Position numbers and translations under genes: made by a program. From the NCBI GenBank assembly GCA_017407835.1, contig JAFQVV010000026.1, positions 186,001-250,000 on the forward strand: a stretch of DNA of 64,000 nt, written 5' to 3'. The number at the start of each line of letters is the position of its first letter. Position 1 is the stretch's first letter. Shown in pieces: positions 1 to 64,000 of the stretch. The notes below the pieces were generated by a model. That model was not told the DNA's origin. It saw only the letters and a program-made list of their open reading frames with translations, and did not search any database. This stretch comes from Clostridia bacterium. Lineage in GTDB: Bacteria > Bacillota > Clostridia > Oscillospirales > CAG-272.

Positions 1-2
1 CC

Positions 3-938
3 AAGGCGGTTGAGACGGTTGAGCTGCTGGCAATGGCTGAAGGGGTAAGTATGTTCACCGTAATGCAAAGAGCCCATGTTTATCCTGAACTTGGCAATTA
101 TGCTGCCCGACTGCGAGATTTTGTTACCCTGATTGAAGATTTGACCGAACTCAGCCAAACCGTTCCCCTCTCCGAGTTGGTGGAGCAGACACTCGACCGC
201 ACGGGTTATCGCCAGATGCTCATCGACGGCGGGGAAGAGGAAGCAGAGCGGCTGGAAAACATGGATGAGTTCCGCTCGGGTGTTCTTGAATATGAATCAA
301 GCAACGAAAATCCGACGCTGACGGGATTTCTTGAAGAAACCGCTTTGGTTGCCGATGTTGACCGCTACGACGAGACAGCGGATGCCGTGGTGATGATGAC
401 TATCCACTCGGCAAAGGGGCTGGAATTTCCGATTGTTTTCCTGCCCGGAATGGAGGAGGGGCTTTTCCCGACGACGCAATCCGCAATGGAACCCGAGGAG
501 CTGGAGGAGGAGCGCCGGCTGGCCTATGTTGCCATTACCCGTGCGCGAGAAAAGCTCTATATCCTGCATACCCGTGAGCGCCTGCTGTTCGGTTCAACTC
601 GCTATAATCCCATCTCCCGTTTTGTCAGCGAAATTCCCGAAGCGATTATTGACTCGGAAACATTTGCGCCAAAGGGCACCGTGCTCCGCCGTGAACAGCC
701 CGCATTTCGTCCGAGTGATGCGCTGACCATTGGCAGTGCGGCGCGCCGCAAACCGCAGCAGACGAAAACCTTTTTGCCGGGGGACACGGTTATGCACCTG
801 ACCTTTGGTCGCGGCGTGATCCTCTCGGCTACCCCTATGGGCTCGGACACGCTCTATGAGGTGATGTTTGATACAGTCGGCACAAAGCGGCTGATGGCAA
901 CCTACGCCAGACTGAAAGCGGCGGAGGACGAAGCATGA
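3..938 (+). CDS. pcrA: ATP-dependent DNA helicase PcrA/UvrD, C-terminal part (cut by left edge)
   Basis: This is the 3' part of a superfamily 1A 3'-5' DNA helicase that acts in nucleotide excision repair and replication restart. The frame is open through the left edge (it reads KAVETVELLAMAEG from base 3), so the real start lies outside the window. Helicase motif V is visible (TIHSAKGLEFPIVFLPG), followed by motif VI (RRLAYVAITRAREKLYI) with its arginine finger. The end (PGDTVMHLTFGRGVI and on) fits the Tudor-like RNA-polymerase-binding tail of PcrA. The stop overlaps the next start by four bases (ATGA), so the NUDIX gene is probably co-translated. Family assignment is firm; PcrA rather than another UvrD paralogue is inferred from the tail. 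Confidence 0.93.
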   Translation, partial: KAVETVELLAMAEGVSMFTVMQRAHVYPELGNYAARLRDFVTLIEDLTELSQTVPLSELVEQTLDRTGYRQMLIDGGEEEAERLENMDEFRSGVLEYESSNENPTLTGFLEETALVADVDRYDETADAVVMMTIHSAKGLEFPIVFLPGMEEGLFPTTQSAMEPEELEEERRLAYVAITRAREKLYILHTRERLLFGSTRYNPISRFVSEIPEAIIDSETFAPKGTVLRREQPAFRPSDALTIGSAARRKPQQTKTFLPGDTVMHLTFGRGVILSATPMGSDTLYEVMFDTVGTKRLMATYARLKAAEDEA

Positions 939-1405
939 AGCAAACGACACTTTGTTACATCGAAGACGGTGACCGCTATCTGATGCTCCACCGCGTCAAG
1001 AAAACGGTGGACGAAAACCGAGATAAATGGATCGGCATCGGCGGAAAATTTGAAGAAGGCGAGAGCCCCGAGGACTGCGTTCTTCGTGAGGTGCGCGAAG
1101 AAACAGGGCTGATTCTGACGCGTTATCGCTATCGCGGAATTGTTACCTTTGTCTCTGACGAATGGGGAACCGAGTATATGCATCTCTTCACGGCAGATCA
1201 ATACAGCGGAGAACAGATGCCATGTGACGAAGGAGAACTTGCATGGGTGCCCAAGGCTGAAATTGCATCATTGCCCATTTGGCAGGGAGATAAAATCTTC
1301 CTGCGGCTGTTGGCGGAAGGCGCACCGTTCTTTTCGCTGAAGTTGGTATACTGCGGAGAGCGTCTGTGCAGTGCGGTGCTGAACGGAGAGCCGCTTTCTC
1401 TTTGA
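935..1405 (+). CDS. NUDIX hydrolase, 8-oxo-dGTP diphosphatase (MutT)-like
   Basis: 156-residue NUDIX pyrophosphohydrolase. The Nudix box is complete: GGKFEEGESPEDC followed by REVREETGL, giving the Mg-binding REXXEE glutamates at about residues 50-57. The N-terminus (CYIEDGDRYLMLHRVKK) is typical of MutT/YvcI-type enzymes that clean the nucleotide pool. It starts inside the pcrA stop (ATGA overlap), so a sanitising enzyme is coupled to a repair helicase. Substrate is inferred, not shown. A strong hairpin follows the stop. Confidence 0.88.
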   Translation: MKQTTLCYIEDGDRYLMLHRVKKTVDENRDKWIGIGGKFEEGESPEDCVLREVREETGLILTRYRYRGIVTFVSDEWGTEYMHLFTADQYSGEQMPCDEGELAWVPKAEIASLPIWQGDKIFLRLLAEGAPFFSLKLVYCGERLCSAVLNGEPLSL

Positions 1406-1410
1406 AAAAA

Positions 1411-1452
1411 CAAACGGGAGTATTGCGCCCATTGGCGCGACACTCCCGTTTG
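1411..1452 (+). terminator. Hairpin terminator after the pcrA-NUDIX operon
   Basis: Arms 1411-1421 and 1442-1452 are perfectly complementary (11 bp), with a second small hairpin (gcgcc/ggcgc, 1425-1429 with 1434-1438) in the loop. The T-run after it is short, so efficiency is uncertain. Confidence 0.7.
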
Positions 1453-1557
1453 TTTGCAAAAAATATTGTGTTGGGTGTCGGTTTGTTCAAATGGAGTTTA
1501 TAATTTTCTGCTATACTGTAATCGATGATATCCATAAACGATGAAAGGATATAGTTC

Positions 1558-2268
1558 ATGTATACATTTGATGCACAATCCGGTCAGGTACCTGCCGCTG
1601 AGTCGGATTCCACGATTGATCATGCCAAACTGATTTTCGGCATGAAAGAGTTTGCTACGCAGATGCAGCTCTATCATGCGGGAATAAAAGAGGTAAAAAC
1701 CAAGCTGGAAATTTTGGACGATGAGTTCAGTACACGCTATGAGTTCAACCCGATTCATCACATCGAGTCCCGTCTGAAGTCCCCGCGCAGTATCATAGAG
1801 AAGCTGCAGCGAAAAAATGTTCCCGTTACGATGGAGGCACTGCGCACCGAGCTGTACGATATCGCCGGTGTGCGCGTGATTTGCAATTATATTGACGACG
1901 TTTATCGTGTCGCCGACTTGCTGCTGGCACAGCACGATATTCGTCTTGTTTCCAAACGTGACTACATCAAAACACCGAAGGAAAACGGATATCGGAGTCT
2001 GCATTTGGTGCTGGAAGTACCGATTTTCTTAGCGGAAGGTCCGGTCAATGTGATGGTGGAGGTACAGCTGCGCACCATTGCGATGGACTTCTGGGCCAGT
2101 CTGGAGCACCAGCTGCGCTATAAAACCGATGTACAGGTTTCGGAGGATCTTCGCCGCAGACTGCAGATCTGTGCAGAAGCCATTTCTGAGGTCGATGTGG
2201 AGATGCAGGAAATTCATCAGGAGCTTCGTTCGCCGTTCCCCGCCGCCACCTCTTCGGGAATTGCATAA
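1558..2268 (+). CDS. relQ: Small alarmone synthetase, RelQ/YjbM type GTP pyrophosphokinase
   Basis: 236-residue RelA/SpoT-domain protein without the HD hydrolase or TGS/ACT regions of long Rel, so it is a stand-alone (p)ppGpp synthetase. Synthetase landmarks include YDIAGVRVICNYIDDVY (ATP/Mg site region), KTPKENGYRSLHLVL (the G-loop with NGYRS) and EVQLRTIAMDFWASLEHQL. Length and the charged C-terminal helix match the tetrameric SAS1/RelQ class. ATG at 1558 has GAAAGG about ten bases upstream; a TATAAT at 1499-1504 may be its -10. The 3' end overlaps the convergent methyltransferase gene by 52 bases. Confidence 0.9.
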   Translation: MYTFDAQSGQVPAAESDSTIDHAKLIFGMKEFATQMQLYHAGIKEVKTKLEILDDEFSTRYEFNPIHHIESRLKSPRSIIEKLQRKNVPVTMEALRTELYDIAGVRVICNYIDDVYRVADLLLAQHDIRLVSKRDYIKTPKENGYRSLHLVLEVPIFLAEGPVNVMVEVQLRTIAMDFWASLEHQLRYKTDVQVSEDLRRRLQICAEAISEVDVEMQEIHQELRSPFPAATSSGIA

Positions 2269-3308
2269 AGGTTGAGATCCCATGCGGGAAGCCCTTGCAT
2301 TCTGCGCAGATAGAAGCGATAGCCGGGGCAAAGCTGCTTGACCAGCATCGGGAGGCGAACCAGATCTTCGGCACGATGATAAAGCGAAACGAGCAATTCG
2401 GGACGGCATCGCGCGATGGTTTCCCGCGAACCGAGGAGAGCTTCGTATTCTGCCCCCTCGACATCATATTTGATGTAATCGATCCGGGCATCTCCCGCTA
2501 CCGCGTCGAGAGCATCCATTTGCGTTGATTTTCCGCCGTGTTCGGTCAGTGTCGATCCGCGTCCCCCTGCGTCCGAAAAATAGCGTGTTTCCCGCTTGTT
2601 CCACGCGCCCAGTTGATAGGCGTGCAGGTGCAGGCGGGATTCACTCTCTCCCCATGCGCAGAGCTTGGCAAAGCTTCTTCGGTCGGGCTCAAATGCCCAT
2701 GCTTCGGTGAGATTCGGCGCATAGCCAAGCAACTCACGCAGGGTATCACCGGTGTAAGCACCAAGATCTGCCGATGCGCGATAATGCTGTGGATGAAGAA
2801 TCTCCCGCCATACCGGCGCAGGATCGGATGCGGTTGCATAGAGCAGGGAAAGGGAGCCGTTGAGCTTTGCAGTGACAACATCACAGAAGAGCTGCCGTGA
2901 TGCGGCATCAAAGAACAGTTCGGCGTTTTCCTCAAGCACCGCACGGTTCTTCTCGACAAATTCCGCATCGAAGAGCGTGTCTCCGCAGGCGGGCAGATCG
3001 GGGACATACAGTTCCTGTTCGGCGGCAATGTGGTCGATGCGTGCAAGAACTTCGGGACGTGCAGTTGCAAAGGCAAGCAGGACAACAAAACTGCCGTATT
3101 GCGATTTTGCTTCGGCATAGGTCAGCACACGTCGGCTGTGAAAGAGCTGTCCGCGCACAAATTCATCGCTGGCAAAGCAGTCGGCAATGGCAATGCCCCG
3201 CGCGGCACAAACCGCGTGGATTTTATCGGCACCGTTGCCCATGCCGTAGAGCAGAATTGGCTTTTGCACTTGTTGGAGATACTGCCAAAGATCGGATGTC
3301 GGAAACAT
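2217..3308 (-). CDS. FkbM-family SAM-dependent methyltransferase
   Basis: About 363 residues. The N-terminal third (ILLYGMGNGADKIHAVCAAR) looks like a nucleotide-sugar-type Rossmann segment. The C-terminal half carries the FkbM methyltransferase signature: SADLGAYTGDTLRELL (SAM loop), then IDYIKYDVEGAEYEAL, where the DVEGAE motif is diagnostic. Such enzymes O-methylate glycans or secondary metabolites; the substrate is unknown. I chose ATG 3308 because GGGAG lies seven bases upstream and longer in-frame starts would run back through a hairpin (3330-3357). The 3' end overlaps relQ by 52 bases tail-to-tail, so the two transcripts are complementary there. Confidence 0.82.
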   Translation of the reverse strand: MFPTSDLWQYLQQVQKPILLYGMGNGADKIHAVCAARGIAIADCFASDEFVRGQLFHSRRVLTYAEAKSQYGSFVVLLAFATARPEVLARIDHIAAEQELYVPDLPACGDTLFDAEFVEKNRAVLEENAELFFDAASRQLFCDVVTAKLNGSLSLLYATASDPAPVWREILHPQHYRASADLGAYTGDTLRELLGYAPNLTEAWAFEPDRRSFAKLCAWGESESRLHLHAYQLGAWNKRETRYFSDAGGRGSTLTEHGGKSTQMDALDAVAGDARIDYIKYDVEGAEYEALLGSRETIARCRPELLVSLYHRAEDLVRLPMLVKQLCPGYRFYLRRMQGLPAWDLNLYAIPEEVAAGNGERSS

Positions 3309-3329
3309 AATCATTCTCCCATAGATGAT

Positions 3330-3357
3330 GGGGTGCCGCACAGCTGCGCGGCACCCC
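3330..3357. terminator. GC-rich hairpin between methyltransferase and lipoprotein genes
   Basis: Arms 3330-3339 and 3348-3357 (ggggtgccgc/gcggcacccc) form a perfect 10-bp stem. It follows the minus-strand lipoprotein gene. Similar GGGGTGYCGCG hairpins recur at 39665-39693 and 49275-49306. Confidence 0.6.
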
Positions 3358-3367
3358 TTGATGTTTA

Positions 3368-3853
3368 TTACTGCAGAACTTCGGTGAGTGCGGTGATGAC
3401 TTGATCTTTTTCCCCATCGGAGAGGATAAAATAGAAGACATAGTTGCCCATCGTGATGACTTCGGCATCGCGGAGCTTGGGATACTCCTCAACGAGATAT
3501 TCATTCATCCACGCCTCGTTGCGCTGTTTGAGATAAGCATTGCAGGCATCGGAAAGTGCGGCAGTTGAAGCTTCGTCAGGCGCGTGGAAAATACCGTATT
3601 CATCGAGCGATTGACCGCTGACCGAAAGACGCACCACTCGCTCGGCGGCGATTTCAGTGCCGTCAAGATTAAAGCGGAGGTAGTCATCATCCGCCGTGTC
3701 TAGATGGGCTGCATTGGCAATCAAGGGTTCAATGGTGTCGGACAAGGTTGAAACCGCGACATCATCACGGAAGGAAGCGTTATTGCAGGAAAAGAGCGAA
3801 AAGGTAAAAAGCAAGAGCAGTGCAAGTGCGGAAATGCGGAGCGTTTGTTTCAT
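3368..3853 (-). CDS. Lipoprotein, DUF4358-like
   Basis: 161-residue secreted lipoprotein. A basic start (MKQTLR), a hydrophobic stretch and a lipobox (LFSC, Cys about residue 23) indicate export and lipid anchoring. The rest (VSTLSDTIEPLIANA, then EYPKLRDAEVITMGNYVFYFI) resembles the small DUF4358 family common in Clostridia, whose function is unknown. ATG at 3853 has AAGGAGG nine bases upstream. It follows the SGNH hydrolase gene by only 12 bases, so the two are co-transcribed, suggesting a shared role at the cell surface. Confidence 0.78.
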   Translation of the reverse strand: MKQTLRISALALLLLFTFSLFSCNNASFRDDVAVSTLSDTIEPLIANAAHLDTADDDYLRFNLDGTEIAAERVVRLSVSGQSLDEYGIFHAPDEASTAALSDACNAYLKQRNEAWMNEYLVEEYPKLRDAEVITMGNYVFYFILSDGEKDQVITALTEVLQ

Positions 3854-3865
3854 GAACGCGCCTCC

Positions 3866-4816
3866 TTAATCGATATAGCCGTGCGTGCGAATATAATTGA
3901 GGACGGTTTTGAAGCCGACTTCGTTGAAGTGCATACCGTCACCGTTCTGGAAAGCGGTGTGCAGCCAACCGTCTTCATCATGTAGCACCGATGCGGTGTT
4001 GAGATATTTCACACCGCAGGTTTCGGCAACCTTGAGCACCCAAGTATTGGCACGGGAGATCTTTTCGTTGTTGATTTGTTCAAGTTTTTCATAGTTTGCA
4101 GCGACCGGGAAGATCGACTGCAGAATAATTTTGGTTTGCGGGCTGGCTGTCTGAATGGATTGAACCAGCTTGACATATTCGGTGACGAACTGTTCTTCGT
4201 TCATAAACGAAACACCGTTGACACCCAGGGTGATAATCAGATATTGCGGCTGTTTTGCGGCAGCAGCCTCAGCTGCGGTGATTTCATCGTCCAGCTCGGG
4301 GTAGTAGATTTTTTTCTTTACCGCCTGGTCCAATGTCAGTGTGCCGGATGTGGGGGTCCAGACCTGTTTTGTCTGTTTTCCCTCGGAGAGAACAGCGTAA
4401 GGGATCATACCGTAGGTGGTCGAGTCGCCGAGAAAGACAATGCTGTCGATGTAGCTCTGCCCCATGTCATCGGTTTCGGTTAGAATAACGGGACTGTCGG
4501 GCAGGGGTGTTTGTACAACTTCAGCTGTCGTTTCGGGATTGGTCGTAGTCGCAGGCGTATCGGTTGTCGCAGGCGTATCGGTTGTCGCGGGCGTATCGGT
4601 TGTGGCAGGTGCCTCTGTTGTCGTCGGTGCCTCGGTTGAGGTGTCGGTCGAAAAGGTCCATTCCTCATAGTCGTTATTTTCATCGATGTCGCTTTGGCTG
4701 TTCCCGCCGACGATGCCGGCAATGACAAAAATCATTACACAGACCAACGCAATCGCGGCAAGTACACAGACCAAGCGCATAAACAGCGTGTTGTCAAAAT
4801 ACTCATTTTCTTTCAT
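3866..4816 (-). CDS. Membrane-anchored SGNH/GDSL hydrolase
   Basis: About 316 residues. A short cytoplasmic N-terminus is followed by one transmembrane helix (LVCVLAAIALVCVMIFVI, about residues 14-33), a Thr/Pro-rich spacer of tandem TDTPAT repeats (about 60-100), and an extracellular SGNH esterase domain. Block I is FLGDSTTYG (nucleophile Ser), block III is LGVNGVSF (GxN), and block V is DGMHFNEVG (catalytic Asp/His). Such enzymes commonly act as esterases on cell-wall glycans. I chose ATG 4816 over an in-frame TTG at 4834 because GGAGG overlaps that TTG and lies nine bases before the ATG. A good promoter is at 4898-4926. Confidence 0.85.
   Translation of the reverse strand: MKENEYFDNTLFMRLVCVLAAIALVCVMIFVIAGIVGGNSQSDIDENNDYEEWTFSTDTSTEAPTTTEAPATTDTPATTDTPATTDTPATTTNPETTAEVVQTPLPDSPVILTETDDMGQSYIDSIVFLGDSTTYGMIPYAVLSEGKQTKQVWTPTSGTLTLDQAVKKKIYYPELDDEITAAEAAAAKQPQYLIITLGVNGVSFMNEEQFVTEYVKLVQSIQTASPQTKIILQSIFPVAANYEKLEQINNEKISRANTWVLKVAETCGVKYLNTASVLHDEDGWLHTAFQNGDGMHFNEVGFKTVLNYIRTHGYID
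4548..4637 (-). repeat. 18-bp tandem repeat encoding the Thr/Pro spacer
   Basis: Three nearly identical 18-bp units (4548-4565, 4566-4583, 4584-4601; unit gtcgcaggcgtatcggtt) and two diverged ones encode TDTPAT-type repeats in the hydrolase stalk. The unit length preserves frame, so copy number could vary and change stalk length. Confidence 0.8.
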
Positions 4817-4897
4817 TGCAGAATTGTCCTCCAAATTTTATGTCTAAAGTTAGCGATGCGCAAAATATTTGCTTTATCCAAAAAGTTTATCTAAATA

Positions 4898-4926
4898 AGT
4901 ATATCATATATCTCCCGTATTTTCAA
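4898..4926 (-). promoter_or_regulatory. Sigma-A-type promoter for the SGNH hydrolase-lipoprotein operon
   Basis: On the minus strand TTGAAA (4926-4921), a 17-base spacer and TATACT (4903-4898). It lies about 80 bases before the hydrolase start. Confidence 0.7.
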
Positions 4927-4936
4927 GTATCGGAGA

Positions 4937-5374
4937 TTACTTTTTTTCGCGCAGATGCTGATATTGCGCCGTATAGCTTTCCGATTCAACCGCATGACGG
5001 AGAAGGGCTTTGCGCACAAGCGAAGCAATTACCATGACAATCAGATAGAGCAGTAAATACAGGGAGATGATGACCAGTGCCGAACGGCCCGAAGAAAGGG
5101 TTCCGGCGGGCAGCAGAACAAAAAGCACGACACCGGCAGTGATCAGCAAAAAATGCTGCAGCAGCCGCAGACCATATGTATGGCGGTCATTTTTGAGAAT
5201 GATAGTCCCCCAAGATAAGCATACCGAAAAAGGGAAGAGTGTCATGCAGGTCAGAGGATTGATTACAATATCTTCACTGCCGAAAAGGAGGGCACCGATG
5301 CATAGTACCAGCACAAGAACCGAAAAAAATCGGCAGGATGCAGTCAAAATGCGAAAAAAAGATGTAAATTTCAT
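4937..5374 (-). CDS. Small membrane protein of unknown function
   Basis: 145 residues with four hydrophobic segments (about residues 13-30, 40-60, 72-90 and 97-117) and a basic, polar C-terminus ending in REKK. This gives a compact four-helix membrane protein. I do not recognise the family; it resembles short DUF3021-type proteins only in layout. ATG at 5374 has AAAGGG seven bases upstream. A TTGACA with a weak GATAAA -10 lies ahead of it. It is followed by the hydrolase gene on the same strand after 120 bases that contain that gene's own promoter, so it is probably a separate unit. Confidence 0.6.
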   Translation of the reverse strand: MKFTSFFRILTASCRFFSVLVLVLCIGALLFGSEDIVINPLTCMTLFPFSVCLSWGTIILKNDRHTYGLRLLQHFLLITAGVVLFVLLPAGTLSSGRSALVIISLYLLLYLIVMVIASLVRKALLRHAVESESYTAQYQHLREKK

Positions 5375-5585
5375 AGAAAACCCTTTCTTTATCGACCGTT
5401 TTTATACGGAGTGTCAATAATCCATTTATACCATATCATATTTTCCCCCAAAAAGCAAGGCGATTCTGTAACTTTTTCGCAAATCTATCGATTATATGCT
5501 TATTATGTAATATGCGGTACGGTGTATGCAACATATCAAGTTCCCCATAAAGGCCTTGCATCTGCGGAAAATATTTGAATATTCC

Positions 5586-5614
5586 TTGACAATTGATACG
5601 AAAAGCGATATAAT
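5586..5614 (+). promoter_or_regulatory. Sigma-A-type promoter of the nusB operon
   Basis: TTGACA (5586-5591), 17 bases, TATAAT (5609-5614): a consensus match 72 bases before nusB. It probably drives the long operon nusB to recN and beyond. Confidence 0.85.
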
Positions 5615-5685
5615 ACATATATTATGGATATTTATGCACAAAACGCAGACAAACGACATATTGTCGGTCTGCGGAAAGGATTATC

Positions 5686-6093
5686 ATGACCAGAAGAGAA
5701 GCACGTGACGCTGTATTTACCTTGCTGTATGAATATGAATTCCAGCGCGAGCTGGCACCTGAACTTGTCTTTGCCGTGTCGGTGGAAAATCGTGAGATCA
5801 ATGTTGAGGATGATGCGTATATTTCCGCCGCATATACAGGTGTGTGCGATCACCGCGAGGAGCTGGATGCCAAAATTGCCGCACATTCGGGCACATGGAA
5901 GCCCGAGAGAATGTCGCGGGTGGCGCGCACCATTCTCCGCCTTGCCGCCTATGAGCTGTTCTATATGCCCGACATTCCGCGCAATGTTGTACTCAATGAG
6001 GCAATCGAGCTGGCTAAACGCTATGAGGACGACCGTGCTCCTGCCTTTGTCAACGGTATTCTGCACGCCCTCTCCGAAGAGGTCAGCCAATGA
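5686..6093 (+). CDS. nusB: Transcription antitermination factor NusB
   Basis: 135-residue all-helical RNA-binding protein that, with NusE (S10), loads the boxA antitermination complex on rRNA transcripts. Family signatures include TRREARDAVFTLLYEYEF at the N-terminus, RVARTILRLAAYELFYMPDIP in the middle and VLNEAIELAKRYEDD plus PAFVNGILHAL near the end. Length is normal for the family. GGAAAGG sits before the ATG. Its stop overlaps the next start by four bases, so it heads a translationally coupled operon. Confidence 0.95.
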   Translation: MTRREARDAVFTLLYEYEFQRELAPELVFAVSVENREINVEDDAYISAAYTGVCDHREELDAKIAAHSGTWKPERMSRVARTILRLAAYELFYMPDIPRNVVLNEAIELAKRYEDDRAPAFVNGILHALSEEVSQ

Positions 6094-7046
6094 CGCCCCT
6101 TTATCTTGGCGTTGATTCCAGCAATTATACTACCTCTGTCGCTGTTTGCGAAGAGGGAAAGATCATTGCAAATTTGAAGCGTCCGCTTCCCGTCAAAGAA
6201 GGCGAGTGCGGACTGCGGCAGAGTGATGCGGTTTTCGCGCATATCAAAAATTTTCCGTCGCTGATGGAAGAGCTTTCTCCTATCCTGCAGGGAAAAGAGG
6301 TTGCGGCGATTGCCTGTTCAACCACACCTCGTGATGAGGAAGGCTCGTATATGCCCTGTTTTCTTGCGGGGCAGGCGGTTGCCGCGGCACTTTGTGCGGC
6401 ATACGGCAGGGGAGTGATTCCTGTTTCGCATCAGAACGGGCATATTATGGCTGCTGTTTATTCTTCAAATGCGCAGGCACTGCTTGATCATCCGTTCGCC
6501 GCCTTTCATGTGTCGGGCGGAACGACAGAAGTGCTCCATGTCCGGCCCCGGGGGGCATCGTTTTCGGTGAAGCTTATCGGAGAGACGGCAGACCTCAATG
6601 CGGGACAGCTGATTGACCGCGTGGGTGTTCGCCTTGGTCTTCGTTTTCCCTGCGGACCGGCCCTTGAGGTGTTGGCGCAAGAGGCAGATCGTGCAAAGCT
6701 CACCCGTCCGCGCATCTCGGTTAAAGATTGCCGCTGTAATCTCTCGGGTGGCGAAAACATGGCTGCTGCGCTTTTGGAAAAAACCAAAGACCGTGCACTC
6801 GCCGCCGCCTTTGTGATGGAATTCATCGCCGCTACCTTGGAAGCCATGCGGGACGATCTTCGCTGTTGTTTCCCCAATATTCCGATTGTTTTTGCGGGCG
6901 GCGTAATGAGCAACAAAATGCTCCGAGAGCGTTTGTCTGAAAAAGGTCCCGCGTTTTTTGCCGAGCCTGCCTTTTCGGCAGATAATGCTGCAGGCGTGGC
7001 ATTGCTCGCATGGCGGAAAGAGACGCATGAGAAAGGGGCAGAATAA
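6090..7046 (+). CDS. TsaD/Kae1-like ATPase paralogue (peptidase M22 family)
   Basis: 318-residue ASKHA-fold protein related to TsaD, the t6A-tRNA synthesis subunit. It retains the His-x3-His metal ligands (SHQNGH, about residue 113), SGGTTEVLHV in place of SGGHTE, the phosphate loop region ADLNAGQLIDRVG, FAGGVMSNKMLRERL, and the C-terminal ADNAAGVAL with the metal-binding Asp. It is shorter than TsaD (about 340) and its HQNGH replaces the usual HxEGH, so it is probably the Clostridia-type M22 paralogue often found after nusB rather than TsaD itself. Substrate unknown. Overlaps nusB by four bases and xseA by one. Confidence 0.82.
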   Translation: MTPLYLGVDSSNYTTSVAVCEEGKIIANLKRPLPVKEGECGLRQSDAVFAHIKNFPSLMEELSPILQGKEVAAIACSTTPRDEEGSYMPCFLAGQAVAAALCAAYGRGVIPVSHQNGHIMAAVYSSNAQALLDHPFAAFHVSGGTTEVLHVRPRGASFSVKLIGETADLNAGQLIDRVGVRLGLRFPCGPALEVLAQEADRAKLTRPRISVKDCRCNLSGGENMAAALLEKTKDRALAAAFVMEFIAATLEAMRDDLRCCFPNIPIVFAGGVMSNKMLRERLSEKGPAFFAEPAFSADNAAGVALLAWRKETHEKGAE

Positions 7047-8281
7047 TGGAAGAGTCGCGTATCGACAAACGCAATGTGATGACGGTGACGCAGCTCAATA
7101 CCTGCATCAAAACCCTCATTGAAGGAACCCAATTCTTGCATAGCGTCTATATCAAAGGCGAAATTTCCAATTTTACCAATCATTATAAAACAGGGCATTT
7201 TTATTTCACTCTGAAAGATGAAGGCAGCTTGCTCAAGGCCGTCATGTTTCGTGCAAGTGCCGCAAAGCTTCCTTTTGTTCCCGAAAATGGGATGAAGGTT
7301 ATCGTGCACGGAAGAATTTCCGCCTTTGTTCGGGATGGGCAATATCAGCTTTATGCGGATGATATGGAGCCGGACGGCATCGGATCGCTTTATTTTGCCT
7401 TTGAGCAGCTCAAAAAAAAGCTTGAGGCCGAGGGCTTGTTTGCCGAATCCCGGAAAAAGCCGCTGCCGAAGATTCCCACACGCATCGGCATCATTACTTC
7501 TCCCACAGGCGCGGCAATCCGCGATATGATCAACATTATCGGCAGACGTTTTCCGTATGCAACGATTATACTCTATCCTGCGTTGGTGCAGGGCAGCGAT
7601 GCCCCACCGCAGCTGATCGCGGGTATTCGATATTTTAATGCTGTTCGCTCGGTTGATGCGATTATCATCGGCCGAGGCGGCGGCTCGATTGAAGATTTGT
7701 GGGCATTCAACAACGAGGAGCTTGCGCGCTGCATTGCCGATTCGGCGCTTCCCGTTATTTCGGCTGTCGGTCATGAGACTGACTTTACCATCTGTGACTT
7801 TGTTGCCGACCGCCGCGCACCGACGCCGTCGGCTGCGGCAGAGCTGGTTGTTCCCGAGATGAACGAGCTGAAGCGAAAGATCAATAACATCGTGGGGCGT
7901 ATGGATTTACTTCTGCGCCGTCAGCTTGAGCAAAAACGGCAGGGTGTCCGCTATCTGTCCGCTGCACGCGCAATGGCGTCGCCTGCGGCAATGCTGGATG
8001 ACCGTCGGATGACGATGGTCTACCTGGGCGAGAAGCTGGAGCGGGGGATGCAGGATACACTCTCCACCGCAAAAACTTCTCTGGCTCAGCAGGTGGCAAA
8101 GCTTGATGCGCTCAATCCGCTCTCCATTTTGGCGCGCGGTTATTCGGCTGTTTTCGCAGAGGATGGGCGGGTGCTCAACCACATCGGGGATCTCGCTGTC
8201 GGAGAATCGGTTCATCTGCGGCTCAGCGACGGTGAGGCGGTTGCCGATATTACGGCAATTCAGCCCGCGCAGCAACAATAA
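7046..8281 (+). CDS. xseA: Exodeoxyribonuclease VII large subunit
   Basis: 411-residue catalytic subunit of exonuclease VII, which degrades single-stranded DNA in both directions. The N-terminal OB fold (VTQLNTCIKTLIEGTQFLHS and VYIKGEISNFTNH) is followed by the catalytic core with RIGIITSPTGAAIRDM, IIIGRGGGSIEDLW and AVGHETDFTICDFVADRRA, then a coiled region and the short C-terminal segment (LARGYSAVF). The start codon shares one base with the upstream stop (TAATG). It sits immediately before the small subunit, as usual. Confidence 0.95.
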   Translation: MEESRIDKRNVMTVTQLNTCIKTLIEGTQFLHSVYIKGEISNFTNHYKTGHFYFTLKDEGSLLKAVMFRASAAKLPFVPENGMKVIVHGRISAFVRDGQYQLYADDMEPDGIGSLYFAFEQLKKKLEAEGLFAESRKKPLPKIPTRIGIITSPTGAAIRDMINIIGRRFPYATIILYPALVQGSDAPPQLIAGIRYFNAVRSVDAIIIGRGGGSIEDLWAFNNEELARCIADSALPVISAVGHETDFTICDFVADRRAPTPSAAAELVVPEMNELKRKINNIVGRMDLLLRRQLEQKRQGVRYLSAARAMASPAAMLDDRRMTMVYLGEKLERGMQDTLSTAKTSLAQQVAKLDALNPLSILARGYSAVFAEDGRVLNHIGDLAVGESVHLRLSDGEAVADITAIQPAQQQ

Positions 8282-8311
8282 AAACAAATGATAAAATCGG
8301 AGGAGGATATC

Positions 8312-8563
8312 ATGTCCGAATCAAACGAAACAAAAAACAACCACAGCTTTGAGAGCGCAATCACGCGCCTTGAGGAGATTGTTCGTGCGCTTGAAGTCGG
8401 TCAGGCACCCCTGGATACTTCGCTTGCTCTGTTTGAAGAGGGGATTTCTTTGGTCAAGCTCTGCAACCGTCGCCTGGACGAAGCCGAACAAAAGATCAAA
8501 ATTTTGCAGGGGGCCGATGACGGCAGTATGATTGAAGCTGACTTCGGAGGAACGAGAGCATGA
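8312..8563 (+). CDS. xseB: Exodeoxyribonuclease VII small subunit
   Basis: 83-residue helical subunit that binds the XseA coiled coil and is required for activity. The core SFESAITRLEEIVRALE, then APLDTSLALFEEGISLVK and CNRRLDEAEQKIKIL, is the family signature. I chose ATG 8312 because GGAGGAGG (8299-8306) lies five bases upstream; an in-frame ATG at 8288 has no ribosome binding site. It overlaps ispA by four bases. Confidence 0.93.
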   Translation: MSESNETKNNHSFESAITRLEEIVRALEVGQAPLDTSLALFEEGISLVKLCNRRLDEAEQKIKILQGADDGSMIEADFGGTRA

Positions 8564-9450
8564 CCGAACAGTTGAGGGCTGCGCTCAAAGAAAATGCACA
8601 GCTGGTGGAGGACACCCTGACCGAGGTGCTCGCGGGGGATGATCCCGACTTTAACCGAATTCTTGAATCTGCACGTTACAGCGTGCTCGGCGGTGGCAAA
8701 CGGATTCGTCCGTTTTTGGTGATTGAATTCTGCCGCCTGTTCGGCGGATCTGTGGAAAGTGCACTTCCTTTTGCTGCGGCGATTGAGTTGATGCATTGCT
8801 TCTCACTCATTCACGATGATTTGCCTTGTATGGATGATGACAACCTTCGCCGCGGCAAGCCCACCAATCATGTGGTATACGGCGAAGCAATTGCTTTGCT
8901 GGCAGGGGATGCGCTGGCAATCCGATCGCTCGGTGTTGCTGCCGGAAATCCCTATGTTTCACCGCAGATTGCACTGGAGGCGGTGAAGCTGCTTGACCGT
9001 GCTTCGGGCATCGACGGCATGATCGGCGGGCAGGTTATGGATCTTTGGGGAGAGGAGAACCCGCTTGAGATGGAACAGCTCCGCAAGCTCCATGCTCACA
9101 AAACCGGTGCGCTGATCAATGCGGCAGCCCAGCTCGGCTGTCTGGCGGCGGGACTTCCCGAATCGGATGAACGTCGGCGTGCGGCCGCTGTTTATGCATC
9201 CAACATTGGTCTTGCCTTTCAGATTGTTGACGATATTCTGGACTGTGTTGGCAGTGAGGCGCTGCTCGGTAAGCCGATTGGCAGTGATGCAGAGCAGGGA
9301 AAGACAACATTTTTGCATTTTATGTCGGTTGATGCGGCAAAACAGCGTGCAGCCGAGTTGACAGAAGAAGCAAAACGGGCTATCGCGCCCTATTCGGGAA
9401 GTGAGACGCTGCTTGAACTTGCCGATTATTTGCTGGATCGACAATCCTAA
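8560..9450 (+). CDS. ispA: Polyprenyl (farnesyl/geranyl) diphosphate synthase
   Basis: 296-residue trans-prenyltransferase that condenses IPP with allylic diphosphates to give farnesyl (or geranylgeranyl) diphosphate for undecaprenol and quinone pathways. The first aspartate-rich motif is HDDLPCMDDDNLRRGKPT and the second is QIVDDILD, about 140 residues later. GGKRIRPFL marks the IPP-binding region. Length and the long FARM loop fit short-chain IspA. It is translationally coupled to xseB (ATGA overlap), the conserved Firmicute arrangement. Chain length is inferred. Confidence 0.93.
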   Translation: MTEQLRAALKENAQLVEDTLTEVLAGDDPDFNRILESARYSVLGGGKRIRPFLVIEFCRLFGGSVESALPFAAAIELMHCFSLIHDDLPCMDDDNLRRGKPTNHVVYGEAIALLAGDALAIRSLGVAAGNPYVSPQIALEAVKLLDRASGIDGMIGGQVMDLWGEENPLEMEQLRKLHAHKTGALINAAAQLGCLAAGLPESDERRRAAAVYASNIGLAFQIVDDILDCVGSEALLGKPIGSDAEQGKTTFLHFMSVDAAKQRAAELTEEAKRAIAPYSGSETLLELADYLLDRQS

Positions 9451-9468
9451 CTTCCAAAGAGAGGTCAT

Positions 9469-9927
9469 ATGTACAGTTTCGATGCATTTTTATCGAATTT
9501 CCCCTTGATTTGTGCCATTGTCGGTTGGTGTACTGCGCAGGTGCTCAAAATTTTTACCAACCTTTTTCAAACGCGTAAGTTTGATCTGCGTATGCTTGCC
9601 GCATCGGGCGGGATGCCCAGCTCACATTCGGCGACCGTTTGTGCGCTTATGGCTGCCTGCGCAATTGAATATGGATTTGCTTCTGCCGAGCTTGCCATCT
9701 CGTTTGTTTTGGCAATGATCGTAATGCGCGACGCATCGGGTGTTCGTTGGGAGACAGGTGAGCAGGCAAAGCTGATCAATAAAATGATGAACGAAATTTT
9801 CTCGGGCAAACCCGAGGAAGTCAATACGGGATTGAAAGAGTTGGTGGGGCACACTCCCTTTCAGGTGGTTATGGGTGCACTGCTCGGTGTGGTGATCGCT
9901 GTTTTGATGCGATCTGTACTTGTGTGA
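9469..9927 (+). CDS. Divergent PAP2-family membrane protein (YuiD/DUF212)
   Basis: 152-residue integral membrane protein of the divergent acid-phosphatase/vanadium-haloperoxidase-related family. The signature GGMPSSHSATVCALMAACA contains the PSSHS phosphatase-like motif, and VMRDASGVRWETGEQAKLIN provides the second conserved block. It may act on prenyl or phospholipid phosphates, which suits its position after ispA, but the family has no firm biochemical assignment. GAGAGG precedes ATG 9469. The stop overlaps the next start. Confidence 0.85.
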   Translation: MYSFDAFLSNFPLICAIVGWCTAQVLKIFTNLFQTRKFDLRMLAASGGMPSSHSATVCALMAACAIEYGFASAELAISFVLAMIVMRDASGVRWETGEQAKLINKMMNEIFSGKPEEVNTGLKELVGHTPFQVVMGALLGVVIAVLMRSVLV

Positions 9928-10712
9928 TGCGCGCCGATCTTTATTTGGTTGCGGCAGGGTATTTCTCTTCGCGGAGTATGGCACAGAGTGCAATTGCCGA
10001 GGGAAAGGTTTATCTTGACCAAAAGCAGATTCGCCGCCCCGCAGAGCAAATTGCCGAGGGCGCGCATGAGGTGGAAATCCGTAATCCCATGCCCTATGTC
10101 AGCCGCGGAGGCTTAAAATTGGCAGGAGCGCTGGACGCCTTTTCGCTCAATCCTCGGGGGATGCGTGCACTGGATATCGGTGCATCAACCGGAGGATTTA
10201 CCGATTGTCTGCTGCAGGCAGGAGCGGTTCATGTTACCGCACTTGATGCGGGAGAAGGGCAGCTGCATCCGACCTTGCGTGCAGATCCGCGCGTCTTCTG
10301 TATTGAGCATTGCAATGCAAGGGATCTTTCCGCCGCACCGCTGATCTCACCTTATGATCTTGCGGTAATGGATGTTTCCTTTATTTCGCAAACCTATATT
10401 TTGCCCGAACTGCGGCGTCAGCTTGCCGCGGACGGCTGTCTGATCTCACTGATCAAACCGCAGTTTGAAGCGGGGCGCGAAGCGATCGGTCGCGGTGGAA
10501 TTGTGCGCAGCAGAGCCGATCGTATGGCGGCGATTCTGCGTGTGTTGATTTCGGCGGCGAAAAATGGTTTTCGCTGTCTTGGGCTGATTCGCTCCCCTAT
10601 CGATGGCGGTGACGGAAATCGTGAATATCTTGCATATTTCCGTATAAGTGCCCCCCCGCTGTCTCTTCCGGATCTTGCCGATGTCAAGCACTGGCTTGGC
10701 GATACGGAATAA
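9927..10712 (+). CDS. tlyA: TlyA-family rRNA methyltransferase (S4 + FtsJ domains)
   Basis: About 261 residues. An N-terminal S4 RNA-binding domain (RADLYLVAAGYFSSRSMAQ and EGKVYLDQKQI, residues 1-60) is joined to an FtsJ-type SAM methyltransferase domain: YVSRGGLKLAGALDAF, ALDIGASTGGFTDCLLQAGA (SAM loop), AVMDVSFIS and LIKPQFEAGR (the catalytic Lys region). TlyA enzymes 2'-O-methylate 16S/23S rRNA. Start is ATG 9927 (TGATG, sharing one base with the upstream stop) or GTG 9924. Position between ispA and nadK is conserved in Clostridia. Confidence 0.92.
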   Translation: MRADLYLVAAGYFSSRSMAQSAIAEGKVYLDQKQIRRPAEQIAEGAHEVEIRNPMPYVSRGGLKLAGALDAFSLNPRGMRALDIGASTGGFTDCLLQAGAVHVTALDAGEGQLHPTLRADPRVFCIEHCNARDLSAAPLISPYDLAVMDVSFISQTYILPELRRQLAADGCLISLIKPQFEAGREAIGRGGIVRSRADRMAAILRVLISAAKNGFRCLGLIRSPIDGGDGNREYLAYFRISAPPLSLPDLADVKHWLGDTE

Positions 10713-10744
10713 AATATTTTTAACGAAAGGATGTTCTCGGCGGT

Positions 10745-11620
10745 ATGAGAAAAATCGCTTTGCAAACGAATTTTAATATCAGCGAAAAGGCGAATTGTGC
10801 CGTCTCGGTGATTGAGCATCTGCAAAAACTCGGCTGTGAAATTTATCTTTCCTCGCAAAACAGAGAACGTGTCCAGCGTCTGGTGCATAATCGGCGCGGA
10901 CTGCGGTTTGTCCCCTATCCCGTTCTTTGCCGCGATGTGGATTTGTTGATTGTATTGGGCGGGGACGGCAGTATCCTCGAAGCCGCTCGGCTCGCCGCTC
11001 CCGAGGGCGTTCCCATTGTGGGCATTAACCTCGGCCGTCTCGGCTATATGGCGGAAATTGAAATGGACGAGCTGCATTTGCTGGATACTATTGTGCGCGG
11101 AAAATACCATGTTGATGAGCGAAGTATGCTGAAAGTGGAAATTCTGCGCGGCGGAAAAGAGATTGTCGCTTCGGCATATGCCCTCAATGATGCGGTCATT
11201 ACCAACGGTTCTGTGGCCCGTTTGGTTGATCTTGAACTGCGGGAGGGGGGAACCGTTCTTTCTTCCTATCGCGCTGATGGCTTGATTTTCTCTACACCGA
11301 CGGGATCAACCGCATATTCCATGTCCGCCGGGGGGCCGATTATCGATCCCCGTCAGCATTGCATCTGCGTAACCCCGATCTGCTCGCACAGTTGGGGAAC
11401 GCGCCCGTTGATTTTTCCCGATGACGCCGTGCTGGAAGCCAAAAACATTTGTGAGCGGGAAAAAATGCTTTACTTGACCATTGACGGCAAGGCAAACTAT
11501 GAGCTGCGCCGGGGGGATCATGTGCGTATTGTCCGTGCGGATATCACGACCAAACTTTTGCGCGTGAAGGAGCGCAGCTTTTATATGACGCTCAGACAAA
11601 AGCTGAGCGGCGGATGCTGA
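10745..11620 (+). CDS. nadK: NAD kinase
   Basis: 291-residue ATP/polyphosphate-dependent NAD kinase that makes NADP. The diagnostic GGDGSILEAAR motif (about residue 78) holds the catalytic Asp. Further blocks are GINLGRLGYMAEIE, ALNDAVI, YRADGLIFSTPTGSTAYSMSAGGPI and the C-terminal LTIDGKANYEL. Length is normal. Followed after 14 bases by argR with its own strong ribosome binding site. Confidence 0.94.
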   Translation: MRKIALQTNFNISEKANCAVSVIEHLQKLGCEIYLSSQNRERVQRLVHNRRGLRFVPYPVLCRDVDLLIVLGGDGSILEAARLAAPEGVPIVGINLGRLGYMAEIEMDELHLLDTIVRGKYHVDERSMLKVEILRGGKEIVASAYALNDAVITNGSVARLVDLELREGGTVLSSYRADGLIFSTPTGSTAYSMSAGGPIIDPRQHCICVTPICSHSWGTRPLIFPDDAVLEAKNICEREKMLYLTIDGKANYELRRGDHVRIVRADITTKLLRVKERSFYMTLRQKLSGGC

Positions 11621-11634
11621 GCGGAGGAGATTGT

Positions 11635-12090
11635 ATGAAAAACAGAAGACAGGATAAAATTCTGGAGCTGATTGATAAGTATGATATCGAAACACAGGAT
11701 AACCTGATCGAACGCCTTCAATCAGCGGGGTACGCAGCTACCCAGGCAACGATATCGCGGGATATCCGTGAACTCAAGCTCTCCAAAGTCATGACCTTAC
11801 ATGGAACATATAAGTATATTCGTCCGCCGATGGCAGAAAGTACGATCAACACACGCTTCAACAGCGCTCTGATCGAATCAATCACCCATGTTGACTATGC
11901 GGGAAATCTTATTGTTATCAAAACCGCCTCAGGCATGGCAAATGCTGTTGCAACAGGAATCGACAGCATTAAATCGAATGAAATTTTGGGTTGTGTCGCG
12001 GGAGATGATACCATAATTGTGGTGATCCGTGATGCAGACTCTGCCGAGAAAACCTGTGAAAAGCTGAAAATTATGATTCAAATGATGTAA
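11635..12090 (+). CDS. argR: Arginine repressor ArgR/AhrC
   Basis: 151 residues. The N-terminal winged helix (RQDKILELIDKYDIETQDNL and ATQATISRDIRELKLSKV) binds ARG boxes; the C-terminal domain (NLIVIKTASGMANAVATGID and EILGCVAGDDTIIVVI) hexamerises and binds L-arginine, with the GDDT motif contacting the ligand. ATG 11635 is chosen because GGAGGA lies seven bases upstream; an earlier ATG (11614) has none. The nadK-argR-recN order is the classic Firmicute arrangement. argS lies only 2.4 kb downstream. Confidence 0.94.
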   Translation: MKNRRQDKILELIDKYDIETQDNLIERLQSAGYAATQATISRDIRELKLSKVMTLHGTYKYIRPPMAESTINTRFNSALIESITHVDYAGNLIVIKTASGMANAVATGIDSIKSNEILGCVAGDDTIIVVIRDADSAEKTCEKLKIMIQMM

Positions 12091-12104
12091 AGGAGGGGAA
12101 GCGG

Positions 12105-13823
12105 GTGCTTGCATCTCTGCATATTGAAAACATGGCTGTCATTCGGCAGATGGATGTCGAATTTGCGCCCGGCTTCACTGTTCTGACCGGAGAAACGGGT
12201 GCCGGCAAATCGGTTATTTTGGATAGCATTAACCTTTTGCTCGGCAATCGGATTAACCGTGATTTGATCCGTTCGGGTGAGAGCTGTGCTGTGGTCGAGG
12301 CGGTGTTCTGCAGCTTGGATGATGCGGCGCTGGCGGCACTGGCGAAAATCGGTGTCACGCCCGACGAAGAGGGGGGCTTGCTCCTCCGAAAGACAATCAA
12401 TGCTGACGGCAGAACACAAATCCGCCTCAACGGCAGAACCATCACACTTGCACTGCAGCGCGAGATCGGACGTGTTTTGCTTTGTATCAACGGTCAGCAC
12501 GACGGTCAGGCGCTTCTGCAGAAGGCGTCCCATCTTTCCTTGCTGGATGCCTTTGCCGGCAATGATGCACTTCGCGCGGTCTATGGTGAGCGTTATGCGG
12601 CCCTGCAGGCAGCACGCCACGCACTCGATGCAATTACCATCGATTCTGCAGAGAAAGCGCGGCGCGCCGAGATGCTGGCCTATCAGATTGCCGATATTGA
12701 CGCGGTCAAGCCGGTTGTCGGCGAAGAGGAAAAACTGAGCGCCGAGTCGCTTCGTCTCCAGAATTTGGAGAAAATCTCCCGCCATGTTTCGTTGACGGCT
12801 CGTATCCTTTCCCAAGCCGAGAAGGGGGCGGCGGTCGCCCTGCTTGACCGTGCATCTGCTGCAATGCGGCAGATTGCCGATGTGATCCCTGCGGCAGACG
12901 AGCTTGCGCAGCGGCTGGAGAACTGCCGGTATGAGGTGGCAGATATCGCCGAATCGGTGATGGATCTATCTCCCGATGATGACGGAGATCCCACTGCTCG
13001 GCTCAATCGCATAGAGAGCAGATTGGATGCCATTTCCAAGCTCAAACGCAAATACGGTGCCGATGAGCGCGAGATTCTTGCTTTCCGTGCACGGGCTGCA
13101 GCCGAGCTTGATGCCTTGAATACCGCCGACGAACGTGCCGATTTGCTGCGCGATGAGATCAAAGGTCTGGAAGCGGCCGCCGAAGAGGCAGCGGGCAATC
13201 TGCGGCAAAGCAGAGTTGAGGCAGCCGAACGTCTGCGCGATCAGGTGCTTGAAACCTTGACATTTTTAGATATGCCTAAAGTGGATTTCGCTGCAGCGAT
13301 CACTCCGTTGCGGGAGAAAAACAACGCGCCGCATTTCACGGCAGACGGCGCCGATGATGTCGAATTTCTTCTTTCGGCGAATGCGGGAGAGCCGCTTTTG
13401 CCGATGGCAAAAATCGCGTCCGGCGGAGAGTTGTCCCGCATTTTGTTGGCACTTAAACGCGTGTTGGCTGATCGAGACGGTGTCGGAACTATCGTTTTTG
13501 ATGAAATCGATACCGGCATTTCGGGCAAGACCGCCCGCAAAATCGGTCTGCTTCTGGCAGATGTGGCAGCGAAAACCCAGGTCATTTGTGTAACCCACTC
13601 GGCACAGGTCGCTTCGATGGCGGATACGCATCTGCTGATTGCTAAACATGAGCAAGCGGGACGGGTGGAATCGAATGTTGCTTTGCTCGATGACGAAGCC
13701 CGCATCGGAGAGATTGCGCGCATTTTAGGTGGACTAACTGTCACAGACCGCCAGCGGGATGCGGCAGCCGAGCTGCTGCGTGATCGTCATATCCCGCGTG
13801 AGGAGGTGAATCGGAATGAATAA
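12105..13823 (+). CDS. recN: DNA repair protein RecN
   Basis: 572-residue SMC-like ATPase that gathers broken DNA ends in recombinational repair. It starts with GTG preceded by AAAGGAGGGG. Walker A is TGETGAGKSVILDSI (about residue 30). The signature motif is ASGGELSRILLALKR, Walker B is TIVFDEIDTGISG, and VICVTHSAQVASMAD is the H-loop. Between them lie two long coiled-coil arms (about 155-370). Length is normal. The last eight bases overlap the next gene. Confidence 0.95.
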   Translation: MLASLHIENMAVIRQMDVEFAPGFTVLTGETGAGKSVILDSINLLLGNRINRDLIRSGESCAVVEAVFCSLDDAALAALAKIGVTPDEEGGLLLRKTINADGRTQIRLNGRTITLALQREIGRVLLCINGQHDGQALLQKASHLSLLDAFAGNDALRAVYGERYAALQAARHALDAITIDSAEKARRAEMLAYQIADIDAVKPVVGEEEKLSAESLRLQNLEKISRHVSLTARILSQAEKGAAVALLDRASAAMRQIADVIPAADELAQRLENCRYEVADIAESVMDLSPDDDGDPTARLNRIESRLDAISKLKRKYGADEREILAFRARAAAELDALNTADERADLLRDEIKGLEAAAEEAAGNLRQSRVEAAERLRDQVLETLTFLDMPKVDFAAAITPLREKNNAPHFTADGADDVEFLLSANAGEPLLPMAKIASGGELSRILLALKRVLADRDGVGTIVFDEIDTGISGKTARKIGLLLADVAAKTQVICVTHSAQVASMADTHLLIAKHEQAGRVESNVALLDDEARIGEIARILGGLTVTDRQRDAAAELLRDRHIPREEVNRNE

Positions 13824-14295
13824 AACCAATGCCATGCGCCAACTGGACACGGCAAAGATCAAATACGAACCTATGACCTACGAAGTGGACGAAAACGATC
13901 TCTCGGGCGTGCACATTGCCGAGCAGATCGGTCTGCCCGTGGAGATCGTGTTCAAAACGCTGGTGGCACGCGGTGACAAAACCGGACCGATTGTATTGGT
14001 GATTCCCTGTGCGAAAGAGATTGATCTCAAGCGCGCCGCCGCAGCAACGGGAAACAAAAAAATCGAAATGGCGGCGGTGAAAGAGCTGCTTGGTTTGACA
14101 GGATATATCCGGGGCGGATGTTCACCTGTCGGGATGAAGAAAAAGTTTCCCACATGGTTTGATCAATCGGTTACCGAGCACGAGAAAATCACAGTCAGTG
14201 CAGGTGTGAGGGGCTGTCAGCTTCTCCTCTCTTCTGCCGAAATTTTGCGTTTTACGGGAGCACAGCTTGCCGATTTAACTGTACAAACAAAATAA
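13816..14295 (+). CDS. YbaK/EbsC-type Cys-tRNA(Pro) deacylase
   Basis: 159-residue trans-editing enzyme of the YbaK/ProX family that hydrolyses misacylated Cys-tRNA(Pro). Conserved blocks are the N-terminal TNAMRQLDTAKIKYEPM, IVFKTLVARGDK (with the essential Lys), VLVIPCAKEIDLKRAAAA and the C-terminal GYIRGGCSPVGMKK. It overlaps recN by eight bases and closes the operon. Substrate assignment follows the family. Confidence 0.9.
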   Translation: MNKTNAMRQLDTAKIKYEPMTYEVDENDLSGVHIAEQIGLPVEIVFKTLVARGDKTGPIVLVIPCAKEIDLKRAAAATGNKKIEMAAVKELLGLTGYIRGGCSPVGMKKKFPTWFDQSVTEHEKITVSAGVRGCQLLLSSAEILRFTGAQLADLTVQTK

Positions 14296-14321
14296 ATTCA
14301 ATAGACGAAAGGAAAATTCTT

Positions 14322-14462
14322 ATGGATCTGATTGCATTACAAAATACTGTTCTGACTTCCCCGGCTACCGGTGATAGAGTAATGATGATTGTCGGAATCG
14401 GTGCCGCTGTTTGCGCCGTCCTGGTGGTTATCGTTTTGCTGATGGGCAAGCGCCGTAAATAA
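14322..14462 (+). CDS. 46-residue microprotein consisting almost only of a sortase-type anchor
   Basis: A small ORF with a good ribosome binding site (GAAAGGAAAA before ATG 14322). The peptide has twelve residues, then SPATGD, a hydrophobic helix (MMIVGIGAAVCAVLVVIV) and the basic tail GKRRK. This is exactly the layout of a cell-wall sorting signal (xPxTG, membrane helix, positive tail), but no signal peptide or surface domain precedes it. It could be a fossil anchor, a regulator of sortase, or a real small membrane protein whose resemblance is chance. It lies between the deacylase gene and argS on the same strand. Confidence 0.6.
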   Translation: MDLIALQNTVLTSPATGDRVMMIVGIGAAVCAVLVVIVLLMGKRRK

Positions 14463-14533
14463 AATAACGCCCGTTTTTGTATATTGTTAAATATGACAGT
14501 GTCCCCCATGTTGGGGAACCGGAAAGGTTTTTT

Positions 14534-16243
14534 ATGCAGACATTGAAACTGACCATCGCCGAGCAATGTGTTGATCGGCTTCGCACCCTCAATCCCGACG
14601 GTGCTCCCACGGCGGCAGAGCTTGCCGCTATGCTCGAATATCCCCCCGATCCCAAGATGGGTGACCTGGCCCTGCCTTGCTTCAAGCTGAGCAAGACCAT
14701 GCGCCGCTCCCCCGTACAGATCGCCGCCGCCATCGCCGAGGGCTTTGCCTGTGCCGGCGTTGCCCGTGCCGAGGCGGTCAACGGATATTTCAATCTCTAC
14801 CTCGACGCCGCATGGCTGGGTGAGAACGTCCTGACCCGTATCCTCGCCGAGCGCGAGAAGTACGGTTCCTCCGATATCGGCGCCGGCAAGGAGGTCGTTC
14901 TCGATTACTCCTCCCCCAACGTGGCCAAGCCCTTCCACATCGGTCACCTGGGCACTACCGTCATCGGTCATTCGCTGAAGTGTCTGCATGAGTTCGCAGG
15001 CTACCATTGCACGGGTGTCAATCACCTGGGTGACTGGGGCACCCAGTTCGGCAAGATGATCGTTGCCTACCGCAAGTGGGGCAACCGTGAGCAGATTGAG
15101 CAGGGCGGTATTGACGAACTGGTAGCCCTTTATGTAAAGTTCCACGAGGAAGCCGAGAAGGATCCCGCCTTGGAGGACGAGGCTCGCGCCGCTTTCACCA
15201 AGTTGGAGCAGAAAGATCCCGAAAACCTGTCCCTGTGGCAGTGGTTCCTTGACATCTCCCTCAAGGAATACAAGATCACCTACGGCCAACTGGGCATTGA
15301 GTTTGATTCCTACATGGGCGAAAGCCACTACTTTGACAAGGCTCCGGCCATTGCCGCCGAGCTGAAGGAGAAGGGCCTGCTCACCATTGATGACGGCGCA
15401 TCCATCGTCAATCTGGAAGAATATAATATGCCCCCCTGCCTCATTTTAAAGCGGGACGGCTCTACCATCTATCCGGTGCGCGACATTGCCGCCGCCTTCT
15501 ACCGCAAGAAGACTTACGACTTTGAGAAGTGCATCTATGTTACTTCTGCGGGACAGAGTCTGCATTTTGCCCAGTGCTTCAAGGTCATTGAGCTTATGGG
15601 TTACGATTGGGCAAATAAGCTCGTCCACGTCCCCTACGGCACGGTGTCGGTGAACGGCGCAAAGCTTGCCACCCGTACCGGCAACGTGGTTCTGCTCAAG
15701 GATCTCTTCGCCATGGCTATCGATAAGGTTCGCGCCATCATGGACGAGAAAAATCCCGATCTGCAGGGTAAGGACGAGGTGGCTGAGGCTGTAGGCGTTG
15801 GTGCCATTGTCTTCAACTACCTCTCCAACAATCGCAACCGCGATATTAACTTCATCCTCGAGGATGCCCTGAGCTTTGAGGGCAACACCGGTCCTTATGC
15901 TCAGTACACCTACGCCCGTACCTGCTCCATTCTGGAGAAGGCCGGCGAGCTGTCCTGCGATGCATACACCATCACCGCCCCCGAGGAGGCAGATCTGCTT
16001 AAGGTTCTGGCTCGCTTCAACGAGCGTGTCATGGCGGCTCTCGAGGAGTACGAGCCTTCCTATATTGTCCGCTATATCCTTGAGGTCTGCGCGGCATTCA
16101 ACCGCTTCTATCACAATTGTCCCATCCTCACCGCCGAGGATGCGCAGATCCGCGCAACGCGCGTCAAGCTGGCCGAGGCTACAGGCATTGTTCTCGGCAA
16201 CGCCTTTGGTCTTGTCTGCATGAAGAAAACCGAAAAAATTTAA
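14534..16243 (+). CDS. argS: Arginyl-tRNA synthetase
   Basis: About 569 residues, class I aminoacyl-tRNA synthetase. The ArgS N-terminal tRNA-binding domain is followed by the HIGH motif in NVAKPFHIGHLG, the KMSKS-equivalent KLATRTGNVV, NTGPYAQYTYAR and a C-terminal DALR anticodon-binding helix bundle. Start is ATG 14534, preceded by GGAAAGG; an upstream in-frame ATG lacks a site. From here to about 17.85 kb codons are markedly richer in C-ending forms than in the preceding operon. No T-box is visible upstream. Confidence 0.95.
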   Translation: MQTLKLTIAEQCVDRLRTLNPDGAPTAAELAAMLEYPPDPKMGDLALPCFKLSKTMRRSPVQIAAAIAEGFACAGVARAEAVNGYFNLYLDAAWLGENVLTRILAEREKYGSSDIGAGKEVVLDYSSPNVAKPFHIGHLGTTVIGHSLKCLHEFAGYHCTGVNHLGDWGTQFGKMIVAYRKWGNREQIEQGGIDELVALYVKFHEEAEKDPALEDEARAAFTKLEQKDPENLSLWQWFLDISLKEYKITYGQLGIEFDSYMGESHYFDKAPAIAAELKEKGLLTIDDGASIVNLEEYNMPPCLILKRDGSTIYPVRDIAAAFYRKKTYDFEKCIYVTSAGQSLHFAQCFKVIELMGYDWANKLVHVPYGTVSVNGAKLATRTGNVVLLKDLFAMAIDKVRAIMDEKNPDLQGKDEVAEAVGVGAIVFNYLSNNRNRDINFILEDALSFEGNTGPYAQYTYARTCSILEKAGELSCDAYTITAPEEADLLKVLARFNERVMAALEEYEPSYIVRYILEVCAAFNRFYHNCPILTAEDAQIRATRVKLAEATGIVLGNAFGLVCMKKTEKI

Positions 16244-16271
16244 AAATATTCAATAAACGAGGTACAACAGT

Positions 16272-17003
16272 ATGTCCGGGCATAGCAAATGGAGCAATAT
16301 CAAGCACAAAAAAGAAAAGACCGACGCTCAGCGCGCAAAGGTCTTTACCAAGATCGGTAAGGAGATCACCATCGCCGTTAAGGCAGCAGGTCCCGATCCG
16401 AGCATCAACTCCCGTCTTCGCGACCTGATCCAGAAGGCAAAGAGCAACAACGTCCCCAACGACAACATCGAGCGCACCATCAAAAAGGCCATGGGTGAGA
16501 ACGATGTGAACTATGAAGAGCTGACCTATGAGGGCTACGGTCCCCAGGGCGTGGCTGTGATCGTGGAAACCACCACCGACAACCGTAACCGCACCGCCTC
16601 CGAGCTGCGCCACTATTTCGATAAGTTCGGCGGTAATCTCGGCCAGACCGGCTGCGTCAGCTATCTCTTCTCCACCAAGGGCGTGATCATTATCCTCCGC
16701 GACGACAAGATCGACGAGGATGCCCTGATGGAGGCCGCCCTTGAGGCAGGTGCCGAGGATTTCGTGGCCGACGAAGAGGTCTTCGAGATCTACACTGAGC
16801 CCTCCGATCTTTCTGCCATCCGCGAAGCGCTGGAAGAGAAGGGGTACACGATCGAGTCTGCTGAGCAGGATAAGATTCCCTCTACCTACGTTACCCTCAC
16901 CGGTGAGGACGATATCAAGCACATGAACCTGCTCCTTGAGCACCTGGACGACAACGAGGATGTGCAGAATGTCTTCCACAACTGGGAGAATGCCGACGAA
17001 TAA
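16272..17003 (+). CDS. yebC: YebC/PmpR-family protein
   Basis: 243 residues. The N-terminus SGHSKWSNIKHKKEKTDAQR is the hallmark of this family, followed by NVPNDNIERTIKKAMG and YEGYGPQGVAVIVETTTDN. YebC proteins were described as DNA-binding regulators and, more recently, as translation factors that relieve ribosome stalling at proline-rich sequences. Length is normal. Preceded by argS (28 bases) and followed by the HAD gene (27 bases), probably one operon. Confidence 0.93.
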   Translation: MSGHSKWSNIKHKKEKTDAQRAKVFTKIGKEITIAVKAAGPDPSINSRLRDLIQKAKSNNVPNDNIERTIKKAMGENDVNYEELTYEGYGPQGVAVIVETTTDNRNRTASELRHYFDKFGGNLGQTGCVSYLFSTKGVIIILRDDKIDEDALMEAALEAGAEDFVADEEVFEIYTEPSDLSAIREALEEKGYTIESAEQDKIPSTYVTLTGEDDIKHMNLLLEHLDDNEDVQNVFHNWENADE

Positions 17004-17030
17004 GGCAAACAAGAAAATGAGGTAAGAGCG

Positions 17031-17852
17031 ATGCAGTTTAGCAATCCCGATCCCGTTCTTTTGAAGGAGAAAAAGCTGTTCATTTTTGACATGGATGGCA
17101 CTATCTATCTCGGCTGCAATGTCTTTGACTACGCCATCCGTTTCATCAATAATCTCCGTGCGAACGGTAAAAAGGTGCTTTTCTTCACCAACAATGCTTC
17201 TCACACCACCGCCTTCTACCAGACCAAGCTGGCGAAGCTCGGCTTCTCGCCTGCTGCCGACGAGATCATGACCTCGGGGGATGTTACCATTGAGTTTCTC
17301 AAACGCCACCGCCCCGGCAAGAGCGTATACCTGGTTGGCACCGATGAACTGGTGGAGAACTTCCGCGCGGCAGGGATTCCCATGCTCAGCGGCAAGGAAG
17401 AGAAGGCCGATATCGTGGTGACCAGCTTTGACACCACGCTCACCTATGAGAAGCTGGATAGCGCATGCCGCCTGGTTCGCGGCGGGGCTGAGTATCTTTC
17501 CACCCATCCCGATTTCAACTGTCCCACCGAGACCGGGTTCATCCCCGACAGCGGTGCCATTGCTGCATTTGTCACTGCATCTACAGGAAAGACGCCCACC
17601 TACTTCGGTAAGCCTTACGCCGAGACGGTGGAGATGATCGGTGAGGCCACCGGCTTTGCCCGTGAGGAAATGTGCATCTTCGGTGACCGTCTCTACACCG
17701 ACATCGCCCTGGGCAAGAAGCACGGTGTGACCGCAGTGCTTGTCCTCTCTGGTGAAACGCAGCCTGCTGATGTGGATGCAGCAGCGCCTGCCGAGAAACC
17801 CGATTTTGTTTTCCCCTCCCTGGACGAGGTGGATCAGGTCATGTTCGGCTGA
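17031..17852 (+). CDS. HAD-superfamily IIA phosphatase (NagD-like)
   Basis: 273 residues with all HAD motifs: motif I FIFDMDGTIYLG (nucleophile and acid Asp), motif II FFTNNAS, the cap region, motif III lysine in GKPYAETVEMI, and motif IV GDRLYTDIALGKKHG. NagD-type enzymes dephosphorylate nucleotides, p-nitrophenyl phosphate or glycerol phosphate; the natural substrate here is unknown. Terminator at 17871-17904. Confidence 0.9.
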   Translation: MQFSNPDPVLLKEKKLFIFDMDGTIYLGCNVFDYAIRFINNLRANGKKVLFFTNNASHTTAFYQTKLAKLGFSPAADEIMTSGDVTIEFLKRHRPGKSVYLVGTDELVENFRAAGIPMLSGKEEKADIVVTSFDTTLTYEKLDSACRLVRGGAEYLSTHPDFNCPTETGFIPDSGAIAAFVTASTGKTPTYFGKPYAETVEMIGEATGFAREEMCIFGDRLYTDIALGKKHGVTAVLVLSGETQPADVDAAAPAEKPDFVFPSLDEVDQVMFG

Positions 17853-17870
17853 GCCGAACTGTCCATAGGA

Positions 17871-17904
17871 AAAAGGAGCCGCACATGCCTGCGCGGCTCC
17901 TTTT
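17871..17904 (+). terminator. Terminator after the argS-yebC-HAD operon
   Basis: Arms aaaaggagccgc (17871-17882) and gcggctcctttt (17893-17904) pair perfectly, followed by a T-rich stretch. Confidence 0.88.
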
Positions 17905-17965
17905 GCTTTTTTCAGTAATTATCGTGTTTTCCCAGACTGTAATCCCAGCGGAAGAAAAAATTGCT

Positions 17966-18292
17966 TTAGCGTTGGGCAGGAAACCACGGAATGTTAAGCA
18001 ACTCCAATATGAAGATGAATCCAAAGAAGCAGGTAAGAATGAGTGAACCGAGAGAGAAGAAGAAAAACACCGTATTCAGCAAACAGCTGTTACTGTTCCT
18101 GAAATTGGCAAACAGTATCTGCAGGACTGCAAGGATAAGGCATATGCATTGAAATACAAACAGGCCGATGGGAAACGTACCTTCGAGCGAGAGTTCTTTG
18201 CCGTTCCAAATGGGCAGATACATCGACAACCACAGAAGCGGAAAGATAAGGGACAGAATCAAATAAATCCATTGTCCTGACGTTGTTTTCAT
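17966..18292 (-). CDS. Small membrane protein of unknown function
   Basis: 108 residues with three clear transmembrane segments (about residues 8-28, 43-62 and 72-96). No family recognised. ATG at 18292 has AGGAGGT six bases upstream, which supports translation. It lies 27 bases after the DUF4173-like gene on the same strand and may share its transcript. The protein contains no charged catalytic motif; a role as an accessory membrane subunit is possible but unsupported. Confidence 0.6.
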   Translation of the reverse strand: MKTTSGQWIYLILSLIFPLLWLSMYLPIWNGKELSLEGTFPIGLFVFQCICLILAVLQILFANFRNSNSCLLNTVFFFFSLGSLILTCFFGFIFILELLNIPWFPAQR

Positions 18293-18319
18293 GCATAACC
18301 TCCTGTTCCGGAAATTTTT

Positions 18320-19903
18320 TTAACTACCCCAAACACCGTTTAGGCTCAGAACAAAGCCCCGCTCATATTCGGGGCGAGCTTTCACAGCGGCCTGTGCTGC
18401 GGCACGGGTGAGATTGAGGTCGGCGGGCTCGTATTCCCGGTCGGCAAACCGATCCAGGTATGTGGCCACACGGTCGCGGATTGCGTTATCCCCGGCTTCA
18501 TCGTAGAGACGGAGCAGGGCGTGCGTGGAGCTGGCCGAAAGGTGCCCGATCATGTCCACATCCACCGTTTCCAGCCGTCGGTCCAAGTAGGCATCCACGT
18601 TGTAGTCGGCAATGATTCGGTCAAAGTCGGCGAAGAGGAAAATGCCCACAAACAGAACGACCGCGGCAAAGATCAAGGCGGCAGTGCGCATCCGTGGAAG
18701 AAACTGATGCAGAAGCCCCAGAAGAAAGATCACAGCCAGAAGTCCCATGAGCCAAAGTACATAGATCCGTTTGCGAGAAAGGCCGTAGCTGTCGATGTAG
18801 AGCAGCATTTTGGCCGCAGCGGAGGTCAAAAGAGTCAGGGTGAAGAAAGCCAGCAGAACGGCGGTGATCCGTGCGGGGATGGGGAGACGGTCATTTTTGC
18901 GTCGGGTGAAGAGGGTAATGCCCCACAGTACCGCCGCATTGATCACCGCCACGGTGCAGAGTTCAAAGAAGCCCTGCCGCGCGTAGTCGGCATAAGTCAG
19001 CCCCTCAGGGAGAGTGCCCGAAAATCCCCCAATGAAGTAGGGGATCTGGGAGAGGAAGAAAAGCAAATACAGGCAGAGCAGGGGAAAGACGGCGGCACAG
19101 ACCATGGGCACGGGAGCAAAACGGAGCGAGGTCTTCAAGCGCTCTGCCGTTTCCTCCTTCACCCCGCCACCAAGTGCATGGGTGCCGCAGGCCCAGAGGT
19201 GGCTAAAGACATAAAACCCGAGAAGAATGCCAAAGGGCACCGAAAAGAGAAGAGTCCCCACGTTGATTTCAGGTAAGCCCATGAGGATATTCTCAAACAT
19301 TCGCTCAAAGCTGCTGTCTGATACCAGGAGAAGTAGCAGTACTACAGCGGTAGGGATGACGGCGATGCCAAGCCCCAGCAAAACTGAACCTACGGCGCGG
19401 CCGATCCCCTTCTTCTTGGAGGACAAAATGGCATCGGGGGCGGCACCGTATTCCGAGAGGGGCATGGCAAACACCGCCTTGGCCAGTTCGGGAGCGAAGC
19501 ATTCGCCGGGGGCACGGCCGCTCTCGCCGCAGATCAGATGCACGATATACATAAATCCCAGCAGGACAAAGGCATGGGAGAGCAGGTATACATCCCCTGA
19601 GTCAAAGAGCAGTCGGGGCAGGGCAAAGAGGGGGAGAAGCGCATAAAGGGCGATTTTTTTCGAGGTGAGTCGAATAGAAAAACGCCGCAGATAAAAGGGG
19701 GTGCCCACCAGCAAAAGGGTTAGTGCAAGCCATATCAGCAAGTCACGTCCCTCAAAGCTGCTGTTGAGGAAGAGGATGCCCAGCAGGCAGACGGCGGCTG
19801 CCATGAGACGATCGGCGGGAAGAAACTGTCGTTTGGGCCGAGGAGCAGTCACCGCTGCGGCGGAAGCTTGCATTTCGGGGGTGGGATTGGGCGTAGAATT
19901 CAT
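18320..19903 (-). CDS. Polytopic membrane protein, DUF4173/DUF4153-like
   Basis: About 527 residues with some twelve transmembrane helices. The C-terminal half has the DUF4173 landmarks: LFTRRKNDRLPIPARI, YIDSYGLSRKRIYVLWLM and a final periplasmic region with DRIIADYNVDAYLD. Function of the family is unknown; genes are often next to XRE regulators and DUF2975 proteins, as here. Start ATG 19903 is chosen because AAAGGAGAG lies seven bases upstream; a longer frame back to 20047 lies within the preceding gene. The start overlaps that gene's stop (ATGA). Confidence 0.8.
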   Translation of the reverse strand: MNSTPNPTPEMQASAAAVTAPRPKRQFLPADRLMAAAVCLLGILFLNSSFEGRDLLIWLALTLLLVGTPFYLRRFSIRLTSKKIALYALLPLFALPRLLFDSGDVYLLSHAFVLLGFMYIVHLICGESGRAPGECFAPELAKAVFAMPLSEYGAAPDAILSSKKKGIGRAVGSVLLGLGIAVIPTAVVLLLLLVSDSSFERMFENILMGLPEINVGTLLFSVPFGILLGFYVFSHLWACGTHALGGGVKEETAERLKTSLRFAPVPMVCAAVFPLLCLYLLFFLSQIPYFIGGFSGTLPEGLTYADYARQGFFELCTVAVINAAVLWGITLFTRRKNDRLPIPARITAVLLAFFTLTLLTSAAAKMLLYIDSYGLSRKRIYVLWLMGLLAVIFLLGLLHQFLPRMRTAALIFAAVVLFVGIFLFADFDRIIADYNVDAYLDRRLETVDVDMIGHLSASSTHALLRLYDEAGDNAIRDRVATYLDRFADREYEPADLNLTRAAAQAAVKARPEYERGFVLSLNGVWGS

Positions 19904-20205
19904 TCTTTTCTCTCCTTTTCGATGTGATTGCGCAGGGTAATGACTGCGCTGCAGAGCAGGTAGGCACCGGGACAGATCAGCATCCATAAATAGGTTCCCC
20001 CCAGCCCCCAGTTCCGGCTGAGGGGACCGGCGAAGGCGATATACCACAGCAGGCCGATGATCACTGCCGCGGCAAAACAGCCCACCGTCACGCGAAGATA
20101 GCCCCGTTTTGTCCGGTTACAGGCGGGGATCAGATTGCCCAGTAGATAGAGCAGGGTGAAGAGCAGAAAGAACATGGCCAGAAGCATCGTGTCACGGGGA
20201 TTCAT
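19900..20205 (-). CDS. Small three-helix membrane protein
   Basis: About 101 residues: MNPRDTMLLAMFFLLFTLLY starts a first helix, then a basic loop (NRTKRGYLR), two more helices and a charged tail (NHIEKERKE). I do not recognise the family. ATG 20205 has GGGAGG six bases upstream. It overlaps the XRE gene upstream by a few bases and the DUF4173 gene downstream by four, so the four genes 20931 to 18320 form one tightly packed operon. Confidence 0.65.
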   Translation of the reverse strand: MNPRDTMLLAMFFLLFTLLYLLGNLIPACNRTKRGYLRVTVGCFAAAVIIGLLWYIAFAGPLSRNWGLGGTYLWMLICPGAYLLCSAVITLRNHIEKERKE

Positions 20206-20206
20206 G

Positions 20207-20425
20207 TTAACCTCCCGTTCCCTCGTCAGGAACATATTCTAAAATATCGGCAGGCTGGCAGTCCAGGGCGGCGCAGATGGCATCCAGTGTGGAAAAACGG
20301 ATGGCCTTGGCTTTATTCGTTTTGAGAATAGACAGATTGGCCTGGGTGATTCCCACCGCATCGGCCAGCTCACCGAGAGAGATCTTGCGGCGCGCCATCA
20401 TCACATCCAAATTTACAATGATCAA
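20207..20425 (-). CDS. XRE/Cro-type HTH regulator (YozG-like)
   Basis: 72 residues: nearly the whole protein is one helix-turn-helix domain (ISLGELADAVGITQANLSIL, recognition helix QANLSILKTNKAKAI). The opening MIIVNLDVMMARRK and ending CQPADILEYVPDE match the YozG-like group that accompanies DUF2975 proteins. Start is TTG 20425 with GGAGGGA eight bases upstream; the homologous N-terminal sequence supports it. It follows the DUF2975 gene by 14 bases. It probably regulates its own operon. Confidence 0.88.
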   Translation of the reverse strand: MIIVNLDVMMARRKISLGELADAVGITQANLSILKTNKAKAIRFSTLDAICAALDCQPADILEYVPDEGTGG

Positions 20426-20439
20426 GGTGATCTCCCTCC

Positions 20440-20931
20440 TTATACGGTAAAATCGTTTTCGGCTTTGATTGCGGTAGCTTCCTCAATGACGTTTTTCACC
20501 ACCCGCAGAGCAATGCCGATGAAGAATGCGGCGAAGGCAACAGCAAAGGAGAAGCGGAAATAGTAGCCGACCAAGAAGAAGCAGGCAGCTTCACCGATGC
20601 AGCACCAGGAGAGAACACGCAGACAAGCAACACTTGCAGCGGTGAAAATCAGTTCACGACGCACCCGGTGCAGCAGCACAAGCATGGCTCCGTCCGCCAG
20701 ATAAGCAATGGCTATTCCGGCATAAATCACAATCCAAAGTATGACCGGAATTCGAGCAAGCAGGTTAGGATCGCTTGCTGTGTTCCAGGAGTAGACGACC
20801 TGTACATAAAGGCGAAGAATACGAGGCAAAAAAACGGTCAGCAGAATGAGAATGGGGAAAACCGCGATAGAGAGTACATAAGAGATGGTTGTGGAGGCAC
20901 GTCGACTGACACGGGGAAGAACAGCGCGCAT
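20440..20931 (-). CDS. DUF2975-family membrane protein
   Basis: About 163 residues with four transmembrane helices. The layout and last segment (FAAFFIGIALRVVKNVIEEATAIKAENDFTV) are typical of DUF2975, a family nearly always encoded directly upstream of a YozG-like XRE regulator, as here. The pair may form a membrane-linked sensing switch, but this is inference. Start ATG 20931 follows AGAAAGGA by eight bases; the ORF continues 57 bases further back without a ribosome binding site. Confidence 0.82.
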   Translation of the reverse strand: MRAVLPRVSRRASTTISYVLSIAVFPILILLTVFLPRILRLYVQVVYSWNTASDPNLLARIPVILWIVIYAGIAIAYLADGAMLVLLHRVRRELIFTAASVACLRVLSWCCIGEAACFFLVGYYFRFSFAVAFAAFFIGIALRVVKNVIEEATAIKAENDFTV

Positions 20932-20966
20932 GAAAATCATTCCTTTCTGTGTGGCTTTGTGCATCC

Positions 20967-20995
20967 AGTATAACACAAAAAATTCCATTTGTCAA
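20967..20995 (-). promoter_or_regulatory. Sigma-A promoter of the DUF2975-XRE operon
   Basis: Minus strand: TTGACA (20995-20990), 17-base spacer, TATACT (20972-20967), 36 bases before the start. Confidence 0.85.
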
Positions 20996-21050
20996 TAATA
21001 ATTTATCGAAAAACAATAATATTTTCCCGAAAGTCGATTTTTACTTTGGG

Positions 21051-21079
21051 TTGACATGAAGGGAAGAATGTGCTAAAAT
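21051..21079 (+). promoter_or_regulatory. Sigma-A promoter of the divergent MBOAT pair
   Basis: TTGACA (21051-21056), 17 bases, TAAAAT (21074-21079). The predicted start site near 21086 rules out translation from the TTG at 21098 having a leader with a ribosome binding site. Confidence 0.85.
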
Positions 21080-21127
21080 ATATTTATTGGATTTATTTTG
21101 TCGGAACTTTCATGTGAGGTGATGCTC

Positions 21128-22528
21128 GTGCTTTTTGCAGCGCCGTCTTTTTTGTTTTTGTTTTTGCCGCTGACGTTGGCTATCTATGCCCTGGTTCCGC
21201 CGAAATTCAGGCGGTATGCTTTGCTGGCTTTTAATTTGATCTTTTATATTTTCGTCTGCCGCAACGCACCGATCAGCATTTTGCTGGCATTTCTCACGGC
21301 TGCTTTTACCTACAGTGCGGGATTTGCTGTTGCCGTTACCCATCAGCGAAAGACGGTCTTGCTGTCCGCGCTTGTGTTGGGCGTTGCTTTTTTGATCTAT
21401 CGTCTTTTCCATCACAGCTCGCTCTTGGCCGGCAGTCCGTATTATCCTCTGGGGGCATCTTTTTATTTGCTGTCGGCGCTGTCTTATTTGGTCGATATTT
21501 ATCGCAATGATGCACCGCACGCCAAAAATTTTGCCGATCTTCTGCTGTATATGTTCTTCTTTCCCACCATTATCGTTGGCCCAATCATCAAATATAAGGA
21601 TTTTGGTGTCCTGCTTGAGGGGGAGATGCTTTCGCTTGAGCGCTTCAGTGTCGGCGTTAAATGTTATATTTCCGGTTTTTTGAAGCGGCTGTCCGTTTCG
21701 GCTGTTTTGGGGTATGCACTTGAGCAGCTGCTTGCGGCCGCAGGTGATAGGTTTGGCATTTGGATTGCGTTGTTGGCCTTTGCACTGATGTGCGGATACC
21801 TGTTGTTTGCAATCGGCGGCTATTACGATATGGCATGCGGCCTGATGCTGATGTTTGGGATTGGGCCGCCCCGTTATCCTTCTGCCGAAAAAATTCGGAT
21901 TGTTTGTATCTGGACAAGCTTCCGGGCGTGGATGACCGATTATTTGGTCCATCCCATTCTTCGCAAACGGCAGATCCCCCGTGTACTTCGTTACGCACTT
22001 GCCGGTCTTGTTGTGTGCTGTTTCCCCCTGCTTTGGCTCAAAACACGGTGGTATTTGCTGCCGATTGGAGCAATCATCATCATTGGCGGGGGACTTTATT
22101 TGCTCATGCTTCGGCAAAATCTTCGTCATAATCCGCGGTTGAATCGTGTTGTTCGCATTTTGGGGCGTGTTGTACTATGTTTATTCATGATTCTGTTTAT
22201 CGCTCTTCTCCCCTTTGAGCGGGCAGGGGACATTGCCGAGTTTTGGCAGATGCTCCTGCAGGAAGGCTGGACACTGCCTACGCAAACTGTTTTGCTCGGA
22301 TTATCGGTTCTTAAATATCTGCCGATCGGTCTCATCGGTCTTGGCTGCCTGTTCTTTTTGCGTGAAGGTTGTACCGAAAAAGAGAAAAGAATCCCCATTG
22401 CCTTGGGCGGTCTGCTGCGCGGCTGTGCATTCCTTTTGGTGATGTGTTCATTTGCTTTTTCAATTTTGCATCTCATGCCGCAGTTCCCGGAGTGTGCTGT
22501 CAACGCTTTGCCGTATCTTGTGTTTTGA
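21128..22528 (+). CDS. MBOAT-family (AlgI-like) membrane protein lacking both conserved histidines
   Basis: About 466 residues, polytopic, clearly related to the intact MBOAT at 31272: MLFAAPSFLFLFLP aligns with MVFSSLVFLCIFLP, PLGASFYLLSALSYLVDIY with PIGISFYTFQALSYTLDIY, and FFFPTIIVGPIIKYKDF with LFPQLIAGPILRYRDL. But the block FWRRWHISLGTWFRDY is reduced to IWTSFRAWMTDY and the catalytic TGIWHGASWN is replaced by FPLLWLKTR. Both histidines are gone, so acyl transfer is unlikely. GTG 21128 is chosen by GAGGTG spacing and by alignment with the intact paralogue. The frame is otherwise undamaged. It is followed after 33 bases by its DHHW-like partner. Confidence 0.8.
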   Translation: MLFAAPSFLFLFLPLTLAIYALVPPKFRRYALLAFNLIFYIFVCRNAPISILLAFLTAAFTYSAGFAVAVTHQRKTVLLSALVLGVAFLIYRLFHHSSLLAGSPYYPLGASFYLLSALSYLVDIYRNDAPHAKNFADLLLYMFFFPTIIVGPIIKYKDFGVLLEGEMLSLERFSVGVKCYISGFLKRLSVSAVLGYALEQLLAAAGDRFGIWIALLAFALMCGYLLFAIGGYYDMACGLMLMFGIGPPRYPSAEKIRIVCIWTSFRAWMTDYLVHPILRKRQIPRVLRYALAGLVVCCFPLLWLKTRWYLLPIGAIIIIGGGLYLLMLRQNLRHNPRLNRVVRILGRVVLCLFMILFIALLPFERAGDIAEFWQMLLQEGWTLPTQTVLLGLSVLKYLPIGLIGLGCLFFLREGCTEKEKRIPIALGGLLRGCAFLLVMCSFAFSILHLMPQFPECAVNALPYLVF

Positions 22529-22561
22529 TTTTTGTCCATTCGGATGAGAAAGGAGTCGGTC

Positions 22562-24805
22562 TTGAAAAACTCTCGGACAGTTCAGTTGCTGATGACGGTC
22601 ATTTTCCTCGGAATCATCCTCAGCTGTACCGCTTATTTCGGTATTACGGCACTGATCGCATTGCCGAACAGTTACCTTGAAACACCGTACCATGAGGAAA
22701 ATGCTCTGCCGGATACATTGAATACTTTTGATCGAGGGGTGTATTTGGATGCACGCCAGCGACAGCTGATGATTTCTTTGGATTATCGGCTCTTTTCTCA
22801 GGTTTCTTCTTCTGAGGTAGTGGTAGGGAAAGAGGATTTTCTTTTCCCGCTCCGTGAAGACGATTACGATTATCTGGCAGATTATACAGGAGATGCGTTA
22901 TATGATGATGCAATGCTGGATTTGCTTGCCAAATCTATCGAAAAACGAAGTATTGCCTATGCCAATGCAGGTGCAGAATATCTTTTGGTTGTGATTCCAA
23001 ACAGCCAGACGATATACGGGGAATATTTGCCGTCAGCCGTCTCTTCTGCCGCAGGTGAAAATCGTCTGTCACAGCTGAGCGCATATCTCGCAGACCTTGA
23101 CACCGTCAATTTCCTTGATCTGACACAAGCTATGCAGGATGCAAAATCCGATGGTGTGCTTTTCAATAATACCGAAAATTCGATCAATGCACTGGGTGCA
23201 AATACCGTCTATCGTGCCGTCCTTGAACAGCTGCCCGATGATCTGCAAGGACGTTATTCTCCCATTGCGAGCGATTCAATTAACATTTTTACGCATTATA
23301 CCGGCGGGAAAGCATTGGCAAAACTGGCAGGTATTGAGGATCTTGTCCGCAACCGCACATTATCTTTGGTCAACGACACTGAGCTGAAGTACAGGGTGTT
23401 AGAGAAAATTGCGGGCATGGAAATTACATATATTAAAGCAGAGTATAAGGATGAAATTTCCAATCGTCCGGCACTGTTGTTGGAATTCAGCGATGAATGG
23501 GACAAAATCCAACTGATGCCCTATTTTTCCAACACCTTCGGCACGGTGGCATATAAAACATATCCGTCTTTCAGTTTATATGCCGTTGACTATCTCAAGC
23601 CTAATCTTGTCATCCAATTTGTCCACGAAAATGAGCTGGATTCTTTGCTCGATTCGGCAGTTCTCCTCTCCTATAACGACGGACTGAAAGAGGGCGACGA
23701 TCCCTTTGTCGCCATGGCACCGAGCGTACTTGGCATTGCGCAGAATGCTGCCGATCGAATTTGCATTGTCGGCAGCTGTGAGGCAGAATCGGTAATTTCC
23801 CTCGAAGGCGAAGGCATAATTTCCGCTCAAGTCAGCGCACGCAACGAACGGTTTGTCATCGAAGCTGTCTTTGAGACAGGAACGCAATCAACAGTTCGTC
23901 TGATCGCTTCGGTGGAAGGGAAGATCGAGAGCAGTGCTACCGAACTTGAACTTTCGCTTGGTGCCTTTGAAGGCGAGCAGAAAGTTATGGTAGGAAGCAA
24001 TTCCATGCTTTTCCATACCGGAGCGCTTACGTTGACCAATATCGGCGCCTATTCACAAACGCAGCTTCAGCGCATCCGTACGCGATACCTTAAAGAGGCG
24101 GAAAATTTTTCGACGGCAGTTGGAAAAAAAGTCCGCTCAGTTTATGTTTATATTCCCGATAAAACCAGCATTTATCGTGATGCGCTTGCTGCACAAAATA
24201 AGCTTCCCCTGCAAACGCGTCTCTCTCAACTCAGAGAAACGTTGGCTAACGCGGAGTATGTTACCGTGTTTGATCTTTCCCAAAGCCTGCCGTTTATCAG
24301 ACCGGCAGATCGGCTGTATCTGCAGACCGGGTCAACGCTTTCACCTTTTGGCGCGTTGTCAGTTTATCGATTGATTATGGATGAATTGGCCGAAGACGAT
24401 CCGGCGATGGTTCCTTTGACATATCAGGATTATGACTTTGTGCAGGAAACCGTTCCGGGCGGCGATTTGATTGAATTGCTTGGCCTTGATCCTGCGAGTA
24501 TTACCGAAAAAATCATTACGCAAACACCCAAAAAATCTTCCGTCAGCTGTACTGCTCTGGATGGAGAGACGGTGGTTGATGAAAGCGAAGCACTCTTGTA
24601 TATCAACACCGACGAGAGTCTGCCGGTTGCTATCGTGCGGCGTGATCTCTTCGGAACGCCGCTCCTGCCGTATTTGGCAGAACATTTTTCGCGTTTATAC
24701 GTATTGGAAGAAGGCAATTTTGAGCTTTCCGATGCCTTTATCCGCCAGGTAAATCCCGACTATATTTTTACTGTTTCCCATGAATATTATCTGCCCCTGA
24801 ATTGA
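22562..24805 (+). CDS. Tandem-duplicated DHHW/AlgX-like exported protein lacking catalytic residues
   Basis: About 747 residues: one N-terminal membrane anchor (about 8-30) and a large extracellular part built of two related halves. The halves align: YLLVVIPNSQTIY with SVYVYIPDKTSIY, NRLSQLSAYLADL with TRLSQLRETLANA, ALGANTVYRAVLEQL with PFGALSVYRLIMDEL. In the intact homologue (32671) this stretch reads RTDHHWTARG, and the SGNH serine is in VVRDSYGHAF. Here the first is NNTENS and QTGSTLS, and the second is EFSDEWDK and VRRDLFG, so neither half keeps DHHW or the serine. A beta-rich region lies between the halves. TTG 22562 follows AAAGGAG, as in the homologue. Confidence 0.75.
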   Translation: MKNSRTVQLLMTVIFLGIILSCTAYFGITALIALPNSYLETPYHEENALPDTLNTFDRGVYLDARQRQLMISLDYRLFSQVSSSEVVVGKEDFLFPLREDDYDYLADYTGDALYDDAMLDLLAKSIEKRSIAYANAGAEYLLVVIPNSQTIYGEYLPSAVSSAAGENRLSQLSAYLADLDTVNFLDLTQAMQDAKSDGVLFNNTENSINALGANTVYRAVLEQLPDDLQGRYSPIASDSINIFTHYTGGKALAKLAGIEDLVRNRTLSLVNDTELKYRVLEKIAGMEITYIKAEYKDEISNRPALLLEFSDEWDKIQLMPYFSNTFGTVAYKTYPSFSLYAVDYLKPNLVIQFVHENELDSLLDSAVLLSYNDGLKEGDDPFVAMAPSVLGIAQNAADRICIVGSCEAESVISLEGEGIISAQVSARNERFVIEAVFETGTQSTVRLIASVEGKIESSATELELSLGAFEGEQKVMVGSNSMLFHTGALTLTNIGAYSQTQLQRIRTRYLKEAENFSTAVGKKVRSVYVYIPDKTSIYRDALAAQNKLPLQTRLSQLRETLANAEYVTVFDLSQSLPFIRPADRLYLQTGSTLSPFGALSVYRLIMDELAEDDPAMVPLTYQDYDFVQETVPGGDLIELLGLDPASITEKIITQTPKKSSVSCTALDGETVVDESEALLYINTDESLPVAIVRRDLFGTPLLPYLAEHFSRLYVLEEGNFELSDAFIRQVNPDYIFTVSHEYYLPLN

Positions 24806-24839
24806 GAAAAATTAAGTCAAAAATTTTTTCAAAAAACAC

Positions 24840-24868
24840 TTGACAAATCAAACTTGTTCGTGTATAAT
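24840..24868 (+). promoter_or_regulatory. Sigma-A promoter of the Rrf2-rubrerythrin unit
   Basis: TTGACA (24840-24845), 17-base spacer, TATAAT (24863-24868): full consensus. An Rrf2 operator may overlap it, but no clear inverted repeat is visible. Confidence 0.88.
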
Positions 24869-24915
24869 TAAATAGCACAAAAAAGGTGCACATTAAAAAA
24901 CGGAGGAAAAATCCG

Positions 24916-25359
24916 ATGCGAATTACGCAGGAAGCCGATTATGCACTGCGCATTACCACAGCGCTGGCAGCTGCGGGTGCTGTATGCGGTGCAGCGGAAA
25001 TTGCCGAATCGGAGGGGGTTCCCGTTCGATTTGCGCATAAAATCCTGCGGAAATTGATGCAGGGAGGTATCGTCTCCTCACACGTTGGCGCAAAAGGCGG
25101 ATACAGCTTGCTCTCCCCGCCCGATCAGCTGACACTGCTCGATATCGTTGAGCTGATTGACGGACCGCTTACGGTGTCCAAATGTGCCGATGAGAATTAT
25201 GTATGTTCCAAAAACGGTACATGCAAGCAAAAGTGTATTTACCACTGCATCTTCAATACCATCTCGGCAGAGCTTGCCGAAAAAATGCGATTGCTTACCA
25301 TCGCAGAAATCATCGACCCCAATACTTCGCATGAAGAAAAATTAAATAAAATCATTTAG
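24916..25359 (+). CDS. Rrf2-family Fe-S transcriptional regulator
   Basis: About 147 residues. Winged helix at the N-terminus (MRITQEADYALRITTALA; FAHKILRKLMQGGIV; VGAKGGYSLL is the wing). The C-terminal half has clustered cysteines (SKCADENYVC, NGTCKQKCIYHC), which fit an Fe-S cluster ligand set in IscR/RsrR/NsrR-type sensors. Start ATG 24916 follows CGGAGG by nine bases. It lies 12 bases before a reverse rubrerythrin gene, so it most likely controls peroxide defence in response to oxygen or iron-sulfur damage. Confidence 0.9.
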   Translation: MRITQEADYALRITTALAAAGAVCGAAEIAESEGVPVRFAHKILRKLMQGGIVSSHVGAKGGYSLLSPPDQLTLLDIVELIDGPLTVSKCADENYVCSKNGTCKQKCIYHCIFNTISAELAEKMRLLTIAEIIDPNTSHEEKLNKII

Positions 25360-25371
25360 GAGGATCTACAC

Positions 25372-25917
25372 ATGAAAAAGTTTGTTTGCAAGGTTTGCGG
25401 TTATGTTCACGAGGGAGATGCTGCTCCCGAAAAGTGCCCCCAGTGCGGTGTTCCCGCCAAGATGTTCGATGAGCTCAACACTGCCGAGATGAGCTGGGCT
25501 GCCGAGCACGTTGTTGGCGTTGCCAAGGACGTTCCCGAGGATATCAAGGCTGATCTGCGCGCCAACTTCAACGGCGAGTGCTCCGAGGTTGGTATGTACC
25601 TGGCGATGTCCCGTGTTGCATTCCGTGAGGGTTATCCCGAGATCGGTTTGTACTGGGAGAAGGCAGCATTTGAAGAAGCAGAGCACGCAGCAAAGTTTGC
25701 TGAGCTGTTGGGTGAGGTTGTAACCGATTCCACCAAGAAGAACCTCGAGATGCGTGTTGAGGCTGAGAACGGTGCTACCGCAGGCAAGACCGATCTTGCA
25801 AAGCGCGCAAAGGCTCTTAATCTCGATGCAATCCATGATACTGTGCATGAGATGGCACGCGATGAAGCAAGACATGGCAAGGCATTTGAGGGACTTCTCA
25901 ACCGTTATTTTAAGTAA
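25372..25917 (+). CDS. Reverse rubrerythrin (NADH peroxidase component)
   Basis: 181 residues. An N-terminal rubredoxin domain ([14 protein letters not shown] and [12 protein letters not shown], four Fe-binding cysteines) precedes a ferritin-like di-iron domain ([47 protein letters not shown]). Rubredoxin at the N-terminus defines the reverse type, which reduces hydrogen peroxide and oxygen in clostridia. Codon use is strongly optimised, suggesting high expression. It is co-transcribed with the Rrf2 regulator and followed by a terminator. A fossil 3' end of a second copy lies at 28135-28194. Confidence 0.94.
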
Positions 25918-25956
25918 GATTTGCACAAAAATTATCCCATAAAGTAGCATAATTTT

Positions 25957-25995
25957 GAGGTATTCTGCAATAAAATGCGGAATACCTCTTTTTTG
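25957..25995 (+). terminator. Terminator of the rubrerythrin gene
   Basis: Arms gaggtattctgc (25957-25968) and gcggaatacctc (25977-25988), then seven Ts. Confidence 0.88.
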
Positions 25996-26006
25996 TCCGA
26001 GTGACA

Positions 26007-26090
26007 CGGTGTGTATTTTACACACCGCACACACCCTAAAAAACACACCATTTTCGGGGGTGTGTGTATCGCTGGGTGTAAAACAAATTG
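26007..26090. repeat. GT-rich palindromes after rubrerythrin
   Basis: A near-perfect palindrome (cggtgtgta ttt tacacaccg, about 26008-26028) followed by further GTGTGT/ACACAC inverted tracts. The first part resembles the sequence after the rubrerythrin fossil (agggtgtgtgaaattacac, 28276-28294), so this is probably part of the ancestral duplicated unit. Role unknown. Confidence 0.5.
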
Positions 26091-26144
26091 AAAGCAATCG
26101 AAGAACTCTTAAAGAAATAATACCCTATACTTTATCAAAATATC

Positions 26145-26161
26145 TATGAGGAAAAACTACT
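26145..26161 (+). repeat. Left copy of a direct repeat bounding the TetR module
   Basis: tatgaggaaaaactact here and tatgaggaaaaatctact at 28034-28051 flank the AT-rich TetR module in direct orientation. The left copy also pairs with the downstream ccctcatagat. Confidence 0.5.
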
Positions 26162-26209
26162 ATTCCCTCATAGATGTTTCAATTTTTTGTGAACGATACA
26201 AGCGACCAA

Positions 26210-26238
26210 TTGAAAAATGAAAAATTTTGTGATATACT
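26210..26238 (+). promoter_or_regulatory. Promoter of the TetR membrane-protein module
   Basis: TTGAAA (26210-26215), 17-base spacer, TATACT (26233-26238). The 130-base leader that follows holds an imperfect repeat around acagttcgataaaactg that could be a TetR operator. Confidence 0.6.
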
Positions 26239-26365
26239 GAATATATAGAAACAGTTCGATAAAACTGAATTTTCATAAATCAACACATATCAAATTTCGT
26301 GTTGTTCAGTTCCTCCTTTTTGAGTGGTAAAATATTACTGTAAAATCAAAAAGGAGGTTCTTTAT

Positions 26366-26716
26366 ATGAACACAGATAAAATTATCGCAGAATCAATCGC
26401 AAAGGACTATGCACCGAAAGAGAGTTCCAAACTCGTTGCTCTCAAAAAGTTGGACAACAAAGCGAAACTCCCTGCCACCATTTTTACCTATTCTTGTGGA
26501 ATTATCTCGGCACTTGTATTTGGTACAGGTATGTGCCTTGGTATGCAAGTTATCGGTAGTGGTATTGGCGGTATGATATCTGGAATTCTTATCGGCATTG
26601 TTGGTCTTATCGGTTGCAGCGTAAATTATCCCATCTACAAAAAGATGCTTGAAAAGGGCAAGAAGAAGTATGCCTATGAAATCGTGCAACTCGCAAAAGA
26701 AATCGTAGACAAATAA
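26366..26716 (+). CDS. Two-helix membrane protein of unknown function
   Basis: About 116 residues: a charged N-terminal 40 residues (MNTDKIIAESIAKDYAPKES), a hydrophobic hairpin rich in glycine (residues 42-92) and a basic helical tail (KKMLEKGKKKYAYEIVQLAK). Similar small proteins occur before TetR regulators in Clostridia and are sometimes labelled dihydropteridine reductase; nothing in the sequence supports that enzyme. Start ATG 26366 follows AAGGAGG by eight bases. The base composition is clearly AT-richer than the flanking housekeeping genes, as for the next two genes. Confidence 0.65.
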   Translation: MNTDKIIAESIAKDYAPKESSKLVALKKLDNKAKLPATIFTYSCGIISALVFGTGMCLGMQVIGSGIGGMISGILIGIVGLIGCSVNYPIYKKMLEKGKKKYAYEIVQLAKEIVDK

Positions 26717-26740
26717 AAATCAAATGCAAGGAGTGGTAAT

Positions 26741-27337
26741 ATGAATAAATCTGAAAGCAAATATTTTAATACTGCCACTAAAATGGACCTTGCATTGATT
26801 TCGCTGCTCAAAAAGAAATCGTTCGACTATATTACAGTTAGCGAGATTTGCGAAACGGCAGGGGTAAATCGTTCAACATTCTATCTTCATTATGAAACCG
26901 TTGGGGATTTGCTTGATGAAACTGCACGATATTTACTGAATAGTTTTTTATCGTATTTCTCAACTGATACAAAATCAATCGCACTTAACCTTAAAAACTG
27001 CGAACTTAACGATTTGATTTTCATTTGTGATAAGTACCTTACACCGTATTTAACTTATATCAAAGACAATAAAGAGATTTTTGCCACAGCACTCGCAAAC
27101 AATAAAACTTTGGGATTTGAAGATGTCTACCAACGAATGTTTGATAACATATTTAATCCGATTTTGGAGAGATTCCACTATCCATCATCTATCAGACAAT
27201 ATGTGATGATGTACTATCTAAATGGTATCAACGCCATAATTGTTGAATGGTTAAAAAATGGGTGTGCCATGTCAACCGATGAATTATCTAAAATAATCGC
27301 CATCTGTATTTACGGTAAAGATAATACAAATGGATAG
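26741..27337 (+). CDS. TetR/AcrR-family regulator
   Basis: 198 residues. The N-terminal HTH is typical (LISLLKKKSFDYITVSEICE; AGVNRSTFYLHYETVGDLLD, the recognition helix with STFYLHY). The C-terminal domain matches the TetR-C group 33-like dimerisation domains found in Clostridia. It lies between two membrane-protein genes and overlaps the next by eight bases, so it probably controls this three-gene module, perhaps in response to a membrane-active compound. AT-rich codons suggest acquisition. Confidence 0.85.
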   Translation: MNKSESKYFNTATKMDLALISLLKKKSFDYITVSEICETAGVNRSTFYLHYETVGDLLDETARYLLNSFLSYFSTDTKSIALNLKNCELNDLIFICDKYLTPYLTYIKDNKEIFATALANNKTLGFEDVYQRMFDNIFNPILERFHYPSSIRQYVMMYYLNGINAIIVEWLKNGCAMSTDELSKIIAICIYGKDNTNG

Positions 27338-27914
27338 GACACTAAAACTTGCACTTGTCAGTTTGTTATTCAATATGGTGTATAGTGCCTATCACATTAT
27401 TTTTGGCATAGCAACACAATCGTGGTGGCTTTTTACAGTCGGTATTCACTATGCAATATTGAGTATTGTTCGCTTTGGAGTTCTTCGGCATAAAGGCCAA
27501 AAGTGCTTTCTTGTTCGATTTACGGGAATAATGCTGATTATATTATCCGTTTCACTTGTGGGAACTGTAATTCTTGCTTTTGTAAAGGACAGAGGAACGA
27601 TTTTCCCTTTGATTGCTATGCTTGCGATTGCAACATATACTTTCACCAAAATCACACTTGCGACAATCAAATGGGTAAAGGCACGAAAAAGCACATCGGC
27701 AAAAACACTAACATTGCGAAACATATCTTTTGCTAATGCATTTGTTTCTATCTTTTCTTTGCAACGCTCAATGCTTGTTTCCTTTGAGGGCATGTCTGAA
27801 ATGGAAATTCGCATTATGAATGTTGCAACTGGTTCTGCCGTGTGTATTATCGTTTTTCTGCTTGGGTTAAACCTTATTTATTCTCAAAGGAATAAACCGC
27901 AAAAATACTCGTAA
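27330..27914 (+). CDS. Polytopic membrane protein of unknown function
   Basis: 194 residues with five or six hydrophobic segments (about 6-25, 29-48, 62-83, 88-108, 134-150, 168-186). No family recognised. It overlaps the TetR gene by eight bases and is therefore translationally coupled to it. A transporter or stress-tolerance role under TetR control is the usual reading of such pairs but is only inference. AT-rich like its neighbours. Confidence 0.65.
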   Translation: MDRTLKLALVSLLFNMVYSAYHIIFGIATQSWWLFTVGIHYAILSIVRFGVLRHKGQKCFLVRFTGIMLIILSVSLVGTVILAFVKDRGTIFPLIAMLAIATYTFTKITLATIKWVKARKSTSAKTLTLRNISFANAFVSIFSLQRSMLVSFEGMSEMEIRIMNVATGSAVCIIVFLLGLNLIYSQRNKPQKYS

Positions 27915-28134
27915 CCAATTCCAATTTGTCGGTCTGTTGAGGTTTTCCTCATAAACATTTCAAAAAACTTTTAATCGCACACAGTTACACAAAACGTTGT
28001 TTTTTCCACTCATAAAGATATTTTTGAATTTTTTATGAGGAAAAATCTACTGCATAGATTTTTATGCTTTTGTGTTAATTTTGTGCTAAACGGTTAAAAA
28101 CGCACGTTTTTGCCGTGTTTTTAAGGGTTTCTGT
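27915..28134. other. AT-rich intergenic region at the right edge of the TetR module
   Basis: No gene seen. It contains sequences related to the left flank of the module (tttcctcataaacatttcaaaaa, compare 26163-26189) and the right copy of the direct repeat (28034-28051). It ends exactly where the rubrerythrin fossil begins. Confidence 0.5.
28034..28051 (+). repeat. Right copy of the direct repeat bounding the TetR module
   Basis: tatgaggaaaaatctact, one base longer than the left copy at 26145-26161. Confidence 0.5.
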
Positions 28135-28194
28135 GACGAGGCGACACACGGCAAGGCATTCGCCGGTCTGCTGGAGAGATACTTCGGCAAATGA
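28135..28194 (+). pseudogene. Fossil 3' end of a second rubrerythrin gene
   Basis: The frame from 28135 reads DEATHGKAFAGLLERYFGK followed by TGA. It aligns with the C-terminus of the intact gene ([18 protein letters not shown], ending at 25917). Similarity stops abruptly upstream at 28134, where AT-rich sequence unrelated to rubrerythrin begins. Codons are GC-rich, as expected for a highly expressed gene. A terminator and GTGTG sequence like those after the intact gene follow. This indicates that a tandem rubrerythrin copy was destroyed by insertion or deletion. Confidence 0.85.
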
Positions 28195-28230
28195 TCGAAC
28201 CAATAAACGTGCAATAAATCAGTGAAATTT

Positions 28231-28268
28231 AAGGCGTTTTGCAGCAAAAGCAGAACGCCTCATTTTTT
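28231..28268 (+). terminator. Terminator of the lost rubrerythrin copy
   Basis: ggcgttttgc and gcagaacgcc (about 28233-28242 and 28250-28259) pair with one G-U and are followed by Ts. Confidence 0.75.
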
Positions 28269-28392
28269 CGTTTGATAGGGTGTGTGAAATTACACATTGC
28301 CAGACCGTCCAAAATGCCCTACGGTGCTATTTATGGCTTTACAAACTACACCGCTTAAAGAACCACAGGGGCGATTATAGAGCAAAACAACA

Positions 28393-28446
28393 GGAGCAGA
28401 GGTCTAAACCTCTGCTCCTTAACTGTTTGGCATGTTGGAATTTGTC
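28393..28446 (-). repeat. Cassette repeat R1 (terminator half only)
   Basis: Perfect 11-bp hairpin (28393-28403 with 28408-28418, loop ctaa) followed by ccttaactgtttggcatgtt and ggaattt. It matches the distal half of R2-R4 and lies directly after the stop of the GNAT gene on the minus strand. The upstream half is absent, so this is one end of the array. Confidence 0.85.
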
Positions 28447-28890
28447 TTACAGTAACTTTATAAAAATTTGTACATCGTGGCCTTTTTTGTTTATATAAAT
28501 GTATCCATCTGTTTCAAATCCCAACTTGTTGTGCAATGCGATACTCGCAGTATTATTCAACCTAATTTGTTGTGACATTAATTTGTAGCCCTTATTTTTG
28601 GCTATTTCCATAGCAAGCATCATGGCTTCTCCGCCAATTCCTTGTTTACGATAACATTCAAAAATTTCAGGTCCACATGAAATAACGCTCGCAGAGTGCT
28701 GATATAACGATATCATTCCAACAATTTCGTTGCCTTTTACGATTGCAAACATTTCAAAATATTTACCAGAGAATTCCTTTTCTTCCCATTTTGCAAACAT
28801 AGTTTTGATTTCGTCTAATGACATATTTATATTCTGCTTTTGTTGAAATTCCAATGCATCATTGTCTGTGAAATTTCGTAATGAAATCAT
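28447..28890 (-). CDS. GNAT-family N-acetyltransferase (cassette 1)
   Basis: 147-residue GNAT protein. Motif A, which binds the acetyl-CoA pyrophosphate, is ECYRKQGIGGEAMMLAMEIA (Q/RxxGxG/A). Motif B follows as LNNTASIALHNKLGFETDGY. The start ISLRNFTDNDALEFQQ is typical of RimJ/RimL-like members, but the substrate cannot be told. Its ATG (28890) follows TAGGGTG. The promoter is supplied by repeat R2 (TTGAAA-17-TAAAAT, 28966-28938) and the terminator by R1, so it is a self-contained unit. Confidence 0.85.
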   Translation of the reverse strand: MISLRNFTDNDALEFQQKQNINMSLDEIKTMFAKWEEKEFSGKYFEMFAIVKGNEIVGMISLYQHSASVISCGPEIFECYRKQGIGGEAMMLAMEIAKNKGYKLMSQQIRLNNTASIALHNKLGFETDGYIYINKKGHDVQIFIKLL

Positions 28891-28906
28891 ATTTACACCC
28901 TACAAA

Positions 28907-29028
28907 TTCTTATTTTGCGAACTCTTTCCGTATCTCTATTTTACCATAAGCGTGCAAATTTTTCAAGTCAAAGCAGAGGTCTAAACCTCTGCTCCTTAAC
29001 TGTTCGGCATATCGGAATTTATTTTACT
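28907..29028 (-). repeat. Cassette repeat R2 with promoter and hairpin
   Basis: Full repeat of about 120 bp. On the minus strand it begins with the hairpin (28972-28980 with 28985-28993) that ends the zinc-ribbon gene, and continues with TTGAAA (28966-28961), 17 bases and TAAAAT (28943-28938), the promoter of the GNAT gene. Shared blocks with R3 are gcgtgcaaatttttcaag, agcagaggtctaaacctctg and gttcggcatatcgg. Confidence 0.88.
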
Positions 29029-29089
29029 TTATAAAAAATTCATTATCTGCTCTGCAGCGGTTTTTATCATCGAGTCACAGTATCTTTCA

Positions 29090-29491
29090 TTATACAAAGA
29101 ATGAAAACAAAACCGCAATTGCTGCATATAGATATTTCCACATGGATATTTTGACTTCTGCATAATTTCCCATGTTTTTATATTTCCATCGAATTGCATT
29201 AGGCAAATAACGTTGAAAGATAGACACAACAATAGAAATTAGCAAAAGTCCTGCCATCCCTACCAAAAGCGGGGATACTTGTGGCCTTACTGTTGCGACG
29301 CGAACGATACATACGATTAAACACAAAAACGGAAACCATGTAGTTTTGCAAAAATAAATCCAATAATACTTATTGAATATAATGTGCTCCTTTTCAGCAT
29401 CTACGGTGGGCTCATAAGTAAGTGTCGTATGGCAGATTGGGCATTCGTTTTCTGCGTTAACCGTCATTTTACAAGTCGGACATTGTTTCAT
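29090..29491 (-). CDS. Zinc-ribbon membrane protein (cassette 2), possibly frameshifted at its end
   Basis: About 133 residues: an N-terminal zinc ribbon (MKQCPTCKMTV and ECPICHTTL, four Cys) and hydrophobic segments (about 55-72, 78-98 and 118-132). Start ATG 29491 has AAGGA nine bases upstream. The open frame stops at 29090, inside a hydrophobic segment. In the other cassettes the stop lies within a few bases of the repeat. Here the -1/+1 frame continues as HSLYNERYCDSMIKTAAEQI to a stop at 29029, exactly at the repeat edge. A single-base indel near 29100 is therefore likely, giving a full protein of about 153 residues. Confidence 0.65.
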   Translation of the reverse strand: MKQCPTCKMTVNAENECPICHTTLTYEPTVDAEKEHIIFNKYYWIYFCKTTWFPFLCLIVCIVRVATVRPQVSPLLVGMAGLLLISIVVSIFQRYLPNAIRWKYKNMGNYAEVKISMWKYLYAAIAVLFSFFV

Positions 29492-29583
29492 TCCCATACT
29501 TCCTTCTGAATTGAATAGCCACAGGACTCAATATAAGTTATTTCTATTTTCTGGTCGCTCAGCAACCTCACAGTGTGTTTGGT

Positions 29584-29699
29584 CAAATTATTATTTTGCG
29601 AACTTTTTCCCATATTCCAATATACATAAGCGTGCAAATTTTTCAAGCCAAAGCAGAGGTCTAAACCTCTGCTCCTTAAACTGTTCGGCATATCGGGAT
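29584..29699 (-). repeat. Cassette repeat R3 with promoter and hairpin
   Basis: Hairpin arms 29652-29660 and 29665-29673; promoter TTGAAA (29646-29641), 16 bases, TATATT (29624-29619). About 85-90 percent alike to R2 by eye. It carries the terminator of the small membrane gene and the promoter of the zinc-ribbon gene. Confidence 0.87.
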
Positions 29700-29966
29700 T
29701 TACAGAAACCATACTTCCCAAGTTACGATGAATATGAATAGTGCCAAGCAAATACTCAGTATAGCCGAACCACGATGTTGCTTCCATTCTTGGATTGAGA
29801 GAACAAGCAGATAAACCCCAAGTAATGGGACAGCATAATCAATTGCTTGCGCGAATACTCCGCAAAGCTGAAGCGAAGCGAGAACAACGACAACAATAGA
29901 AAGGATAATGCGTATCATAAGCATTGTCTTGTCGCCTTTGGACATTTCTTTCCATTTGTTTTTCAT
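29700..29966 (-). CDS. Small membrane protein (cassette 3)
   Basis: About 88 residues: a basic amphipathic start (MKNKWKEMSKGDKTMLM) and three hydrophobic segments (about residues 17-36, 42-58 and 67-84) with a short basic loop (QEWKQHRG). No family recognised. ATG 29966 follows GGGAG by nine bases. Its stop is the first codon after repeat R3 and its promoter is in R4, the same layout as the other cassettes. Confidence 0.7.
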   Translation of the reverse strand: MKNKWKEMSKGDKTMLMIRIILSIVVVVLASLQLCGVFAQAIDYAVPLLGVYLLVLSIQEWKQHRGSAILSICLALFIFIVTWEVWFL

Positions 29967-29983
29967 ACCAAGCAACTCCCTCG

Positions 29984-30120
29984 TAAATTCTTATTATTCG
30001 AACACTTTTTTGTATTTCTATTATACTATAAGTATGCAAAGTATGCAAATTTTTCGAGCCAAAGCAGAGGTCTAAATCGCTGCTTTTTACTATTCAACTG
30101 TTTTATTTATTGGAATTTGT
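29984..30120 (-). repeat. Cassette repeat R4 (expanded, hairpin decayed)
   Basis: Shares aaattcttatt, gcaaatttttcgagcc, agcagaggtctaaa and ggaattt with R2 and R3. The hairpin is mutated (tcgctgct instead of cctctgct). A 10-base duplication (gtatgcaaa twice) restores a 17-base spacing between TTGCAT (30048-30043) and TATAAT (30025-30020). Confidence 0.8.
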
Positions 30121-30516
30121 TTAAATGCAAGGGAATGTAAAGCCGTATTCACGGAGCATATTGCGAAGGATTTCATTTTCTTTTTCGCTCAAATTGAAAT
30201 ACTTATCCTCTTCAACATGATATATTTTACCGCATGTATCGTAAGCAATGCAGTAAGTATTGCCGTCTATTATAAGTGCCACATTTTCACTAAAACCACA
30301 AGACGGAGAATCTGAAAACAAATTTTTTCCGTTAAATATTTTTCTAATGATTTCAGAATCTTCGTCAGACAATGATTTGGTTATATCAGTATCGCCATAC
30401 TGAAATACCGCAATTATTTCACTCTCTGCTACTTCAACCTGAGAGCAGGAAGAAAACGAGAAAATGATTAACACAACCAATAGCAAAGAATCAAGACGTG
30501 CAAAATGTTTTTTAAC
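30121..30516 (-). CDS. Lipoprotein of unknown function (cassette 4), start codon unclear
   Basis: Up to 131 residues. The frame VKKHFARLDSLLLVVLIIFS ending in FSSC is a textbook lipoprotein signal with a basic n-region and a lipobox. However the codon at its head (30516-30514) is GTT, not a start codon, although GAGGGT lies a few bases before it; the first standard start is TTG 30486, which would cut off the basic n-region. The mature part contains ESEIIAVFQYGDTDITKSL and KYFNLSEKENEILRNML. The start codon may have decayed. Promoter TTGCAA-17-TATAAT at 30594-30566. Confidence 0.6.
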   Translation of the reverse strand, partial: VKKHFARLDSLLLVVLIIFSFSSCSQVEVAESEIIAVFQYGDTDITKSLSDEDSEIIRKIFNGKNLFSDSPSCGFSENVALIIDGNTYCIAYDTCGKIYHVEEDKYFNLSEKENEILRNMLREYGFTFPCI

Positions 30517-30565
30517 GATTACCCTCTGTTGGAAATTGTTATTTATAGAGCTTTTTCATATCTGT

Positions 30566-30594
30566 ATTATACCACAAATATGCCGCTATTGCAA
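30566..30594 (-). promoter_or_regulatory. Promoter of cassette 4 (half repeat R5)
   Basis: TTGCAA (30594-30589), 17 bases, TATAAT (30571-30566). The surrounding attgttatttatagagc resembles the promoter half of R2-R4, but no hairpin half is present, so this is the other end of the array. Confidence 0.7.
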
Positions 30595-30684
30595 TCGTTT
30601 TGCGTAGTGATGCTTAAATGATACCATATTTTTGATAAAATTATCTGTATTTTTTCACAACACAACTTCAAGGCACATCGCCAA

Positions 30685-30732
30685 GACCAAAATAGAGGCA
30701 TCGGGATAAATCCCGATGCCTCTATTTTGGTC
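30685..30732. terminator. 22-bp perfect hairpin, duplicate of the tRNA-Pro terminator
   Basis: Arms 30685-30706 and 30711-30732 are perfect complements with loop taaa. It resembles the hairpin at 30927-30966 directly after tRNA-Pro. Both are followed on the minus strand by ggcgat(a/g)tgc(t/c)ttgaagt. Confidence 0.9.
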
Positions 30733-30775
30733 GGAGTGTTCATCACAGATATAAAATCCTTATGAACACTCACAC

Positions 30776-30806
30776 TGGTCTGAGTGACAAGACTTGAACT
30801 TGCGGC
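30776..30806 (-). repeat. Duplicated 3' fragment of tRNA-Pro
   Basis: 31 bases identical to the 3' end of tRNA-Pro (30966-30996), including T-arm, acceptor strand and CCA. The rest of the tRNA is absent. Such 3' fragments are typical scars of integration at tRNA genes, or of unequal recombination between tandem tRNA copies. Confidence 0.9.
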
Positions 30807-30820
30807 ACACTACCGTGGAA

Positions 30821-30884
30821 CCCCCAAAGCGAGACAAGCTCGTTTTGGGGAACCCCCGGCCACCCCTCTGCGCCTGCGGCGCAG
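30821..30884. repeat. Double-hairpin palindromic element between the tRNA copies
   Basis: First hairpin: cccccaaagcgag (30821-30833) with ctcgttttgggg (30839-30850). Second: ctgcgcc tgc ggcgcag (30868-30884). It is GC-rich in an AT-rich neighbourhood and encodes nothing. It resembles a REP-like or miniature mobile palindrome. Confidence 0.6.
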
Positions 30885-30926
30885 GGCGTGGGCTCAACCG
30901 CGACTTCAAAGCATATCGCCGAGATG

Positions 30927-30966
30927 AAAATAAAGGCATCGGGATAAATCCCAATGCCTTTATTTT
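30927..30966 (-). terminator. Terminator of tRNA-Pro
   Basis: Arms 30927-30944 and 30949-30966 (one mismatch), loop taaa, directly after the CCA end. On the minus strand the descending arm is A/T-rich. Confidence 0.85.
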
Positions 30967-31041
30967 GGTCTGAGTGACAAGACTTGAACTTGCGGCCTCT
31001 ACCACCCCAAGGTAGCGCGCTACCAACTGCGCCACACCCAG
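30966..31041 (-). tRNA. tRNA-Pro (anticodon GGG), CCA encoded
   Basis: 76 bases on the minus strand. Acceptor ctgggtg pairs with cactcag (one G-U), D-stem gcgc/gcgc, anticodon stem ctacc/ggtag with loop ttggggt giving anticodon GGG, five-base variable region, T-stem gcaag/cttgt with loop ttcaagt, discriminator A and an encoded CCA. It reads CCC and CCU. Confidence 0.95.
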
Positions 31042-31068
31042 ATCTGTTCGGTTCCCCGAACACGGAAA

Positions 31069-31097
31069 ATTGTATCACAAAGCCCCCCAAAAGTCAA
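31069..31097 (-). promoter_or_regulatory. Promoter of tRNA-Pro
   Basis: Minus strand TTGACT (31097-31092), 17 bases, TACAAT (31074-31069), 27 bases before the tRNA. Confidence 0.8.
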
Positions 31098-31146
31098 GCC
31101 TTTGTGAGAAAATTCGGGAAGTTTTGTGGTCGTCTTCAGAATAAAC

Positions 31147-31175
31147 TTGCAAATCTGGCCGATGTATGCTATAAT
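31147..31175 (+). promoter_or_regulatory. Promoter of the intact MBOAT-DHHW pair
   Basis: TTGCAA (31147-31152), 17 bases, TATAAT (31170-31175), about 95 bases before the GTG start. Confidence 0.78.
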
Positions 31176-31271
31176 ATAAAAATCAATAATCGCAAAATCG
31201 ATCTGTCATTTTGAAATGCATAAGATATTATCGCATTCATGATGAAGATCTGAAAGACGGAGGAATCAATC

Positions 31272-32645
31272 GTGGTTTTTTCCAGCCTCGTTTTTTTGTG
31301 TATTTTTCTCCCTGTCTCGTTGCTGCTTTATTATCTTGCCCCAAATCTTAAGGCGAAGAACATCATCTTGACCTTGCTCTCAATTTTGTTTTATGCATGG
31401 GGAGAGCCGGTCTACTTTATTCTGATGATTGTATGCTCCTACGTCAATTATCTGGCAGCAAAGATGATCAGCAGCCGAACACAAAAAAGGAAACCGATTT
31501 TAATTGTATCCCTGATTATCAGTCTTGGTTTTTTGGTCATATTCAAATATGCCGGATTGATTGCAGAGACTGTAAATTTGCTGCCGTTTATCTCTATCCC
31601 TGTGCCGCAGATTTCTCTGCCAATCGGTATTTCTTTCTATACCTTCCAAGCCCTGTCCTATACGCTTGATATCTATTCGGGCAGGGAAGAGCCACAGAAG
31701 CGTTTTGGCGATTTTCTGCTTTATGTTTCTCTTTTTCCGCAGCTTATCGCAGGACCGATCCTGCGTTATCGCGATCTGGCATCGCAGCTGACCTACCGCG
31801 AGCATACTATGCAGCGCTTTTATCGCGGAACCGTCAGATTTTCTGTCGGCCTTTGCAAAAAAGTAATCATTGCAAACCACGCAGGAGAGCTTGCGGGGGA
31901 GATGCTGGCAGGTTCTTCCTCTTTCGGCATGTGGTACGGGATTGTCATGTTCGCTGTGCAGATTTATTTTGATTTTTCCGGCTATTCGGACATGGCGATC
32001 GGTCTTGGACGGATGTTTGGCTTTGAATATACCGAAAACTTCAATTATCCGTATATATCCCGCTCTGTTACCGAGTTTTGGCGGAGATGGCACATTTCGC
32101 TTGGCACTTGGTTCAGGGATTACATTTACATTCCCATGGGCGGCAAATACAAACATCAATTGCTCAACATCTTTACCGTCTGGGCGCTGACGGGGATATG
32201 GCACGGCGCCAGCTGGAACTTCCTTTTCTGGGGCTTGTACTACGGCATTCTGCTTGCCATTGAAAAAACCTTTTTGTATAAATTGCTTGAGCGTATGCCG
32301 AGCGTGATTTCTTGGCTTTATACGATGCTGACGGTGCTCATCGGCTGGACGCTCTTCTATTTCACCGATATCACCCAGTGCTTTGATGCGCTCAAAGTGA
32401 TGTTCTCCTTTGCGGGCGGTATAGGCTCCGATGTTCTCGTTTCTCTGAAAACCAATGTACTCTTCCTCGGCATAGCGGCAGTGGCCTCAACCCCGTTTGT
32501 AAGTCGAGCTGTAAAAAAATATCTACCCGATGATTCGGTCATCGCCGTGACACTGGGGACCTGTTTTAATTTGTTTGCATGGATTATCTGTACAGTTCTT
32601 CTTGTCAATGCGTCCTATAATCCTTTTCTGTATTTCCGTTTTTGA
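31272..32645 (+). CDS. MBOAT-family O-acyltransferase (AlgI/PatA-like), intact
   Basis: 457-residue polytopic membrane acyltransferase that moves acyl groups across the membrane for transfer to exported glycans. The two family histidines are present: EFWRRWHISLGTWFRDY (about residue 278) and LTGIWHGASWNFLFWGLYYG (about residue 313). Other landmarks are PIGISFYTFQALSYTLDIY and YFDFSGYSDMAIGLGRMFG. It starts with GTG after GGAGGA. It is followed after 25 bases by a DHHW-type extracellular partner, forming a complete surface O-acetylation module. The glycan target is unknown. Confidence 0.93.
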   Translation: MVFSSLVFLCIFLPVSLLLYYLAPNLKAKNIILTLLSILFYAWGEPVYFILMIVCSYVNYLAAKMISSRTQKRKPILIVSLIISLGFLVIFKYAGLIAETVNLLPFISIPVPQISLPIGISFYTFQALSYTLDIYSGREEPQKRFGDFLLYVSLFPQLIAGPILRYRDLASQLTYREHTMQRFYRGTVRFSVGLCKKVIIANHAGELAGEMLAGSSSFGMWYGIVMFAVQIYFDFSGYSDMAIGLGRMFGFEYTENFNYPYISRSVTEFWRRWHISLGTWFRDYIYIPMGGKYKHQLLNIFTVWALTGIWHGASWNFLFWGLYYGILLAIEKTFLYKLLERMPSVISWLYTMLTVLIGWTLFYFTDITQCFDALKVMFSFAGGIGSDVLVSLKTNVLFLGIAAVASTPFVSRAVKKYLPDDSVIAVTLGTCFNLFAWIICTVLLVNASYNPFLYFRF

Positions 32646-32670
32646 TGTTGCGAAAGGAGGGAAATGAAAT

Positions 32671-33972
32671 TTGAAAAAGCGATATTTAATTTCTGTCGTT
32701 TGTTTTCTTGCCCCGCTTGTCTTTATGTTTTTTGTGGGAATATTGGATGAAGATCGGAGTTTTTCATCGTCGGAAAACCGAGAATTGTCCACAAGTCCGA
32801 CACTTTCGCTCTCAAGCTATCTGGATGCCTCATTTATGCAGGACTTTGAATCCTACTATACCGATCAATTCCCCTTCCGGGAAACCTTCATGTCGCTCTC
32901 AAAGCGCTACAACAGCATCATGTACCCCAATTTTCTGCTCTCGGATGATGATGTAATCAGTCTGCCGCCGACCAATATCAATCCCACAACAACACAAGAG
33001 GGAGGCGACTCGCCAGCCCCCTCCACCAATTCTCCCACAACCGATCAGGTTGATACCGAAAGTTTGCAGGGAAGTATGATCTACGGCGGGCGTATCATGG
33101 AGATCTTCAACGTCTCTGACAGTACAGCGCAGCGCTATGCGAATGTCATCAACGCACTGTATGCCGAGTGCGGAGAACCCGATACCTATGTACTGATTCC
33201 GCCGCCGGCATACACCCTCTATGCACCAGAGAATCATATCAATGAAAAAACCGATTTTGATCAGGCTATGTTGGTAGTTTCTGCTGCACTTGACGGTCCG
33301 CAGCTCATCGATCTGCGCGAGACATTTGATGACCGCAAAGACGAAGCCCTATATTTCCGCACCGACCACCACTGGACAGCGAGGGGCGCATACTATGCCT
33401 GCAACGCATTTCTGCAGGCAGCAGAGAATATGACGCTTCCCGCACTGGATACCTACCAAAGCGGAACTCGCGATGGCTTCCTCGGCTCGCTGTACCGTGC
33501 CATTATGGCCAACCAGGCCAGTGCTTTGATCGAGAAAAATCCCGATACGCTGGAATATTTCTATCCCTTTGCCGATGCCGAGGTGATCACCTATTCAAGC
33601 GCGGCGATGATTGATCCGCTGGAGCGTGAGGTGCTCTATCCCGATTATAATGCAGATACTAACCTTTACTGCGTTTATATGGGCGGAGATATTGCGCTGG
33701 GGAAAATCACGACACAGACCAAGAACGGGAAGAGTATCTTGGTAGTGCGCGATTCTTACGGGCATGCTTTTGTTCCGTTCCTGATCGATGCATACGAGAC
33801 AATCTATATTGTCGAACCGCGATATTTTAATCGAGATACCAACCCAATGGAACTCGGCAGCTTTTTCACCGAGCATGATGTGGATACCCTTTTGTTCTTG
33901 GGTTATCCGAATATGTCGGTGGGCGGATATTGGGATACCATTTCCTATTATCTTGAACAGCTTTTGCCATAA
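32671..33972 (+). CDS. DHHW/AlgX-like extracellular O-acetyl transfer protein
   Basis: 433 residues: one N-terminal membrane anchor (YLISVVCFLAPLVFMFFVGI), a Thr/Pro/Ser spacer (about 105-125) and an SGNH-like domain. The motif FRTDHHWTARG (about residue 230) gives the catalytic Asp/His and the family name; VVRDSYGHAF (about 353) supplies the serine. The N-terminal SENRELSTSP is typical of DHHW proteins. It should take acyl groups from the MBOAT partner upstream and place them on a surface polymer. It starts with TTG after GAAAGGAGGG. A 19-bp terminator follows. Confidence 0.9.
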   Translation: MKKRYLISVVCFLAPLVFMFFVGILDEDRSFSSSENRELSTSPTLSLSSYLDASFMQDFESYYTDQFPFRETFMSLSKRYNSIMYPNFLLSDDDVISLPPTNINPTTTQEGGDSPAPSTNSPTTDQVDTESLQGSMIYGGRIMEIFNVSDSTAQRYANVINALYAECGEPDTYVLIPPPAYTLYAPENHINEKTDFDQAMLVVSAALDGPQLIDLRETFDDRKDEALYFRTDHHWTARGAYYACNAFLQAAENMTLPALDTYQSGTRDGFLGSLYRAIMANQASALIEKNPDTLEYFYPFADAEVITYSSAAMIDPLEREVLYPDYNADTNLYCVYMGGDIALGKITTQTKNGKSILVVRDSYGHAFVPFLIDAYETIYIVEPRYFNRDTNPMELGSFFTEHDVDTLLFLGYPNMSVGGYWDTISYYLEQLLP

Positions 33973-34004
33973 ATTTTGATAAAAATCATGCTGTGTTGCT
34001 CCGG

Positions 34005-34049
34005 AAAAGCAGAGGTACTGCGCAAATCGCGCAGTACCTCTGCTTTTTT
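34005..34049 (+). terminator. Terminator of the MBOAT-DHHW operon
   Basis: Arms 34005-34023 and 34029-34047 form a 19-bp perfect stem, followed by Ts. Confidence 0.9.
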
Positions 34050-34130
34050 CTTTCACCCAACAATCTTGGATAAATTAAACAAAAATAGAGTTTCCGATTT
34101 GTTGAGCTGTACAAAAAAATATTTTTTCCC

Positions 34131-34175
34131 TTGACAAGGAATGGCATGTATGGTAAAATTCAAGCGTACTAATAC
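34131..34175 (+). promoter_or_regulatory. Promoter and possible operator of the GntR-ABC operon
   Basis: TTGACA (34131-34136), 17 bases, TAAAAT (34154-34159). Just downstream, near the expected start site, lies the imperfect palindrome gtactaatac (34166-34175), a plausible YtrA-type operator for autorepression. Confidence 0.75.
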
Positions 34176-34220
34176 AAATAGAACACCGACGCGATTATTA
34201 CATAGAGGAAGGAGAAGATG

Positions 34221-34598
34221 ATGAGCAGTATACATGTCGATTATCGTGACCGGCGACCGATTTATGAGCAGCTTGTGGGAAATATCCGTGAGTTGATTTT
34301 GCGGGGCGTGCTTGCAGCGGATGAACAGCTGCCGTCGGTGCGAAGCCTTGCAGCAGAGCTTGCGATCAATCCGAACACTATCCACAAGGCGTACGCCGAG
34401 CTTGAACGATGCGGATTGATTTATTCTTCGCCGGGGCGGGGAAGCTTTGTGACGGCAGATTCCGCACAGCTGCGGCAAGCGCGTCTGCGTGAGGTAGAGA
34501 GCAGTTTGACCGACGCAATGCGGGCAGCGAAAGGCGCCGGACTCTCACGCGCGGAAGCCGAAGCGCTGATCAAAGAAATATGGAGGGATGAATGTTGA
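34221..34598 (+). CDS. GntR-family regulator, YtrA type
   Basis: About 125 residues: winged helix (IYEQLVGNIRELILRGVL; LPSVRSLAAELAINPNTIHK with the recognition helix; AYAELERCGLIYSSPGRGSF) followed by a short helical tail without a large effector domain. This is the YtrA subgroup, which usually represses an adjacent ABC transporter and responds to cell-envelope antibiotics. ATG 34221 or 34218 both fit the AAGGAG site. It overlaps the ATPase gene by seven bases. Confidence 0.9.
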   Translation: MSSIHVDYRDRRPIYEQLVGNIRELILRGVLAADEQLPSVRSLAAELAINPNTIHKAYAELERCGLIYSSPGRGSFVTADSAQLRQARLREVESSLTDAMRAAKGAGLSRAEAEALIKEIWRDEC

Positions 34599-35491
34599 AG
34601 ATTGAACTGAAGAATATTACCAAGCATTTTGGCGAGATCTGCTCGCTCAATGCGATCAGCCTTGATATTGAGCATGGCTCAATCTTCGGTCTGATCGGCT
34701 CAAACGGTTCGGGTAAATCTACGCTTCTGCGTGTGATGAGTGGGATTTTTCGTCCCGAGTCCGGATCTGTCCGATACGGCGGCGAGGATGTCTGGGAAAA
34801 TGCGGCGCTTAAGCGGGAGATCATCTATCTCTCGGATGAGCAGTACTTCCTTCCTGCCTGCACGCTGGGGGAAATGCGGAATTTTTATGCAGGCTTTTAT
34901 CCAAAGTTTGATAATGACATCTATTGCCGCTGCTGTGATCTCTTCGGCATCGATGAGCGCCGTAAAATATCCACCTTTTCCAAGGGCATGAAAAAACAGG
35001 CTGCCGTCATTCTCGCCCTTGCCGCAATGCCGACCTATCTGCTCTGCGATGAAACCTTTGACGGGCTGGATCCCGTCATGCGCCAGCTCTTCAAGCGCCT
35101 GCTTGCCGATGCGGTTGCAGAGCGGGGAATGACCGTGGTGATTGCATCACACAATCTTGGTGAGATCGAAGATATTTGCGATCATATCGCCCTGCTTCAT
35201 CGCAGCGATCTGATCTTTTCCCGCGAGATAGATGCACTTCGTCAGAGTATTCATACCGTACAGGCGGTTTGCGACGAGAGCTTTGATCCCGCGGCGCTTG
35301 GACTTGATGTGGTGCGCACAACGCGCCGCGGAAGTATGGTTACGCTTGTGATCCGTGGAGAGCGTGAGGTAATTGAGAAAACATTCACGAATGCCGACGT
35401 GAAATTTTTCGAGCTGATTCCCCTGACGCTCGAGGAAATATTTATCAGTGAAATGGAGGAACGTGGCTATGACTACAGCAACCTTATCTAA
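34592..35491 (+). CDS. ABC transporter ATP-binding protein (YtrB-like)
   Basis: 299 residues. Walker A GLIGSNGSGKSTLLRV, signature FSKGMKKQAAVILAL, Walker B YLLCDETFDGLDPV, and the H-loop VIASHNLGEIEDICDHI. The KGMKKQ form of the signature is typical of the YtrB/BcrA-type exporters linked to GntR regulators. The C-terminal 70 residues form the small extra domain. Start ATG 34592 follows GGAGGG. Overlaps the permease gene by 23 bases. Confidence 0.92.
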   Translation: MLKIELKNITKHFGEICSLNAISLDIEHGSIFGLIGSNGSGKSTLLRVMSGIFRPESGSVRYGGEDVWENAALKREIIYLSDEQYFLPACTLGEMRNFYAGFYPKFDNDIYCRCCDLFGIDERRKISTFSKGMKKQAAVILALAAMPTYLLCDETFDGLDPVMRQLFKRLLADAVAERGMTVVIASHNLGEIEDICDHIALLHRSDLIFSREIDALRQSIHTVQAVCDESFDPAALGLDVVRTTRRGSMVTLVIRGEREVIEKTFTNADVKFFELIPLTLEEIFISEMEERGYDYSNLI

Positions 35492-37595
35492 GTCATCGGT
35501 GCGCAAGGCATATTGGAACGGCGCATATTTTCTCGGCGAACTGCGGCGCAGCTGGGCACACGGACTGCTGTATACGCTGGCGTTCTTCTTTACGATGACC
35601 GTACCCATGCTCAGCCGCCTCAGTGACACGATCGGAAAGCAATACTATACGCAGGAAGATTTTGTCTCGGTAAAAGATATCGTCGGACAATTCACCATCA
35701 TTGATCCGCTCAACAACCGTTTCGCCGAAATCGAATACGGTGTTTATGTGGTGATTTCCATGCTGATCGCCGTGTGGGCGGGAATCTTTGCAATGGTATA
35801 TCTCAATCGTCGTGTCAGTGCTTATTTTCATCACAGCCTTCCGCTCAGCCGCGAAGGAATTCTGCTTGTAAAAAGTGCTTCTGCTTTGGTCAATTTTTTG
35901 ATTGCACTTGTCCTTAACCTCGCGCTGACTGCTATCTTTTATCTCCAGCTCCCCGCAGTTGATGATCCCGGCCCCCTGTTTCTTCTCTTCGGCTATTGTC
36001 TGCTCAGCTTTATCGTAATTTTGGGCTTTGTCCTGCTGCTGGGCACACTCTGCGGCACATCTGTTTTTCATTTTTTGCTGGTTGGTCTGTCTTTTGGACT
36101 TATCCCTCTGTATCTGTTTTCGATTTATGCGCTGGGGGATATGTATACCGTATATCTCGATATCGGCTATTTGACCGAGCTCGCTTTGCTCAAATATACC
36201 TCACCGTTTCTGTATCTGTTTGCAGAGATCGGGGAGGGGGGAGGCCTGTCGCTCATTGGGGTGATTCTGTTGCTTGTCTTTGGTGCGCTGTGCTTCTTCG
36301 GTGCGATTCTGCTCATTCGCCGCCGCCCGACTGAGGGGGCAGAGAGTCCTGTTGTTTTCCGTGGTGTTGGCGCCGTGCTGAAATATGCGGTAATGGCTCC
36401 CGCGGCCGTTTTGCTGGCAATCTTTTTTGAGGATGTTTTCGGCGGCATATTTGGATTGGCGTTTGGCTTTATTTGCGGTGTTGTGCTGAGTTTTATGCTG
36501 ATGAATGTCCTGCTGTCCAGAAGCGCACGGAAAATGTTCCGCGGAGCTGTTGGAATGGTCATTTTCTCGGTGGTTCTCATCGGCACCTCGGTGGCTGTCT
36601 GTGCCGGGTTCAATTATCGGGATATGCATGCCCTTGATGAAGATCGGGTAAAATCGATCAGTATTCGCCAGTATATAGGAGAAGAGAATCTTTTTGGGAA
36701 TTTAAGCGACCCCGAAGTGATCGAGCTTACTTCCGATTTTCTTGAAGCGTATTTTTCCTGTATTACATCGGGCGAACCAAGTGTTGATTATGATGAAGTG
36801 ATCACCAAAGCAGACAGCGTTTACACCGTATCCGGCGAAATTGCAGCCGAATCACCCGATGTAATTACGTTGACTGAGTCTGAAGTGAAATCGCTTGTTT
36901 CCATCCCCTTAAAGTCGATCGTATTGACACAAACCACCCGTTACGGCATCTCCTATACGTGGAGAGTGCATTTGGATCAATTCCCGGAATTGGATGCGCT
37001 CACCACCGCACTTTGCCGTGCAATTGCCGAAAGCAAGGAATTCCAAGAGAGTTATATTCAATTGTTTGATAAAGGTCAAAACGATGTGTTGCTGTCAAGA
37101 GGAACACTTGAAGGAAAAGGAACATATGAAGAAATCAATTATAATGAGGTACTGGAAGAATTGCGTGCGCAGATCGGGTTTGATTTCTTCCAACAAACGG
37201 TGTTGGGCACCGTGTCGGTCAGAATTAACCGCAGATACTACGACCTTCCTGTCTATGAGAGTCAGGCTGCATTGATTCGCTATATGGGCTACGAGAACGC
37301 CGAGCAGTGGATTGATCAAGAGGTCGAACAGTGGAGCGCTCGGTTTGGCGATATAGAAATAGAAGAGGGGTATCCGAGCGGATTTAAGTGCAATGCGGAT
37401 GGCACCTATCTCTTCCGTTCAATCCCTTATGATTATCTTGATCTCATCCTGCACAATGCTTCAAATCTTGGCGGAAACACCTTTTTCCTTACTCGCCGTT
37501 CCCGGGATTATCTTTTCCAGCTCCATCAAGATGGGGAAACGATTACTTTTGTTGACGGAAAAGTTCCGCAGGAAATTATTGATTTGTTTGGTTGA
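35469..37595 (+). CDS. ABC-2-type permease with a large extracytoplasmic domain
   Basis: About 708 residues. The first 370 residues hold roughly nine transmembrane helices of the ABC-2/DUF6449 type (YNRRVSAYFHHSLPLSREG-like coupling region at about 105-125: LNRRVSAYFHHSLPLSREGI). After the last helix (about residue 370-390) comes a soluble extracellular domain of some 310 residues (VKSISIRQYIGEENLFGN onward). Start ATG 35469 has GGAGGA seven bases upstream. Together with the GntR and ATPase genes it forms a YtrABC-like export or resistance system; the substrate is unknown. Confidence 0.82.
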   Translation: MTTATLSKSSVRKAYWNGAYFLGELRRSWAHGLLYTLAFFFTMTVPMLSRLSDTIGKQYYTQEDFVSVKDIVGQFTIIDPLNNRFAEIEYGVYVVISMLIAVWAGIFAMVYLNRRVSAYFHHSLPLSREGILLVKSASALVNFLIALVLNLALTAIFYLQLPAVDDPGPLFLLFGYCLLSFIVILGFVLLLGTLCGTSVFHFLLVGLSFGLIPLYLFSIYALGDMYTVYLDIGYLTELALLKYTSPFLYLFAEIGEGGGLSLIGVILLLVFGALCFFGAILLIRRRPTEGAESPVVFRGVGAVLKYAVMAPAAVLLAIFFEDVFGGIFGLAFGFICGVVLSFMLMNVLLSRSARKMFRGAVGMVIFSVVLIGTSVAVCAGFNYRDMHALDEDRVKSISIRQYIGEENLFGNLSDPEVIELTSDFLEAYFSCITSGEPSVDYDEVITKADSVYTVSGEIAAESPDVITLTESEVKSLVSIPLKSIVLTQTTRYGISYTWRVHLDQFPELDALTTALCRAIAESKEFQESYIQLFDKGQNDVLLSRGTLEGKGTYEEINYNEVLEELRAQIGFDFFQQTVLGTVSVRINRRYYDLPVYESQAALIRYMGYENAEQWIDQEVEQWSARFGDIEIEEGYPSGFKCNADGTYLFRSIPYDYLDLILHNASNLGGNTFFLTRRSRDYLFQLHQDGETITFVDGKVPQEIIDLFG

Positions 37596-37622
37596 GAAAA
37601 AGAAAAAACTTCAAAAAAACTA

Positions 37623-37651
37623 TTGACAAACTCCGCTTCGTGTGATATAAT
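37623..37651 (+). promoter_or_regulatory. Promoter of tRNA-Val
   Basis: TTGACA (37623-37628), 17 bases, TATAAT (37646-37651): perfect consensus, 12 bases before the tRNA. Confidence 0.92.
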
Positions 37652-37663
37652 ATACACCGTTGC

Positions 37664-37740
37664 GGAGGCATAGCTCAGATGGTTAGAGTACATGCTTGAC
37701 ATGCATGGGGTCGTTGGTTCGATTCCAACTGTCTCCACCA
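37664..37740 (+). tRNA. tRNA-Val (anticodon GAC), CCA encoded
   Basis: 77 bases. Acceptor ggaggca pairs with tgtctcc, D-stem gctc/gagt, anticodon stem catgc/gcatg with loop ttgacat (GAC), variable ggggtc, T-stem gttgg/ccaac with loop ttcgatt, discriminator A and CCA. Confidence 0.96.
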
Positions 37741-37775
37741 AAAATTAAGCAACCCGATGGGGTTGCTTAATTTTT
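37741..37775 (+). terminator. Terminator of tRNA-Val
   Basis: Arms 37741-37755 and 37760-37774, loop gatg, T-rich end. A second hairpin (37798-37810 with 37816-37828, then Ts) follows. Confidence 0.9.
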
Positions 37776-37951
37776 ATCCAATACACGCTGTTTGCTGACA
37801 CCATCTTAGAATTTCTCTAAGGTGGTGTTTTCACATTCCGGCAGATAAAGATTGATCTTGTGCGTAAAGTATGATATAATGATTTCATCCAAGATAAGGG
37901 AAAAGGTTTCCTGAATATGAGGGAATTGCCGGCGGGAAAGGAGATAGATCA

Positions 37952-39577
37952 ATGATAGAATTTGAGATAACGGTACATGATTTGCCTGATGAAGAAATCG
38001 ACAATTGGGAATTCGCGTATGATTATCACTATCTGTATATTCTGGGAAACGGCAAAGATGTATATATCGGCGAAACAAATGATGTCATCACACGAACCAA
38101 ACAGCATTTTTATCCGTCCGATTCCTGTTATCCATACAAGTTTAACCGAATCTATGTGATCACTTGCCGAGAGTTTGAAGAAACACGGGCAAAGCATTAT
38201 GAAGCGCTGTTGATCAAGCTCATGTTCGCGGACAACAAATTCCATATCACAAATCTGGACAAGAGCAGAAAAAGAATACACTATGAAAGAAAAAACGAAT
38301 TCGAGCTGGGATTCGATCGATTGTGGGTACAGCTTGGCACATTGGGTCTGGTAAACCACCGAACATTTCAAGCGGTTATCAATTCCGATCGCTACAAATA
38401 TTCACCGTACACAATTCTCACCCAAGAGCAGACAAATGCACTAAACAGCATACTCAATATTTTAACTACCCAGGAAAATAAGCCGCACAAAAAACGCTAT
38501 CTTCATCGTCCGATCCTCATCGAGGGTGATGCCGGAACAGGGAAAACGGTTGTGGCAACAACTTTATTTTACTATTTAAAAAGCCACCCGGATTTCGGAA
38601 AGATGAAAATAGGCATGGTATATGCCAATACCGCAACACGATATGAGGTTGAACAGCTGTTCAAATCCATTCCGGGCGTATATGCAAAGGATATCATCAA
38701 GCCCATTGATGTCACAAAAGAAAAGTATGATATATTGATCTGTGATGAGGCACACCGATTAAGGAGAAAGAAAAATCTGGGATTGTATTCATCCAGTTTT
38801 TCTGCTGCAAATGAGCGTATGGGCTTGGATAACAGCCATGATGAATTGGATTGGCTGTTGAGGAACACCGATTGTCTGATTTTGTTTTATGACAGGAAAC
38901 AGATCGTCAGCGCTTGTGATATTTCCTATCAAGATTTTTTTGCACGGCTCATGGACAAGTACAGGGGAATCAGACCGGTTGAACTGAACAGTCAAATGAG
39001 AATCAGAGCCGGCGATCGATACGTGCCGTACATATTTGATCTTTTGGAACAAAATCCGACGAGTGCACTGGAATTTGACAACTATGATTTTCAGCTTTTT
39101 TCTTCGCTTCAAGATATGGTTATGCAGCTGCAGGATAAAGAGAAAACCTTCGGTTTGTGCAGGATGTGCAGTGGATATGCTTGGCAGTGGTCGTCAAAAA
39201 AAGATGCTTCTGTTCCCGATATTACCATAGACGGTGTTGACATTTGGTGGAACAAGCAGCGTAAGGGATGGATTGAAAATGAAGCGGCAAAAAATGATAT
39301 GGGAAGCATATACGCAATCCCCGGGCTCGATTTGAATTATGCGGGAGTCGTAATCGGTCCGGATGTGTATTATGACCGCGCAGATCATACCATTAAAGTT
39401 GACAGAAAACACTTTTTTGATCACAAGGTAAAAGATGCCGTTTCGGATGAAGAATTAAAACGATTTGTTCTCAACACCTATGCGCATTTCCTCACACGGG
39501 GCATATGCGGTACATATGTGTATATTTGTGATGATGCGCTCAGAGAATATTTGAGCCAATTTATTCCTATCGTTTAG
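37952..39577 (+). CDS. GIY-YIG nuclease - DUF2075 (Schlafen-like) ATPase fusion
   Basis: 541 residues. The first 115 hold a GIY-YIG-like nuclease domain: YHYLYILGNGKDVYIGETND (the YIL/YIG pair and following E/T), then TRTKQHF and a late conserved Glu (HYEALLIKLMF). A DUF2075/SF1-like helicase domain follows: Walker A IEGDAGTGKTVVATTL (about residue 190), Walker B DILICDEAHRLRR (about 265), motif III-like CLILFYDRKQIVS, and ELNSQMRIRAGD. The C-terminal AIPGLDLNYAGVVIGPDV is the motif IV-VI region. ATG 37952 follows AAGGAG. It stands alone behind tRNA-Val. A defence role is plausible but inferred. Confidence 0.85.
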   Translation: MIEFEITVHDLPDEEIDNWEFAYDYHYLYILGNGKDVYIGETNDVITRTKQHFYPSDSCYPYKFNRIYVITCREFEETRAKHYEALLIKLMFADNKFHITNLDKSRKRIHYERKNEFELGFDRLWVQLGTLGLVNHRTFQAVINSDRYKYSPYTILTQEQTNALNSILNILTTQENKPHKKRYLHRPILIEGDAGTGKTVVATTLFYYLKSHPDFGKMKIGMVYANTATRYEVEQLFKSIPGVYAKDIIKPIDVTKEKYDILICDEAHRLRRKKNLGLYSSSFSAANERMGLDNSHDELDWLLRNTDCLILFYDRKQIVSACDISYQDFFARLMDKYRGIRPVELNSQMRIRAGDRYVPYIFDLLEQNPTSALEFDNYDFQLFSSLQDMVMQLQDKEKTFGLCRMCSGYAWQWSSKKDASVPDITIDGVDIWWNKQRKGWIENEAAKNDMGSIYAIPGLDLNYAGVVIGPDVYYDRADHTIKVDRKHFFDHKVKDAVSDEELKRFVLNTYAHFLTRGICGTYVYICDDALREYLSQFIPIV

Positions 39578-39664
39578 GCTGCCATTTGGTTTGAGCCAAT
39601 CCCGCACAAGCGTTTGTTTTTTCCACTTTTTGTTGGCTGTGCGGCGATGACTTCAACAAAAAAA

Positions 39665-39777
39665 TGGTGTGTCGCGCAATCGGCGCGGCACCCCTTCAAA
39701 ATATGACATCATCGAAAAAAGCGGCGTTGCAGCCGCTTTTTCCGTCGAGTTGCTGCTGATGCAGCAACTCTGTTTTT
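39665..39777. terminator. Three consecutive hairpins between the DUF2075 and hydrogenase genes
   Basis: Hairpin A 39665-39693 (ggtgtgtcgcgc/gcgcggcacccc, G-U pairs). Hairpin B 39715-39742 (gcggc gttgca gccgc with A and T tracts on both sides, so usable in both directions). Hairpin C 39747-39770 (gagttgctgc tgat gcagcaactc) then Ts. They separate convergent genes. Confidence 0.82.
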
Positions 39778-39790
39778 TGTATACGCAATA

Positions 39791-41221
39791 TTATTGCAAA
39801 ACAGAGATGGCGTCTCCAATTGTCTTTTCCAATGCTTCACGTCCGTATTTGTCAACCTCTGCCTTGTTTTTTTCGCCATGGGTTAGGCATCCCGCACCGC
39901 CGATACAACCGCCAATACATGCCATGCCTTCAATAAAATTGCCGTCAAGAACACCCTTGTTCAGCTTGAGAAGTGCCATACGGCAGGATTCGATGCCATC
40001 ACAAATGACAGGCTTGATCGCAAAGTCGATATTCTGCTCCTGCATTGCCTGCGCTGCCGCATCGCTGAGACCGCCGCTTCTGGCGAAGATGCGCCCAAAA
40101 TAAGATGCATTGTCAAGCACGCCTTCTTCAAGCGAGGCAAGATCAAGATCACGGCTGTCAAAGAGCGCCTGAAGCTCTTCAAAAGTAAGCACAGTGTCAA
40201 CGAGGAGCTTGACTTCCTCAAGCTGAGCTTCTGCCTTTTTGGCGGTACACGGACCTATGAATATCACCTTTGCGTTAGGTGTAGTTTCCTTGATATACCG
40301 GGCAAGTACCGCCATGGGGGACAAGTTGTGCGAGATGTGCTCGGCAAGATTGGGGAATGCGGATTTGATGTACCGCACAAATGCAGGACAGCAGGAACTG
40401 GTGAGCAGACCTTTTTCGGAAAGCTCTTTTGCCTCTGCCCAAGCGACCATATCTGCGCCCAGTGCGGCTTCGATCACGTCGTGGAAACCGAGTTTTTTCA
40501 GACCTGTTACCACCTGCCCAAGCTTTGCATAAGAGAATTGGCTGGAAATCGAGGGAGCAACGATGGCATATACCTTGTAATTGCCCAAACGGGTATTGCG
40601 CTCGCTCTTTTTGAGGATATCGATGGCATTCACAAGATAGGATTTATCCATGATTGCGCCGAACGGACACTGATAAACACAGGCTCCGCATTGAATGCAC
40701 TTGCTATTATCGATTGCTGCAGCCTTTTCATCATTCATGGAGATAGCCTTGACTTTGCAGGCATTCTGGCAGGGGCGTTTTCGGCTGACAATTGCGGTAT
40801 AGGGACAAACTTTGGCACAAGCACCGCATTCCTTGCACTTCGACTTGTCAATATGCGCCACGTGATTGTGGTCGAAGGAAATTGCACCGAACTTACACAC
40901 ATCTTCGCAGCGGTGTGCAAGGCACCCACGGCAGGCATTGGTTACTTCAAATCCGCCGACAGGGCATTCGTCGCAGGCGATTTCAATCACCTCAATCACA
41001 TTGGGGTTATTTTTGTCACCGCCCATTGCCAGCTTTACCCGCTCGCCAAGAATTGCTCTTTCCTTGTACACGCAGCAGCGCATGGTCGGCTCGTTGCCGG
41101 GAACCAGCTTTCCCGGAATATCCATAATATTTTCGAGCAGCTTATCTTCCCACGCAAGTCGAGCGACTTCGCGCAGAACCTTATACTTCAGATGCTGTAC
41201 CTTCGTATCAAACTTTCTCAT
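39791..41221 (-). CDS. [FeFe] hydrogenase, group B-like monomeric enzyme
   Basis: About 476 residues. N-terminal ferredoxin-type region with several 4Fe-4S sets (CVYKERA..., KCKECGACAKVCPYTAIV, KCIQCGACVYQCPFGAIM), then the H-cluster domain with motif L1 TSSCCPAFVRYI, L2 FIGPCTAKKAEAQ and L3 MACIGGCIGGAG. The cysteines that hold the H-cluster are present, but L1 TSCCPAF and L2 GPCTAKK (not MPC) mark the poorly characterised group B enzymes. Start ATG 41221 follows GAGGAG. It lies 11 bases after ldh and ends the fermentation operon. Confidence 0.85.
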   Translation of the reverse strand: MRKFDTKVQHLKYKVLREVARLAWEDKLLENIMDIPGKLVPGNEPTMRCCVYKERAILGERVKLAMGGDKNNPNVIEVIEIACDECPVGGFEVTNACRGCLAHRCEDVCKFGAISFDHNHVAHIDKSKCKECGACAKVCPYTAIVSRKRPCQNACKVKAISMNDEKAAAIDNSKCIQCGACVYQCPFGAIMDKSYLVNAIDILKKSERNTRLGNYKVYAIVAPSISSQFSYAKLGQVVTGLKKLGFHDVIEAALGADMVAWAEAKELSEKGLLTSSCCPAFVRYIKSAFPNLAEHISHNLSPMAVLARYIKETTPNAKVIFIGPCTAKKAEAQLEEVKLLVDTVLTFEELQALFDSRDLDLASLEEGVLDNASYFGRIFARSGGLSDAAAQAMQEQNIDFAIKPVICDGIESCRMALLKLNKGVLDGNFIEGMACIGGCIGGAGCLTHGEKNKAEVDKYGREALEKTIGDAISVLQ

Positions 41222-41232
41222 ACGCACTCTCC

Positions 41233-42180
41233 TCAAATTTTGGCATCACGAATGACAGCTTTGAGCGCCTCTGCGGATGCATGAAGCTTTTTGAGCTCAT
41301 CATCAGCCAGCTTTTGGGTAATAATCGATTTGATTCCCCGAGAATCCAACAAGGATAGGGAACTCAGACAAACGTCACGGATACCGTATTCGCCGTCATG
41401 CAGAGAGGAAACAGTCAAGGCGGTTTCGGCGCTTCCGCTCAAAACCTTAACAATATGTGTGGCAGACATTCCGATTCCGTAAACGGTACAGCCTTTGCGC
41501 GCAATGATTTTTCCGCCGGATTTTCTGACGTAAGTCTCCACGTCATCCCGTTCATATTCGGTGTTCAGCCCATACGATACCGCGATAGAATCTCGGTATT
41601 CATCCAAGGGGACGCCCGCGATGGTTGCGGTGGACCAAGCAACAAACGAGGTATCTCCATGCTCACCCAGGACATTGGCGTGCACTTGCTGCTTGTTGAC
41701 ATTATAGATTTCGGCCAAACGCGTGCGCAGCCGAATGGTATCCAGCACGGTTCCCGTTCCGAACACCTGATTCTTGGGCAAGCCGGTATATTTCAAAAAA
41801 GCGTAGGTAAGGATATCCACCGGATTGGCAACCAGAAGATAGAGCGCATCAGGCGCGTATTTGACGATTTCCTGTGCGATACTTCGGATAATCTGCACAT
41901 TGGTCTGAACGAGTTCCAAGCGGCTTTGTCCCGGCTTTCTCCCCACGCCGGATGTAAGGATGACCACATCCGAATCTACGGCATCCCTGTAGCTTCCCGC
42001 ATAGATGCTGCAGTTGTCGAGGAAGGGCGTGGCTTGCTTGATGTCCAGCGCTTCTCCCAGGGATTTTTCGGTATTGATGTCGATTAGTACGACCTCCGAG
42101 GCTGCGTTGCGGGCAAGCAAAGCAAAGGCAGTCGTAGAACCGACCGCTCCCGCACCGATAATTGTCACTTTCTTTTGCAT
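41233..42180 (-). CDS. ldh: L-lactate dehydrogenase
   Basis: 315-residue NAD-dependent L-LDH, converting pyruvate and NADH to lactate. Nucleotide site GAGAVGSTTAFAL, adenine-discriminating Asp in VVLIDIN, substrate loop GRKPGQSRLELV with the LDH-specific Gln before the Arg, NPVDILTY, and the catalytic His in GEHGDTSFVAWS. Length is normal. The ribosome binding site is weak (agagaaag). It lies 17 bases after the phosphatase gene and 11 before the hydrogenase, so it is embedded in a hydrogenase operon, which is unusual. Confidence 0.94.
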   Translation of the reverse strand: MQKKVTIIGAGAVGSTTAFALLARNAASEVVLIDINTEKSLGEALDIKQATPFLDNCSIYAGSYRDAVDSDVVILTSGVGRKPGQSRLELVQTNVQIIRSIAQEIVKYAPDALYLLVANPVDILTYAFLKYTGLPKNQVFGTGTVLDTIRLRTRLAEIYNVNKQQVHANVLGEHGDTSFVAWSTATIAGVPLDEYRDSIAVSYGLNTEYERDDVETYVRKSGGKIIARKGCTVYGIGMSATHIVKVLSGSAETALTVSSLHDGEYGIRDVCLSSLSLLDSRGIKSIITQKLADDELKKLHASAEALKAVIRDAKI

Positions 42181-42197
42181 AATTCTTTCTCTTTAAT

Positions 42198-43370
42198 TTA
42201 AAAATAACTTACTTTGATGCGCTTTCCCATTTTCTTAAGGCAGCTTGAAAGCTCCTCGACAAGATTCATCTTAATGTTAAAGTTGATCGGCAGATCAGGG
42301 TTTTGATGTGCGGGATTGACCGCTCTGCCCACATAGAAGTTGATGTCCGTTGCTTCTTCAAACAAAAGTCGGCTGATGAGCGACGCACCGTCCTTCATGA
42401 AATTCCAATCTTCGTAGAGCGCATTCTCCCCCAGATAGTCCTTGGCGTACTGAATAACTTTATTCATTGTGATCACGCCTTCGGTAACAAGATCGACACC
42501 ATCAATATGTGCAATCGGAGGAATATCGCTGCGTTCAAAATTCAAGCTTGCCTGAACGGGTTTGCCAAGATATTTCGCGGCAATTGACGAAGTTGTTCCA
42601 CCGCAGATGATATGCTTTCCTTCTTTGGAAAAGAACAGCGACATCATGCGATTGGCATCATCGCGATTCGAAGGGGGACCGAAGAGAATATTCATCGGCT
42701 CTCTCTTTCGAATTTTGACAACGCAAGCGGTAGTATCATCCCCCGGCTTGTGATCGTAGAGCTTATCGCACTCGTCCACCAACATGGTGGAGAGATTTTT
42801 CGCTGTGTATCCTCCGCAGACCATGGCCTGCATATACACGCCGATATCCTCACGCTTCCAGCCAAAGTTATATTTTCCGCCCATTCCCGCATGGGGACAG
42901 CCATCACTCATGGCGATAAATACGTCATCCTCCTGCAGCTTGACGGTGGACTTATAAATTTTCTTGCCGCCGATGTGCATTTCTGTTTTGGGATAATCGT
43001 ACAGTTCAAAATTTCGGATCAGAATGACGTGAGGGTTATCGTACTGAATGAGCTCTGCCACCTCGTTGTTTAGCAGATGGATAATGGTAAAGGTGGAATA
43101 TGCCACGCCGCGTACCGAACATACGGGAAGTGCCCCCGCGATAGTAGACACGCACTCCTCAATGGGGAGCCCTGCCGCCATCATTGTGGAGATGATCTTG
43201 GCGGTGAGGGTGGAGAGAATACTCGCCTTTACACCCGAGCCGAGACCGTCTGCCAACACGATAACGGTAGAGTTTTCATTTTCCTCCACCACGTCAACAT
43301 GGTCGCCGCAAAGTTCTTCGCCGACATGATTGATGCTTTTATATCCGATATCTGCACACAAATCATTCAT
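42198..43370 (-). CDS. SpoIIE-type PP2C serine phosphatase linked to the hydrogenase
   Basis: 390 residues. The first 220 form a PP2C/SpoIIE domain: VIVLADGLGSGVKASILS (metal-binding DG), FIAMSDGCPHAGMGG and GDDTTACVVKIRKRE. The C-terminal 170 residues (NILFGPPSNRDDANRMM, HIICGGTTSSIAAKYLGK) are specific to hydrogenase-linked members. The start overlaps the PAS-hydrogenase stop by eight bases, indicating co-translation and probably a signalling pair: the hydrogenase senses H2 or redox state and the phosphatase transmits it. Target unknown. Confidence 0.86.
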   Translation of the reverse strand: MNDLCADIGYKSINHVGEELCGDHVDVVEENENSTVIVLADGLGSGVKASILSTLTAKIISTMMAAGLPIEECVSTIAGALPVCSVRGVAYSTFTIIHLLNNEVAELIQYDNPHVILIRNFELYDYPKTEMHIGGKKIYKSTVKLQEDDVFIAMSDGCPHAGMGGKYNFGWKREDIGVYMQAMVCGGYTAKNLSTMLVDECDKLYDHKPGDDTTACVVKIRKREPMNILFGPPSNRDDANRMMSLFFSKEGKHIICGGTTSSIAAKYLGKPVQASLNFERSDIPPIAHIDGVDLVTEGVITMNKVIQYAKDYLGENALYEDWNFMKDGASLISRLLFEEATDINFYVGRAVNPAHQNPDLPINFNIKMNLVEELSSCLKKMGKRIKVSYF

Positions 43371-45051
43371 CGCCGATAGACTCCTTTAGTTTCGTGAGTG
43401 CGATTTTTGTCTCGGCTGCAGTTTCTCCCAGCAGAGATGCAATTTCCTGCACGATTCTCATTTGTTTTTCCACGACAGTATCGGCAACCTCAACTGTCTG
43501 CTTGTTGATTCTGGCCTTCTTTTCCCGATCTGCCTCTTCATCCGTAATGTCGCGCATGATGCCGATGAGCATACGAGAGTCAGGATCATAAACGACGGTC
43601 TGCTCCACATATTTCTTGTATTCCGCAAAATATGTGCGCTGATCGCGTATCGTTCTGCCGCTGTTTTTGACTTCAACAAATACGGCGGGGTCAAGAATAC
43701 GGACAACAGGCTCCCCCAGTACGTCGGAAGCCGCACGGATATTCATAATTTTACGAGCGGCATGATTGATCTGCTGAACTTCAAGGTTTTCATTGAGGAC
43801 GATAAGCCCGTTGGGCGTATTTTTTACAATCGTATCCGAGAAGCTTTCGGCCTTGTCTTTGAGGAAGGGAAGACACATGGAGCTTTCAGCCTTCCCCTGG
43901 ATAATGGCAATGGCCTTTTCGCGGCAGGAATTGTAGCCGCAAGAGCCGCAGTTCAGCTCATCTGCCGGCTTGAATTTGCCCATCTGACGAAGAACCGTCA
44001 TAATTTCGGTTTCCGTGGGACGAGCGAGCTTATGTTCGATCATGGTGAAATGCTTTTTCAGATTCATCGGAGCAGGTTGTTCCACCGCAAAATCACGCTC
44101 CCCCGCATAATCTGCGATCGTAACGAAATCTTTGATGGGCGAGGTACTGTGGTATTTCTCCATTACCGGGCCGCCGATGCAGCTGCCAACGCAGGCAGAC
44201 ATTTCAATGAAGCATTTGTGGATTTTTCCGCTTTCGATATCCTTGAGCGCGGCAATACAGTTCTCAACACCGTCAAGGGCGAGATATGTATATCCGGGCG
44301 CGTTTTGTGCCATGGTTTTGAGCACGCCGCCGGTCGTCGGGAAGAAGCGAGCGCGGCTTTCGGGTGTATTGTCAATCTCTTTCTCGAGCTCGATTTTCTC
44401 GGTGTTCAGCCAATTGGTCAGCTCCTCAAAGGTAAGTACAGCATCAACCGGGCCTTCATAATGCTCAGCCTCATCCTTTTTGGCAACGCAGGGACCGATA
44501 AATACAGTTTTGGCGTTTGGCATTCTTCTTTTGATATCCGCACAGTGCGCCTGCATCGGCGACATTACGTCTGCCAGATATCCAAGCGATGAGGGGAAAT
44601 ATTTCTGGATAAGCAAATTGACCGAGTGGCAGCAGGAAGTGATCAGAATGTCCCGCTCTTCCTCTCGGAGCAAACGCTCATATTCGGTTTTCACGATTGT
44701 TGCACCGATGGCGGTTTCCTCAACATCATGGAATCCGATCTTTTTCAGCGCAGAGCGCATGGAGGTAATTCCGGTACCTTCATAGTTGGCAATAAACGAA
44801 GGAGCAAGGCTGACGACAACGGGCTCTCCGCTTTGCAGAAGAACTCTCACTTTTTCAGTGCTGTCCACGATTTCTTTTGCATTTTGCGGACATACGACAA
44901 AACAATGACCGCATAAAATGCACTCATTGCCGATAATATGTGCCTGGTTCCCCGAAAAACGAATGGCCTTTACAGGACAGTGACGGATGCATTTATAGCA
45001 GTTTTTGCAGTTTGATTTTTTGAGTGTCAAGCAATTTGCCATGTCCGTCAT
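43363..45051 (-). CDS. PAS-domain sensory [FeFe] hydrogenase (HydS/group C-like)
   Basis: 562 residues. Two 4Fe-4S sets at the N-terminus (NCKNCYKCIRHCPVKAI; CILCGHCFVVCPQNA), an H-cluster domain (L1 ITSCCHSVNLLI, L2 FIGPCVAKKDEAE, L3 EMSACVGSCIGGPVM), an extra four-Cys cluster (NCGSCGYNSCREKA ... SSMC, about 385-415), a PAS domain (NTPNGLIVLNENLEVQQINH, about 430-530) and a terminal coiled coil. HydA-type L1 TSCCP and L2 MPC are altered, as in sensory group C proteins. It probably reports H2 or redox status to the overlapping phosphatase rather than making H2. Confidence 0.87.
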   Translation of the reverse strand: MTDMANCLTLKKSNCKNCYKCIRHCPVKAIRFSGNQAHIIGNECILCGHCFVVCPQNAKEIVDSTEKVRVLLQSGEPVVVSLAPSFIANYEGTGITSMRSALKKIGFHDVEETAIGATIVKTEYERLLREEERDILITSCCHSVNLLIQKYFPSSLGYLADVMSPMQAHCADIKRRMPNAKTVFIGPCVAKKDEAEHYEGPVDAVLTFEELTNWLNTEKIELEKEIDNTPESRARFFPTTGGVLKTMAQNAPGYTYLALDGVENCIAALKDIESGKIHKCFIEMSACVGSCIGGPVMEKYHSTSPIKDFVTIADYAGERDFAVEQPAPMNLKKHFTMIEHKLARPTETEIMTVLRQMGKFKPADELNCGSCGYNSCREKAIAIIQGKAESSMCLPFLKDKAESFSDTIVKNTPNGLIVLNENLEVQQINHAARKIMNIRAASDVLGEPVVRILDPAVFVEVKNSGRTIRDQRTYFAEYKKYVEQTVVYDPDSRMLIGIMRDITDEEADREKKARINKQTVEVADTVVEKQMRIVQEIASLLGETAAETKIALTKLKESIGDE

Positions 45052-45311
45052 GTCCTTTCGTTTTTAATCACGTCAAGTATATTTTCTTTGAAAAATTCTC
45101 TGAAATTTTCTCTGGTAATGCCCACATGAATGTCATCGTTTACCTGAACGGTTACGCCGATGCGGTTGCACTTTCCGATGCAGAAGCTGCCGGAAAGCAC
45201 TACCTCATCTTCCATATGATGTTCTTGGAGGGCATGCTCAAACAGCTCCACAATTGCCTGTGAACCTTTGAGGTGGCAGGATGAGCCTACACAAACCTGA
45301 ACAAACAGCAT
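45048..45311 (-). CDS. Thioredoxin-like [2Fe-2S] ferredoxin (NuoE/HydC-like), copy 2
   Basis: 87 residues. The 2Fe-2S ligand pattern is VCVGSSCHLKGS (Cys-x4-Cys) and SGSFCIGKCNRIG (Cys-x3-Cys), the NuoE-like thioredoxin fold. It overlaps the PAS-hydrogenase start by four bases and follows its paralogue by four bases. Such small ferredoxins accompany hydrogenases and probably pass electrons to or from the sensor. Confidence 0.88.
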   Translation of the reverse strand: MLFVQVCVGSSCHLKGSQAIVELFEHALQEHHMEDEVVLSGSFCIGKCNRIGVTVQVNDDIHVGITRENFREFFKENILDVIKNERT

Positions 45312-45315
45312 GGTC

Positions 45316-45558
45316 TTATACCTTTGCCAAAACTTGCTTTGCGAAGAACTCGTCTACGGTTTCGGGGGTGACAGAATGGAAGTCATCGTTAACCGTCACG
45401 CATACGCCGCTCTGGCACTTACCCATGCAGAAAGTACCGCCAAGCTCTACCTTATCCCCGATATTGTTCTGCGCGATCAAATACTGAAGCTGTTCCACCA
45501 CCTGGCGGGAACCCTTGATATGACAGGAACTGCCGATGCAAACTGTAATTTTAAGCAT
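45316..45558 (-). CDS. Thioredoxin-like [2Fe-2S] ferredoxin, copy 1
   Basis: 80 residues, paralogous to the next gene: VCIGSSCHIKGS and GGTFCMGKCQSGV hold the four cluster cysteines. Preceded by TGAGGT before the ATG and, further up, by a strong hairpin (45594-45624) that separates it from the kinase gene. First of the hydrogenase sensory genes. Confidence 0.88.
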   Translation of the reverse strand: MLKITVCIGSSCHIKGSRQVVEQLQYLIAQNNIGDKVELGGTFCMGKCQSGVCVTVNDDFHSVTPETVDEFFAKQVLAKV

Positions 45559-45593
45559 AATGATTTACCTCACAATATTCATCAAAATTTGTT

Positions 45594-45624
45594 GATTGAT
45601 GCGAGGGAAAACCTCGCATCAATC
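45594..45624 (-). terminator. 13-bp hairpin between the kinase and ferredoxin genes
   Basis: Arms 45594-45606 and 45612-45624 (gattgatgcgagg/cctcgcatcaatc), loop gaaaa. There is no strong T-run on the minus side, so it could be a partial terminator or an RNA-processing/stabilising hairpin within one long transcript. Confidence 0.7.
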
Positions 45625-45642
45625 GCGGGCTCGGATTTGCTG

Positions 45643-46392
45643 TTACTGATAATCGACAACGCCAACCCAGCTCATCAAGAACTCACGCTCGCGTTCATTG
45701 CCCTTGACCGACTGGGAAGCGGCAACGATGGGCATCCATTTCTGTACATACTGCTTTGCAGTATCACTCTTTTTGCAGAAGGTGTCGAGATAAAGCTCAG
45801 CCCCGGTGATATCACCGTTTAGCCAGAACAGCAGGTAGGTGCGTGCTACATCCGCCGACGCATTGCCCTGGGTTGCATGAGACCAGTCCAGAATATAGGG
45901 AGTTCCGTCTTCTGCTATGATAATATTGGAGGGATTGAAATCACCGTGGCACACCTTGTTATGCTTGGGCATTCCTTCGAGACGGGTGTGCAGATCGTAG
46001 CGAGTAGTGGCATCAAGCTCAGTCTCGGCAATCTTGCGGCTCATTTTATCCTTGAGCTTGTTCAGAAGCGGGGAGGTTTTTGCGTGAACACTCATCTGAA
46101 GGTCTACGAGAAGATTGATATATTCTTCCTTTTTGTCGGGATCTTCTTCCATCAGTTTTGCCAGTGTTTTTCCCTTGATATACTCAGAAACAATTGCCCA
46201 CTTGCCGTCGATTGTGGTTACCTCAATGATCTTGGGGATGTGCAGCCCGGTTTCTTCGATTCTGGCCTGATTGAGCGCTTCGTTGAGTACGTCAGCCTTG
46301 GAATATTCGGCGCAGAATACTTTGATGCATCTGTCACCGTCACGGTAGATGGTCTTATTGTTTCTTACTGCAATGACTCGATCAAGATTCAT
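45643..46392 (-). CDS. Aminoglycoside phosphotransferase-like kinase
   Basis: 249 residues with the APH/choline-kinase fold: Lys in DGDRCIKVF, hinge AIVSEYIKGKTL, catalytic loop VCHGDFNPSNII (HGDFxxxN) and metal-binding ILDWSHATQGN. It belongs to the small TIGR02172-like branch rather than to known resistance enzymes. It starts 18 bases after adhE and is probably co-transcribed with it. The natural substrate is unknown; drug resistance is not implied. Confidence 0.85.
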   Translation of the reverse strand: MNLDRVIAVRNNKTIYRDGDRCIKVFCAEYSKADVLNEALNQARIEETGLHIPKIIEVTTIDGKWAIVSEYIKGKTLAKLMEEDPDKKEEYINLLVDLQMSVHAKTSPLLNKLKDKMSRKIAETELDATTRYDLHTRLEGMPKHNKVCHGDFNPSNIIIAEDGTPYILDWSHATQGNASADVARTYLLFWLNGDITGAELYLDTFCKKSDTAKQYVQKWMPIVAASQSVKGNEREREFLMSWVGVVDYQ

Positions 46393-46410
46393 TTCTATAT
46401 CCTCCTTTAA

Positions 46411-49107
46411 TTATGCCTTTTTGCCCTTGCGATAGGGAGCTTTGATTGCATCGGGAACAGTTTCGCTCAGGTCGGTTTCGGGCATTGCTTCTTCAACGAA
46501 GTGTTTGCCGTAATACGCGTTGAGATACATCTGCTTGAGCTCGCTCATCAGAGGATATCTGGGATTAGCACCGGTGCACTGGTCATCGAAAGCCTGCTCC
46601 ACCATATCATCAAGCCGCGCAAGGAAGTCGGCCTCGTCGATGCCGTAGTCCCGAATGGTCGCTTTGATGCCAACTCTTGTCTTGAGGTCGTTGATGGCCT
46701 TGATGAGATTCTCCAGCTTTTCCTCGTTGCTCTTGCCGCCAAGACCGAGCGCATCTGCAATTTCTGCATATCTTGCCAGGGTATGCGGATGATCATACTG
46801 TGAGAAGGTCCCCATCTTAACGGGAGCTTCGCTTGCATTGAAACGAAGTACCTCTTCGATCATCAGTGCATTGGCCACACCGTGGGGAAGGTGATGGAAG
46901 GCACCCAGCTTGTGAGCCATGGAGTGACAGATGCCAAGGAAAGCATTGGCGAAGGCCATACCTGCGATCGTTGCCGCATTTGCCATCTTCTCTCTGGCCT
47001 CTACATCGGTTTGACCGTTCTCGTAGGCTCTGGGCAGATACTTGAAGATGTTTTTCAGTGCCTGTAGTGCCAGGCCGTCTGTATAGTCGGTTGCCAGCAT
47101 GGCGGCATAAGCCTCAACTGCGTGAGTTACTGCGTCAATACCGGAGGCTGCGGTCAGGCCCTTGGGCGCAGACATATGGAAATCGGTGTCAATGATGGCC
47201 ATGTTGGGCAGAAGCTCGTAGTCGGCCAGGGGATACTTCACGCCCGTGTTCTCATCGGTAATCACGGCGAAAGGCGTGACCTCGGAACCCGTACCGGCAG
47301 AGGTGGGAACTGCGATGAAGTAGGCTTTCTCACCCATCTTGGGGAAGGCGTAAACTCTCTTACGGATATCAATGAATCTCATGGCCATATCCATAAAGTC
47401 TGCTTCGGGATGCTCGTAGAGTACCCACATGATCTTGGCAGCGTCCATTGCGGAACCGCCGCCCAGAGCGATGATGGTGTCGGGTTGGAAGGCACGCATC
47501 AGTGCAGCGCCTTCGGTTGCATTGGCAAGGGTGGGATCGGGCTGAACATTGAAGAAGGTAGTGTGTGCGATACCCATCTCATCCAGCTTGTCGGTAATGG
47601 GGTTGGTATAGCCGTTCTGGTAAAGGAAAGTGTCAGTGACGATGAAGGCTTTCTTTGCGCCTCTTACGGTGCGAAGCTCATCCAGCGCAACAGGGAGGCA
47701 TCCTTTTTTAATGTAAATTTTCTCAGGTGCACGGAACCAAAGCATATTTTCTCTCCTCTCGGCTACTGTCTTAATGTTGAGCAGGTGCTTAACACCTACA
47801 TTTTCGGATACGCTGTTTCCGCCCCAGGAGCCGCATCCGAGCGTCAGCGAAGGAGCGAGCTTGAAGTTGTACAGATCACCGATACCGCCGTGGGAGGAGG
47901 GGGTGTTGACGAGAATGCGGCAGGTCTTCATTCTGGCGGCAAAAGCAGCCAGCTTCTCGGTCTCAGTCACCTCATTGAGGTAGACCGAAGAGGTGTGGCC
48001 GTATCCGCCGTCTGCCACCAGACGGTCAGCTTTGTCGAGGGCTTCATCAAAACTCTTAACCTTGTACATAGCGAGAACAGGGGAGAGTTTCTCATGTGCA
48101 AATTCCTCGGAGAGCTCCACGCTCTCTACCTCGCCGATGAGGATCTTTGTACCTGCGGGAACAGTTACGCCTGCGAGCTCTGCAATTTTAGCTGCTTTCT
48201 GACCGACGATCTTTGCGTTGAGTGCACCGTTGATGATGATGGTTTTGCGTACTTTCTCGGTTTCGGCGGGATTGAGGAAGTAGCAGCCTCTTGCAGCGAA
48301 TTCTGCCTTAACCGATGCATAGATGGATTCAAGGACAATAACCGACTGCTCGGATGCACAGATCATACCGTTGTCGAAGGTTTTGGAATGAATGATCGAG
48401 TTAACCGCTTTGAGAATATCCGCACTGTCGTCGATGATGGCGGGCGTATTGCCTGCACCGACGCCGAGTGCCGGCTTTCCGGAAGAATAGGCCGCTTTAA
48501 CCATACCGGGGCCGCCGGTAGCAAGAATAATATCAGCCTCTTTCATGACGGTGTTTGTCATATCGAGCGAAGGGACATCAATCCAATCAATGATCCCCTC
48601 GGGTGCGCCAGCGGCAACGGCAGCTTCAAGTACAAGCTTAGCCGCGGCGATGGTGCAGTTCTTCGCACGGGGGTGAGGGCTGATGATAATGGCATTTCTT
48701 GTTTTGAGGGCAAGCAGGCACTTGAAGATTGCGGTAGAAGTAGGGTTGGTTGTGGGGATTACGGCAGCAATCACACCGATGGGCTCGGCGATTTTCTTGA
48801 TACCGAAGGCCTTATCTTCCTCAATGACGCCACAGGTCTTGGTTTCTTTGTAAGCATTATAGATGTACTCGGCGGCATAGTGGTTCTTAATTACCTTGTC
48901 CTCAACAATGCCCATGCCGGTTTCTGCAACGGCCAGCTTGGCCAGGCTGATTCGCGCCTTATCCGCAGCAGATGCGGCAGCCAGAAAGATTTTGTCGACC
49001 TGCTCCTGCGTGTAGGTCGAGAAAACCTTTTGTGCCGCTCTCACACGAGCGAGCGCACCGTGCAGTGCATCTACACTGTCAACGATTTCATAAGTTTTGG
49101 TTTCCAT
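46411..49107 (-). CDS. adhE: Bifunctional acetaldehyde-CoA/alcohol dehydrogenase AdhE
   Basis: 898 residues. N-terminal CoA-acylating aldehyde dehydrogenase (catalytic Cys in NGMICASEQSVIV, about residue 247; ATGGPGMVKAAYSSGKP) fused to an iron-dependent alcohol dehydrogenase (GGGSAMDAAKIMWVLYEHP, and Fe ligands in HAVEAYAA, HSMAHKLGAFHHLPHG). It reduces acetyl-CoA to ethanol with two NADH and forms spirosomes in other species. ATG 49107 follows AGGAGG. Codon use is optimised, so expression is probably high. First gene of the long fermentation operon; its upstream region holds a palindrome near a LysR gene. Confidence 0.96.
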   Translation of the reverse strand: METKTYEIVDSVDALHGALARVRAAQKVFSTYTQEQVDKIFLAAASAADKARISLAKLAVAETGMGIVEDKVIKNHYAAEYIYNAYKETKTCGVIEEDKAFGIKKIAEPIGVIAAVIPTTNPTSTAIFKCLLALKTRNAIIISPHPRAKNCTIAAAKLVLEAAVAAGAPEGIIDWIDVPSLDMTNTVMKEADIILATGGPGMVKAAYSSGKPALGVGAGNTPAIIDDSADILKAVNSIIHSKTFDNGMICASEQSVIVLESIYASVKAEFAARGCYFLNPAETEKVRKTIIINGALNAKIVGQKAAKIAELAGVTVPAGTKILIGEVESVELSEEFAHEKLSPVLAMYKVKSFDEALDKADRLVADGGYGHTSSVYLNEVTETEKLAAFAARMKTCRILVNTPSSHGGIGDLYNFKLAPSLTLGCGSWGGNSVSENVGVKHLLNIKTVAERRENMLWFRAPEKIYIKKGCLPVALDELRTVRGAKKAFIVTDTFLYQNGYTNPITDKLDEMGIAHTTFFNVQPDPTLANATEGAALMRAFQPDTIIALGGGSAMDAAKIMWVLYEHPEADFMDMAMRFIDIRKRVYAFPKMGEKAYFIAVPTSAGTGSEVTPFAVITDENTGVKYPLADYELLPNMAIIDTDFHMSAPKGLTAASGIDAVTHAVEAYAAMLATDYTDGLALQALKNIFKYLPRAYENGQTDVEAREKMANAATIAGMAFANAFLGICHSMAHKLGAFHHLPHGVANALMIEEVLRFNASEAPVKMGTFSQYDHPHTLARYAEIADALGLGGKSNEEKLENLIKAINDLKTRVGIKATIRDYGIDEADFLARLDDMVEQAFDDQCTGANPRYPLMSELKQMYLNAYYGKHFVEEAMPETDLSETVPDAIKAPYRKGKKA

Positions 49108-49177
49108 TTTCTATGTCCTCCTAAAAATTATTTACTGAATTGGATCGCTTTGCCGGGGTGGAAAATCATCTGTTAAT

Positions 49178-49248
49178 ATTTTAACGCACTTTTTGGTTTT
49201 GGGGAATAATTAAATTGTTATATCGGTGTTATCCAAATCGATATAACA
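49178..49248 (-). promoter_or_regulatory. adhE promoter with an upstream inverted repeat (probable activator site)
   Basis: A TAAAAT -10 (49183-49178) lacks a good -35. About 60 bases before the expected start site is a perfect inverted repeat: tgttatatcg (49216-49225) and cgatataaca (49239-49248), spacer 13. The location suits a LysR-type activator, and a LysR gene lies next door. Confidence 0.65.
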
Positions 49249-49274
49249 GGAAAAACTTCAAATATGCATCAACA

Positions 49275-49306
49275 AAGGGGTGTCGCGAATCAACGCGACA
49301 CCCCTT
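49275..49306 (-). terminator. Terminator of the LysR gene
   Basis: Arms 49275-49287 and 49294-49306 (13 bp, aaggggtgtcgcg/cgcgacacccctt). Same sequence family as 3330-3357 and 39665-39693. Confidence 0.8.
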
Positions 49307-49382
49307 CATATAAAATTGTGCTGCTTTAGTTTATGGAAAGCGGTCAAAAGAGAAAATATCTTTCTTTCGGTGTTTGGTTTGC

Positions 49383-50306
49383 TTATTTTATGTATTTTCT
49401 TCTCGCCTCACAAAGCGCAGTAACAAAATCCCGATCAAGCTTTGTCAGCTTGTACCCCTTGTGGTAGATCAAAATATCCTTGTAGATTTTTTTGTTTCCT
49501 TCGCAAACGCGCTGAACAAGATTATACCGCTGGAGTATCTGCTCGGAAGCGGGAGATACCCACATAAATGTTTTGGGATTTTCGGAGAGAAGGTCAAACT
49601 GACTCCCTCGCTCAAACACAAAAATTCGCTGCCCGATATTGTCCGGCAACTCCTCGCGGAACACCTTCGACATCGAAAGAGATGGGACGTAAGGATCTGC
49701 GTGGGCGATTTCAATATAAGGCGACAAATCCGCATAGGTGATTGTCTCCTTATCTGCTAAGGGATGATTGCGGCTCATAATGAGCACATAGGAAAACTCA
49801 GCAACCATTTCGTAAACAAGTCCTTTCTCTTCAAGCATGGACTTGTAATATTTATCGTAATTTTCCGCATATCTGATGATACCGAGCTTATATTCGTTTG
49901 CCAAAAGCTTGTTGATGGTTTTTTTGGAGTTTGTCTCTTTATAGTAAATTTCCACATCGGAATCGCCGATGCTCTTGGAAAATTCGGCAAGTGCCGCCGA
50001 TATATAGCAGGCACGGGGGACGGAGATTGAGAATTTACGCTTTTTGTGTGAGCCATCCCGGTAGGATTGCTCCATTTTATCGATTCGATGCAGAATATCA
50101 CGCGCATAGTCGATGAATTCCTCTCCGTCGGGTGTGAGTACCATCCCTTTGGCGCTTCTGCTGAATATCGTAATTCCAAGATCAGCTTCAAGTTCCTTGA
50201 TGGAACGGCTGATGTTTGGCTGTGCAATCATAAGTGTCTCGGCTGCTTTATTCAGAGAACCGAGCCTTGCTACCTCGACCGCATATTTCATGTGCAGTAT
50301 GTTCAT
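49383..50306 (-). CDS. LysR-family regulator, probable activator of adhE
   Basis: 307 residues. N-terminal winged helix (KYAVEVARLGSLNKAAETLM and AQPNISRSIKELEADLGITI), linker helix, then a two-lobed substrate-binding domain (RKFSISVPRACYISAALAEF onward). No cysteine pair typical of OxyR is obvious. ATG 50306 is supported by AAGGAG eight bases upstream; the frame is open far upstream (to 51122) but that part is antisense to two genes and is spurious. Located just upstream of adhE on the same strand, with its own terminator. Confidence 0.9.
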   Translation of the reverse strand: MNILHMKYAVEVARLGSLNKAAETLMIAQPNISRSIKELEADLGITIFSRSAKGMVLTPDGEEFIDYARDILHRIDKMEQSYRDGSHKKRKFSISVPRACYISAALAEFSKSIGDSDVEIYYKETNSKKTINKLLANEYKLGIIRYAENYDKYYKSMLEEKGLVYEMVAEFSYVLIMSRNHPLADKETITYADLSPYIEIAHADPYVPSLSMSKVFREELPDNIGQRIFVFERGSQFDLLSENPKTFMWVSPASEQILQRYNLVQRVCEGNKKIYKDILIYHKGYKLTKLDRDFVTALCEARRKYIK

Positions 50307-50351
50307 CAACAAGTCTCCTTGCGTTGGCGCTGTGCTTCTATAATTATTTTT

Positions 50352-50380
50352 ATTATACCACAAAATCGTAAACGAATCAA
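50352..50380 (-). promoter_or_regulatory. Promoter of the LysR gene
   Basis: Minus strand TTGATT (50380-50375), 17 bases, TATAAT (50357-50352). Confidence 0.75.
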
Positions 50381-50477
50381 GAGCTCGCTCCAAATTGGAG
50401 AGAGGGAGCATTAACAGATGACCGTTTATTTTCCTTGTGCATATACTGGTGTTGAAATAATCCTGGGAGGTACAGCT

Positions 50478-50918
50478 ATGCAGAGCAACCGATGCGGAAA
50501 GCATCATCCGGAGATCCGTGATTACGGACCGGAGCCGTATGTATTGAATATCAATCACGCTGTAAATATGAATGAGAATTTTCGCACAACACTTTGGACC
50601 GGGAAAGATATGCAGCTGACGCTGATGAGTATTCCCGTCGGGGGAGACATCGGCGTGGAAATGCATCCCGATGTTGATCAATTCATCCGCATAGAAAGCG
50701 GATGCGCCAGAGTGTATATGGGCGATTGCAGAAATGCACTGTGTGAGGCAGCGTATGCGGATAACCGTTATGCCGTCATCATCCCCGCGGGAACGTGGCA
50801 TAATCTTGTCAACGCAGGGAATCGCCCGCTTAAGATCTATTCGATTTATGCGCCGCCGCAGCATCCCGTCGGAACGGTTCACAGAACAAAAGCGGATGCG
50901 CAGCGCGAAGGCGATTGA
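50478..50918 (+). CDS. Cupin-domain protein
   Basis: 146 residues with a single beta-barrel cupin. Motif 1 is GGDIGVEMHPDVDQFIRIES and motif 2 is VIIPAGTWHNLVNAG; the metal-binding set is partly unusual (HPDVDQ instead of HxHxxxE) but the second His is present. An isomerase or sugar-binding role is possible; nothing specific can be said. ATG 50478 follows GGGAGG by seven bases. Divergent from the LysR gene. Confidence 0.83.
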   Translation: MQSNRCGKHHPEIRDYGPEPYVLNINHAVNMNENFRTTLWTGKDMQLTLMSIPVGGDIGVEMHPDVDQFIRIESGCARVYMGDCRNALCEAAYADNRYAVIIPAGTWHNLVNAGNRPLKIYSIYAPPQHPVGTVHRTKADAQREGD

Positions 50919-50922
50919 AACG

Positions 50923-51093
50923 ATGAATGCGTTAGAACTGACATCTGCCGTAACAGCCATTGCCAACGCGCTTGCCTGTCGATTGACGGCAGAGGAGGCC
51001 GCGCTGCTTGCAAGTGTTTTGGTGCAAATTGGCGATACACTTGTCACAATTGCAGCCCGCGAAAGCCTGTGTAAAGAAAAACCAGAAAGCTGA
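50923..51093 (+). CDS. Small DUF6774-like protein
   Basis: 56 residues: NALELTSAVTAIANALACRL, then TAEEAALLASVLVQIGDTL and a short Cys-containing end. Two amphipathic helices; resembles the short DUF6774 family of gut Clostridia, function unknown. It starts four bases after the cupin stop, without its own strong ribosome binding site, so translation is probably coupled to the cupin gene. Confidence 0.7.
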   Translation: MNALELTSAVTAIANALACRLTAEEAALLASVLVQIGDTLVTIAARESLCKEKPES

Positions 51094-51149
51094 CTGTTCC
51101 ACCGAAGAATGGGTTTCTCCATGGAGCAGAGAATAAAATTCGGGGGGCA

Positions 51150-51245
51150 ATCAGCACAGCCCCCTTGGATATTGTGTCCGAATCAGTTGTGGTCGTAAGG
51201 CCTGTTGTGGCCTATACCGCACCGTAACGGTAAAGCAATCAGGTT
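51150..51245 (+). ncRNA. Possible structured leader or small RNA before a strong terminator
   Basis: Between the DUF6774 stop and the terminator lie compact helices (ggcc tgttgt ggcc at about 51207-51220; accg taa cggt) and no ORF. I cannot match it to a known family; it may be a 3' UTR. Low confidence. Confidence 0.25.
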
Positions 51246-51250
51246 GTTCA

Positions 51251-51288
51251 ATCCCAGACGGATCTTTGATCCGTCTGGGATTTTTTGT
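51251..51288 (+). terminator. Terminator of the cupin-DUF6774 transcript
   Basis: Arms atcccagacggat (51251-51263) and atccgtctgggat (51269-51281), then six Ts. Confidence 0.9.
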
Positions 51289-51365
51289 CCTCAAAACAGG
51301 ATGGAAGAATTCGGCAATTAACAAAAAATTAAAAAAACGTCAATTCATTGTACACACAAGAGCGA

Positions 51366-51371
51366 TATAAT
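51366..51371 (+). promoter_or_regulatory. -10 box of the cation ATPase transcript
   Basis: TATAAT at 51366-51371, about ten bases before the predicted riboswitch. The -35 is weak (TTCATT with a 16-base spacer). Confidence 0.6.
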
Positions 51372-51380
51372 ATTTGATGT

Positions 51381-51475
51381 ACTTGAGGGAGTAATTCGGC
51401 GCTTTTGGGAGCGTCCGATAAATCAACAATCATGGCAGCTTGATGCCTGGTTTATCGTTAGGAATGAGACTCATA
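51381..51475 (+). promoter_or_regulatory. yybP-ykoY-like manganese riboswitch
   Basis: The element shows the two conserved internal loops of the family: gagggagtaa near the 5' end, the middle segment tcaacaatcatggcagctt with gatgcctggtttatcg, and the 3' strand aatgagact. P1 is closed by ttgag/ctca. The yybP-ykoY aptamer binds Mn2+ and often controls P-type ATPases and TerC exporters. A terminator overlaps the 3' strand, so Mn2+ binding should favour read-through. Assigned by eye; a covariance model was not run. Confidence 0.78.
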
Positions 51476-51505
51476 TACAGTTTCGCTGTATATGAGTCTT
51501 TTTAT
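51468..51505 (+). terminator. Riboswitch expression platform terminator
   Basis: Arms 51468-51480 and 51486-51498 (13 bp, loop tttcg) followed by Ts. The ascending arm shares gactca with P1 of the riboswitch, so the two structures are mutually exclusive. Confidence 0.88.
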
Positions 51506-51542
51506 TACCCGCCAAGCAAAAATTATATATGGAGGAATTTTC

Positions 51543-54236
51543 ATGAAGGCGTATCTCAAAGAACAAAGCGAAGTTCTGGCAGAGAACCAAACCACCGAAA
51601 ATGGTCTCAGTGCCGTCGAGGCCGATCGGCGTCTGGCAGAAAACGGCAAGAACAAGCTGGCCGAAGGAAAGAAGGAATCCTTGCTTCACCGCTTCTTGAA
51701 GCAGCTGGCTGAGCCCATGACCATCATTCTCATTGTTGCCGCCGCAATCTCGGCAGGACTTGAGATTTACGAGGGTATCTCGCACGGTGTGTGGGCTTTT
51801 CCCACCGACGTGGTCATTATTCTTGCTGTTGTCCTTATCAACGCTATTTTGGGTGTGGTGCAGGAAAGCAAAGCCGAGCAGGCCATCGAGGCACTGCAGC
51901 AAATTGCCGCAGCCACGTCAAAGGTCATTCGTGACGGCAAGCAAATCACGGTCAAGAGTGAGGATCTGGTGGTGGGCGATATCATCGTTCTGGAAGCCGG
52001 CGACTCTGTTCCTGCCGATGCCCGCATCATTGAGTGCGCTTCGATGAAAATTGAGGAAGCCGCACTGACGGGAGAGTCGGTTCCTGTTGACAAAAAGGTA
52101 GAGGCGCTCACCCCCAATGCCGAGGGTGATGTCCCCCTGGGCGACCGCAAAAACATGGTGTTTATGGGCTCAACCGTTGTGTACGGCCGCGGAAAAGCCG
52201 TTGTTGTTGCCACGGGCATGGATACCGAGATGGGTAAGATCGCTGACGCGCTGGCACAGGCAGAAGAGGGGAAAACACCGCTGCAGATCAAACTGGCCGG
52301 TCTTTCCAAGATTCTTACCTATCTGGTCATCGGCATCTGCGTAGTTATTTTTGCGGTGCAGCTCATCCGCCACGGAAGCATCGGTTTTGAGCCGATCCTC
52401 AACTCCTTTATGCTGGCCATCTCGCTTGCCGTTGCCGCTATTCCCGAGGGCTTGGCTACTGTCGTAACCATCGTGCTGTCCATCGGCGTTACCAATATGT
52501 CCAAGCGAAGCGCTATCATCCGGAAGCTGACCGCTGTCGAAACGCTTGGCTGTACACAGATCATCTGCTCGGATAAGACGGGCACCCTGACGCAGAACAA
52601 AATGACCGTTGTCGAACATTACGGCGAGAATGAAGCGCTGTTGGCTACGGCGATGTCCATGTCCTCTGACGCTGAGTTTGACCGCGATGCAGGCACCGCC
52701 GTTGGCGAGCCCACCGAGTGTGCGCTGGTCAACTACGCGAATACACTTGGCTTCGATAAGAACGATCAGAAGAACGATTATGTCCGCGTGGGTGAGGTTC
52801 CTTTCGACTCCATGCGCAAGATGATGACCACCGTGCACCGAACAAAGGATGGCTCCATCCTCCAATTCACAAAAGGTGCTCCCGACGAGGTGCTCAAACG
52901 CTGCACCCATGCACTGGTGGGCGGAAATGCAGTGGAGATGACCGATGCGATCCGCGCCGATATTCTTGCCGCCAATAAGGGCATGGCCGACCGCGCCCTG
53001 CGCGTGCTGGCTGCTGCCCAGAAACCGCTTGAGGCCGAACCGACCGTATACGAGTCGGATGCGGTGGAAAACGACCTGTGCTTTGTGGGACTTGTGGGTA
53101 TGATCGACCCCGTGCGCCCCGAGGTTAAGCCCGCCATTGATGAATGCAGCTCCGCAGGCATCCGCCCCATCATGATCACGGGTGACCACAAGGACACTGC
53201 CGTTGCCATTGCGATGCAGCTGGGCATCATTGCCGATGCATCCCAGGCCATCACGGGCTCTGAGCTTGACAAGATCTCGGACGAGGACTTTGATACGGCA
53301 GTCGAGCGATATTCTGTCTACGCCCGCGTCCAGCCTGAGCACAAGACGCGCATTGTCAATGCTTGGCGCAAAAAGGGAATGGTTACGGCCATGACGGGTG
53401 ACGGCGTCAATGACGCCCCCTCCATCAAAAACGCCGACATCGGCGTTGGCATGGGTATCACCGGCACCGACGTGACCAAAAATGTCGCCGATATGATCCT
53501 GGCCGACGATAACTTTGCTACCATCGTATCTGCCGCCGCCGAGGGGCGCCGCATTTATGACAACATCCGTAAAGCCATTCAGTTCCTGCTGGCTTCCAAT
53601 CTCTCCGAGGTGCTGGCCATCTTCTTTGCAACTCTTCTGGGCTTTACCATTTTCCAGCCCGTTCAGCTGCTTTGGATCAACCTCATCACCGACTGCTTCC
53701 CGGCGCTGGCACTGGGTATGGAAAAGCCCGAGGCCGATGTCATGACCCGCAAGCCCCGCAATTCCAAGGAAGGTATCTTTGCCGGCGGACTTGGCGTAGC
53801 TGTGGCTTACCAGGGTGTGCTTGTGACTGCCATTACACTGATCTCCTACTTCATCGGCCGTGATTTCCTCGCTACGGTGCATCACGCTGAAGCAATCGCA
53901 GCAGGCACCTATTCCGCCGAGATGCTGGGCACCTCCATGGCGTTCCTGACGCTGTCCATGTGCGAGATTTTCCACGCGTTCAATATGCGTTCTCTCCGCG
54001 GTTCGATCTTTACCCTCAAGACGCAGAATGCATGGCTGTGGGGCGCAGGCGCGCTGTCGCTGCTGTTGACCACTGCTGTGGTTGAGATCGACTTCCTGTG
54101 CAATGCATTTGGTCTTGCACACCTCGATCTGATAGAGTACGGTATCGCAATTGGCCTTGGCTTCTGCATCATTCCCATTGTTGAGATCGTTAAACTCATC
54201 CACCGCGCCATTGACCGCGCAGGCGCAAAGGCATAA
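51543..54236 (+). CDS. P-type cation-transporting ATPase (PMR1/SERCA-like, Ca2+/Mn2+)
   Basis: About 897 residues, type IIA P-ATPase with ten helices. Actuator TGES (AALTGESVPVDKK), phosphorylation site CSDKTGTLTQNKM, nucleotide site FTKGAPDEVLKRC, hinge TGDGVNDAPSIKNADIG. Site II ligands are kept: IPEGLATVV in M4 and NLITDCFPALALG in M6. Family members export Ca2+ and some, like PMR1 and YoaB, Mn2+. The manganese riboswitch upstream argues for Mn2+ efflux as its main job. ATG 51543 follows GGAGGA. Codons are C-ending rich, unlike the neighbours. Confidence 0.93.
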   Translation: MKAYLKEQSEVLAENQTTENGLSAVEADRRLAENGKNKLAEGKKESLLHRFLKQLAEPMTIILIVAAAISAGLEIYEGISHGVWAFPTDVVIILAVVLINAILGVVQESKAEQAIEALQQIAAATSKVIRDGKQITVKSEDLVVGDIIVLEAGDSVPADARIIECASMKIEEAALTGESVPVDKKVEALTPNAEGDVPLGDRKNMVFMGSTVVYGRGKAVVVATGMDTEMGKIADALAQAEEGKTPLQIKLAGLSKILTYLVIGICVVIFAVQLIRHGSIGFEPILNSFMLAISLAVAAIPEGLATVVTIVLSIGVTNMSKRSAIIRKLTAVETLGCTQIICSDKTGTLTQNKMTVVEHYGENEALLATAMSMSSDAEFDRDAGTAVGEPTECALVNYANTLGFDKNDQKNDYVRVGEVPFDSMRKMMTTVHRTKDGSILQFTKGAPDEVLKRCTHALVGGNAVEMTDAIRADILAANKGMADRALRVLAAAQKPLEAEPTVYESDAVENDLCFVGLVGMIDPVRPEVKPAIDECSSAGIRPIMITGDHKDTAVAIAMQLGIIADASQAITGSELDKISDEDFDTAVERYSVYARVQPEHKTRIVNAWRKKGMVTAMTGDGVNDAPSIKNADIGVGMGITGTDVTKNVADMILADDNFATIVSAAAEGRRIYDNIRKAIQFLLASNLSEVLAIFFATLLGFTIFQPVQLLWINLITDCFPALALGMEKPEADVMTRKPRNSKEGIFAGGLGVAVAYQGVLVTAITLISYFIGRDFLATVHHAEAIAAGTYSAEMLGTSMAFLTLSMCEIFHAFNMRSLRGSIFTLKTQNAWLWGAGALSLLLTTAVVEIDFLCNAFGLAHLDLIEYGIAIGLGFCIIPIVEIVKLIHRAIDRAGAKA

Positions 54237-54250
54237 TAATGTTCAACCGA

Positions 54251-54280
54251 AAGGGCTGACGCATTTGCGTCAGCCCTTGT
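54251..54280 (+). terminator. Terminator of the cation ATPase gene
   Basis: aagggctgacgc and gcgtcagccctt (54251-54262 with 54267-54278) pair perfectly. Confidence 0.85.
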
Positions 54281-54324
54281 TCAAAAAAAGGACTGGGATT
54301 TCGTGAGGAGATGGATCGGCATAT

Positions 54325-55107
54325 ATGATTGGAATTTATGATTGCTTTGGGTATGGTAAGGGGTACGATATATCGTTTGCGCAAAGATATAGACTGATTA
54401 AAAATGCAGGTTTTGATTGTGTAATGCTGTGGTGGAGCGATATGTTCGGCCGCGGTGATGGGTATCAAGATGATGTATGGCTGGCAAAAAATGCAGGTCT
54501 GCAGATTGAGAATATCCATGCACCCGTTCACGAACAAAACTGTCTATCCTTGGATAATTTGCAGGGAGACAGCGTTTTGAGGGCGTATGTGCAATGTGTA
54601 AAGGATTGCCATCAGTATGAAATTGCCACAGTGGTAATTCATTTGCCCGGCGATTCTCATCCCATAAGTGATTTGGGTATGAAGAGACTCGAAGAGATCA
54701 TTTGTATAGCAGAAGATGAGAATATTCAAATTGCCTTTGAAAATTTGGGGAATATTCAAAATTTGGCGACGGTGCTCGACTGGTTTTCGTCCCCAAATGT
54801 TGGATTTTGCTATGATAGTTGTCACCATGTCAATTACTCACCCGATGTTGATTTGCTTCAGCTGTATGGAAACCGTCTGAAGGCGATTCACTTACACGAC
54901 AACGGCGGGGTGCACAATCAGCATCAACTTCCGTTTGACGGGACGATGGACTGGTCGGATGTAATGCGTAAGATTACCCATACCGGCTACCGGGGGGCAA
55001 CGATGCTTGAACCGATGAATTGGGATTATGCGCAGTTGTCGATCCGTGAATTTTTGGAGCTGGCGTATGAGCGTGCCAAACGGCTTGAGGCATTGAGAAT
55101 ATCCTGA
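54325..55107 (+). CDS. Sugar phosphate isomerase/epimerase (TIM barrel, AP-endonuclease 2 family)
   Basis: 260 residues. Metal-ligand positions of the xylose-isomerase-like barrel are visible: IHAPVHEQN and VVIHLPGDSH (His), IAFENLGNIQ (Glu), GFCYDSCHHVNY (Asp-x-x-His), AIHLHDNGG (His-x-His/Asp) and MLEPMNWDY (Glu). These families isomerise sugars or epimerise inositol-like compounds; substrate unknown. The ribosome binding site (ggaga) is modest. A bidirectional terminator separates it from glyQS. Confidence 0.87.
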   Translation: MIGIYDCFGYGKGYDISFAQRYRLIKNAGFDCVMLWWSDMFGRGDGYQDDVWLAKNAGLQIENIHAPVHEQNCLSLDNLQGDSVLRAYVQCVKDCHQYEIATVVIHLPGDSHPISDLGMKRLEEIICIAEDENIQIAFENLGNIQNLATVLDWFSSPNVGFCYDSCHHVNYSPDVDLLQLYGNRLKAIHLHDNGGVHNQHQLPFDGTMDWSDVMRKITHTGYRGATMLEPMNWDYAQLSIREFLELAYERAKRLEALRIS

Positions 55108-55110
55108 ACA

Positions 55111-55146
55111 AAATACCAGGGTGCTTGAAGGCACCCTGGTATTTTG
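55111..55146. terminator. Bidirectional terminator
   Basis: Arms 55111-55124 and 55131-55144 (14 bp, loop ttgaag) with A and T tracts on both sides; serves both convergent genes. Confidence 0.9.
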
Positions 55147-55173
55147 TAACTACATCTAAAATAACATTTTCTC

Positions 55174-56574
55174 TTAGAACGCGATCTTCTCGGCAACGTA
55201 TGCCTTGAGCTCGCTGATTGGGATGCGAACCTGCTCCATGGTGTCGCGGTCGCGGACGGTGACGCAGCCGTCTTCCTTGGAGTCGAAGTCGTAGGTGACG
55301 CAGAGGGGAGTACCGATCTCGTCCTCGCGGCGGTAGCGCTTGCCGATGGAACCGGTTTCGTCGAAGTCGGTCATGAAGTCACGCGAGAGCATGGTGTAAA
55401 CCTCCATTGCCTCGGGGGAGAGCTTCTTCGAGAGGGGAAGGACGGCAACCTTGTAGGGCGCGATGGCGGGATGGAAGCGCATGACGACGCGAATATCATT
55501 CTTAGCCTCGTCAATAACCTCCTCATCGTAAGCCTCAACCAGGAGAGCCAAGGTCATGCGATCAGCGCCCAGGGAGGGCTCAACCACATAGGGCACATAG
55601 TGCTCATTGGTCTCGGGATCAAAGTAGGTCAGATCCTGGCCGGAGTGCTTGGCGTGCTGGGAGAGGTCGTAGTTGGTGCGGTCTGCAACGCCCCACAGCT
55701 CGCCCCAGCCGAACGGGAAGAGGTACTCGAAGTCAGTGGTTGCCTTGGAATAGAAGGACAACTCCTCGGGCTCGTGGTCGCGCAGGCGAAGGTTCTCCTC
55801 CTTGATGTTCAGGGACTTGAGCCACTCATGGCAGTAGTTACGCCAGTAAGCGAACCACTCCAGATCGGTGTCGGGCTTGCAGAAGAACTCCAGCTCCATC
55901 TGCTCGAATTCGCGGATACGGAAGATGAAGTTTCCGGGGGTGATCTCATTGCGGAAGGACTTACCGATCTGGCAAACGCCGAAGGGCAGCTTGCGGCGGG
56001 TGGAGCGCTGGATGGCAGGGAAGTTGACAAAGATACCCTGGGCGGTCTCGGGACGGAGATAAACCTCATTCTGGTTGTCCTCGGTGACGCCCTGGTGAGT
56101 CTTGAACATCAGGTTGAACTTGCGGATGTCGGTGAAATCCGACTTGCCGCAGCCGGGGCAGGGGATCTTCTGCTCGCGGATGTAGGCCAGCAGAGCCTCA
56201 CCGTCCATGGCCTCAACATTCACATCGGTGATATTGTTCTCGTGGACATATTCCTCGACCAGCTTGTCGGCGCGGTGGCGCATCTTGCAGGCCTTGCAGT
56301 CGATGAGCGGATCATTGAAGGTGGCAACGTGGCCCGATGCTACCCAAACTTCGCGGTTCATGAGAATCGCCGAGTCGAGACCGACATTGTAGGGATTCTC
56401 CTGCACAAACTTCTTCCACCAGGCGCGCTTGACGTTGTTCTTCAGCTCAACGCCAAGAGGGCCGTAGTCCCAAGAGTTGGCAAGACCGCCGTAGATCTCG
56501 GAGCCGGGGAAGACGATGCCGCGATTTTTGCAAAGGGCGACAATTTTTTCCATTGTTTTTTCATTCTGGTTCAT
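55174..56574 (-). CDS. glyQS: Glycyl-tRNA synthetase, single-chain (alpha2) type
   Basis: 466 residues, class II synthetase of the dimeric type. Motif 1 region [13 protein letters not shown], motif 2 [20 protein letters not shown], the zinc/insert cysteines ([18 protein letters not shown]), motif 3 [15 protein letters not shown], and the C-terminal anticodon-binding HGTP domain ([20 protein letters not shown]). ATG 56574 follows AGGAGA. No T-box is visible in the 33 bases to the next gene. Confidence 0.95.
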
Positions 56575-56607
56575 GATGGTGTCTCCTGTTGTTCTATTTG
56601 AAATGTT

Positions 56608-57768
56608 TTATTCGTAGATTCGTTTGTATTCACTAAAGTATTCGAGTGCGCGCTCCAGATTTGGCGTAAAGACACGTTCTCCTTCAGCGTCGGTACTGTA
56701 GCTGCCGGGGAAGGACAGCTCAAGCAGCTGATATTCACCGTATTTGAAAATCAAATCAAGATTGACGGTCAAATCCTGTGCGGTGAAGTTGGTGATAAAC
56801 AGATTGCAAAGCTGTGAATAAAGCTCGGGGGCCTTTGGCAGGTAGGAGAGGTCGGTCATTTTCTGCAGCAAGGTGCGCATGAAATTGATCGCGGTTTTGA
56901 TGCGGCTTTGATTTGGCTCGGTATAACTGTTGAAGCGAAGCATATGCAGCACGGCCTCGCCGTCCATCGGCTGCATACCTGCCTTGAGGTCGATGTGTAG
57001 ATTTCCCTTGTAATCATCGTATTTCATATCGCAGGGGACGTTGTATGTAATGCCGCCCAGCGTGTCGATGATTTGTGGGAATTGATCAATGTTAACAATC
57101 GCATAACGGTCAATCAAAAGCCCTGTCATGGCGTTAATTTTGCGCAGCAGAAAATCGAGTCCGTATTCGGCGAAAACATCGCACAGCATCATCTCGCGTC
57201 CCTCAATGGTCAGAAGCATCTCAGGGGGGAACGCCGTGAATGTAAACTGACGGCGCTCTTTGTCCACGCGAAGCAGAATCAGCGTGTCGGTTTGCACCGT
57301 GCGGTAATCATCCGAGAAAAAGCCACCCTCAAAGTAGAGTGAACCGTCAGGCATCAAAATCCCCGTGTCAAGCGCCGTCGTCTCATCTGCCACCGTGATG
57401 GAAGCAGGGGGAGCGATAGTTTCGGGTGCGTTTGTTGTCAGCGATGAATCATCGGCTGCCGCCTCGGTCTGGGGAGTAAGCGCTTCAATCAGTTCGGGAT
57501 CATAGTCATAGAACCGATTGGGAGCATAGTCCACACCGATGAGCAAAATGTTAAAGGATGAACCGTTGAGCGGTTCGGCAGACTCGGTGGCCGGCGGCTC
57601 TGTTGTTGTCAAAGCAGGATCAAGGGTAATCGAGGGATCATCGGGGGTAACAAAAAAAGAATCTTCCAAGCTGTCCATAATGATTTGCACAACAGCAAAG
57701 GCAATCAATGAGAATATGATCGCGGCGATCAAAAAGGTGATCGCATAGTTTTTTAATGCAGAGAGCAT
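56608..57768 (-). CDS. LytR-CpsA-Psr (LCP) family protein with altered catalytic residues
   Basis: About 386 residues: membrane anchor (YAITFLIAAIIFSLIAFAVV), Thr/Pro-rich spacer, then an LCP domain. The fold landmarks are present (NILLIGVDYAPN; VQTDTLILLRVDKER; NIDQFPQIIDTLGGI; AVLHMLRFNSYTEPN). But the canonical SIPRDT, which supplies an Arg binding the polyprenyl pyrophosphate, is AFPPEM, and the VRFRHTD-like second Arg is Asn (LRFNSYT). Transfer of teichoic acids or glycans to peptidoglycan may therefore be impaired. ATG 57768 follows AGGAGG. It precedes glyQS on the same strand. Confidence 0.8.
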   Translation of the reverse strand: MLSALKNYAITFLIAAIIFSLIAFAVVQIIMDSLEDSFFVTPDDPSITLDPALTTTEPPATESAEPLNGSSFNILLIGVDYAPNRFYDYDPELIEALTPQTEAAADDSSLTTNAPETIAPPASITVADETTALDTGILMPDGSLYFEGGFFSDDYRTVQTDTLILLRVDKERRQFTFTAFPPEMLLTIEGREMMLCDVFAEYGLDFLLRKINAMTGLLIDRYAIVNIDQFPQIIDTLGGITYNVPCDMKYDDYKGNLHIDLKAGMQPMDGEAVLHMLRFNSYTEPNQSRIKTAINFMRTLLQKMTDLSYLPKAPELYSQLCNLFITNFTAQDLTVNLDLIFKYGEYQLLELSFPGSYSTDAEGERVFTPNLERALEYFSEYKRIYE

Positions 57769-57905
57769 GAAAACCTCCTGATGTTTCAAAAAAAGGAGTG
57801 TACATAATACATTATATTATATAACAAAAATTCGAATAATGCAAGAGGGGAAGGCAGGATTTTTACGAATAAATGTAAATATTCAAAAGATCTTTGGAAA
57901 ATATA

Positions 57906-57935
57906 AGAAAGCCTCCGCCAAAGCGGAGGCTTTCT
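57906..57935 (-). terminator. Terminator of the flotillin operon
   Basis: Arms 57906-57918 and 57923-57935 (agaaagcctccgc/gcggaggctttct), loop caaa. Confidence 0.88.
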
Positions 57936-57959
57936 CGGGAAAATCAGATTGCTCAGGGA

Positions 57960-59354
57960 TTATTCAGCGGTCTGCACATCAGCGGCCGTTTCCTCAGTTT
58001 TTTTGCCAAGGTACTCGGGCAGCTGCATACCTGCCATATCAAAGATTTCGCTGAGCGGAGGAACCGACTTCATCAAACCCGACACAAAGTTTGCAGTCGA
58101 GGTCTTGCCGTTTTCGCCGGCACCGCCGTTGTCCCAAACAGTAACCTTGTCGATCTTGAGATTCTTGATGGCATCCACCTGAATGCGGGTAAGCTCTTCC
58201 ATCTTGTCGGCGAGCATGAGACGAATCGCATCGTTTGCTTCGCCGCCGGCAGAATTGACGATCTCGGTAAAACCTTCAGCCTGCTTGGAGAGGATTTCGC
58301 GCATACCGGCAGCTTCGGCCTGCATTTTCATGAGGATTGCATCGGCTTCACCGCGTGCCTTGCGGCGCATCTGTTCGGCTTCCGCCTCTGCTTCCAGCTC
58401 TTTTTGCTTCTTGGCAATCTCAGCTTTTACGATGATGTCAGCTTCAAGTTTGGCCTTTTCCAGCGCTGCACGTGCTGTTTCGGCTGCCTGCTGTGCGGCA
58501 TAGGACTCTTCAAGCGCTTTTGCTGCCTGGATGTTCTCGGCAGCGGTGGCGCGCTTGAGTGACTCAGCCTCGCGCTCACGGCGGATGGCTTCGGAATCGG
58601 CGATCTGGATCTTGGCTTCGTTCTCACCGCGAATCGCCTCAGAATCGGATTTTGCTACGCTGATACGCTGCTCTTTTTCGGCAATGGAAGCACCGATAGC
58701 ACCGTTTCTGTCAGCCTCGGCGACCGAAACTTTCGCATCGTTGATAGCCTTGGCTGCTGCTTCTTTACCGAGGGCAGCGATATAGCCGCTTTCATCGTTG
58801 ATATCGGTAACATTGACGTTGATGAGACGGAGACCGATCTTTTTCAGCTCGGTTTCCACATTGCCGGAGACTGCTTCGAGGAACTTGTCACGGTCTGTGT
58901 TGATTTCCTCAATGTCCATTGTGGCGATAACCAGACGAAGCTGACCGAAGATAATATCCTTTGCCAGCTCTTGAATTTCCACCAGCTTCAAACCAAGCAG
59001 ACGTTCGGCTGCGTTCTGCATCACACCCACCTCGGTAGAGATACCGACGGTGAAACGGGAGGGAACATCAATACGGATATTCTGGCGGGAGAGTGCATTC
59101 GTCAAATCAACGCTGATCGAGAGCGGAGTCAAATCAAGATATTCATATGCCTGAATGACCGGCCAGACAAAAGCTGCACCGCCGTGAATACATTTCGCGG
59201 AGCGAGACGTACCGTCTTTGTTGGTGCCGACCTTACCGTAAATAACCATAACTTTATCGGAAGGACACTTTTTATACCGCGACAAAATGACGATAAATGT
59301 GGTGAAGAGGAGAAGGACGAGGACGACAACTAATCCGAGGATTTCAGGAGGCAT
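57960..59354 (-). CDS. floT: Flotillin-like SPFH/band 7 protein
   Basis: 464 residues: N-terminal membrane insertion segment (ILGLVVVLVLLLFTTFIVIL), SPFH domain (residues 35-190, ending in LRLINVNVTDINDESGY), and a long Glu/Ala-rich coiled coil (about 200-380, KAKLEADIIVKAEIAKKQKE and similar) that drives oligomerisation. Flotillins organise membrane microdomains and signalling complexes. It follows its NfeD partner by 26 bases, the YuaF-FloT arrangement of Bacillus. Confidence 0.93.
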   Translation of the reverse strand: MPPEILGLVVVLVLLLFTTFIVILSRYKKCPSDKVMVIYGKVGTNKDGTSRSAKCIHGGAAFVWPVIQAYEYLDLTPLSISVDLTNALSRQNIRIDVPSRFTVGISTEVGVMQNAAERLLGLKLVEIQELAKDIIFGQLRLVIATMDIEEINTDRDKFLEAVSGNVETELKKIGLRLINVNVTDINDESGYIAALGKEAAAKAINDAKVSVAEADRNGAIGASIAEKEQRISVAKSDSEAIRGENEAKIQIADSEAIRREREAESLKRATAAENIQAAKALEESYAAQQAAETARAALEKAKLEADIIVKAEIAKKQKELEAEAEAEQMRRKARGEADAILMKMQAEAAGMREILSKQAEGFTEIVNSAGGEANDAIRLMLADKMEELTRIQVDAIKNLKIDKVTVWDNGGAGENGKTSTANFVSGLMKSVPPLSEIFDMAGMQLPEYLGKKTEETAADVQTAE

Positions 59355-59380
59355 AACAGTTCTTCCTTTCTTGTGTAAAT

Positions 59381-59950
59381 TTATTGTATGGGTTCAACGA
59401 CAAGTGTGCCGTTTTCGTTCGCCGAAACCACGCGCACATAACTGCCTGTCGGCAGTGTTTCGTTTGCAGTGGTAATCGCCGTAACTTCGATGTACTTTTC
59501 CTGCAGCGTGAGGGTAACTTTGCCCGCCGCACTCCCTGCAGGGGGGATAGGGATATAGACCTGCGCCACATGTCCGATACTGTTGCCGTAATCGATATTG
59601 CCCGACGATTGAAGCCCGAGCACAAGTTTCATCAAATAGGCAAAACCGACCAATGTGGTAAGACCGAGGAGAATGGCAATGATGATGGCAAGAACATCGG
59701 GGAGGGGTGTCTCGAGCAGTGCCACGCCGCTCCACCCCATGACGCAGAGCATAGCGACAATTCCACGGACCGAGAAGAGCGCCAACCCGTCATCTCCTGC
59801 ATCGATATCAAAATCCGCATCAGCATCACCATCGTGATCTCCGCCGAAGAGGAGAAGCAGTGTCTGAATAACGAGAATCAATGAAGAGGGAATTGCAATC
59901 AGGGCAAAAATCTGCTGTGTGAACAGCAATTCATTCCACCAAGTCAGCAT
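59381..59950 (-). CDS. NfeD-family membrane protein (YuaF-like)
   Basis: 189 residues: membrane helices (about 8-35, 60-80, 85-108) followed by a C-terminal OB-fold (HVAQVYIPIPPAGSAAGKVT, then YIEVTAITTANETLPTGS). An aspartate-rich loop (GGDHDGDADADFDIDAGDDG) between the first helices is conspicuous. NfeD proteins are partners of flotillins. ATG 59950 follows AAAGGAG. Upstream is the DUF1836-like regulator, 39 bases away on the same strand. Confidence 0.88.
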   Translation of the reverse strand: MLTWWNELLFTQQIFALIAIPSSLILVIQTLLLLFGGDHDGDADADFDIDAGDDGLALFSVRGIVAMLCVMGWSGVALLETPLPDVLAIIIAILLGLTTLVGFAYLMKLVLGLQSSGNIDYGNSIGHVAQVYIPIPPAGSAAGKVTLTLQEKYIEVTAITTANETLPTGSYVRVVSANENGTLVVEPIQ

Positions 59951-59989
59951 GGTCAGCTCCTTTCTGCTGTAAAACCAAATGATGAGAAA

Positions 59990-60556
59990 TCAACGAGAGA
60001 TGAGGGATACGTACAGCGCATCGGCTTGTTTTTTCATAGAAGATGCGGCATAAGCAATGATGAAAATTTCCAGTGCGCGGCAAAGCCTCAGCTTTGCACC
60101 GCCAAATGGCTCACGGTAATCGGCGAGCACCGAATCGATCAGACTGTGCAGAGTTTGTTCGGAGACGCTTTCCTGCGCCAAATGCTCAATGAGCAGACAG
60201 AGATAATCATACAGCTCAGATTCCGAAACGATGCGTGCTTCTTGACCGTCCTTTTCATCTCCGTTGAGATAGCGCAGAACAAATACGATACGATCAAGCT
60301 GCATGCAGTCGCGCAGCATATTGATGATCAGAATGCGGGCAAGCTGTTCCATGCTGTACTTTTTGAGTTTTGCATTGGCAACCCAGCCCCGCTTGGTCCA
60401 GTTTTGCAGCGTAGAGCCGTCAATGCCTGCGATTTCACGAATTTGAGAGAGCATGATGCCCTGCGAAATATAAAATATTTTATGCAGAAATTCAAGCCCT
60501 GTTACATTCCCCATCGCACTTTTTTTCAGAATTGTTCCGGGAATATATTCCCTCAA
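59990..60556 (-). CDS. DUF1836-like HTH regulator upstream of the flotillin operon
   Basis: About 188 residues. A MerR-like segment (MLSQIREIAGIDGSTLQNWT, then KRGWVANAKLKKYSMEQLAR) is followed by a helical domain; layout matches DUF1836. Start is uncertain: the track start is TTG 60556, but the best Shine-Dalgarno (AAAAGGAGG, about 60580-60588) precedes ATG/GTG codons that run into stops within three codons in other frames. The protein frame continues open upstream (IDVAL before REYIP). An unusual start codon or a one-base error could explain this. The promoter at 60605-60633 contains an inverted repeat, suggesting autoregulation. Confidence 0.75.
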   Translation of the reverse strand: MREYIPGTILKKSAMGNVTGLEFLHKIFYISQGIMLSQIREIAGIDGSTLQNWTKRGWVANAKLKKYSMEQLARILIINMLRDCMQLDRIVFVLRYLNGDEKDGQEARIVSESELYDYLCLLIEHLAQESVSEQTLHSLIDSVLADYREPFGGAKLRLCRALEIFIIAYAASSMKKQADALYVSLISR

Positions 60557-60604
60557 TGCAACATCTATATCATCACACCTCCTTTTAGCTTTTTCTTTGA
60601 GAAT

Positions 60605-60633
60605 ATTATATCACACGGTCACGTGATTGTCAA
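60605..60633 (-). promoter_or_regulatory. Promoter of the DUF1836-flotillin operon with operator-like repeat in the spacer
   Basis: Minus strand TTGACA (60633-60628), 17 bases, TATAAT (60610-60605). The spacer holds tcacgtgaccgtgtga, an imperfect inverted repeat with the perfect core tcacgtga. Confidence 0.88.
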
Positions 60634-60699
60634 TAGGGTTCATTGATTTTTTGAAAAAATAAGTGCCGTGTGTTACGCACGATACTTATTTTTATGCAA

Positions 60700-62001
60700 T
60701 TATTCAATGACGGAAAAAATAAGGGGAAGTGTCTTTGGGGGCTGTGCATCAAATGTCATGGCGGAGAGAAACGCAGCCTCGGCCGCTGCGAATTTTGTTT
60801 CGTCGGAGGTGTGCAGGACGGCCAGCGCATCACCGGCGCAAAGCTTATCCCCAACAGTGGCACAAAGACGAATCCCTGCCAGCGGATCGATGATATCTTC
60901 CTTAGTCGCGCGTCCGGCACCAAGCAGCATGGCAGCACGTCCGATCCGTTCTGCATCCATGGCGGTCAGATACCCCTCACACGGTGCACAGATCGTTCGC
61001 AAAAATGGTGCTTGACCGAGCCGAGCCGGCTCCTCGGCACAGGATGCATCCCCGCCTTGAGCGGCAATCCATTCGGCAAACTTTGCAAGCGCCCTGCCGC
61101 TGTCCAGCGCTTCTGTCACTTGGGCTGTGGCTTCTTCAGTGGAAATATCGCGTGAAATTGCCACCATGTTCGCAGCAAGCGCCAAACAAATCTCGCGCAG
61201 CGCAGGCGAGCCTTCTCCGCGGAGAATTTCAATCGCTTCGGCAACCTCAAGTGCATTGCCGATCGCATAGCCCAGCGGCAGATCCATATTGGTGACCAGC
61301 GCCCGCATCTTTCGTCCACAGCTGCGTCCGATTTCCACCATGGCACGTGCCAGCGCTTCGCCTTCTTCTCTTGTTTTCATAAAGGCACCGCTGCCGATCT
61401 TGACATCAAGCACGATTGCGTGCGCACCGGCAGCCAGCTTTTTGCTCATGATGGAGGAAGCGATCAGGGGAATGCTGTCGATTGTTGCTGTTACATCGCG
61501 CAGGGCGTAAAGCTTTTTGTCGGCAGGGGCAAGGTTGCCCGTCTGACCGACAACAGCAATCCCGATTTGCTCGACTTGATGGAAAAAAGCGTCTGGCGAG
61601 AGGGCGGTTTCAAATCCGGAAATTGATTCCAGTTTATCCACCGTTCCTCCGGTATGTCCCAGCCCGCGTCCGGACATCTTCGCTACTTTGCAGCCGAGCG
61701 AAGCAACCAAGGGCGCCACAATCAGCGTGGTTTTGTCCCCCACACCACCGGTACTGTGCTTGTCCACCGTAGACGTTCCAAAGATCGAGAGATCAATGGA
61801 ATCTCCTGATGCCGCCATATGTGCAGTCAATGCGGCAGTTTCGTGCGCATCCATGCCGCGCAGGCATACCGCCATCAGCCACGCCGAGATCTGATAATCG
61901 GGAATGGAACCGTCGGTTATCCCGCGCACCAGATAGGCGATTTCGTCATCACTGTGCGCTTCACCGTGCCGTTTGGCTTGAATGAGTTCGTACATCGTCA
62001 T
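60700..62001 (-). CDS. pdp: Pyrimidine-nucleoside (thymidine) phosphorylase
   Basis: 433 residues, nucleoside phosphorylase family II. The signature SGRGLGHTGGTVDKLESI is present, along with STVDKHSTGGVGDKTTLIV (phosphate site) and KIGSGAFMKTREEG. It splits thymidine or uridine with phosphate to the base and (deoxy)ribose-1-phosphate. It follows cdd with a four-base overlap and closes the deoB-cdd-pdp operon, which together converts cytidine/uridine/thymidine to pentose phosphates. ATG 62001 with a good AAGGAGG-type site (tcctcctt). Confidence 0.95.
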   Translation of the reverse strand: MTMYELIQAKRHGEAHSDDEIAYLVRGITDGSIPDYQISAWLMAVCLRGMDAHETAALTAHMAASGDSIDLSIFGTSTVDKHSTGGVGDKTTLIVAPLVASLGCKVAKMSGRGLGHTGGTVDKLESISGFETALSPDAFFHQVEQIGIAVVGQTGNLAPADKKLYALRDVTATIDSIPLIASSIMSKKLAAGAHAIVLDVKIGSGAFMKTREEGEALARAMVEIGRSCGRKMRALVTNMDLPLGYAIGNALEVAEAIEILRGEGSPALREICLALAANMVAISRDISTEEATAQVTEALDSGRALAKFAEWIAAQGGDASCAEEPARLGQAPFLRTICAPCEGYLTAMDAERIGRAAMLLGAGRATKEDIIDPLAGIRLCATVGDKLCAGDALAVLHTSDETKFAAAEAAFLSAMTFDAQPPKTLPLIFSVIE

Positions 62002-62414
62002 GACAAATCCTCCTTGAGATGGAAGGAATGGGGAAGGAGTTCACCTAACGTAAGGGTAGTATATCCATCGATTTTTCCAAGGTAAACCGGCGTCTCGGGG
62101 GAGCAAAACTCAGACAACGCCTGACGGCAGATTCCACAGGGGGTACAAATGTCTTCCATTTTGCCGTGATGTCCGCCGACAATCGCAATTGCCGAGAATT
62201 CGCGCAGGCCTGCGCTGACCGCCGAAGAGAGTGCGGCACGTTCGGCGCAGATGGTGACAGGGTAGGATGCATTTTCAATATTGCATCCGGTGAAGATTCT
62301 GCCATCGCGGGCGAGCAGGGCAGCACCGACGTGAAAGTTGGAATAGGGGGCGTACGCCCGTTCCATGGCGGACACGGCAGCGTCAAGCAGTGATTTGATC
62401 TGCATTTCTGTCAT
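61998..62414 (-). CDS. cdd: Cytidine deaminase
   Basis: 138 residues, zinc-dependent tetrameric type. The zinc and catalytic residues are in TICAERAALSSA (Cys-Ala-Glu) and CTPCGICRQALSEF (the second and third Cys); the N-terminal YAPYSNFHVGAALL and CNIENASYP complete the active site. ATG 62414 is chosen because AAAGGAG lies seven bases upstream; an earlier codon (62432) lacks one. Between deoB (14 bases) and pdp (overlap). Confidence 0.95.
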   Translation of the reverse strand: MTEMQIKSLLDAAVSAMERAYAPYSNFHVGAALLARDGRIFTGCNIENASYPVTICAERAALSSAVSAGLREFSAIAIVGGHHGKMEDICTPCGICRQALSEFCSPETPVYLGKIDGYTTLTLGELLPHSFHLKEDLS

Positions 62415-62428
62415 CTTGTCTTCTCCTT

Positions 62429-63592
62429 TCAAAATTCAGTGCGGTCAATGAGCGACTCTCCACAGATCGGGTCAAGCCCAAACGCGGCAGCCAGTGTCGC
62501 CGAAATGTGGAAAAATCCATCCCGCGTGCCGAGGTTGCGGGGGATGAGCGTCGGCGCATAAATCAGCAGCGGAACATATTCACGGGAGTGGTCGGTCGAT
62601 GGCGTGGCAGGATCACAGCCGTGGTCGGCAGTGATGATGAGGGCATCTCCCTCACGCAGACGGGGGAGAAAATCCCCCAGCCAATCGTCGAAGCGTCCCA
62701 ATGCCGCTCCGTACCCCTCGATATCGTTTCGGTGACCGTAGGAGGAATCAAAATCAACCAGGTTGACAAAGCAAAGCCCTCGCCAGTTTTCCTCGGTCAA
62801 TTCAGCAGTTTTGGCCATGCCGTCGTCGTTGCTCACGGTCGGGATGGCACGGCTGATACCACGTCCGGCGAAAATATCATTGATCTTGCCGACAGCAATA
62901 GTATCGAGTCCTGCCTCGGCCATACGGTCAAGTATGGTAGCGGACGGCGGCTCAATGGAGAAGTCATGCCGTCTCGCCGTGCGGGTGAAGCTGCCCGGCA
63001 CTCCGATGAAGGGACGTGCAATCACGCGGCCGACGCCGTGCTCGCCGCAGAGAATACGGCGGGCAATGCGGCAATAGGCGTAGAGCTGTTCGGGCGGGAC
63101 GATATCCTCGTGCGCAGCGATTTGGAAGACGCTGTCCGCCGAGGTGTAAACGATCAAAGCCCCGGTCCGCATATGCTCGGCGCCGTATTCTTCGATGACC
63201 GCTGTCCCCGAAGCTGGACGGTTGCAGAGCACACCGCGCCCGGTCTCGCGGGAAAAGGCATCGATGATTTCGGGCGGGAATCCGTCAGGATAGGTGGGCA
63301 GGGGAGCGGGCATCACAATGCCGGCGATCTCGAAATGCCCCGTTGTCGTATCCTTGCCCGCCGAGCATTCACGCAGACGGGCGTGGGAGGCCATGGGATG
63401 GGGTACGGGAGAGAGAAAATTCAGCCCGTCGATGTTGGCAAGCCCGAGTCGGCGCAGATTCTCAATGTGAAAGCCGTCAGCGCGGCAAACAGAACGAAGC
63501 GTGTGTGATCCGCTGTCTCCGTAAACGGCGGAATCGGGCGCTTCGCCCGCACCCACGCTGTCGAGTACAATCAAAAATACACGGTTAAGCAT
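62429..63592 (-). CDS. deoB: Phosphopentomutase
   Basis: 387 residues, alkaline-phosphatase-superfamily mutase interconverting ribose-1- and -5-phosphate. Metal site FLIVLDSVGAGEAPD, catalytic Thr in GKDTTTGHFEIAG, YTSADSVFQIAAHE, and late ligands IITADHGCDPATPSTDHSRE. ATG 63592 follows AAGGGGA. First gene of the nucleoside salvage operon. Confidence 0.95.
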   Translation of the reverse strand: MLNRVFLIVLDSVGAGEAPDSAVYGDSGSHTLRSVCRADGFHIENLRRLGLANIDGLNFLSPVPHPMASHARLRECSAGKDTTTGHFEIAGIVMPAPLPTYPDGFPPEIIDAFSRETGRGVLCNRPASGTAVIEEYGAEHMRTGALIVYTSADSVFQIAAHEDIVPPEQLYAYCRIARRILCGEHGVGRVIARPFIGVPGSFTRTARRHDFSIEPPSATILDRMAEAGLDTIAVGKINDIFAGRGISRAIPTVSNDDGMAKTAELTEENWRGLCFVNLVDFDSSYGHRNDIEGYGAALGRFDDWLGDFLPRLREGDALIITADHGCDPATPSTDHSREYVPLLIYAPTLIPRNLGTRDGFFHISATLAAAFGLDPICGESLIDRTEF

Positions 63593-63628
63593 ACTGAGTC
63601 CCCTTGTTTAAGATTTATGTGGTTATCC

Positions 63629-63657
63629 TTGACTTTTTTCGCAGATTTATGTATAAT
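63629..63657 (+). promoter_or_regulatory. Promoter of the right-edge membrane gene
   Basis: TTGACT (63629-63634), 17 bases, TATAAT (63652-63657). Confidence 0.8.
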
Positions 63658-63687
63658 AAAAGAAAATTCGATTGTTTGGAGGCACGC

Positions 63688-64000
63688 ATGGAGTACAGCG
63701 GACAAAAACGCAGCAATCTGCTCTTTGTCGGGATTATATGGTTGGCGTTCTGCGGATATATTCTGCTTCGCTCCATCCCTTATCAGCAGCCGCTGAAATA
63801 TTCGGTGACCGATAATTTTTATACATATTCGGTCTGTTATATTGTCTTTGTTATCAGCATTCTGGCGGTTGGGTGTATTGCACGGGACGGCAGACTGCTG
63901 CGCGCATATGCCTGCTGTGCGCTGATTGTTCTGCTGTTGTTGATGTGCCGCGAACATGAGTTCGAGCAGGAACTGCTCGGTAAAGTGCGCGACATTACAG
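63688..64000 (+). CDS. Membrane protein, 5' part (cut by right edge)
   Basis: At least 104 residues, open to the right edge. Reads MEYSGQKRSNLLFVGIIWLA and on, with three hydrophobic segments (about residues 10-28, 48-66 and 73-88) and a charged region after (REHEFEQELLGK). Family cannot be told from this part. ATG 63688 follows TTGGAGG and a good promoter, and the gene is divergent from deoB. Confidence 0.7.
   Translation, partial: MEYSGQKRSNLLFVGIIWLAFCGYILLRSIPYQQPLKYSVTDNFYTYSVCYIVFVISILAVGCIARDGRLLRAYACCALIVLLLLMCREHEFEQELLGKVRDIT

Follow-up and report, generated by a model that had tools for sequence, protein, structure and literature searches.

To acylate wall polymers, among them alginate, cellulose and peptidoglycan, bacteria as a rule employ an MBOAT-SGNH pair. 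Two neighbouring genes in a 64,000-nucleotide stretch of a Clostridia bacterium genome (contig JAFQVV010000026.1; hereafter referred to as the window) encode such a pair without its catalytic residues. In the literature searched, no dead bacterial MBOAT-SGNH pair was described, and the only dead MBOAT named was the mammalian protein HHATL.

Operon layout and loss of the acyl relay

The genes for the pseudo-MBOAT and its partner form a single operon (Table 1). The initial annotation, made from the sequence of the window, had assigned them one shared consensus promoter and good start sites; its coordinates and content proved right, the promoter is real, and both starts needed a small correction. 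Judged from the starts of homologues and the ribosome-binding sites, the pseudo-MBOAT gene probably begins with the GTG at 21128 (with GAGGTGAT at 21116) and the partner gene probably with the TTG at 22562 (with AAAGGAG immediately 5' of it). Downstream of the pair, the Rrf2 gene is served by a separate, perfect promoter at 24840. No Rfam match to an RNA element was obtained upstream of the operon. The inverted repeat between the divergent promoters is conserved in four species (upstream sequences of G000-G003), and any function of it can only be inferred.

Table 1. Features of the operon and its products (positions in the window).
Feature	Position	Strand	Remarks
Imperfect inverted repeat TTATCG-AAAAA-CAATAA	21003..21019	.	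Between divergent promoters
Sigma-70 promoter TTGACA-17-TAAAAT	21051..21079	+	Two-gene operon; near-perfect, found at the same position in three further species of the genus
Pseudo-MBOAT gene	21128..22528	+	466 aa from a GTG start; multi-pass membrane protein of the AlgI/PatA/DltB type, DltB/AlgI fold
Residues 258-264, site of WRRWHIS block	21899..21919	+	Motif-1 His column is Trp262
Residues 304-305, Leu-Lys replacing catalytic His-Gly	22037..22042	+	Catalytic His column is L304
New C-terminal motif MPQFPxxA, then tail LPYLVF, replacing FxYxxF	22475..22525	+	Alignment
Partner gene	22562..24805	+	747 aa from a TTG start; in order, membrane anchor, pseudo-SGNH (AlgX-like), Ig-like, second pseudo-SGNH
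N-terminal membrane anchor helix, residues 4-32	22571..22657	+	Predicted model
N-terminal pseudo-SGNH domain, about residues 51-375	22712..23686	+	Sequence and fold
NNTENSIN, residues 202-209, remodelled DxHW block	23165..23188	+	Nearly invariant in 40 loci
DEWDK, residues 311-315, replacing RDSYG nucleophile block	23492..23506	+	Alignment
Ig/FnIII-like beta sandwich between SGNH domains, about residues 385-470	23714..23971	+	Model/fold comparison
C-terminal pseudo-SGNH domain	23984..24802	+	Sequence and fold
TGSTLS replacing TDTHWT, C-half	24326-24343	+	Sequence
RDLFG replacing RDSYG, C-half	24641-24655	+	Sequence

The pseudo-MBOAT was recognized by PF03062 (MBOAT) with 35.3 bits (cut-off 27), whereas its score with the NCBIfam DltB model, 39 bits, fell short of the cut-off of 375. 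Since the PF03062 match covers profile positions 80-223 only, the C-terminal His region escapes it. DltB was the best match to the pseudo-MBOAT profile among solved structures in a PDB profile search, and Foldseek matched it to the predicted model (E 3e-6, TM 0.57/0.63), which is of moderate confidence (pLDDT 76). Catalytic motifs were counted in an alignment of 34 pseudo-MBOATs and 26 intact paralogues of the same bacterial family. None of the pseudo-MBOATs (0/34) had the catalytic His, found in 26/26 intact paralogues, and 1/34 vs 26/26 had the upstream His of motif 1 (WRRWHIS), with the Trp and Arg residues of this block mostly exchanged as well; compared with the 26 paralogues, the window protein carries W262 and L304 in the two His columns, which bears out the earlier claim that both family histidines are missing. 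A third catalytic element, unremarked before, is likewise not kept: the Tyr of the C-terminal FxYxxF motif, which was shown in PatA to carry the acetyl group and is part of the definition of a bacterial MBOAT-SGNH acyltransferase pair (PMC12148441), was found in 13/34 pseudo-MBOATs and in all 26 intact paralogues. The tail of the window protein lacks the first Phe of this motif, and a new motif, MPQ(F/Y)P, lies N-terminal of the shuttle position across the pseudo-MBOATs. Furthermore, the Gly following the lost catalytic His is exchanged for Arg or Lys in 33/34 of them, and structural positions such as GP151-152, G231, D234 and Y272 are present in all 34.

The partner was matched by PF16822 (AlgX) in two stretches (71.1 bits, cut-off 26.5); PF14286 (DHHW), which scored 157.8 bits on the intact protein at 32671-33972, did not match it. 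The predicted structure (pLDDT 86) resembles PatB1, AlgJ, the DHHW protein 4nzk and AlgX most closely (E 1e-9 to 6e-9 for PatB1, AlgJ and 4nzk). The Ig/FnIII-like domain between the halves, another feature not noted previously, is weakly matched by Pfam Big_6 in a relative. As initially described, the protein is a tandem SGNH protein in which neither half retains the DHHW block or the RDSYG Ser: the blocks read TENSIN and DEWDK in the N-half and TGSTLS and RDLFG in the C-half, leaving no catalytic Asp, His or Ser in either. The N-half reading is NNTE(N/D)S-x-N, almost without exception, in 40 loci, its Ser block is S-x-EWD in most, and the two C-half readings recur throughout the genus of the window.

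The possibility that catalytic residues are supplied from elsewhere in the fold, raised at the outset as an objection, found no support, given that no conserved His or Cys stand-in was detected. In the pseudo-MBOATs the best alternative His column reached 7/34; in the partner, the best columns were H/Y355 (21/34) and H/R245 (20/34), neither at a catalytic position, and H708, conserved in the double-domain partners, lies outside both catalytic blocks. A conserved Cys column replacing the lost residues was absent from both proteins. In every member of the group, the acyl relay has been lost as a whole, comprising the MBOAT His pair and the SGNH Asp-His and Ser, and the shuttle Tyr is not conserved; with the donor step, the shuttle and the acceptor step all abolished, the pair cannot credibly transfer acyl groups by itself. 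It is very unlikely that the proteins still act as an acyltransferase with residues that a third protein, or an intact paralogue in a mixed complex, would contribute. Such complexes are known for other pseudoenzymes, as for prozyme (PMC5201418), but the His pair, the shuttle Tyr and the SGNH triad were lost together and no conserved neighbouring gene supplies them.

The window pair shares with PatA/PatB, AlgI/AlgX(AlgJ) and WssH/WssI the folds and the arrangement of an MBOAT gene followed by the gene for an anchored extracytoplasmic SGNH protein, but differs from these systems in lacking the MBOAT catalytic His, the conserved FxYxxF Tyr and the SGNH Asp, His and Ser. The DltB/DltX/DltD D-alanylation complex includes the solved structure closest to the pseudo-MBOAT profile, DltB, but the window pair lacks catalytic residues, and no DltA, DltC or DltX neighbours were seen.

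Distribution, order of loss and selection

A search of 84,980 genomes for pairs with the same losses, as proposed initially, yielded 33 further pairs and, together with the window, at least 34 species. The contig scan returned 39 loci, all from Clostridia/Oscillospiraceae metagenome-assembled genomes and mostly from herbivore gut. Pseudo members scored 295-590 bits with the pseudo profile and were separated from other proteins by a gap at 240-295 bits. In random samples of the order and the class, only the family of the window lay beyond this gap, and no other genome sampled exceeded 240 bits.

The loci were divided into two classes. Class A (33 loci and the window) contains a pseudo-MBOAT with an adjacent partner, which has two dead halves in the genus of the window and in L061-L064 and consists of the N-half only (349-426 aa, longest start taken) in the remaining loci; within the old active-site block, this class shows no variation at N203, T204, N209 and G212. 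Class B (L069, L080, L088, L091, L095 and L048, the latter from G017) comprises tandem AlgX proteins that share the order TM-SGNH-Ig-SGNH and the dead N-half (HNTENAxN) with the window partner; unlike the latter, they have a live C-half (TDTHW, RDSYS) and no adjoining MBOAT gene. Partners next to a pseudo-MBOAT have a C-half that is dead or deleted, and MBOAT neighbours are absent from the sisters whose C-half is live. L065 also has a live C-half, and its contig stops upstream of it, before any neighbouring gene.

Two loci from another family of the order, L148 and L149, encode an MBOAT with the catalytic His in place and the motif-1 His changed to Arg, along with an SGNH partner that reads TDNYLN and has lost the Ser. 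The L149 pair adjoins a sulfatase-fold gene whose product may resemble lipoteichoic acid synthases. These loci possibly represent an intermediate or a parallel case, for which their placement in the trees is not decisive.

The pseudo-MBOATs formed a single clade (support 100/100). N-halves of the partners grouped together, as did C-halves, which indicates that the duplication predates the split. The losses would therefore have begun with the N-half active site, followed by the MBOAT and C-half active sites and, finally, the deletion of the C-half.

This inactivation and later deletion of the C-half in most lineages is what genes decaying toward loss might show. Decay has next to no probability, however, and is already refuted at the sequence level. 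dN/dS was estimated at 0.08-0.24 among pseudo-MBOATs and at 0.08-0.16 among partners, both halves of the double-domain form being constrained, compared with 0.06-0.11 for intact paralogues; these values are approximate because synonymous sites are partly saturated, but all are far below 1. No premature stops were found in the frames of relatives, residues are invariant across the deep divergence of 34 species, and the promoter and start signals are conserved. Low dN/dS and open frames show that the pair are not pseudogenes, and 34 independent loci with these properties also rule out an assembly artefact. Neither of the signs that would have marked them as ordinary pseudogenes, dN/dS near 1 or frequent stops, was thus observed, and purifying selection, membership of one ancient clade and the constant two-gene coupling strongly support the initial judgement. 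The pseudo-MBOAT has evolved about twice as fast as intact MBOATs, so that parts of it may be under looser constraint.

Gene neighbours and intact MBOATs

Wherever a class A locus was measured, the two genes adjoined or overlapped, and their other neighbours varied. Rrf2 and rubrerythrin genes lie downstream in the genus of the window and a few other loci, PAP2 and PlsY-type genes are close to the pair in about six loci, and an ABC transporter adjoins it in another clade. As a source of functional clues, the neighbourhoods thus offered lineage-specific genes only, none common to all loci.

One alternative, which we consider unlikely but the strongest of those weighed here, is that the dead pair acts as a pseudoenzyme regulator, binding the glycan or docking surface of intact pairs and thereby lowering or tuning acylation. 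The genome of the window encodes five intact MBOATs, with an intact pair, its MBOAT gene at 31272-32645, lying 9 kb from the dead one, and in 31/33 distinct genomes with the pair at least one further MBOAT matches more strongly (catalytic motifs having been inspected in the 26 intact sequences only). A precedent exists in HHATL, a dead mammalian MBOAT with a His-to-Leu exchange, reported to be a negative regulator of HHAT (PMC5831804). Like the pseudo-MBOAT, HHATL is conserved, has a hydrophobic residue in place of the catalytic His and has been proposed to act non-catalytically, but it is a eukaryotic single protein, whereas the window pair also has a dead partner and has not kept the shuttle Tyr. 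Against regulation, MBOATs are common in the family anyway (212/248 genomes), so the co-occurrence says little, and a dependence on intact MBOATs was rejected, as 31/33 is not clearly above this background. In addition, the dead pair lies apart from intact pairs in the other species, and one genome (G203; 2.2 Mb, completeness not known) carries the pair and a DHHW protein with no other MBOAT detected. Competition with the intact pairs, as suggested in the initial annotation, is therefore possible but not favoured.

A proposed non-catalytic module at the cell surface

The MBOAT fold, the SGNH fold and the strict coupling of the two genes have been retained under purifying selection. That selection has preserved the same dead pair in gut clostridia of at least 34 species indicates that it probably has a non-enzymatic job at the cell surface. 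Repurposing as an envelope module, as first suggested, is strongly supported by this coupling, by selection and by new residues that do not vary at the former active site; the initial interpretation as a whole is upheld in part, with sensor, binder and competitor as candidate roles. The more specific proposal, that an MBOAT-SGNH polymer acyltransferase gave rise to a two-protein envelope module without catalysis, is the most likely of those considered and is given about an even chance. The pseudo-MBOAT would be a platform in the membrane, keeping the anchored pseudo-SGNH protein on the outer side, and the remodelled SGNH pocket (NNTENSLN / EWD / SNTF) may bind a glycan, on the surface or lipid-linked, but not acylate it, so that the module could provide a cell-envelope polymer with a scaffold, a retention factor or a receptor. 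A non-catalytic envelope role based on binding by this pocket is the simplest reading; sequence alone cannot distinguish between a scaffold, a receptor and a regulator of intact pairs.

The conservation of the active site could equally reflect new chemistry. It is rather improbable that the pair has gained another chemical or transport activity, be it an MBOAT funnel that passes a lipid or ion with the help of the conserved Arg/Lys or, alternatively, an NNTENSLN pocket that forms a new catalytic or metal site. New polar residues (N203, T204, E205, S207 and N209) are near-invariant in the old active site, as is the Arg/Lys beside the lost MBOAT His; on the other side, no known catalytic motif is present, neither protein has a conserved His or Cys column to offer a base or nucleophile, and the fold is unchanged. 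In a broader form, similarly doubtful, the whole relay became a new kind of surface module that is no passive scaffold but has a pocket chemistry or transport function of its own, an activity that would be fixed by the NNTE(N/D)S-x-N block of the SGNH domain and the new Arg/Lys of the MBOAT.

The dismantled relay, with both proteins coupled and constrained in 34 gut species, constitutes a natural separation-of-function set. The order of losses can be tested with the class B sisters, whose C-half is live and which have no MBOAT neighbour, and the dead pair can reveal non-catalytic jobs of MBOAT-SGNH proteins, such as polymer binding, docking and complex assembly.

Tandem and single-domain AlgX-like proteins

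AlgX-like tandem proteins in which one SGNH domain is dead and the other live (class B) were identified at loci L069, L080, L088, L091, L095 and L048, none of which contained an MBOAT gene among the neighbours; two consecutive genes of this class were present in 3 loci. No MBOAT match was obtained when the genome harbouring L091 was searched with the pseudo-MBOAT profile. An intact, single-domain AlgX-like protein is encoded on other contigs of the window genus (L096:4451-7040 and L097:2299-4951), where its companion is not an MBOAT but a conserved protein of ~510 aa without a match in Pfam.

Half-dead and dead pairs in other genomes

A second, half-dead MBOAT-SGNH pair was observed in family f10, genus g99 (L148:1836-5407 and L149:5458-8962). 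Its MBOAT retains the catalytic His (LWHK) and carries Arg in place of the motif-1 His; the SGNH partner reads TDNYLN, with loss of the Ser. In L149, the pair is adjoined by a sulfatase/LtaS-like gene.

In the 2.2 Mb genome G203 (L125/L100), a DHHW protein is encoded in addition to the dead pair, and no further MBOAT is detectable. Near the dead pair, L044 contains a gene for a small protein of ~130-150 aa (7045-7449), similar to those in L051, L062, L063, L071, L073 and L084 and without a match in Pfam. In one lineage (L066, L074, L078, L083, L086, L092), genes for a PAP2 phosphatase and a PlsY-type glycerol-3-phosphate acyltransferase lie close to the dead pair, together with two more conserved genes.

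Intergenic repeat and divergent cluster

Features upstream of the dead-pair operon in the window
Feature	Position	Strand	Remark
DUF2975 - HTH_26 - DUF4153 cluster	18320-20988	minus	divergent
HTH_26 regulator gene	20207-20425	minus	within the cluster
Inverted repeat TTATCG-N5-C(G/A)ATAA	21003-21019		conserved; separates operon from divergent cluster

The inverted repeat may serve as operator for the HTH_26 regulator.

Follow-up and report, generated by a model that had tools for sequence, protein, structure and literature searches.

Anatomy of the locus

Four small unrelated genes, all on the minus strand and separated by three spacers of 119–136 bp, lie in the window, i.e., the whole stretch of 64,000 nucleotides that was analyzed; this single orientation with intervening repeats had been described in an earlier note and was confirmed. 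Spacers R2 (28903–29021) and R3 (29584–29702), both 119 bp long, share 92% identity, R4 (29984–30119) is a weaker third copy with 81–82% identity to R2/R3, and both array ends are half-spacers (R1 and R5). Each gene is enclosed by two imperfect repeats of ~24 bp: IRL, ACAGTTCGATAAAACTGAATTTG, is located upstream of the ribosome site, and IRR, CAAATTCCAACTTGTCGAACAGTT, which is inverted relative to IRL, is located at the stop codon. The promoter and the terminator hairpin lie outside the IRL/IRR pair of each gene. A blind scan recovered the hairpin of R1 and a promoter in each of the three spacers (TTGAAA-17-TAAAAT, TTGAAA-16-TATATT, and TTTGCA-18-TATAAT), and hairpins are present in R2, R3, and R4, in agreement with the earlier claim that the spacers carry both elements.

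The array, all features of which are on the minus strand, starts with R5 (30532–30594; sequence and blind scan), which contains a promoter (TTGCAA-17-TATAAT) and an IRL-like sequence without a hairpin. The lipoprotein-like gene (30121–30486, 121 aa; an ORF with zero Pfam matches) is followed by its IRR (30096–30119, matrix score 26.2) and by the imperfect hairpin (30063–30086, read from the sequence) and the promoter (30020–30049, blind scan) of R4. The next cassette consists of an IRL (29984–30006, score 19.3), a gene for a small DUF3953-like membrane protein of 91 aa (29700–29975; PF13129, 22.7 bits at a cut-off of 22), and an IRR that overlaps the stop codon (29679–29702, score 31.1); the R3 hairpin (29650–29677, sequence) and promoter (29619–29646, blind scan) follow. 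The zinc-ribbon cassette comprises an IRL in R3 (29584–29606, score 18.2 before joining the matrix), a gene for a 135-aa membrane protein (29090–29497) with 85% DNA identity to genes in genomes G185 and G296, and an IRR in R2 (28998–29021, score 33.0), beyond which lie the R2 hairpin (28970–28997, sequence) and promoter (28938–28966, blind scan; TTGAAA-17-TAAAAT with TG before the -10). In the last cassette, the IRL (28903–28925, score 24.8) precedes a GNAT acetyltransferase gene (28447–28890, 147 aa; PF00583, E 1.5e-11), whose homologue in G003 is also bounded by IRR/IRL, and the IRR (28421–28444, score 33.5) lies 2 bp past the stop codon. R1 comprises this IRR and a hairpin with a 12-bp stem and a 4-nt loop (28392–28419), without a promoter. 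Array junctions are found directly 3′ of the hairpin.

The earlier note had assigned a half-repeat to each end, which holds for R5, the promoter half without a hairpin; R1, however, exceeds a half, since its hairpin is followed by a conserved tail of ~45 bp (TTTTGCTCTATAAT..GCCCCTGTGG; 28353–28392, minus strand) that is kept in other genomes as the 3′ tail of type-1 units. Together with the IRR and the hairpin, this stretch of ~95 bp is 82–87% identical in G001, G186, G248, G265, and a second place in its own genome (C1). Likewise, the claim that every stop codon falls close to a repeat applies to three genes (≤3 bp), but not to the zinc-ribbon gene (68 bp). The IRL/IRR position matrix yielded zero matches in the remaining 56 kb of the window; the repeats are thus not due to chance, and the array bounded by them is real.

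A second cassette of three genes (26251–27938), located beyond the region described by the earlier note, faces the array from the plus strand. Upstream of it are a 5′ block hairpin, CTATGAGG..CCTCATAG (26142–26175), and a promoter (26210–26238, plus strand), both from the blind scan, followed by an IRL (26251–26273) with 1 mismatch to the consensus. The cargo (26324–27914), which encodes a 130-aa membrane protein, a TetR regulator (26741–27337), and a 194-aa membrane protein (27330–27914), has 82% DNA identity in G213 and G265, and its homology with G265 begins at the IRL. The stop codon is abutted by the IRR, a type-2 outer half, CGGTCTGTT (27915–27938, score 30.4), and the type-2 tail (27939–28135) follows, with tandem TTTTGTG(C/T)TAATTTTGTGCTAA and GTGAC at its end; this tail is 89% identical in G018 and G047, with related sequence in G265 and G296. 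A search of 385 genomes for its arm repeats beside an integrase found none, the four tails themselves being the only matches. The tail borders a truncated copy of the rubrerythrin 3′ end (28136–28196, plus strand; tblastn, aa 162–180, 84% identity), the full gene being located at 25372–25917.

Variable sites and the exchanged piece

Orthologous sites differ in content between close relatives. At the csoR site, G003 carries a GNAT gene, its sister species G001 a 389-aa MFS-like transporter (assigned by eye), and the genome of the window (G000) no insert; the G001 insert has an IRL and no clear IRR, and the G003 unit is without the stock promoter or hairpin. At the pcrA–ROK site, a lipoprotein gene in G001 corresponds to a different 228-aa gene with an IRL in G003 and to an empty site in G000. 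The flanks of G001 and G003 at these two sites are 90–92% identical. Between holB and eno, a unit of ~1 kb is present in G000 only, where it was inserted as a block of promoter, gene, hairpin, and tail, and G001 and G003 have 79–85 bp there. Cassette number and content therefore vary between close relatives, and single cassettes recur in different company, so that the constant four-gene set named in the earlier note as the contrary outcome was not found.

The same gene occurs with different spacers in different genomes: the zinc-ribbon gene in the window, G185, and G296, the GNAT gene in the window and G003, and the OmdA gene in G018 and G185. When one gene is compared between two genomes, homology extends from within or next to the IRL to within the IRR, and the promoter/terminator spacers differ. 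Since the gene and the inner repeat halves are kept while the spacers change, the exchanged piece would be narrower than promoter–gene–hairpin, the unit that the earlier note had suggested; judged from these alignments, it is apparently IRL–gene–IRR wherever a gene is comparable between two genomes. On another level, whole units do insert, as at holB–eno. Overall, the interpretation given in the earlier note is partly supported. The cargo, including the zinc-ribbon gene when compared across genera, is more conserved than the neighboring rubrerythrin gene: the DNA identity of the cargo versus that of rubrerythrin is 84.8% vs 71.4% for the window and G185, 84.6% vs 76.4% for the window and G296, and 78.8% vs 69.5% for G018 and G185. 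Cassette mobility is well supported.

Cargo could also be swapped without a dedicated enzyme, by homologous recombination in the conserved flanks, i.e., ~60–80 bp of promoter and IRL upstream and ~60 bp of IRR and hairpin downstream, with near-identical spacers allowing arrays to grow through unequal crossing over. The flanks are sufficiently conserved for this process inside one genome, where spacer interiors are near-identical (98–99% in G185 and 90% between R2 and R3 of the window), compared with 55–95% against most other genomes, some of these values being inflated by unequal lengths. The homogenization of whole arrays fits it as well, as does the negative enzyme search, which covered the integron integrase in 11 carriers and the listed Pfam matches of the window. 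However, homologous recombination explains neither the first acquisition of tight IRL/IRR around an ORF nor the de novo insertion of the whole unit at holB–eno, and the GNAT unit of G003 at csoR offers no stock promoter or hairpin in which to recombine. We regard this explanation as unlikely.

Spread of the repeats in the family

With up to 3 mismatches, IRL flanks many unrelated genes in 31 of 395 family genomes and 16 of 71 genera, most of these genomes being incomplete MAGs, so that assembly may account for absences and for some of the junctions; a reversed control pattern gave at most one match. The earlier expectation that the same repeats flank different genes elsewhere was thus borne out in 16 genera, and a repeat unique to this locus is contradicted by the 31 genomes. 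The block of IRR, hairpin, and tail is found downstream of different genes in several genera at 77–87% DNA identity. IRR starts ≤10 bp from an ORF stop at 24 of 41 sites (all loci), as opposed to 6.5% of random positions, and IRL lies a median of ~18 nt upstream of the start codon. The cargo is unrelated and includes GNAT, OmdA, CAT, methyltransferase, NMN transporter, SASA esterase, HTH plus membrane protein, abhydrolase, and MazG genes. A PADLOC scan of 10 proteins for defense-gene cargo returned no match; viral contigs contained no exact match to IRL, to either hairpin, or to the type-2 arm repeat, and the array DNA had no match in plasmids. A "phage" match to the rubrerythrin 3′ end (MT835489.1) was discarded, as this contig carries a whole rubrerythrin gene and is apparently bacterial. 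No description of such arrays was found in the open-access papers searched.

In G256, G282, G287, and G119, IRL-like sequences also border repeats that are dispersed and probably non-coding, and the spacer interior of G185 resembles such repeats. This raises the alternative that the spacer, and not the gene, is mobile, as a MITE-like element whose outward ends are CAAATTC.../...GAATTTG and which carries a terminator and a promoter and is inserted between genes. The distance from the zinc-ribbon stop codon to the repeat, 0 bp in G185 and 68 bp in the window and G296, is what independent insertions would leave. A mobile spacer alone, however, cannot change the gene content at fixed sites of sister species; lone genes are flanked by half-spacers and not by complete ones, the promoter and terminator are always gene-oriented in the arrays read, and no target-site duplication beside IRL/IRR is visible by eye at the junctions read, the empty sites being too diverged for single-base resolution. 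This alternative is distinctly unlikely. The arrays share short repeats and inverted ends with MITEs, and dispersed repeats with related ends occur in the same bacterial family; unlike MITEs, the repeats of the arrays are linked to gene boundaries and gene replacement, with a fixed promoter/terminator polarity.

Known systems and the putative mechanism

CALINs may lack IntI. Chromosomal integrons and CALINs are one-orientation arrays of unrelated single genes with intergenic sites that are near-identical within a genome and content that varies between relatives (PMC8618304). The present arrays resemble them in orientation, in spacers that are alike within each genome, in arm/loop/arm folding, and in variable content. 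When the spacer ends pair, they form outer arms of 7 bp, an internal loop of 4 nt, and inner arms that enclose a variable middle; the single-strand DNA folds of R2 and one G185 spacer beat shuffled sequences (z -2.1 to -3.4), as would suit a diverged integron or CALIN with spacers acting as attC sites that an IntI-type tyrosine recombinase mobilizes. However, the outer arms of the spacers read (CAAATTC/GAATTTG) misfit attC RYYYAAC/GTTRRRY when compared by eye, the window spacers contain a promoter, and the gene alone, not the gene plus a downstream site, is common to genomes, the downstream spacers of the zinc-ribbon, GNAT, and OmdA genes differing between genomes. The integron integrase model TIGR02249 gave no match above its cut-off in any of 11 carrier genomes, and carriers hold only general tyrosine recombinases, as do all control genomes. 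An integron origin is already disfavored and extremely improbable; the likeness drawn in the earlier note is limited to architecture.

Mobile insertion cassettes (MICs) include MIC231 of Bacillus cereus, mic-qnrD, and mic-qnrS2; MIC231A1 is mobilized in trans by the IS231A transposase, as is supposed for the qnr cassettes. At many loci, the cassettes described here likewise have a passenger gene between imperfect inverted repeats and no transposase gene inside, none being found between IRL/IRR-like ends in the loci read. The inverted repeats of mic-qnrD are 24 bp with six mismatches (PMC3913671). Unlike in MICs, the promoter is outside the repeats, the cassettes are lined up head to tail in arrays, and their cargo is exchanged in place. 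In the loci read, no insertion sequence with matching ends was found, and no target duplication was visible by eye.

Alternatively, promoter–gene–hairpin may be the unit, with the hairpin serving as the attachment site of a serine recombinase from other elements. In G046, a 10.6-kb element that encodes, besides a MobV relaxase, a large serine recombinase lies exactly inside a cassette hairpin; at each end of the element, a perfect direct repeat of 34 bp spans the hairpin. In addition, array junctions are located immediately behind the hairpin. Against this, G046 is a single case, its recombinase contains an in-frame stop codon and has no relative at any of the other loci examined, and, in comparisons between genomes, gene and hairpin do not move together. 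Searches for relatives of this recombinase gave none in viral contigs and one distant plasmid match. We consider this explanation very unlikely.

The best reading is that of MIC-like or integron-like cassettes moved by a putative enzyme or by recombination in conserved flanks. We propose, giving it an even chance, that mobile single-gene cassettes form a family-wide pool, of which the array is an example, with exchange at IRL/IRR plus whole-slot insertion. A cassette would consist of a ribosome site, a single ORF (in rare cases a few), and a stop codon between an IRL in the 5′ UTR and an IRR. With a stock promoter on one side of the cassette and a stock terminator hairpin on the other, any inserted ORF would be expressed and ended at once; arrays would be such slots in head-to-tail rows. 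Genes would be exchanged by recombination at, or directly beside, IRL and IRR, most likely by a putative site-specific recombinase or transposase acting in trans, and, as a second level of movement, entire slots comprising promoter, gene, hairpin, and tail may enter new chromosomal sites. The dedicated enzyme, the exact crossover point, and any circular intermediate are what we infer. The co-occurring recombinase anticipated by the earlier note was not shown, and no recombinase was among the matches listed for the window (25 of 75 Pfam families, 46 proteins). A simple two-site exchange predicts an empty platform, AACWGTTCGAACWGTT, or a circle junction, CAAATTY..TTTATCGATAAA..RAATTTG; in 36 genomes, these products were absent or no more frequent than by chance. 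An attB x attP exchange centered on TCGA inside IRL/IRR was rejected, its predicted products not being found in 36 genomes, as was IRL–IRR base-pairing co-evolution, which gave no signal (shuffle fraction 0.26 across the gene and 0.20 across the spacer). It is possible, and put forward tentatively, that this is a distinct Oscillospiraceae gene-capture system, neither integron nor IS, in which a putative enzyme would place ribosome site–ORF–stop units into promoter/terminator slots at IRL/IRR, with a cassette gene pool common to gut genera.

Integrons are the textbook bacterial route to stockpiling exchangeable genes, and a parallel arrangement is seen in the carriers, where each gene is supplied with a ready-made promoter and terminator. 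These carriers are MAGs whose titles read Oscillospiraceae or Clostridia and, in at least two cases, point to animal gut as the source; their cargo includes acetyltransferases, one being a chloramphenicol acetyltransferase by Pfam. The csoR, pcrA–ROK, holB–eno, and rubrerythrin loci are sites for watching cassette turnover. If the enzyme were found, it could provide a tool for cassette exchange in organisms that are difficult to engineer, and a gene-acquisition route would be defined for a major gut lineage.

Anatomy of the array and its neighbour

All four genes of the array (28393-30594) lie on the minus strand, in the order R5 promoter half, lipoprotein-like gene, spacer R4, small membrane protein, R3, zinc-ribbon membrane protein, R2, GNAT and R1, a hairpin with a conserved tail that closes the array. 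Spacers R2 and R3 are 119 bp each and 92% identical, and R4 is 81-82% identical to them; among spacer identities, equal-length comparisons within one genome are firm, some between-genome values being raised by unequal lengths. Each spacer comprises, in this order, an IRR (CAAATTCCrATaTGCCGAACAGTT), a hairpin (GGAGCAGAGG TTTAGA CCTCTGCTyy), a sigma-70-like promoter and an IRL (AGAGTTCGCAAAATAAGAATTTG). The IRL is an imperfect inverted copy of the IRR, and a matrix built from the two gave no further match in the remaining 56 kb of the window. This anatomy bears out the earlier note's four small genes in one orientation with three hairpin- and promoter-bearing spacers; of the half-repeats proposed for both ends, R5 is indeed a promoter half, but R1 has the tail besides its hairpin.

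A second cassette of three genes, including a TetR regulator, lies on the plus strand (26251-27938), outside the array as first delimited, and is built of the same parts: promoter, IRL (one mismatch), genes and an IRR directly 3' of the stop codon. Its 3' tail (type 2) differs from that of the array (type 1) and ends in GTGAC against a truncated duplicate (28136-28196) of the 3' end of rubrerythrin, whose complete gene lies at 25372-25917. The type-2 tail meets identical rubrerythrin codons in three genomes of the family (G018, G047 and G296), and in G018 a second rubredoxin copy and the start of another cassette follow the junction. In G265, the GTGAC end abuts unrelated DNA, and a rubrerythrin fragment lies upstream of the unit instead. 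Judged from sequence, the junction looks like the scar of a site-specific integration at the rubrerythrin 3' end; no integrase was found accompanying it. The record MT835489.1 (Bacteriophage sp. by its label) includes a whole rubrerythrin gene among apparently bacterial genes and is likely a mislabelled bacterial contig.

Two 74-bp hairpin repeats (30665-30738 and 30903-30976; 88% identical; core GCATCGGGATAAATCCCGATGC) adjoin the array start. The 3' end of a tRNA-Pro gene recurs as a 31-bp exact copy 190 bp from the gene (30776-30806 and 30966-30996), a pattern as after integration at a tRNA, and two other contigs of the same genome (C25 and C39) carry copies of this region at 91-92% identity. 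MBOAT acyltransferase and AlgX/DHHW gene pairs appear to flank the rubrerythrin-cassette region on both sides (21098-24805 and 31272-33972); among the 25 most frequent of 75 Pfam families in the window, MBOAT and AlgX have at least two members each.

Variable content and the shared piece

The same repeat surrounds different genes and content differs among relatives, as the earlier note had proposed to check. At the csoR site, sister species G003 has a GNAT cassette, sister species G001 has a 389-aa transporter (assigned by eye, without a family search) after an IRL-like repeat, and the source genome is empty. At the pcrA-ROK site, a lipoprotein with hairpin and tail is present in G001 and another gene with an IRL in G003, the source genome again being empty. 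Flank identity between the sisters is 90-92% at either site, but 79% on the distal side of pcrA-ROK. The holB-eno interval holds a unit of about 1 kb encoding an HTH-membrane protein in the source genome, and 79-85 bp in both sisters. Near rubrerythrin, the source genome has the four-gene array and the TetR unit and G004 has one membrane protein; no cassette was seen within 1.5 kb of rubrerythrin in G001, G002 or G003. These boundaries, drawn from flanks 75-92% identical, are coarser than a single base.

Common pieces end at or within the repeats. The zinc-ribbon gene is about 85% identical in DNA among the window, G185 and G296; between the window and G296 the gene, 3' UTR and inner half of the IRR are common before the spacer types part, and in G185 the IRR directly follows the stop codon. 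The GNAT match between the window and G003 spans from inside the IRR to inside the IRL, the OmdA match between G018 and G185 extends to the IRR inner half, and the TetR operon match between the window and G265 begins at the IRL. The piece common across genomes is thus the gene with the inner repeat halves, rather than the promoter-gene-hairpin unit first proposed. Cargo identity exceeds rubrerythrin identity for window-G185, window-G296 and G018-G185, which points, on these sequence comparisons, to horizontal transfer; the window-G003 GNAT gene has no such excess (79% vs 77%).

The genes carried by different units are unrelated to one another. The IRR starts within 10 bp of a stop codon at 24 of 41 sites (6.5% expected), and the IRL lies a median of about 18 nt upstream of the start codon. 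The claim that the stop codon of each array gene falls within a few bases of the repeat does not hold for the window zinc-ribbon gene, whose stop is 68 bp ahead of its IRR and for which the placement script took a different reading frame.

Distribution

With family and genus as relative labels, the R1 IRR-hairpin-tail matches 12 of 295 family genomes (E ≤ 0.001), and the IRL, at up to three mismatches, 31 of 395 family genomes and 16 of 71 genera, against at most one match for a reversed control pattern. These genomes are mostly MAGs of moderate completeness, and several contigs break at or near the cassette repeats. An exact repeat scan of the genomes of 84,980 species gave ten stretches, all in MAGs titled Oscillospiraceae or Clostridia; the IRL pattern matched no viral contig, and the array DNA no plasmid.

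Two contig ends of G185 carry cassettes with chloramphenicol acetyltransferase and OmdA genes (L035 and L036; spacers 96-99% identical), which are probably parts of a single array. Dispersed repeats ending in IRL-like ACAGTTCGATAAACCCRAATTTG occur in G256 (L102-L109), G287 (L110-L112) and G282 (L113-L115), some of them tandemly arranged and close to contig ends; they are probably a MITE-like family with ends common to the cassettes.

Relation to known systems and mechanism

Compared with integrons as described in PMC8618304, the spacers fold like attC sites, whereas the integrase, the R-box consensus and movement of a gene with its downstream site all fail here, and the system is therefore not filed as an integron. 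The likeness to an integron drawn in the earlier note, which itself saw no attC consensus and no integrase nearby, extends to architecture alone. The nearest kind is mobile insertion cassettes, such as mic-qnrD, in which 24-bp imperfect inverted repeats enclose a gene and no transposase is present (PMC3913671). The present units differ from these cassettes in their external promoter, arrays, in-place swapping and, as judged by eye, no visible target duplication.

In G046 (L044, contig C31, 463-11131), a cassette hairpin is occupied by a 10.6-kb mobilisable element with 34-bp perfect direct repeats at its borders. The element encodes a MobV relaxase, DNA methyltransferases and a large serine recombinase whose gene has an in-frame stop codon. 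This arrangement suggests that integration can take place at the hairpin; it is not taken as a sign that the serine recombinase moves cassettes.

Any mechanism must account for the close fit of the repeats to the ORF, for replacement of genes in place and for the arrival of whole units at new sites. A putative trans-acting recombinase or transposase at IRL/IRR would account for the close fit and the replacement. Some units lie within longer elements that have CTTTTGTGCTGAT...ATCAGCACAAAAG as outer repeats, and such elements may account for the arrival of whole units. The main rival explanation is that plain homologous recombination in the flanks moves the cargo. Direct predictions of simple two-site exchange failed, and IRL/IRR pairs lack co-variation.
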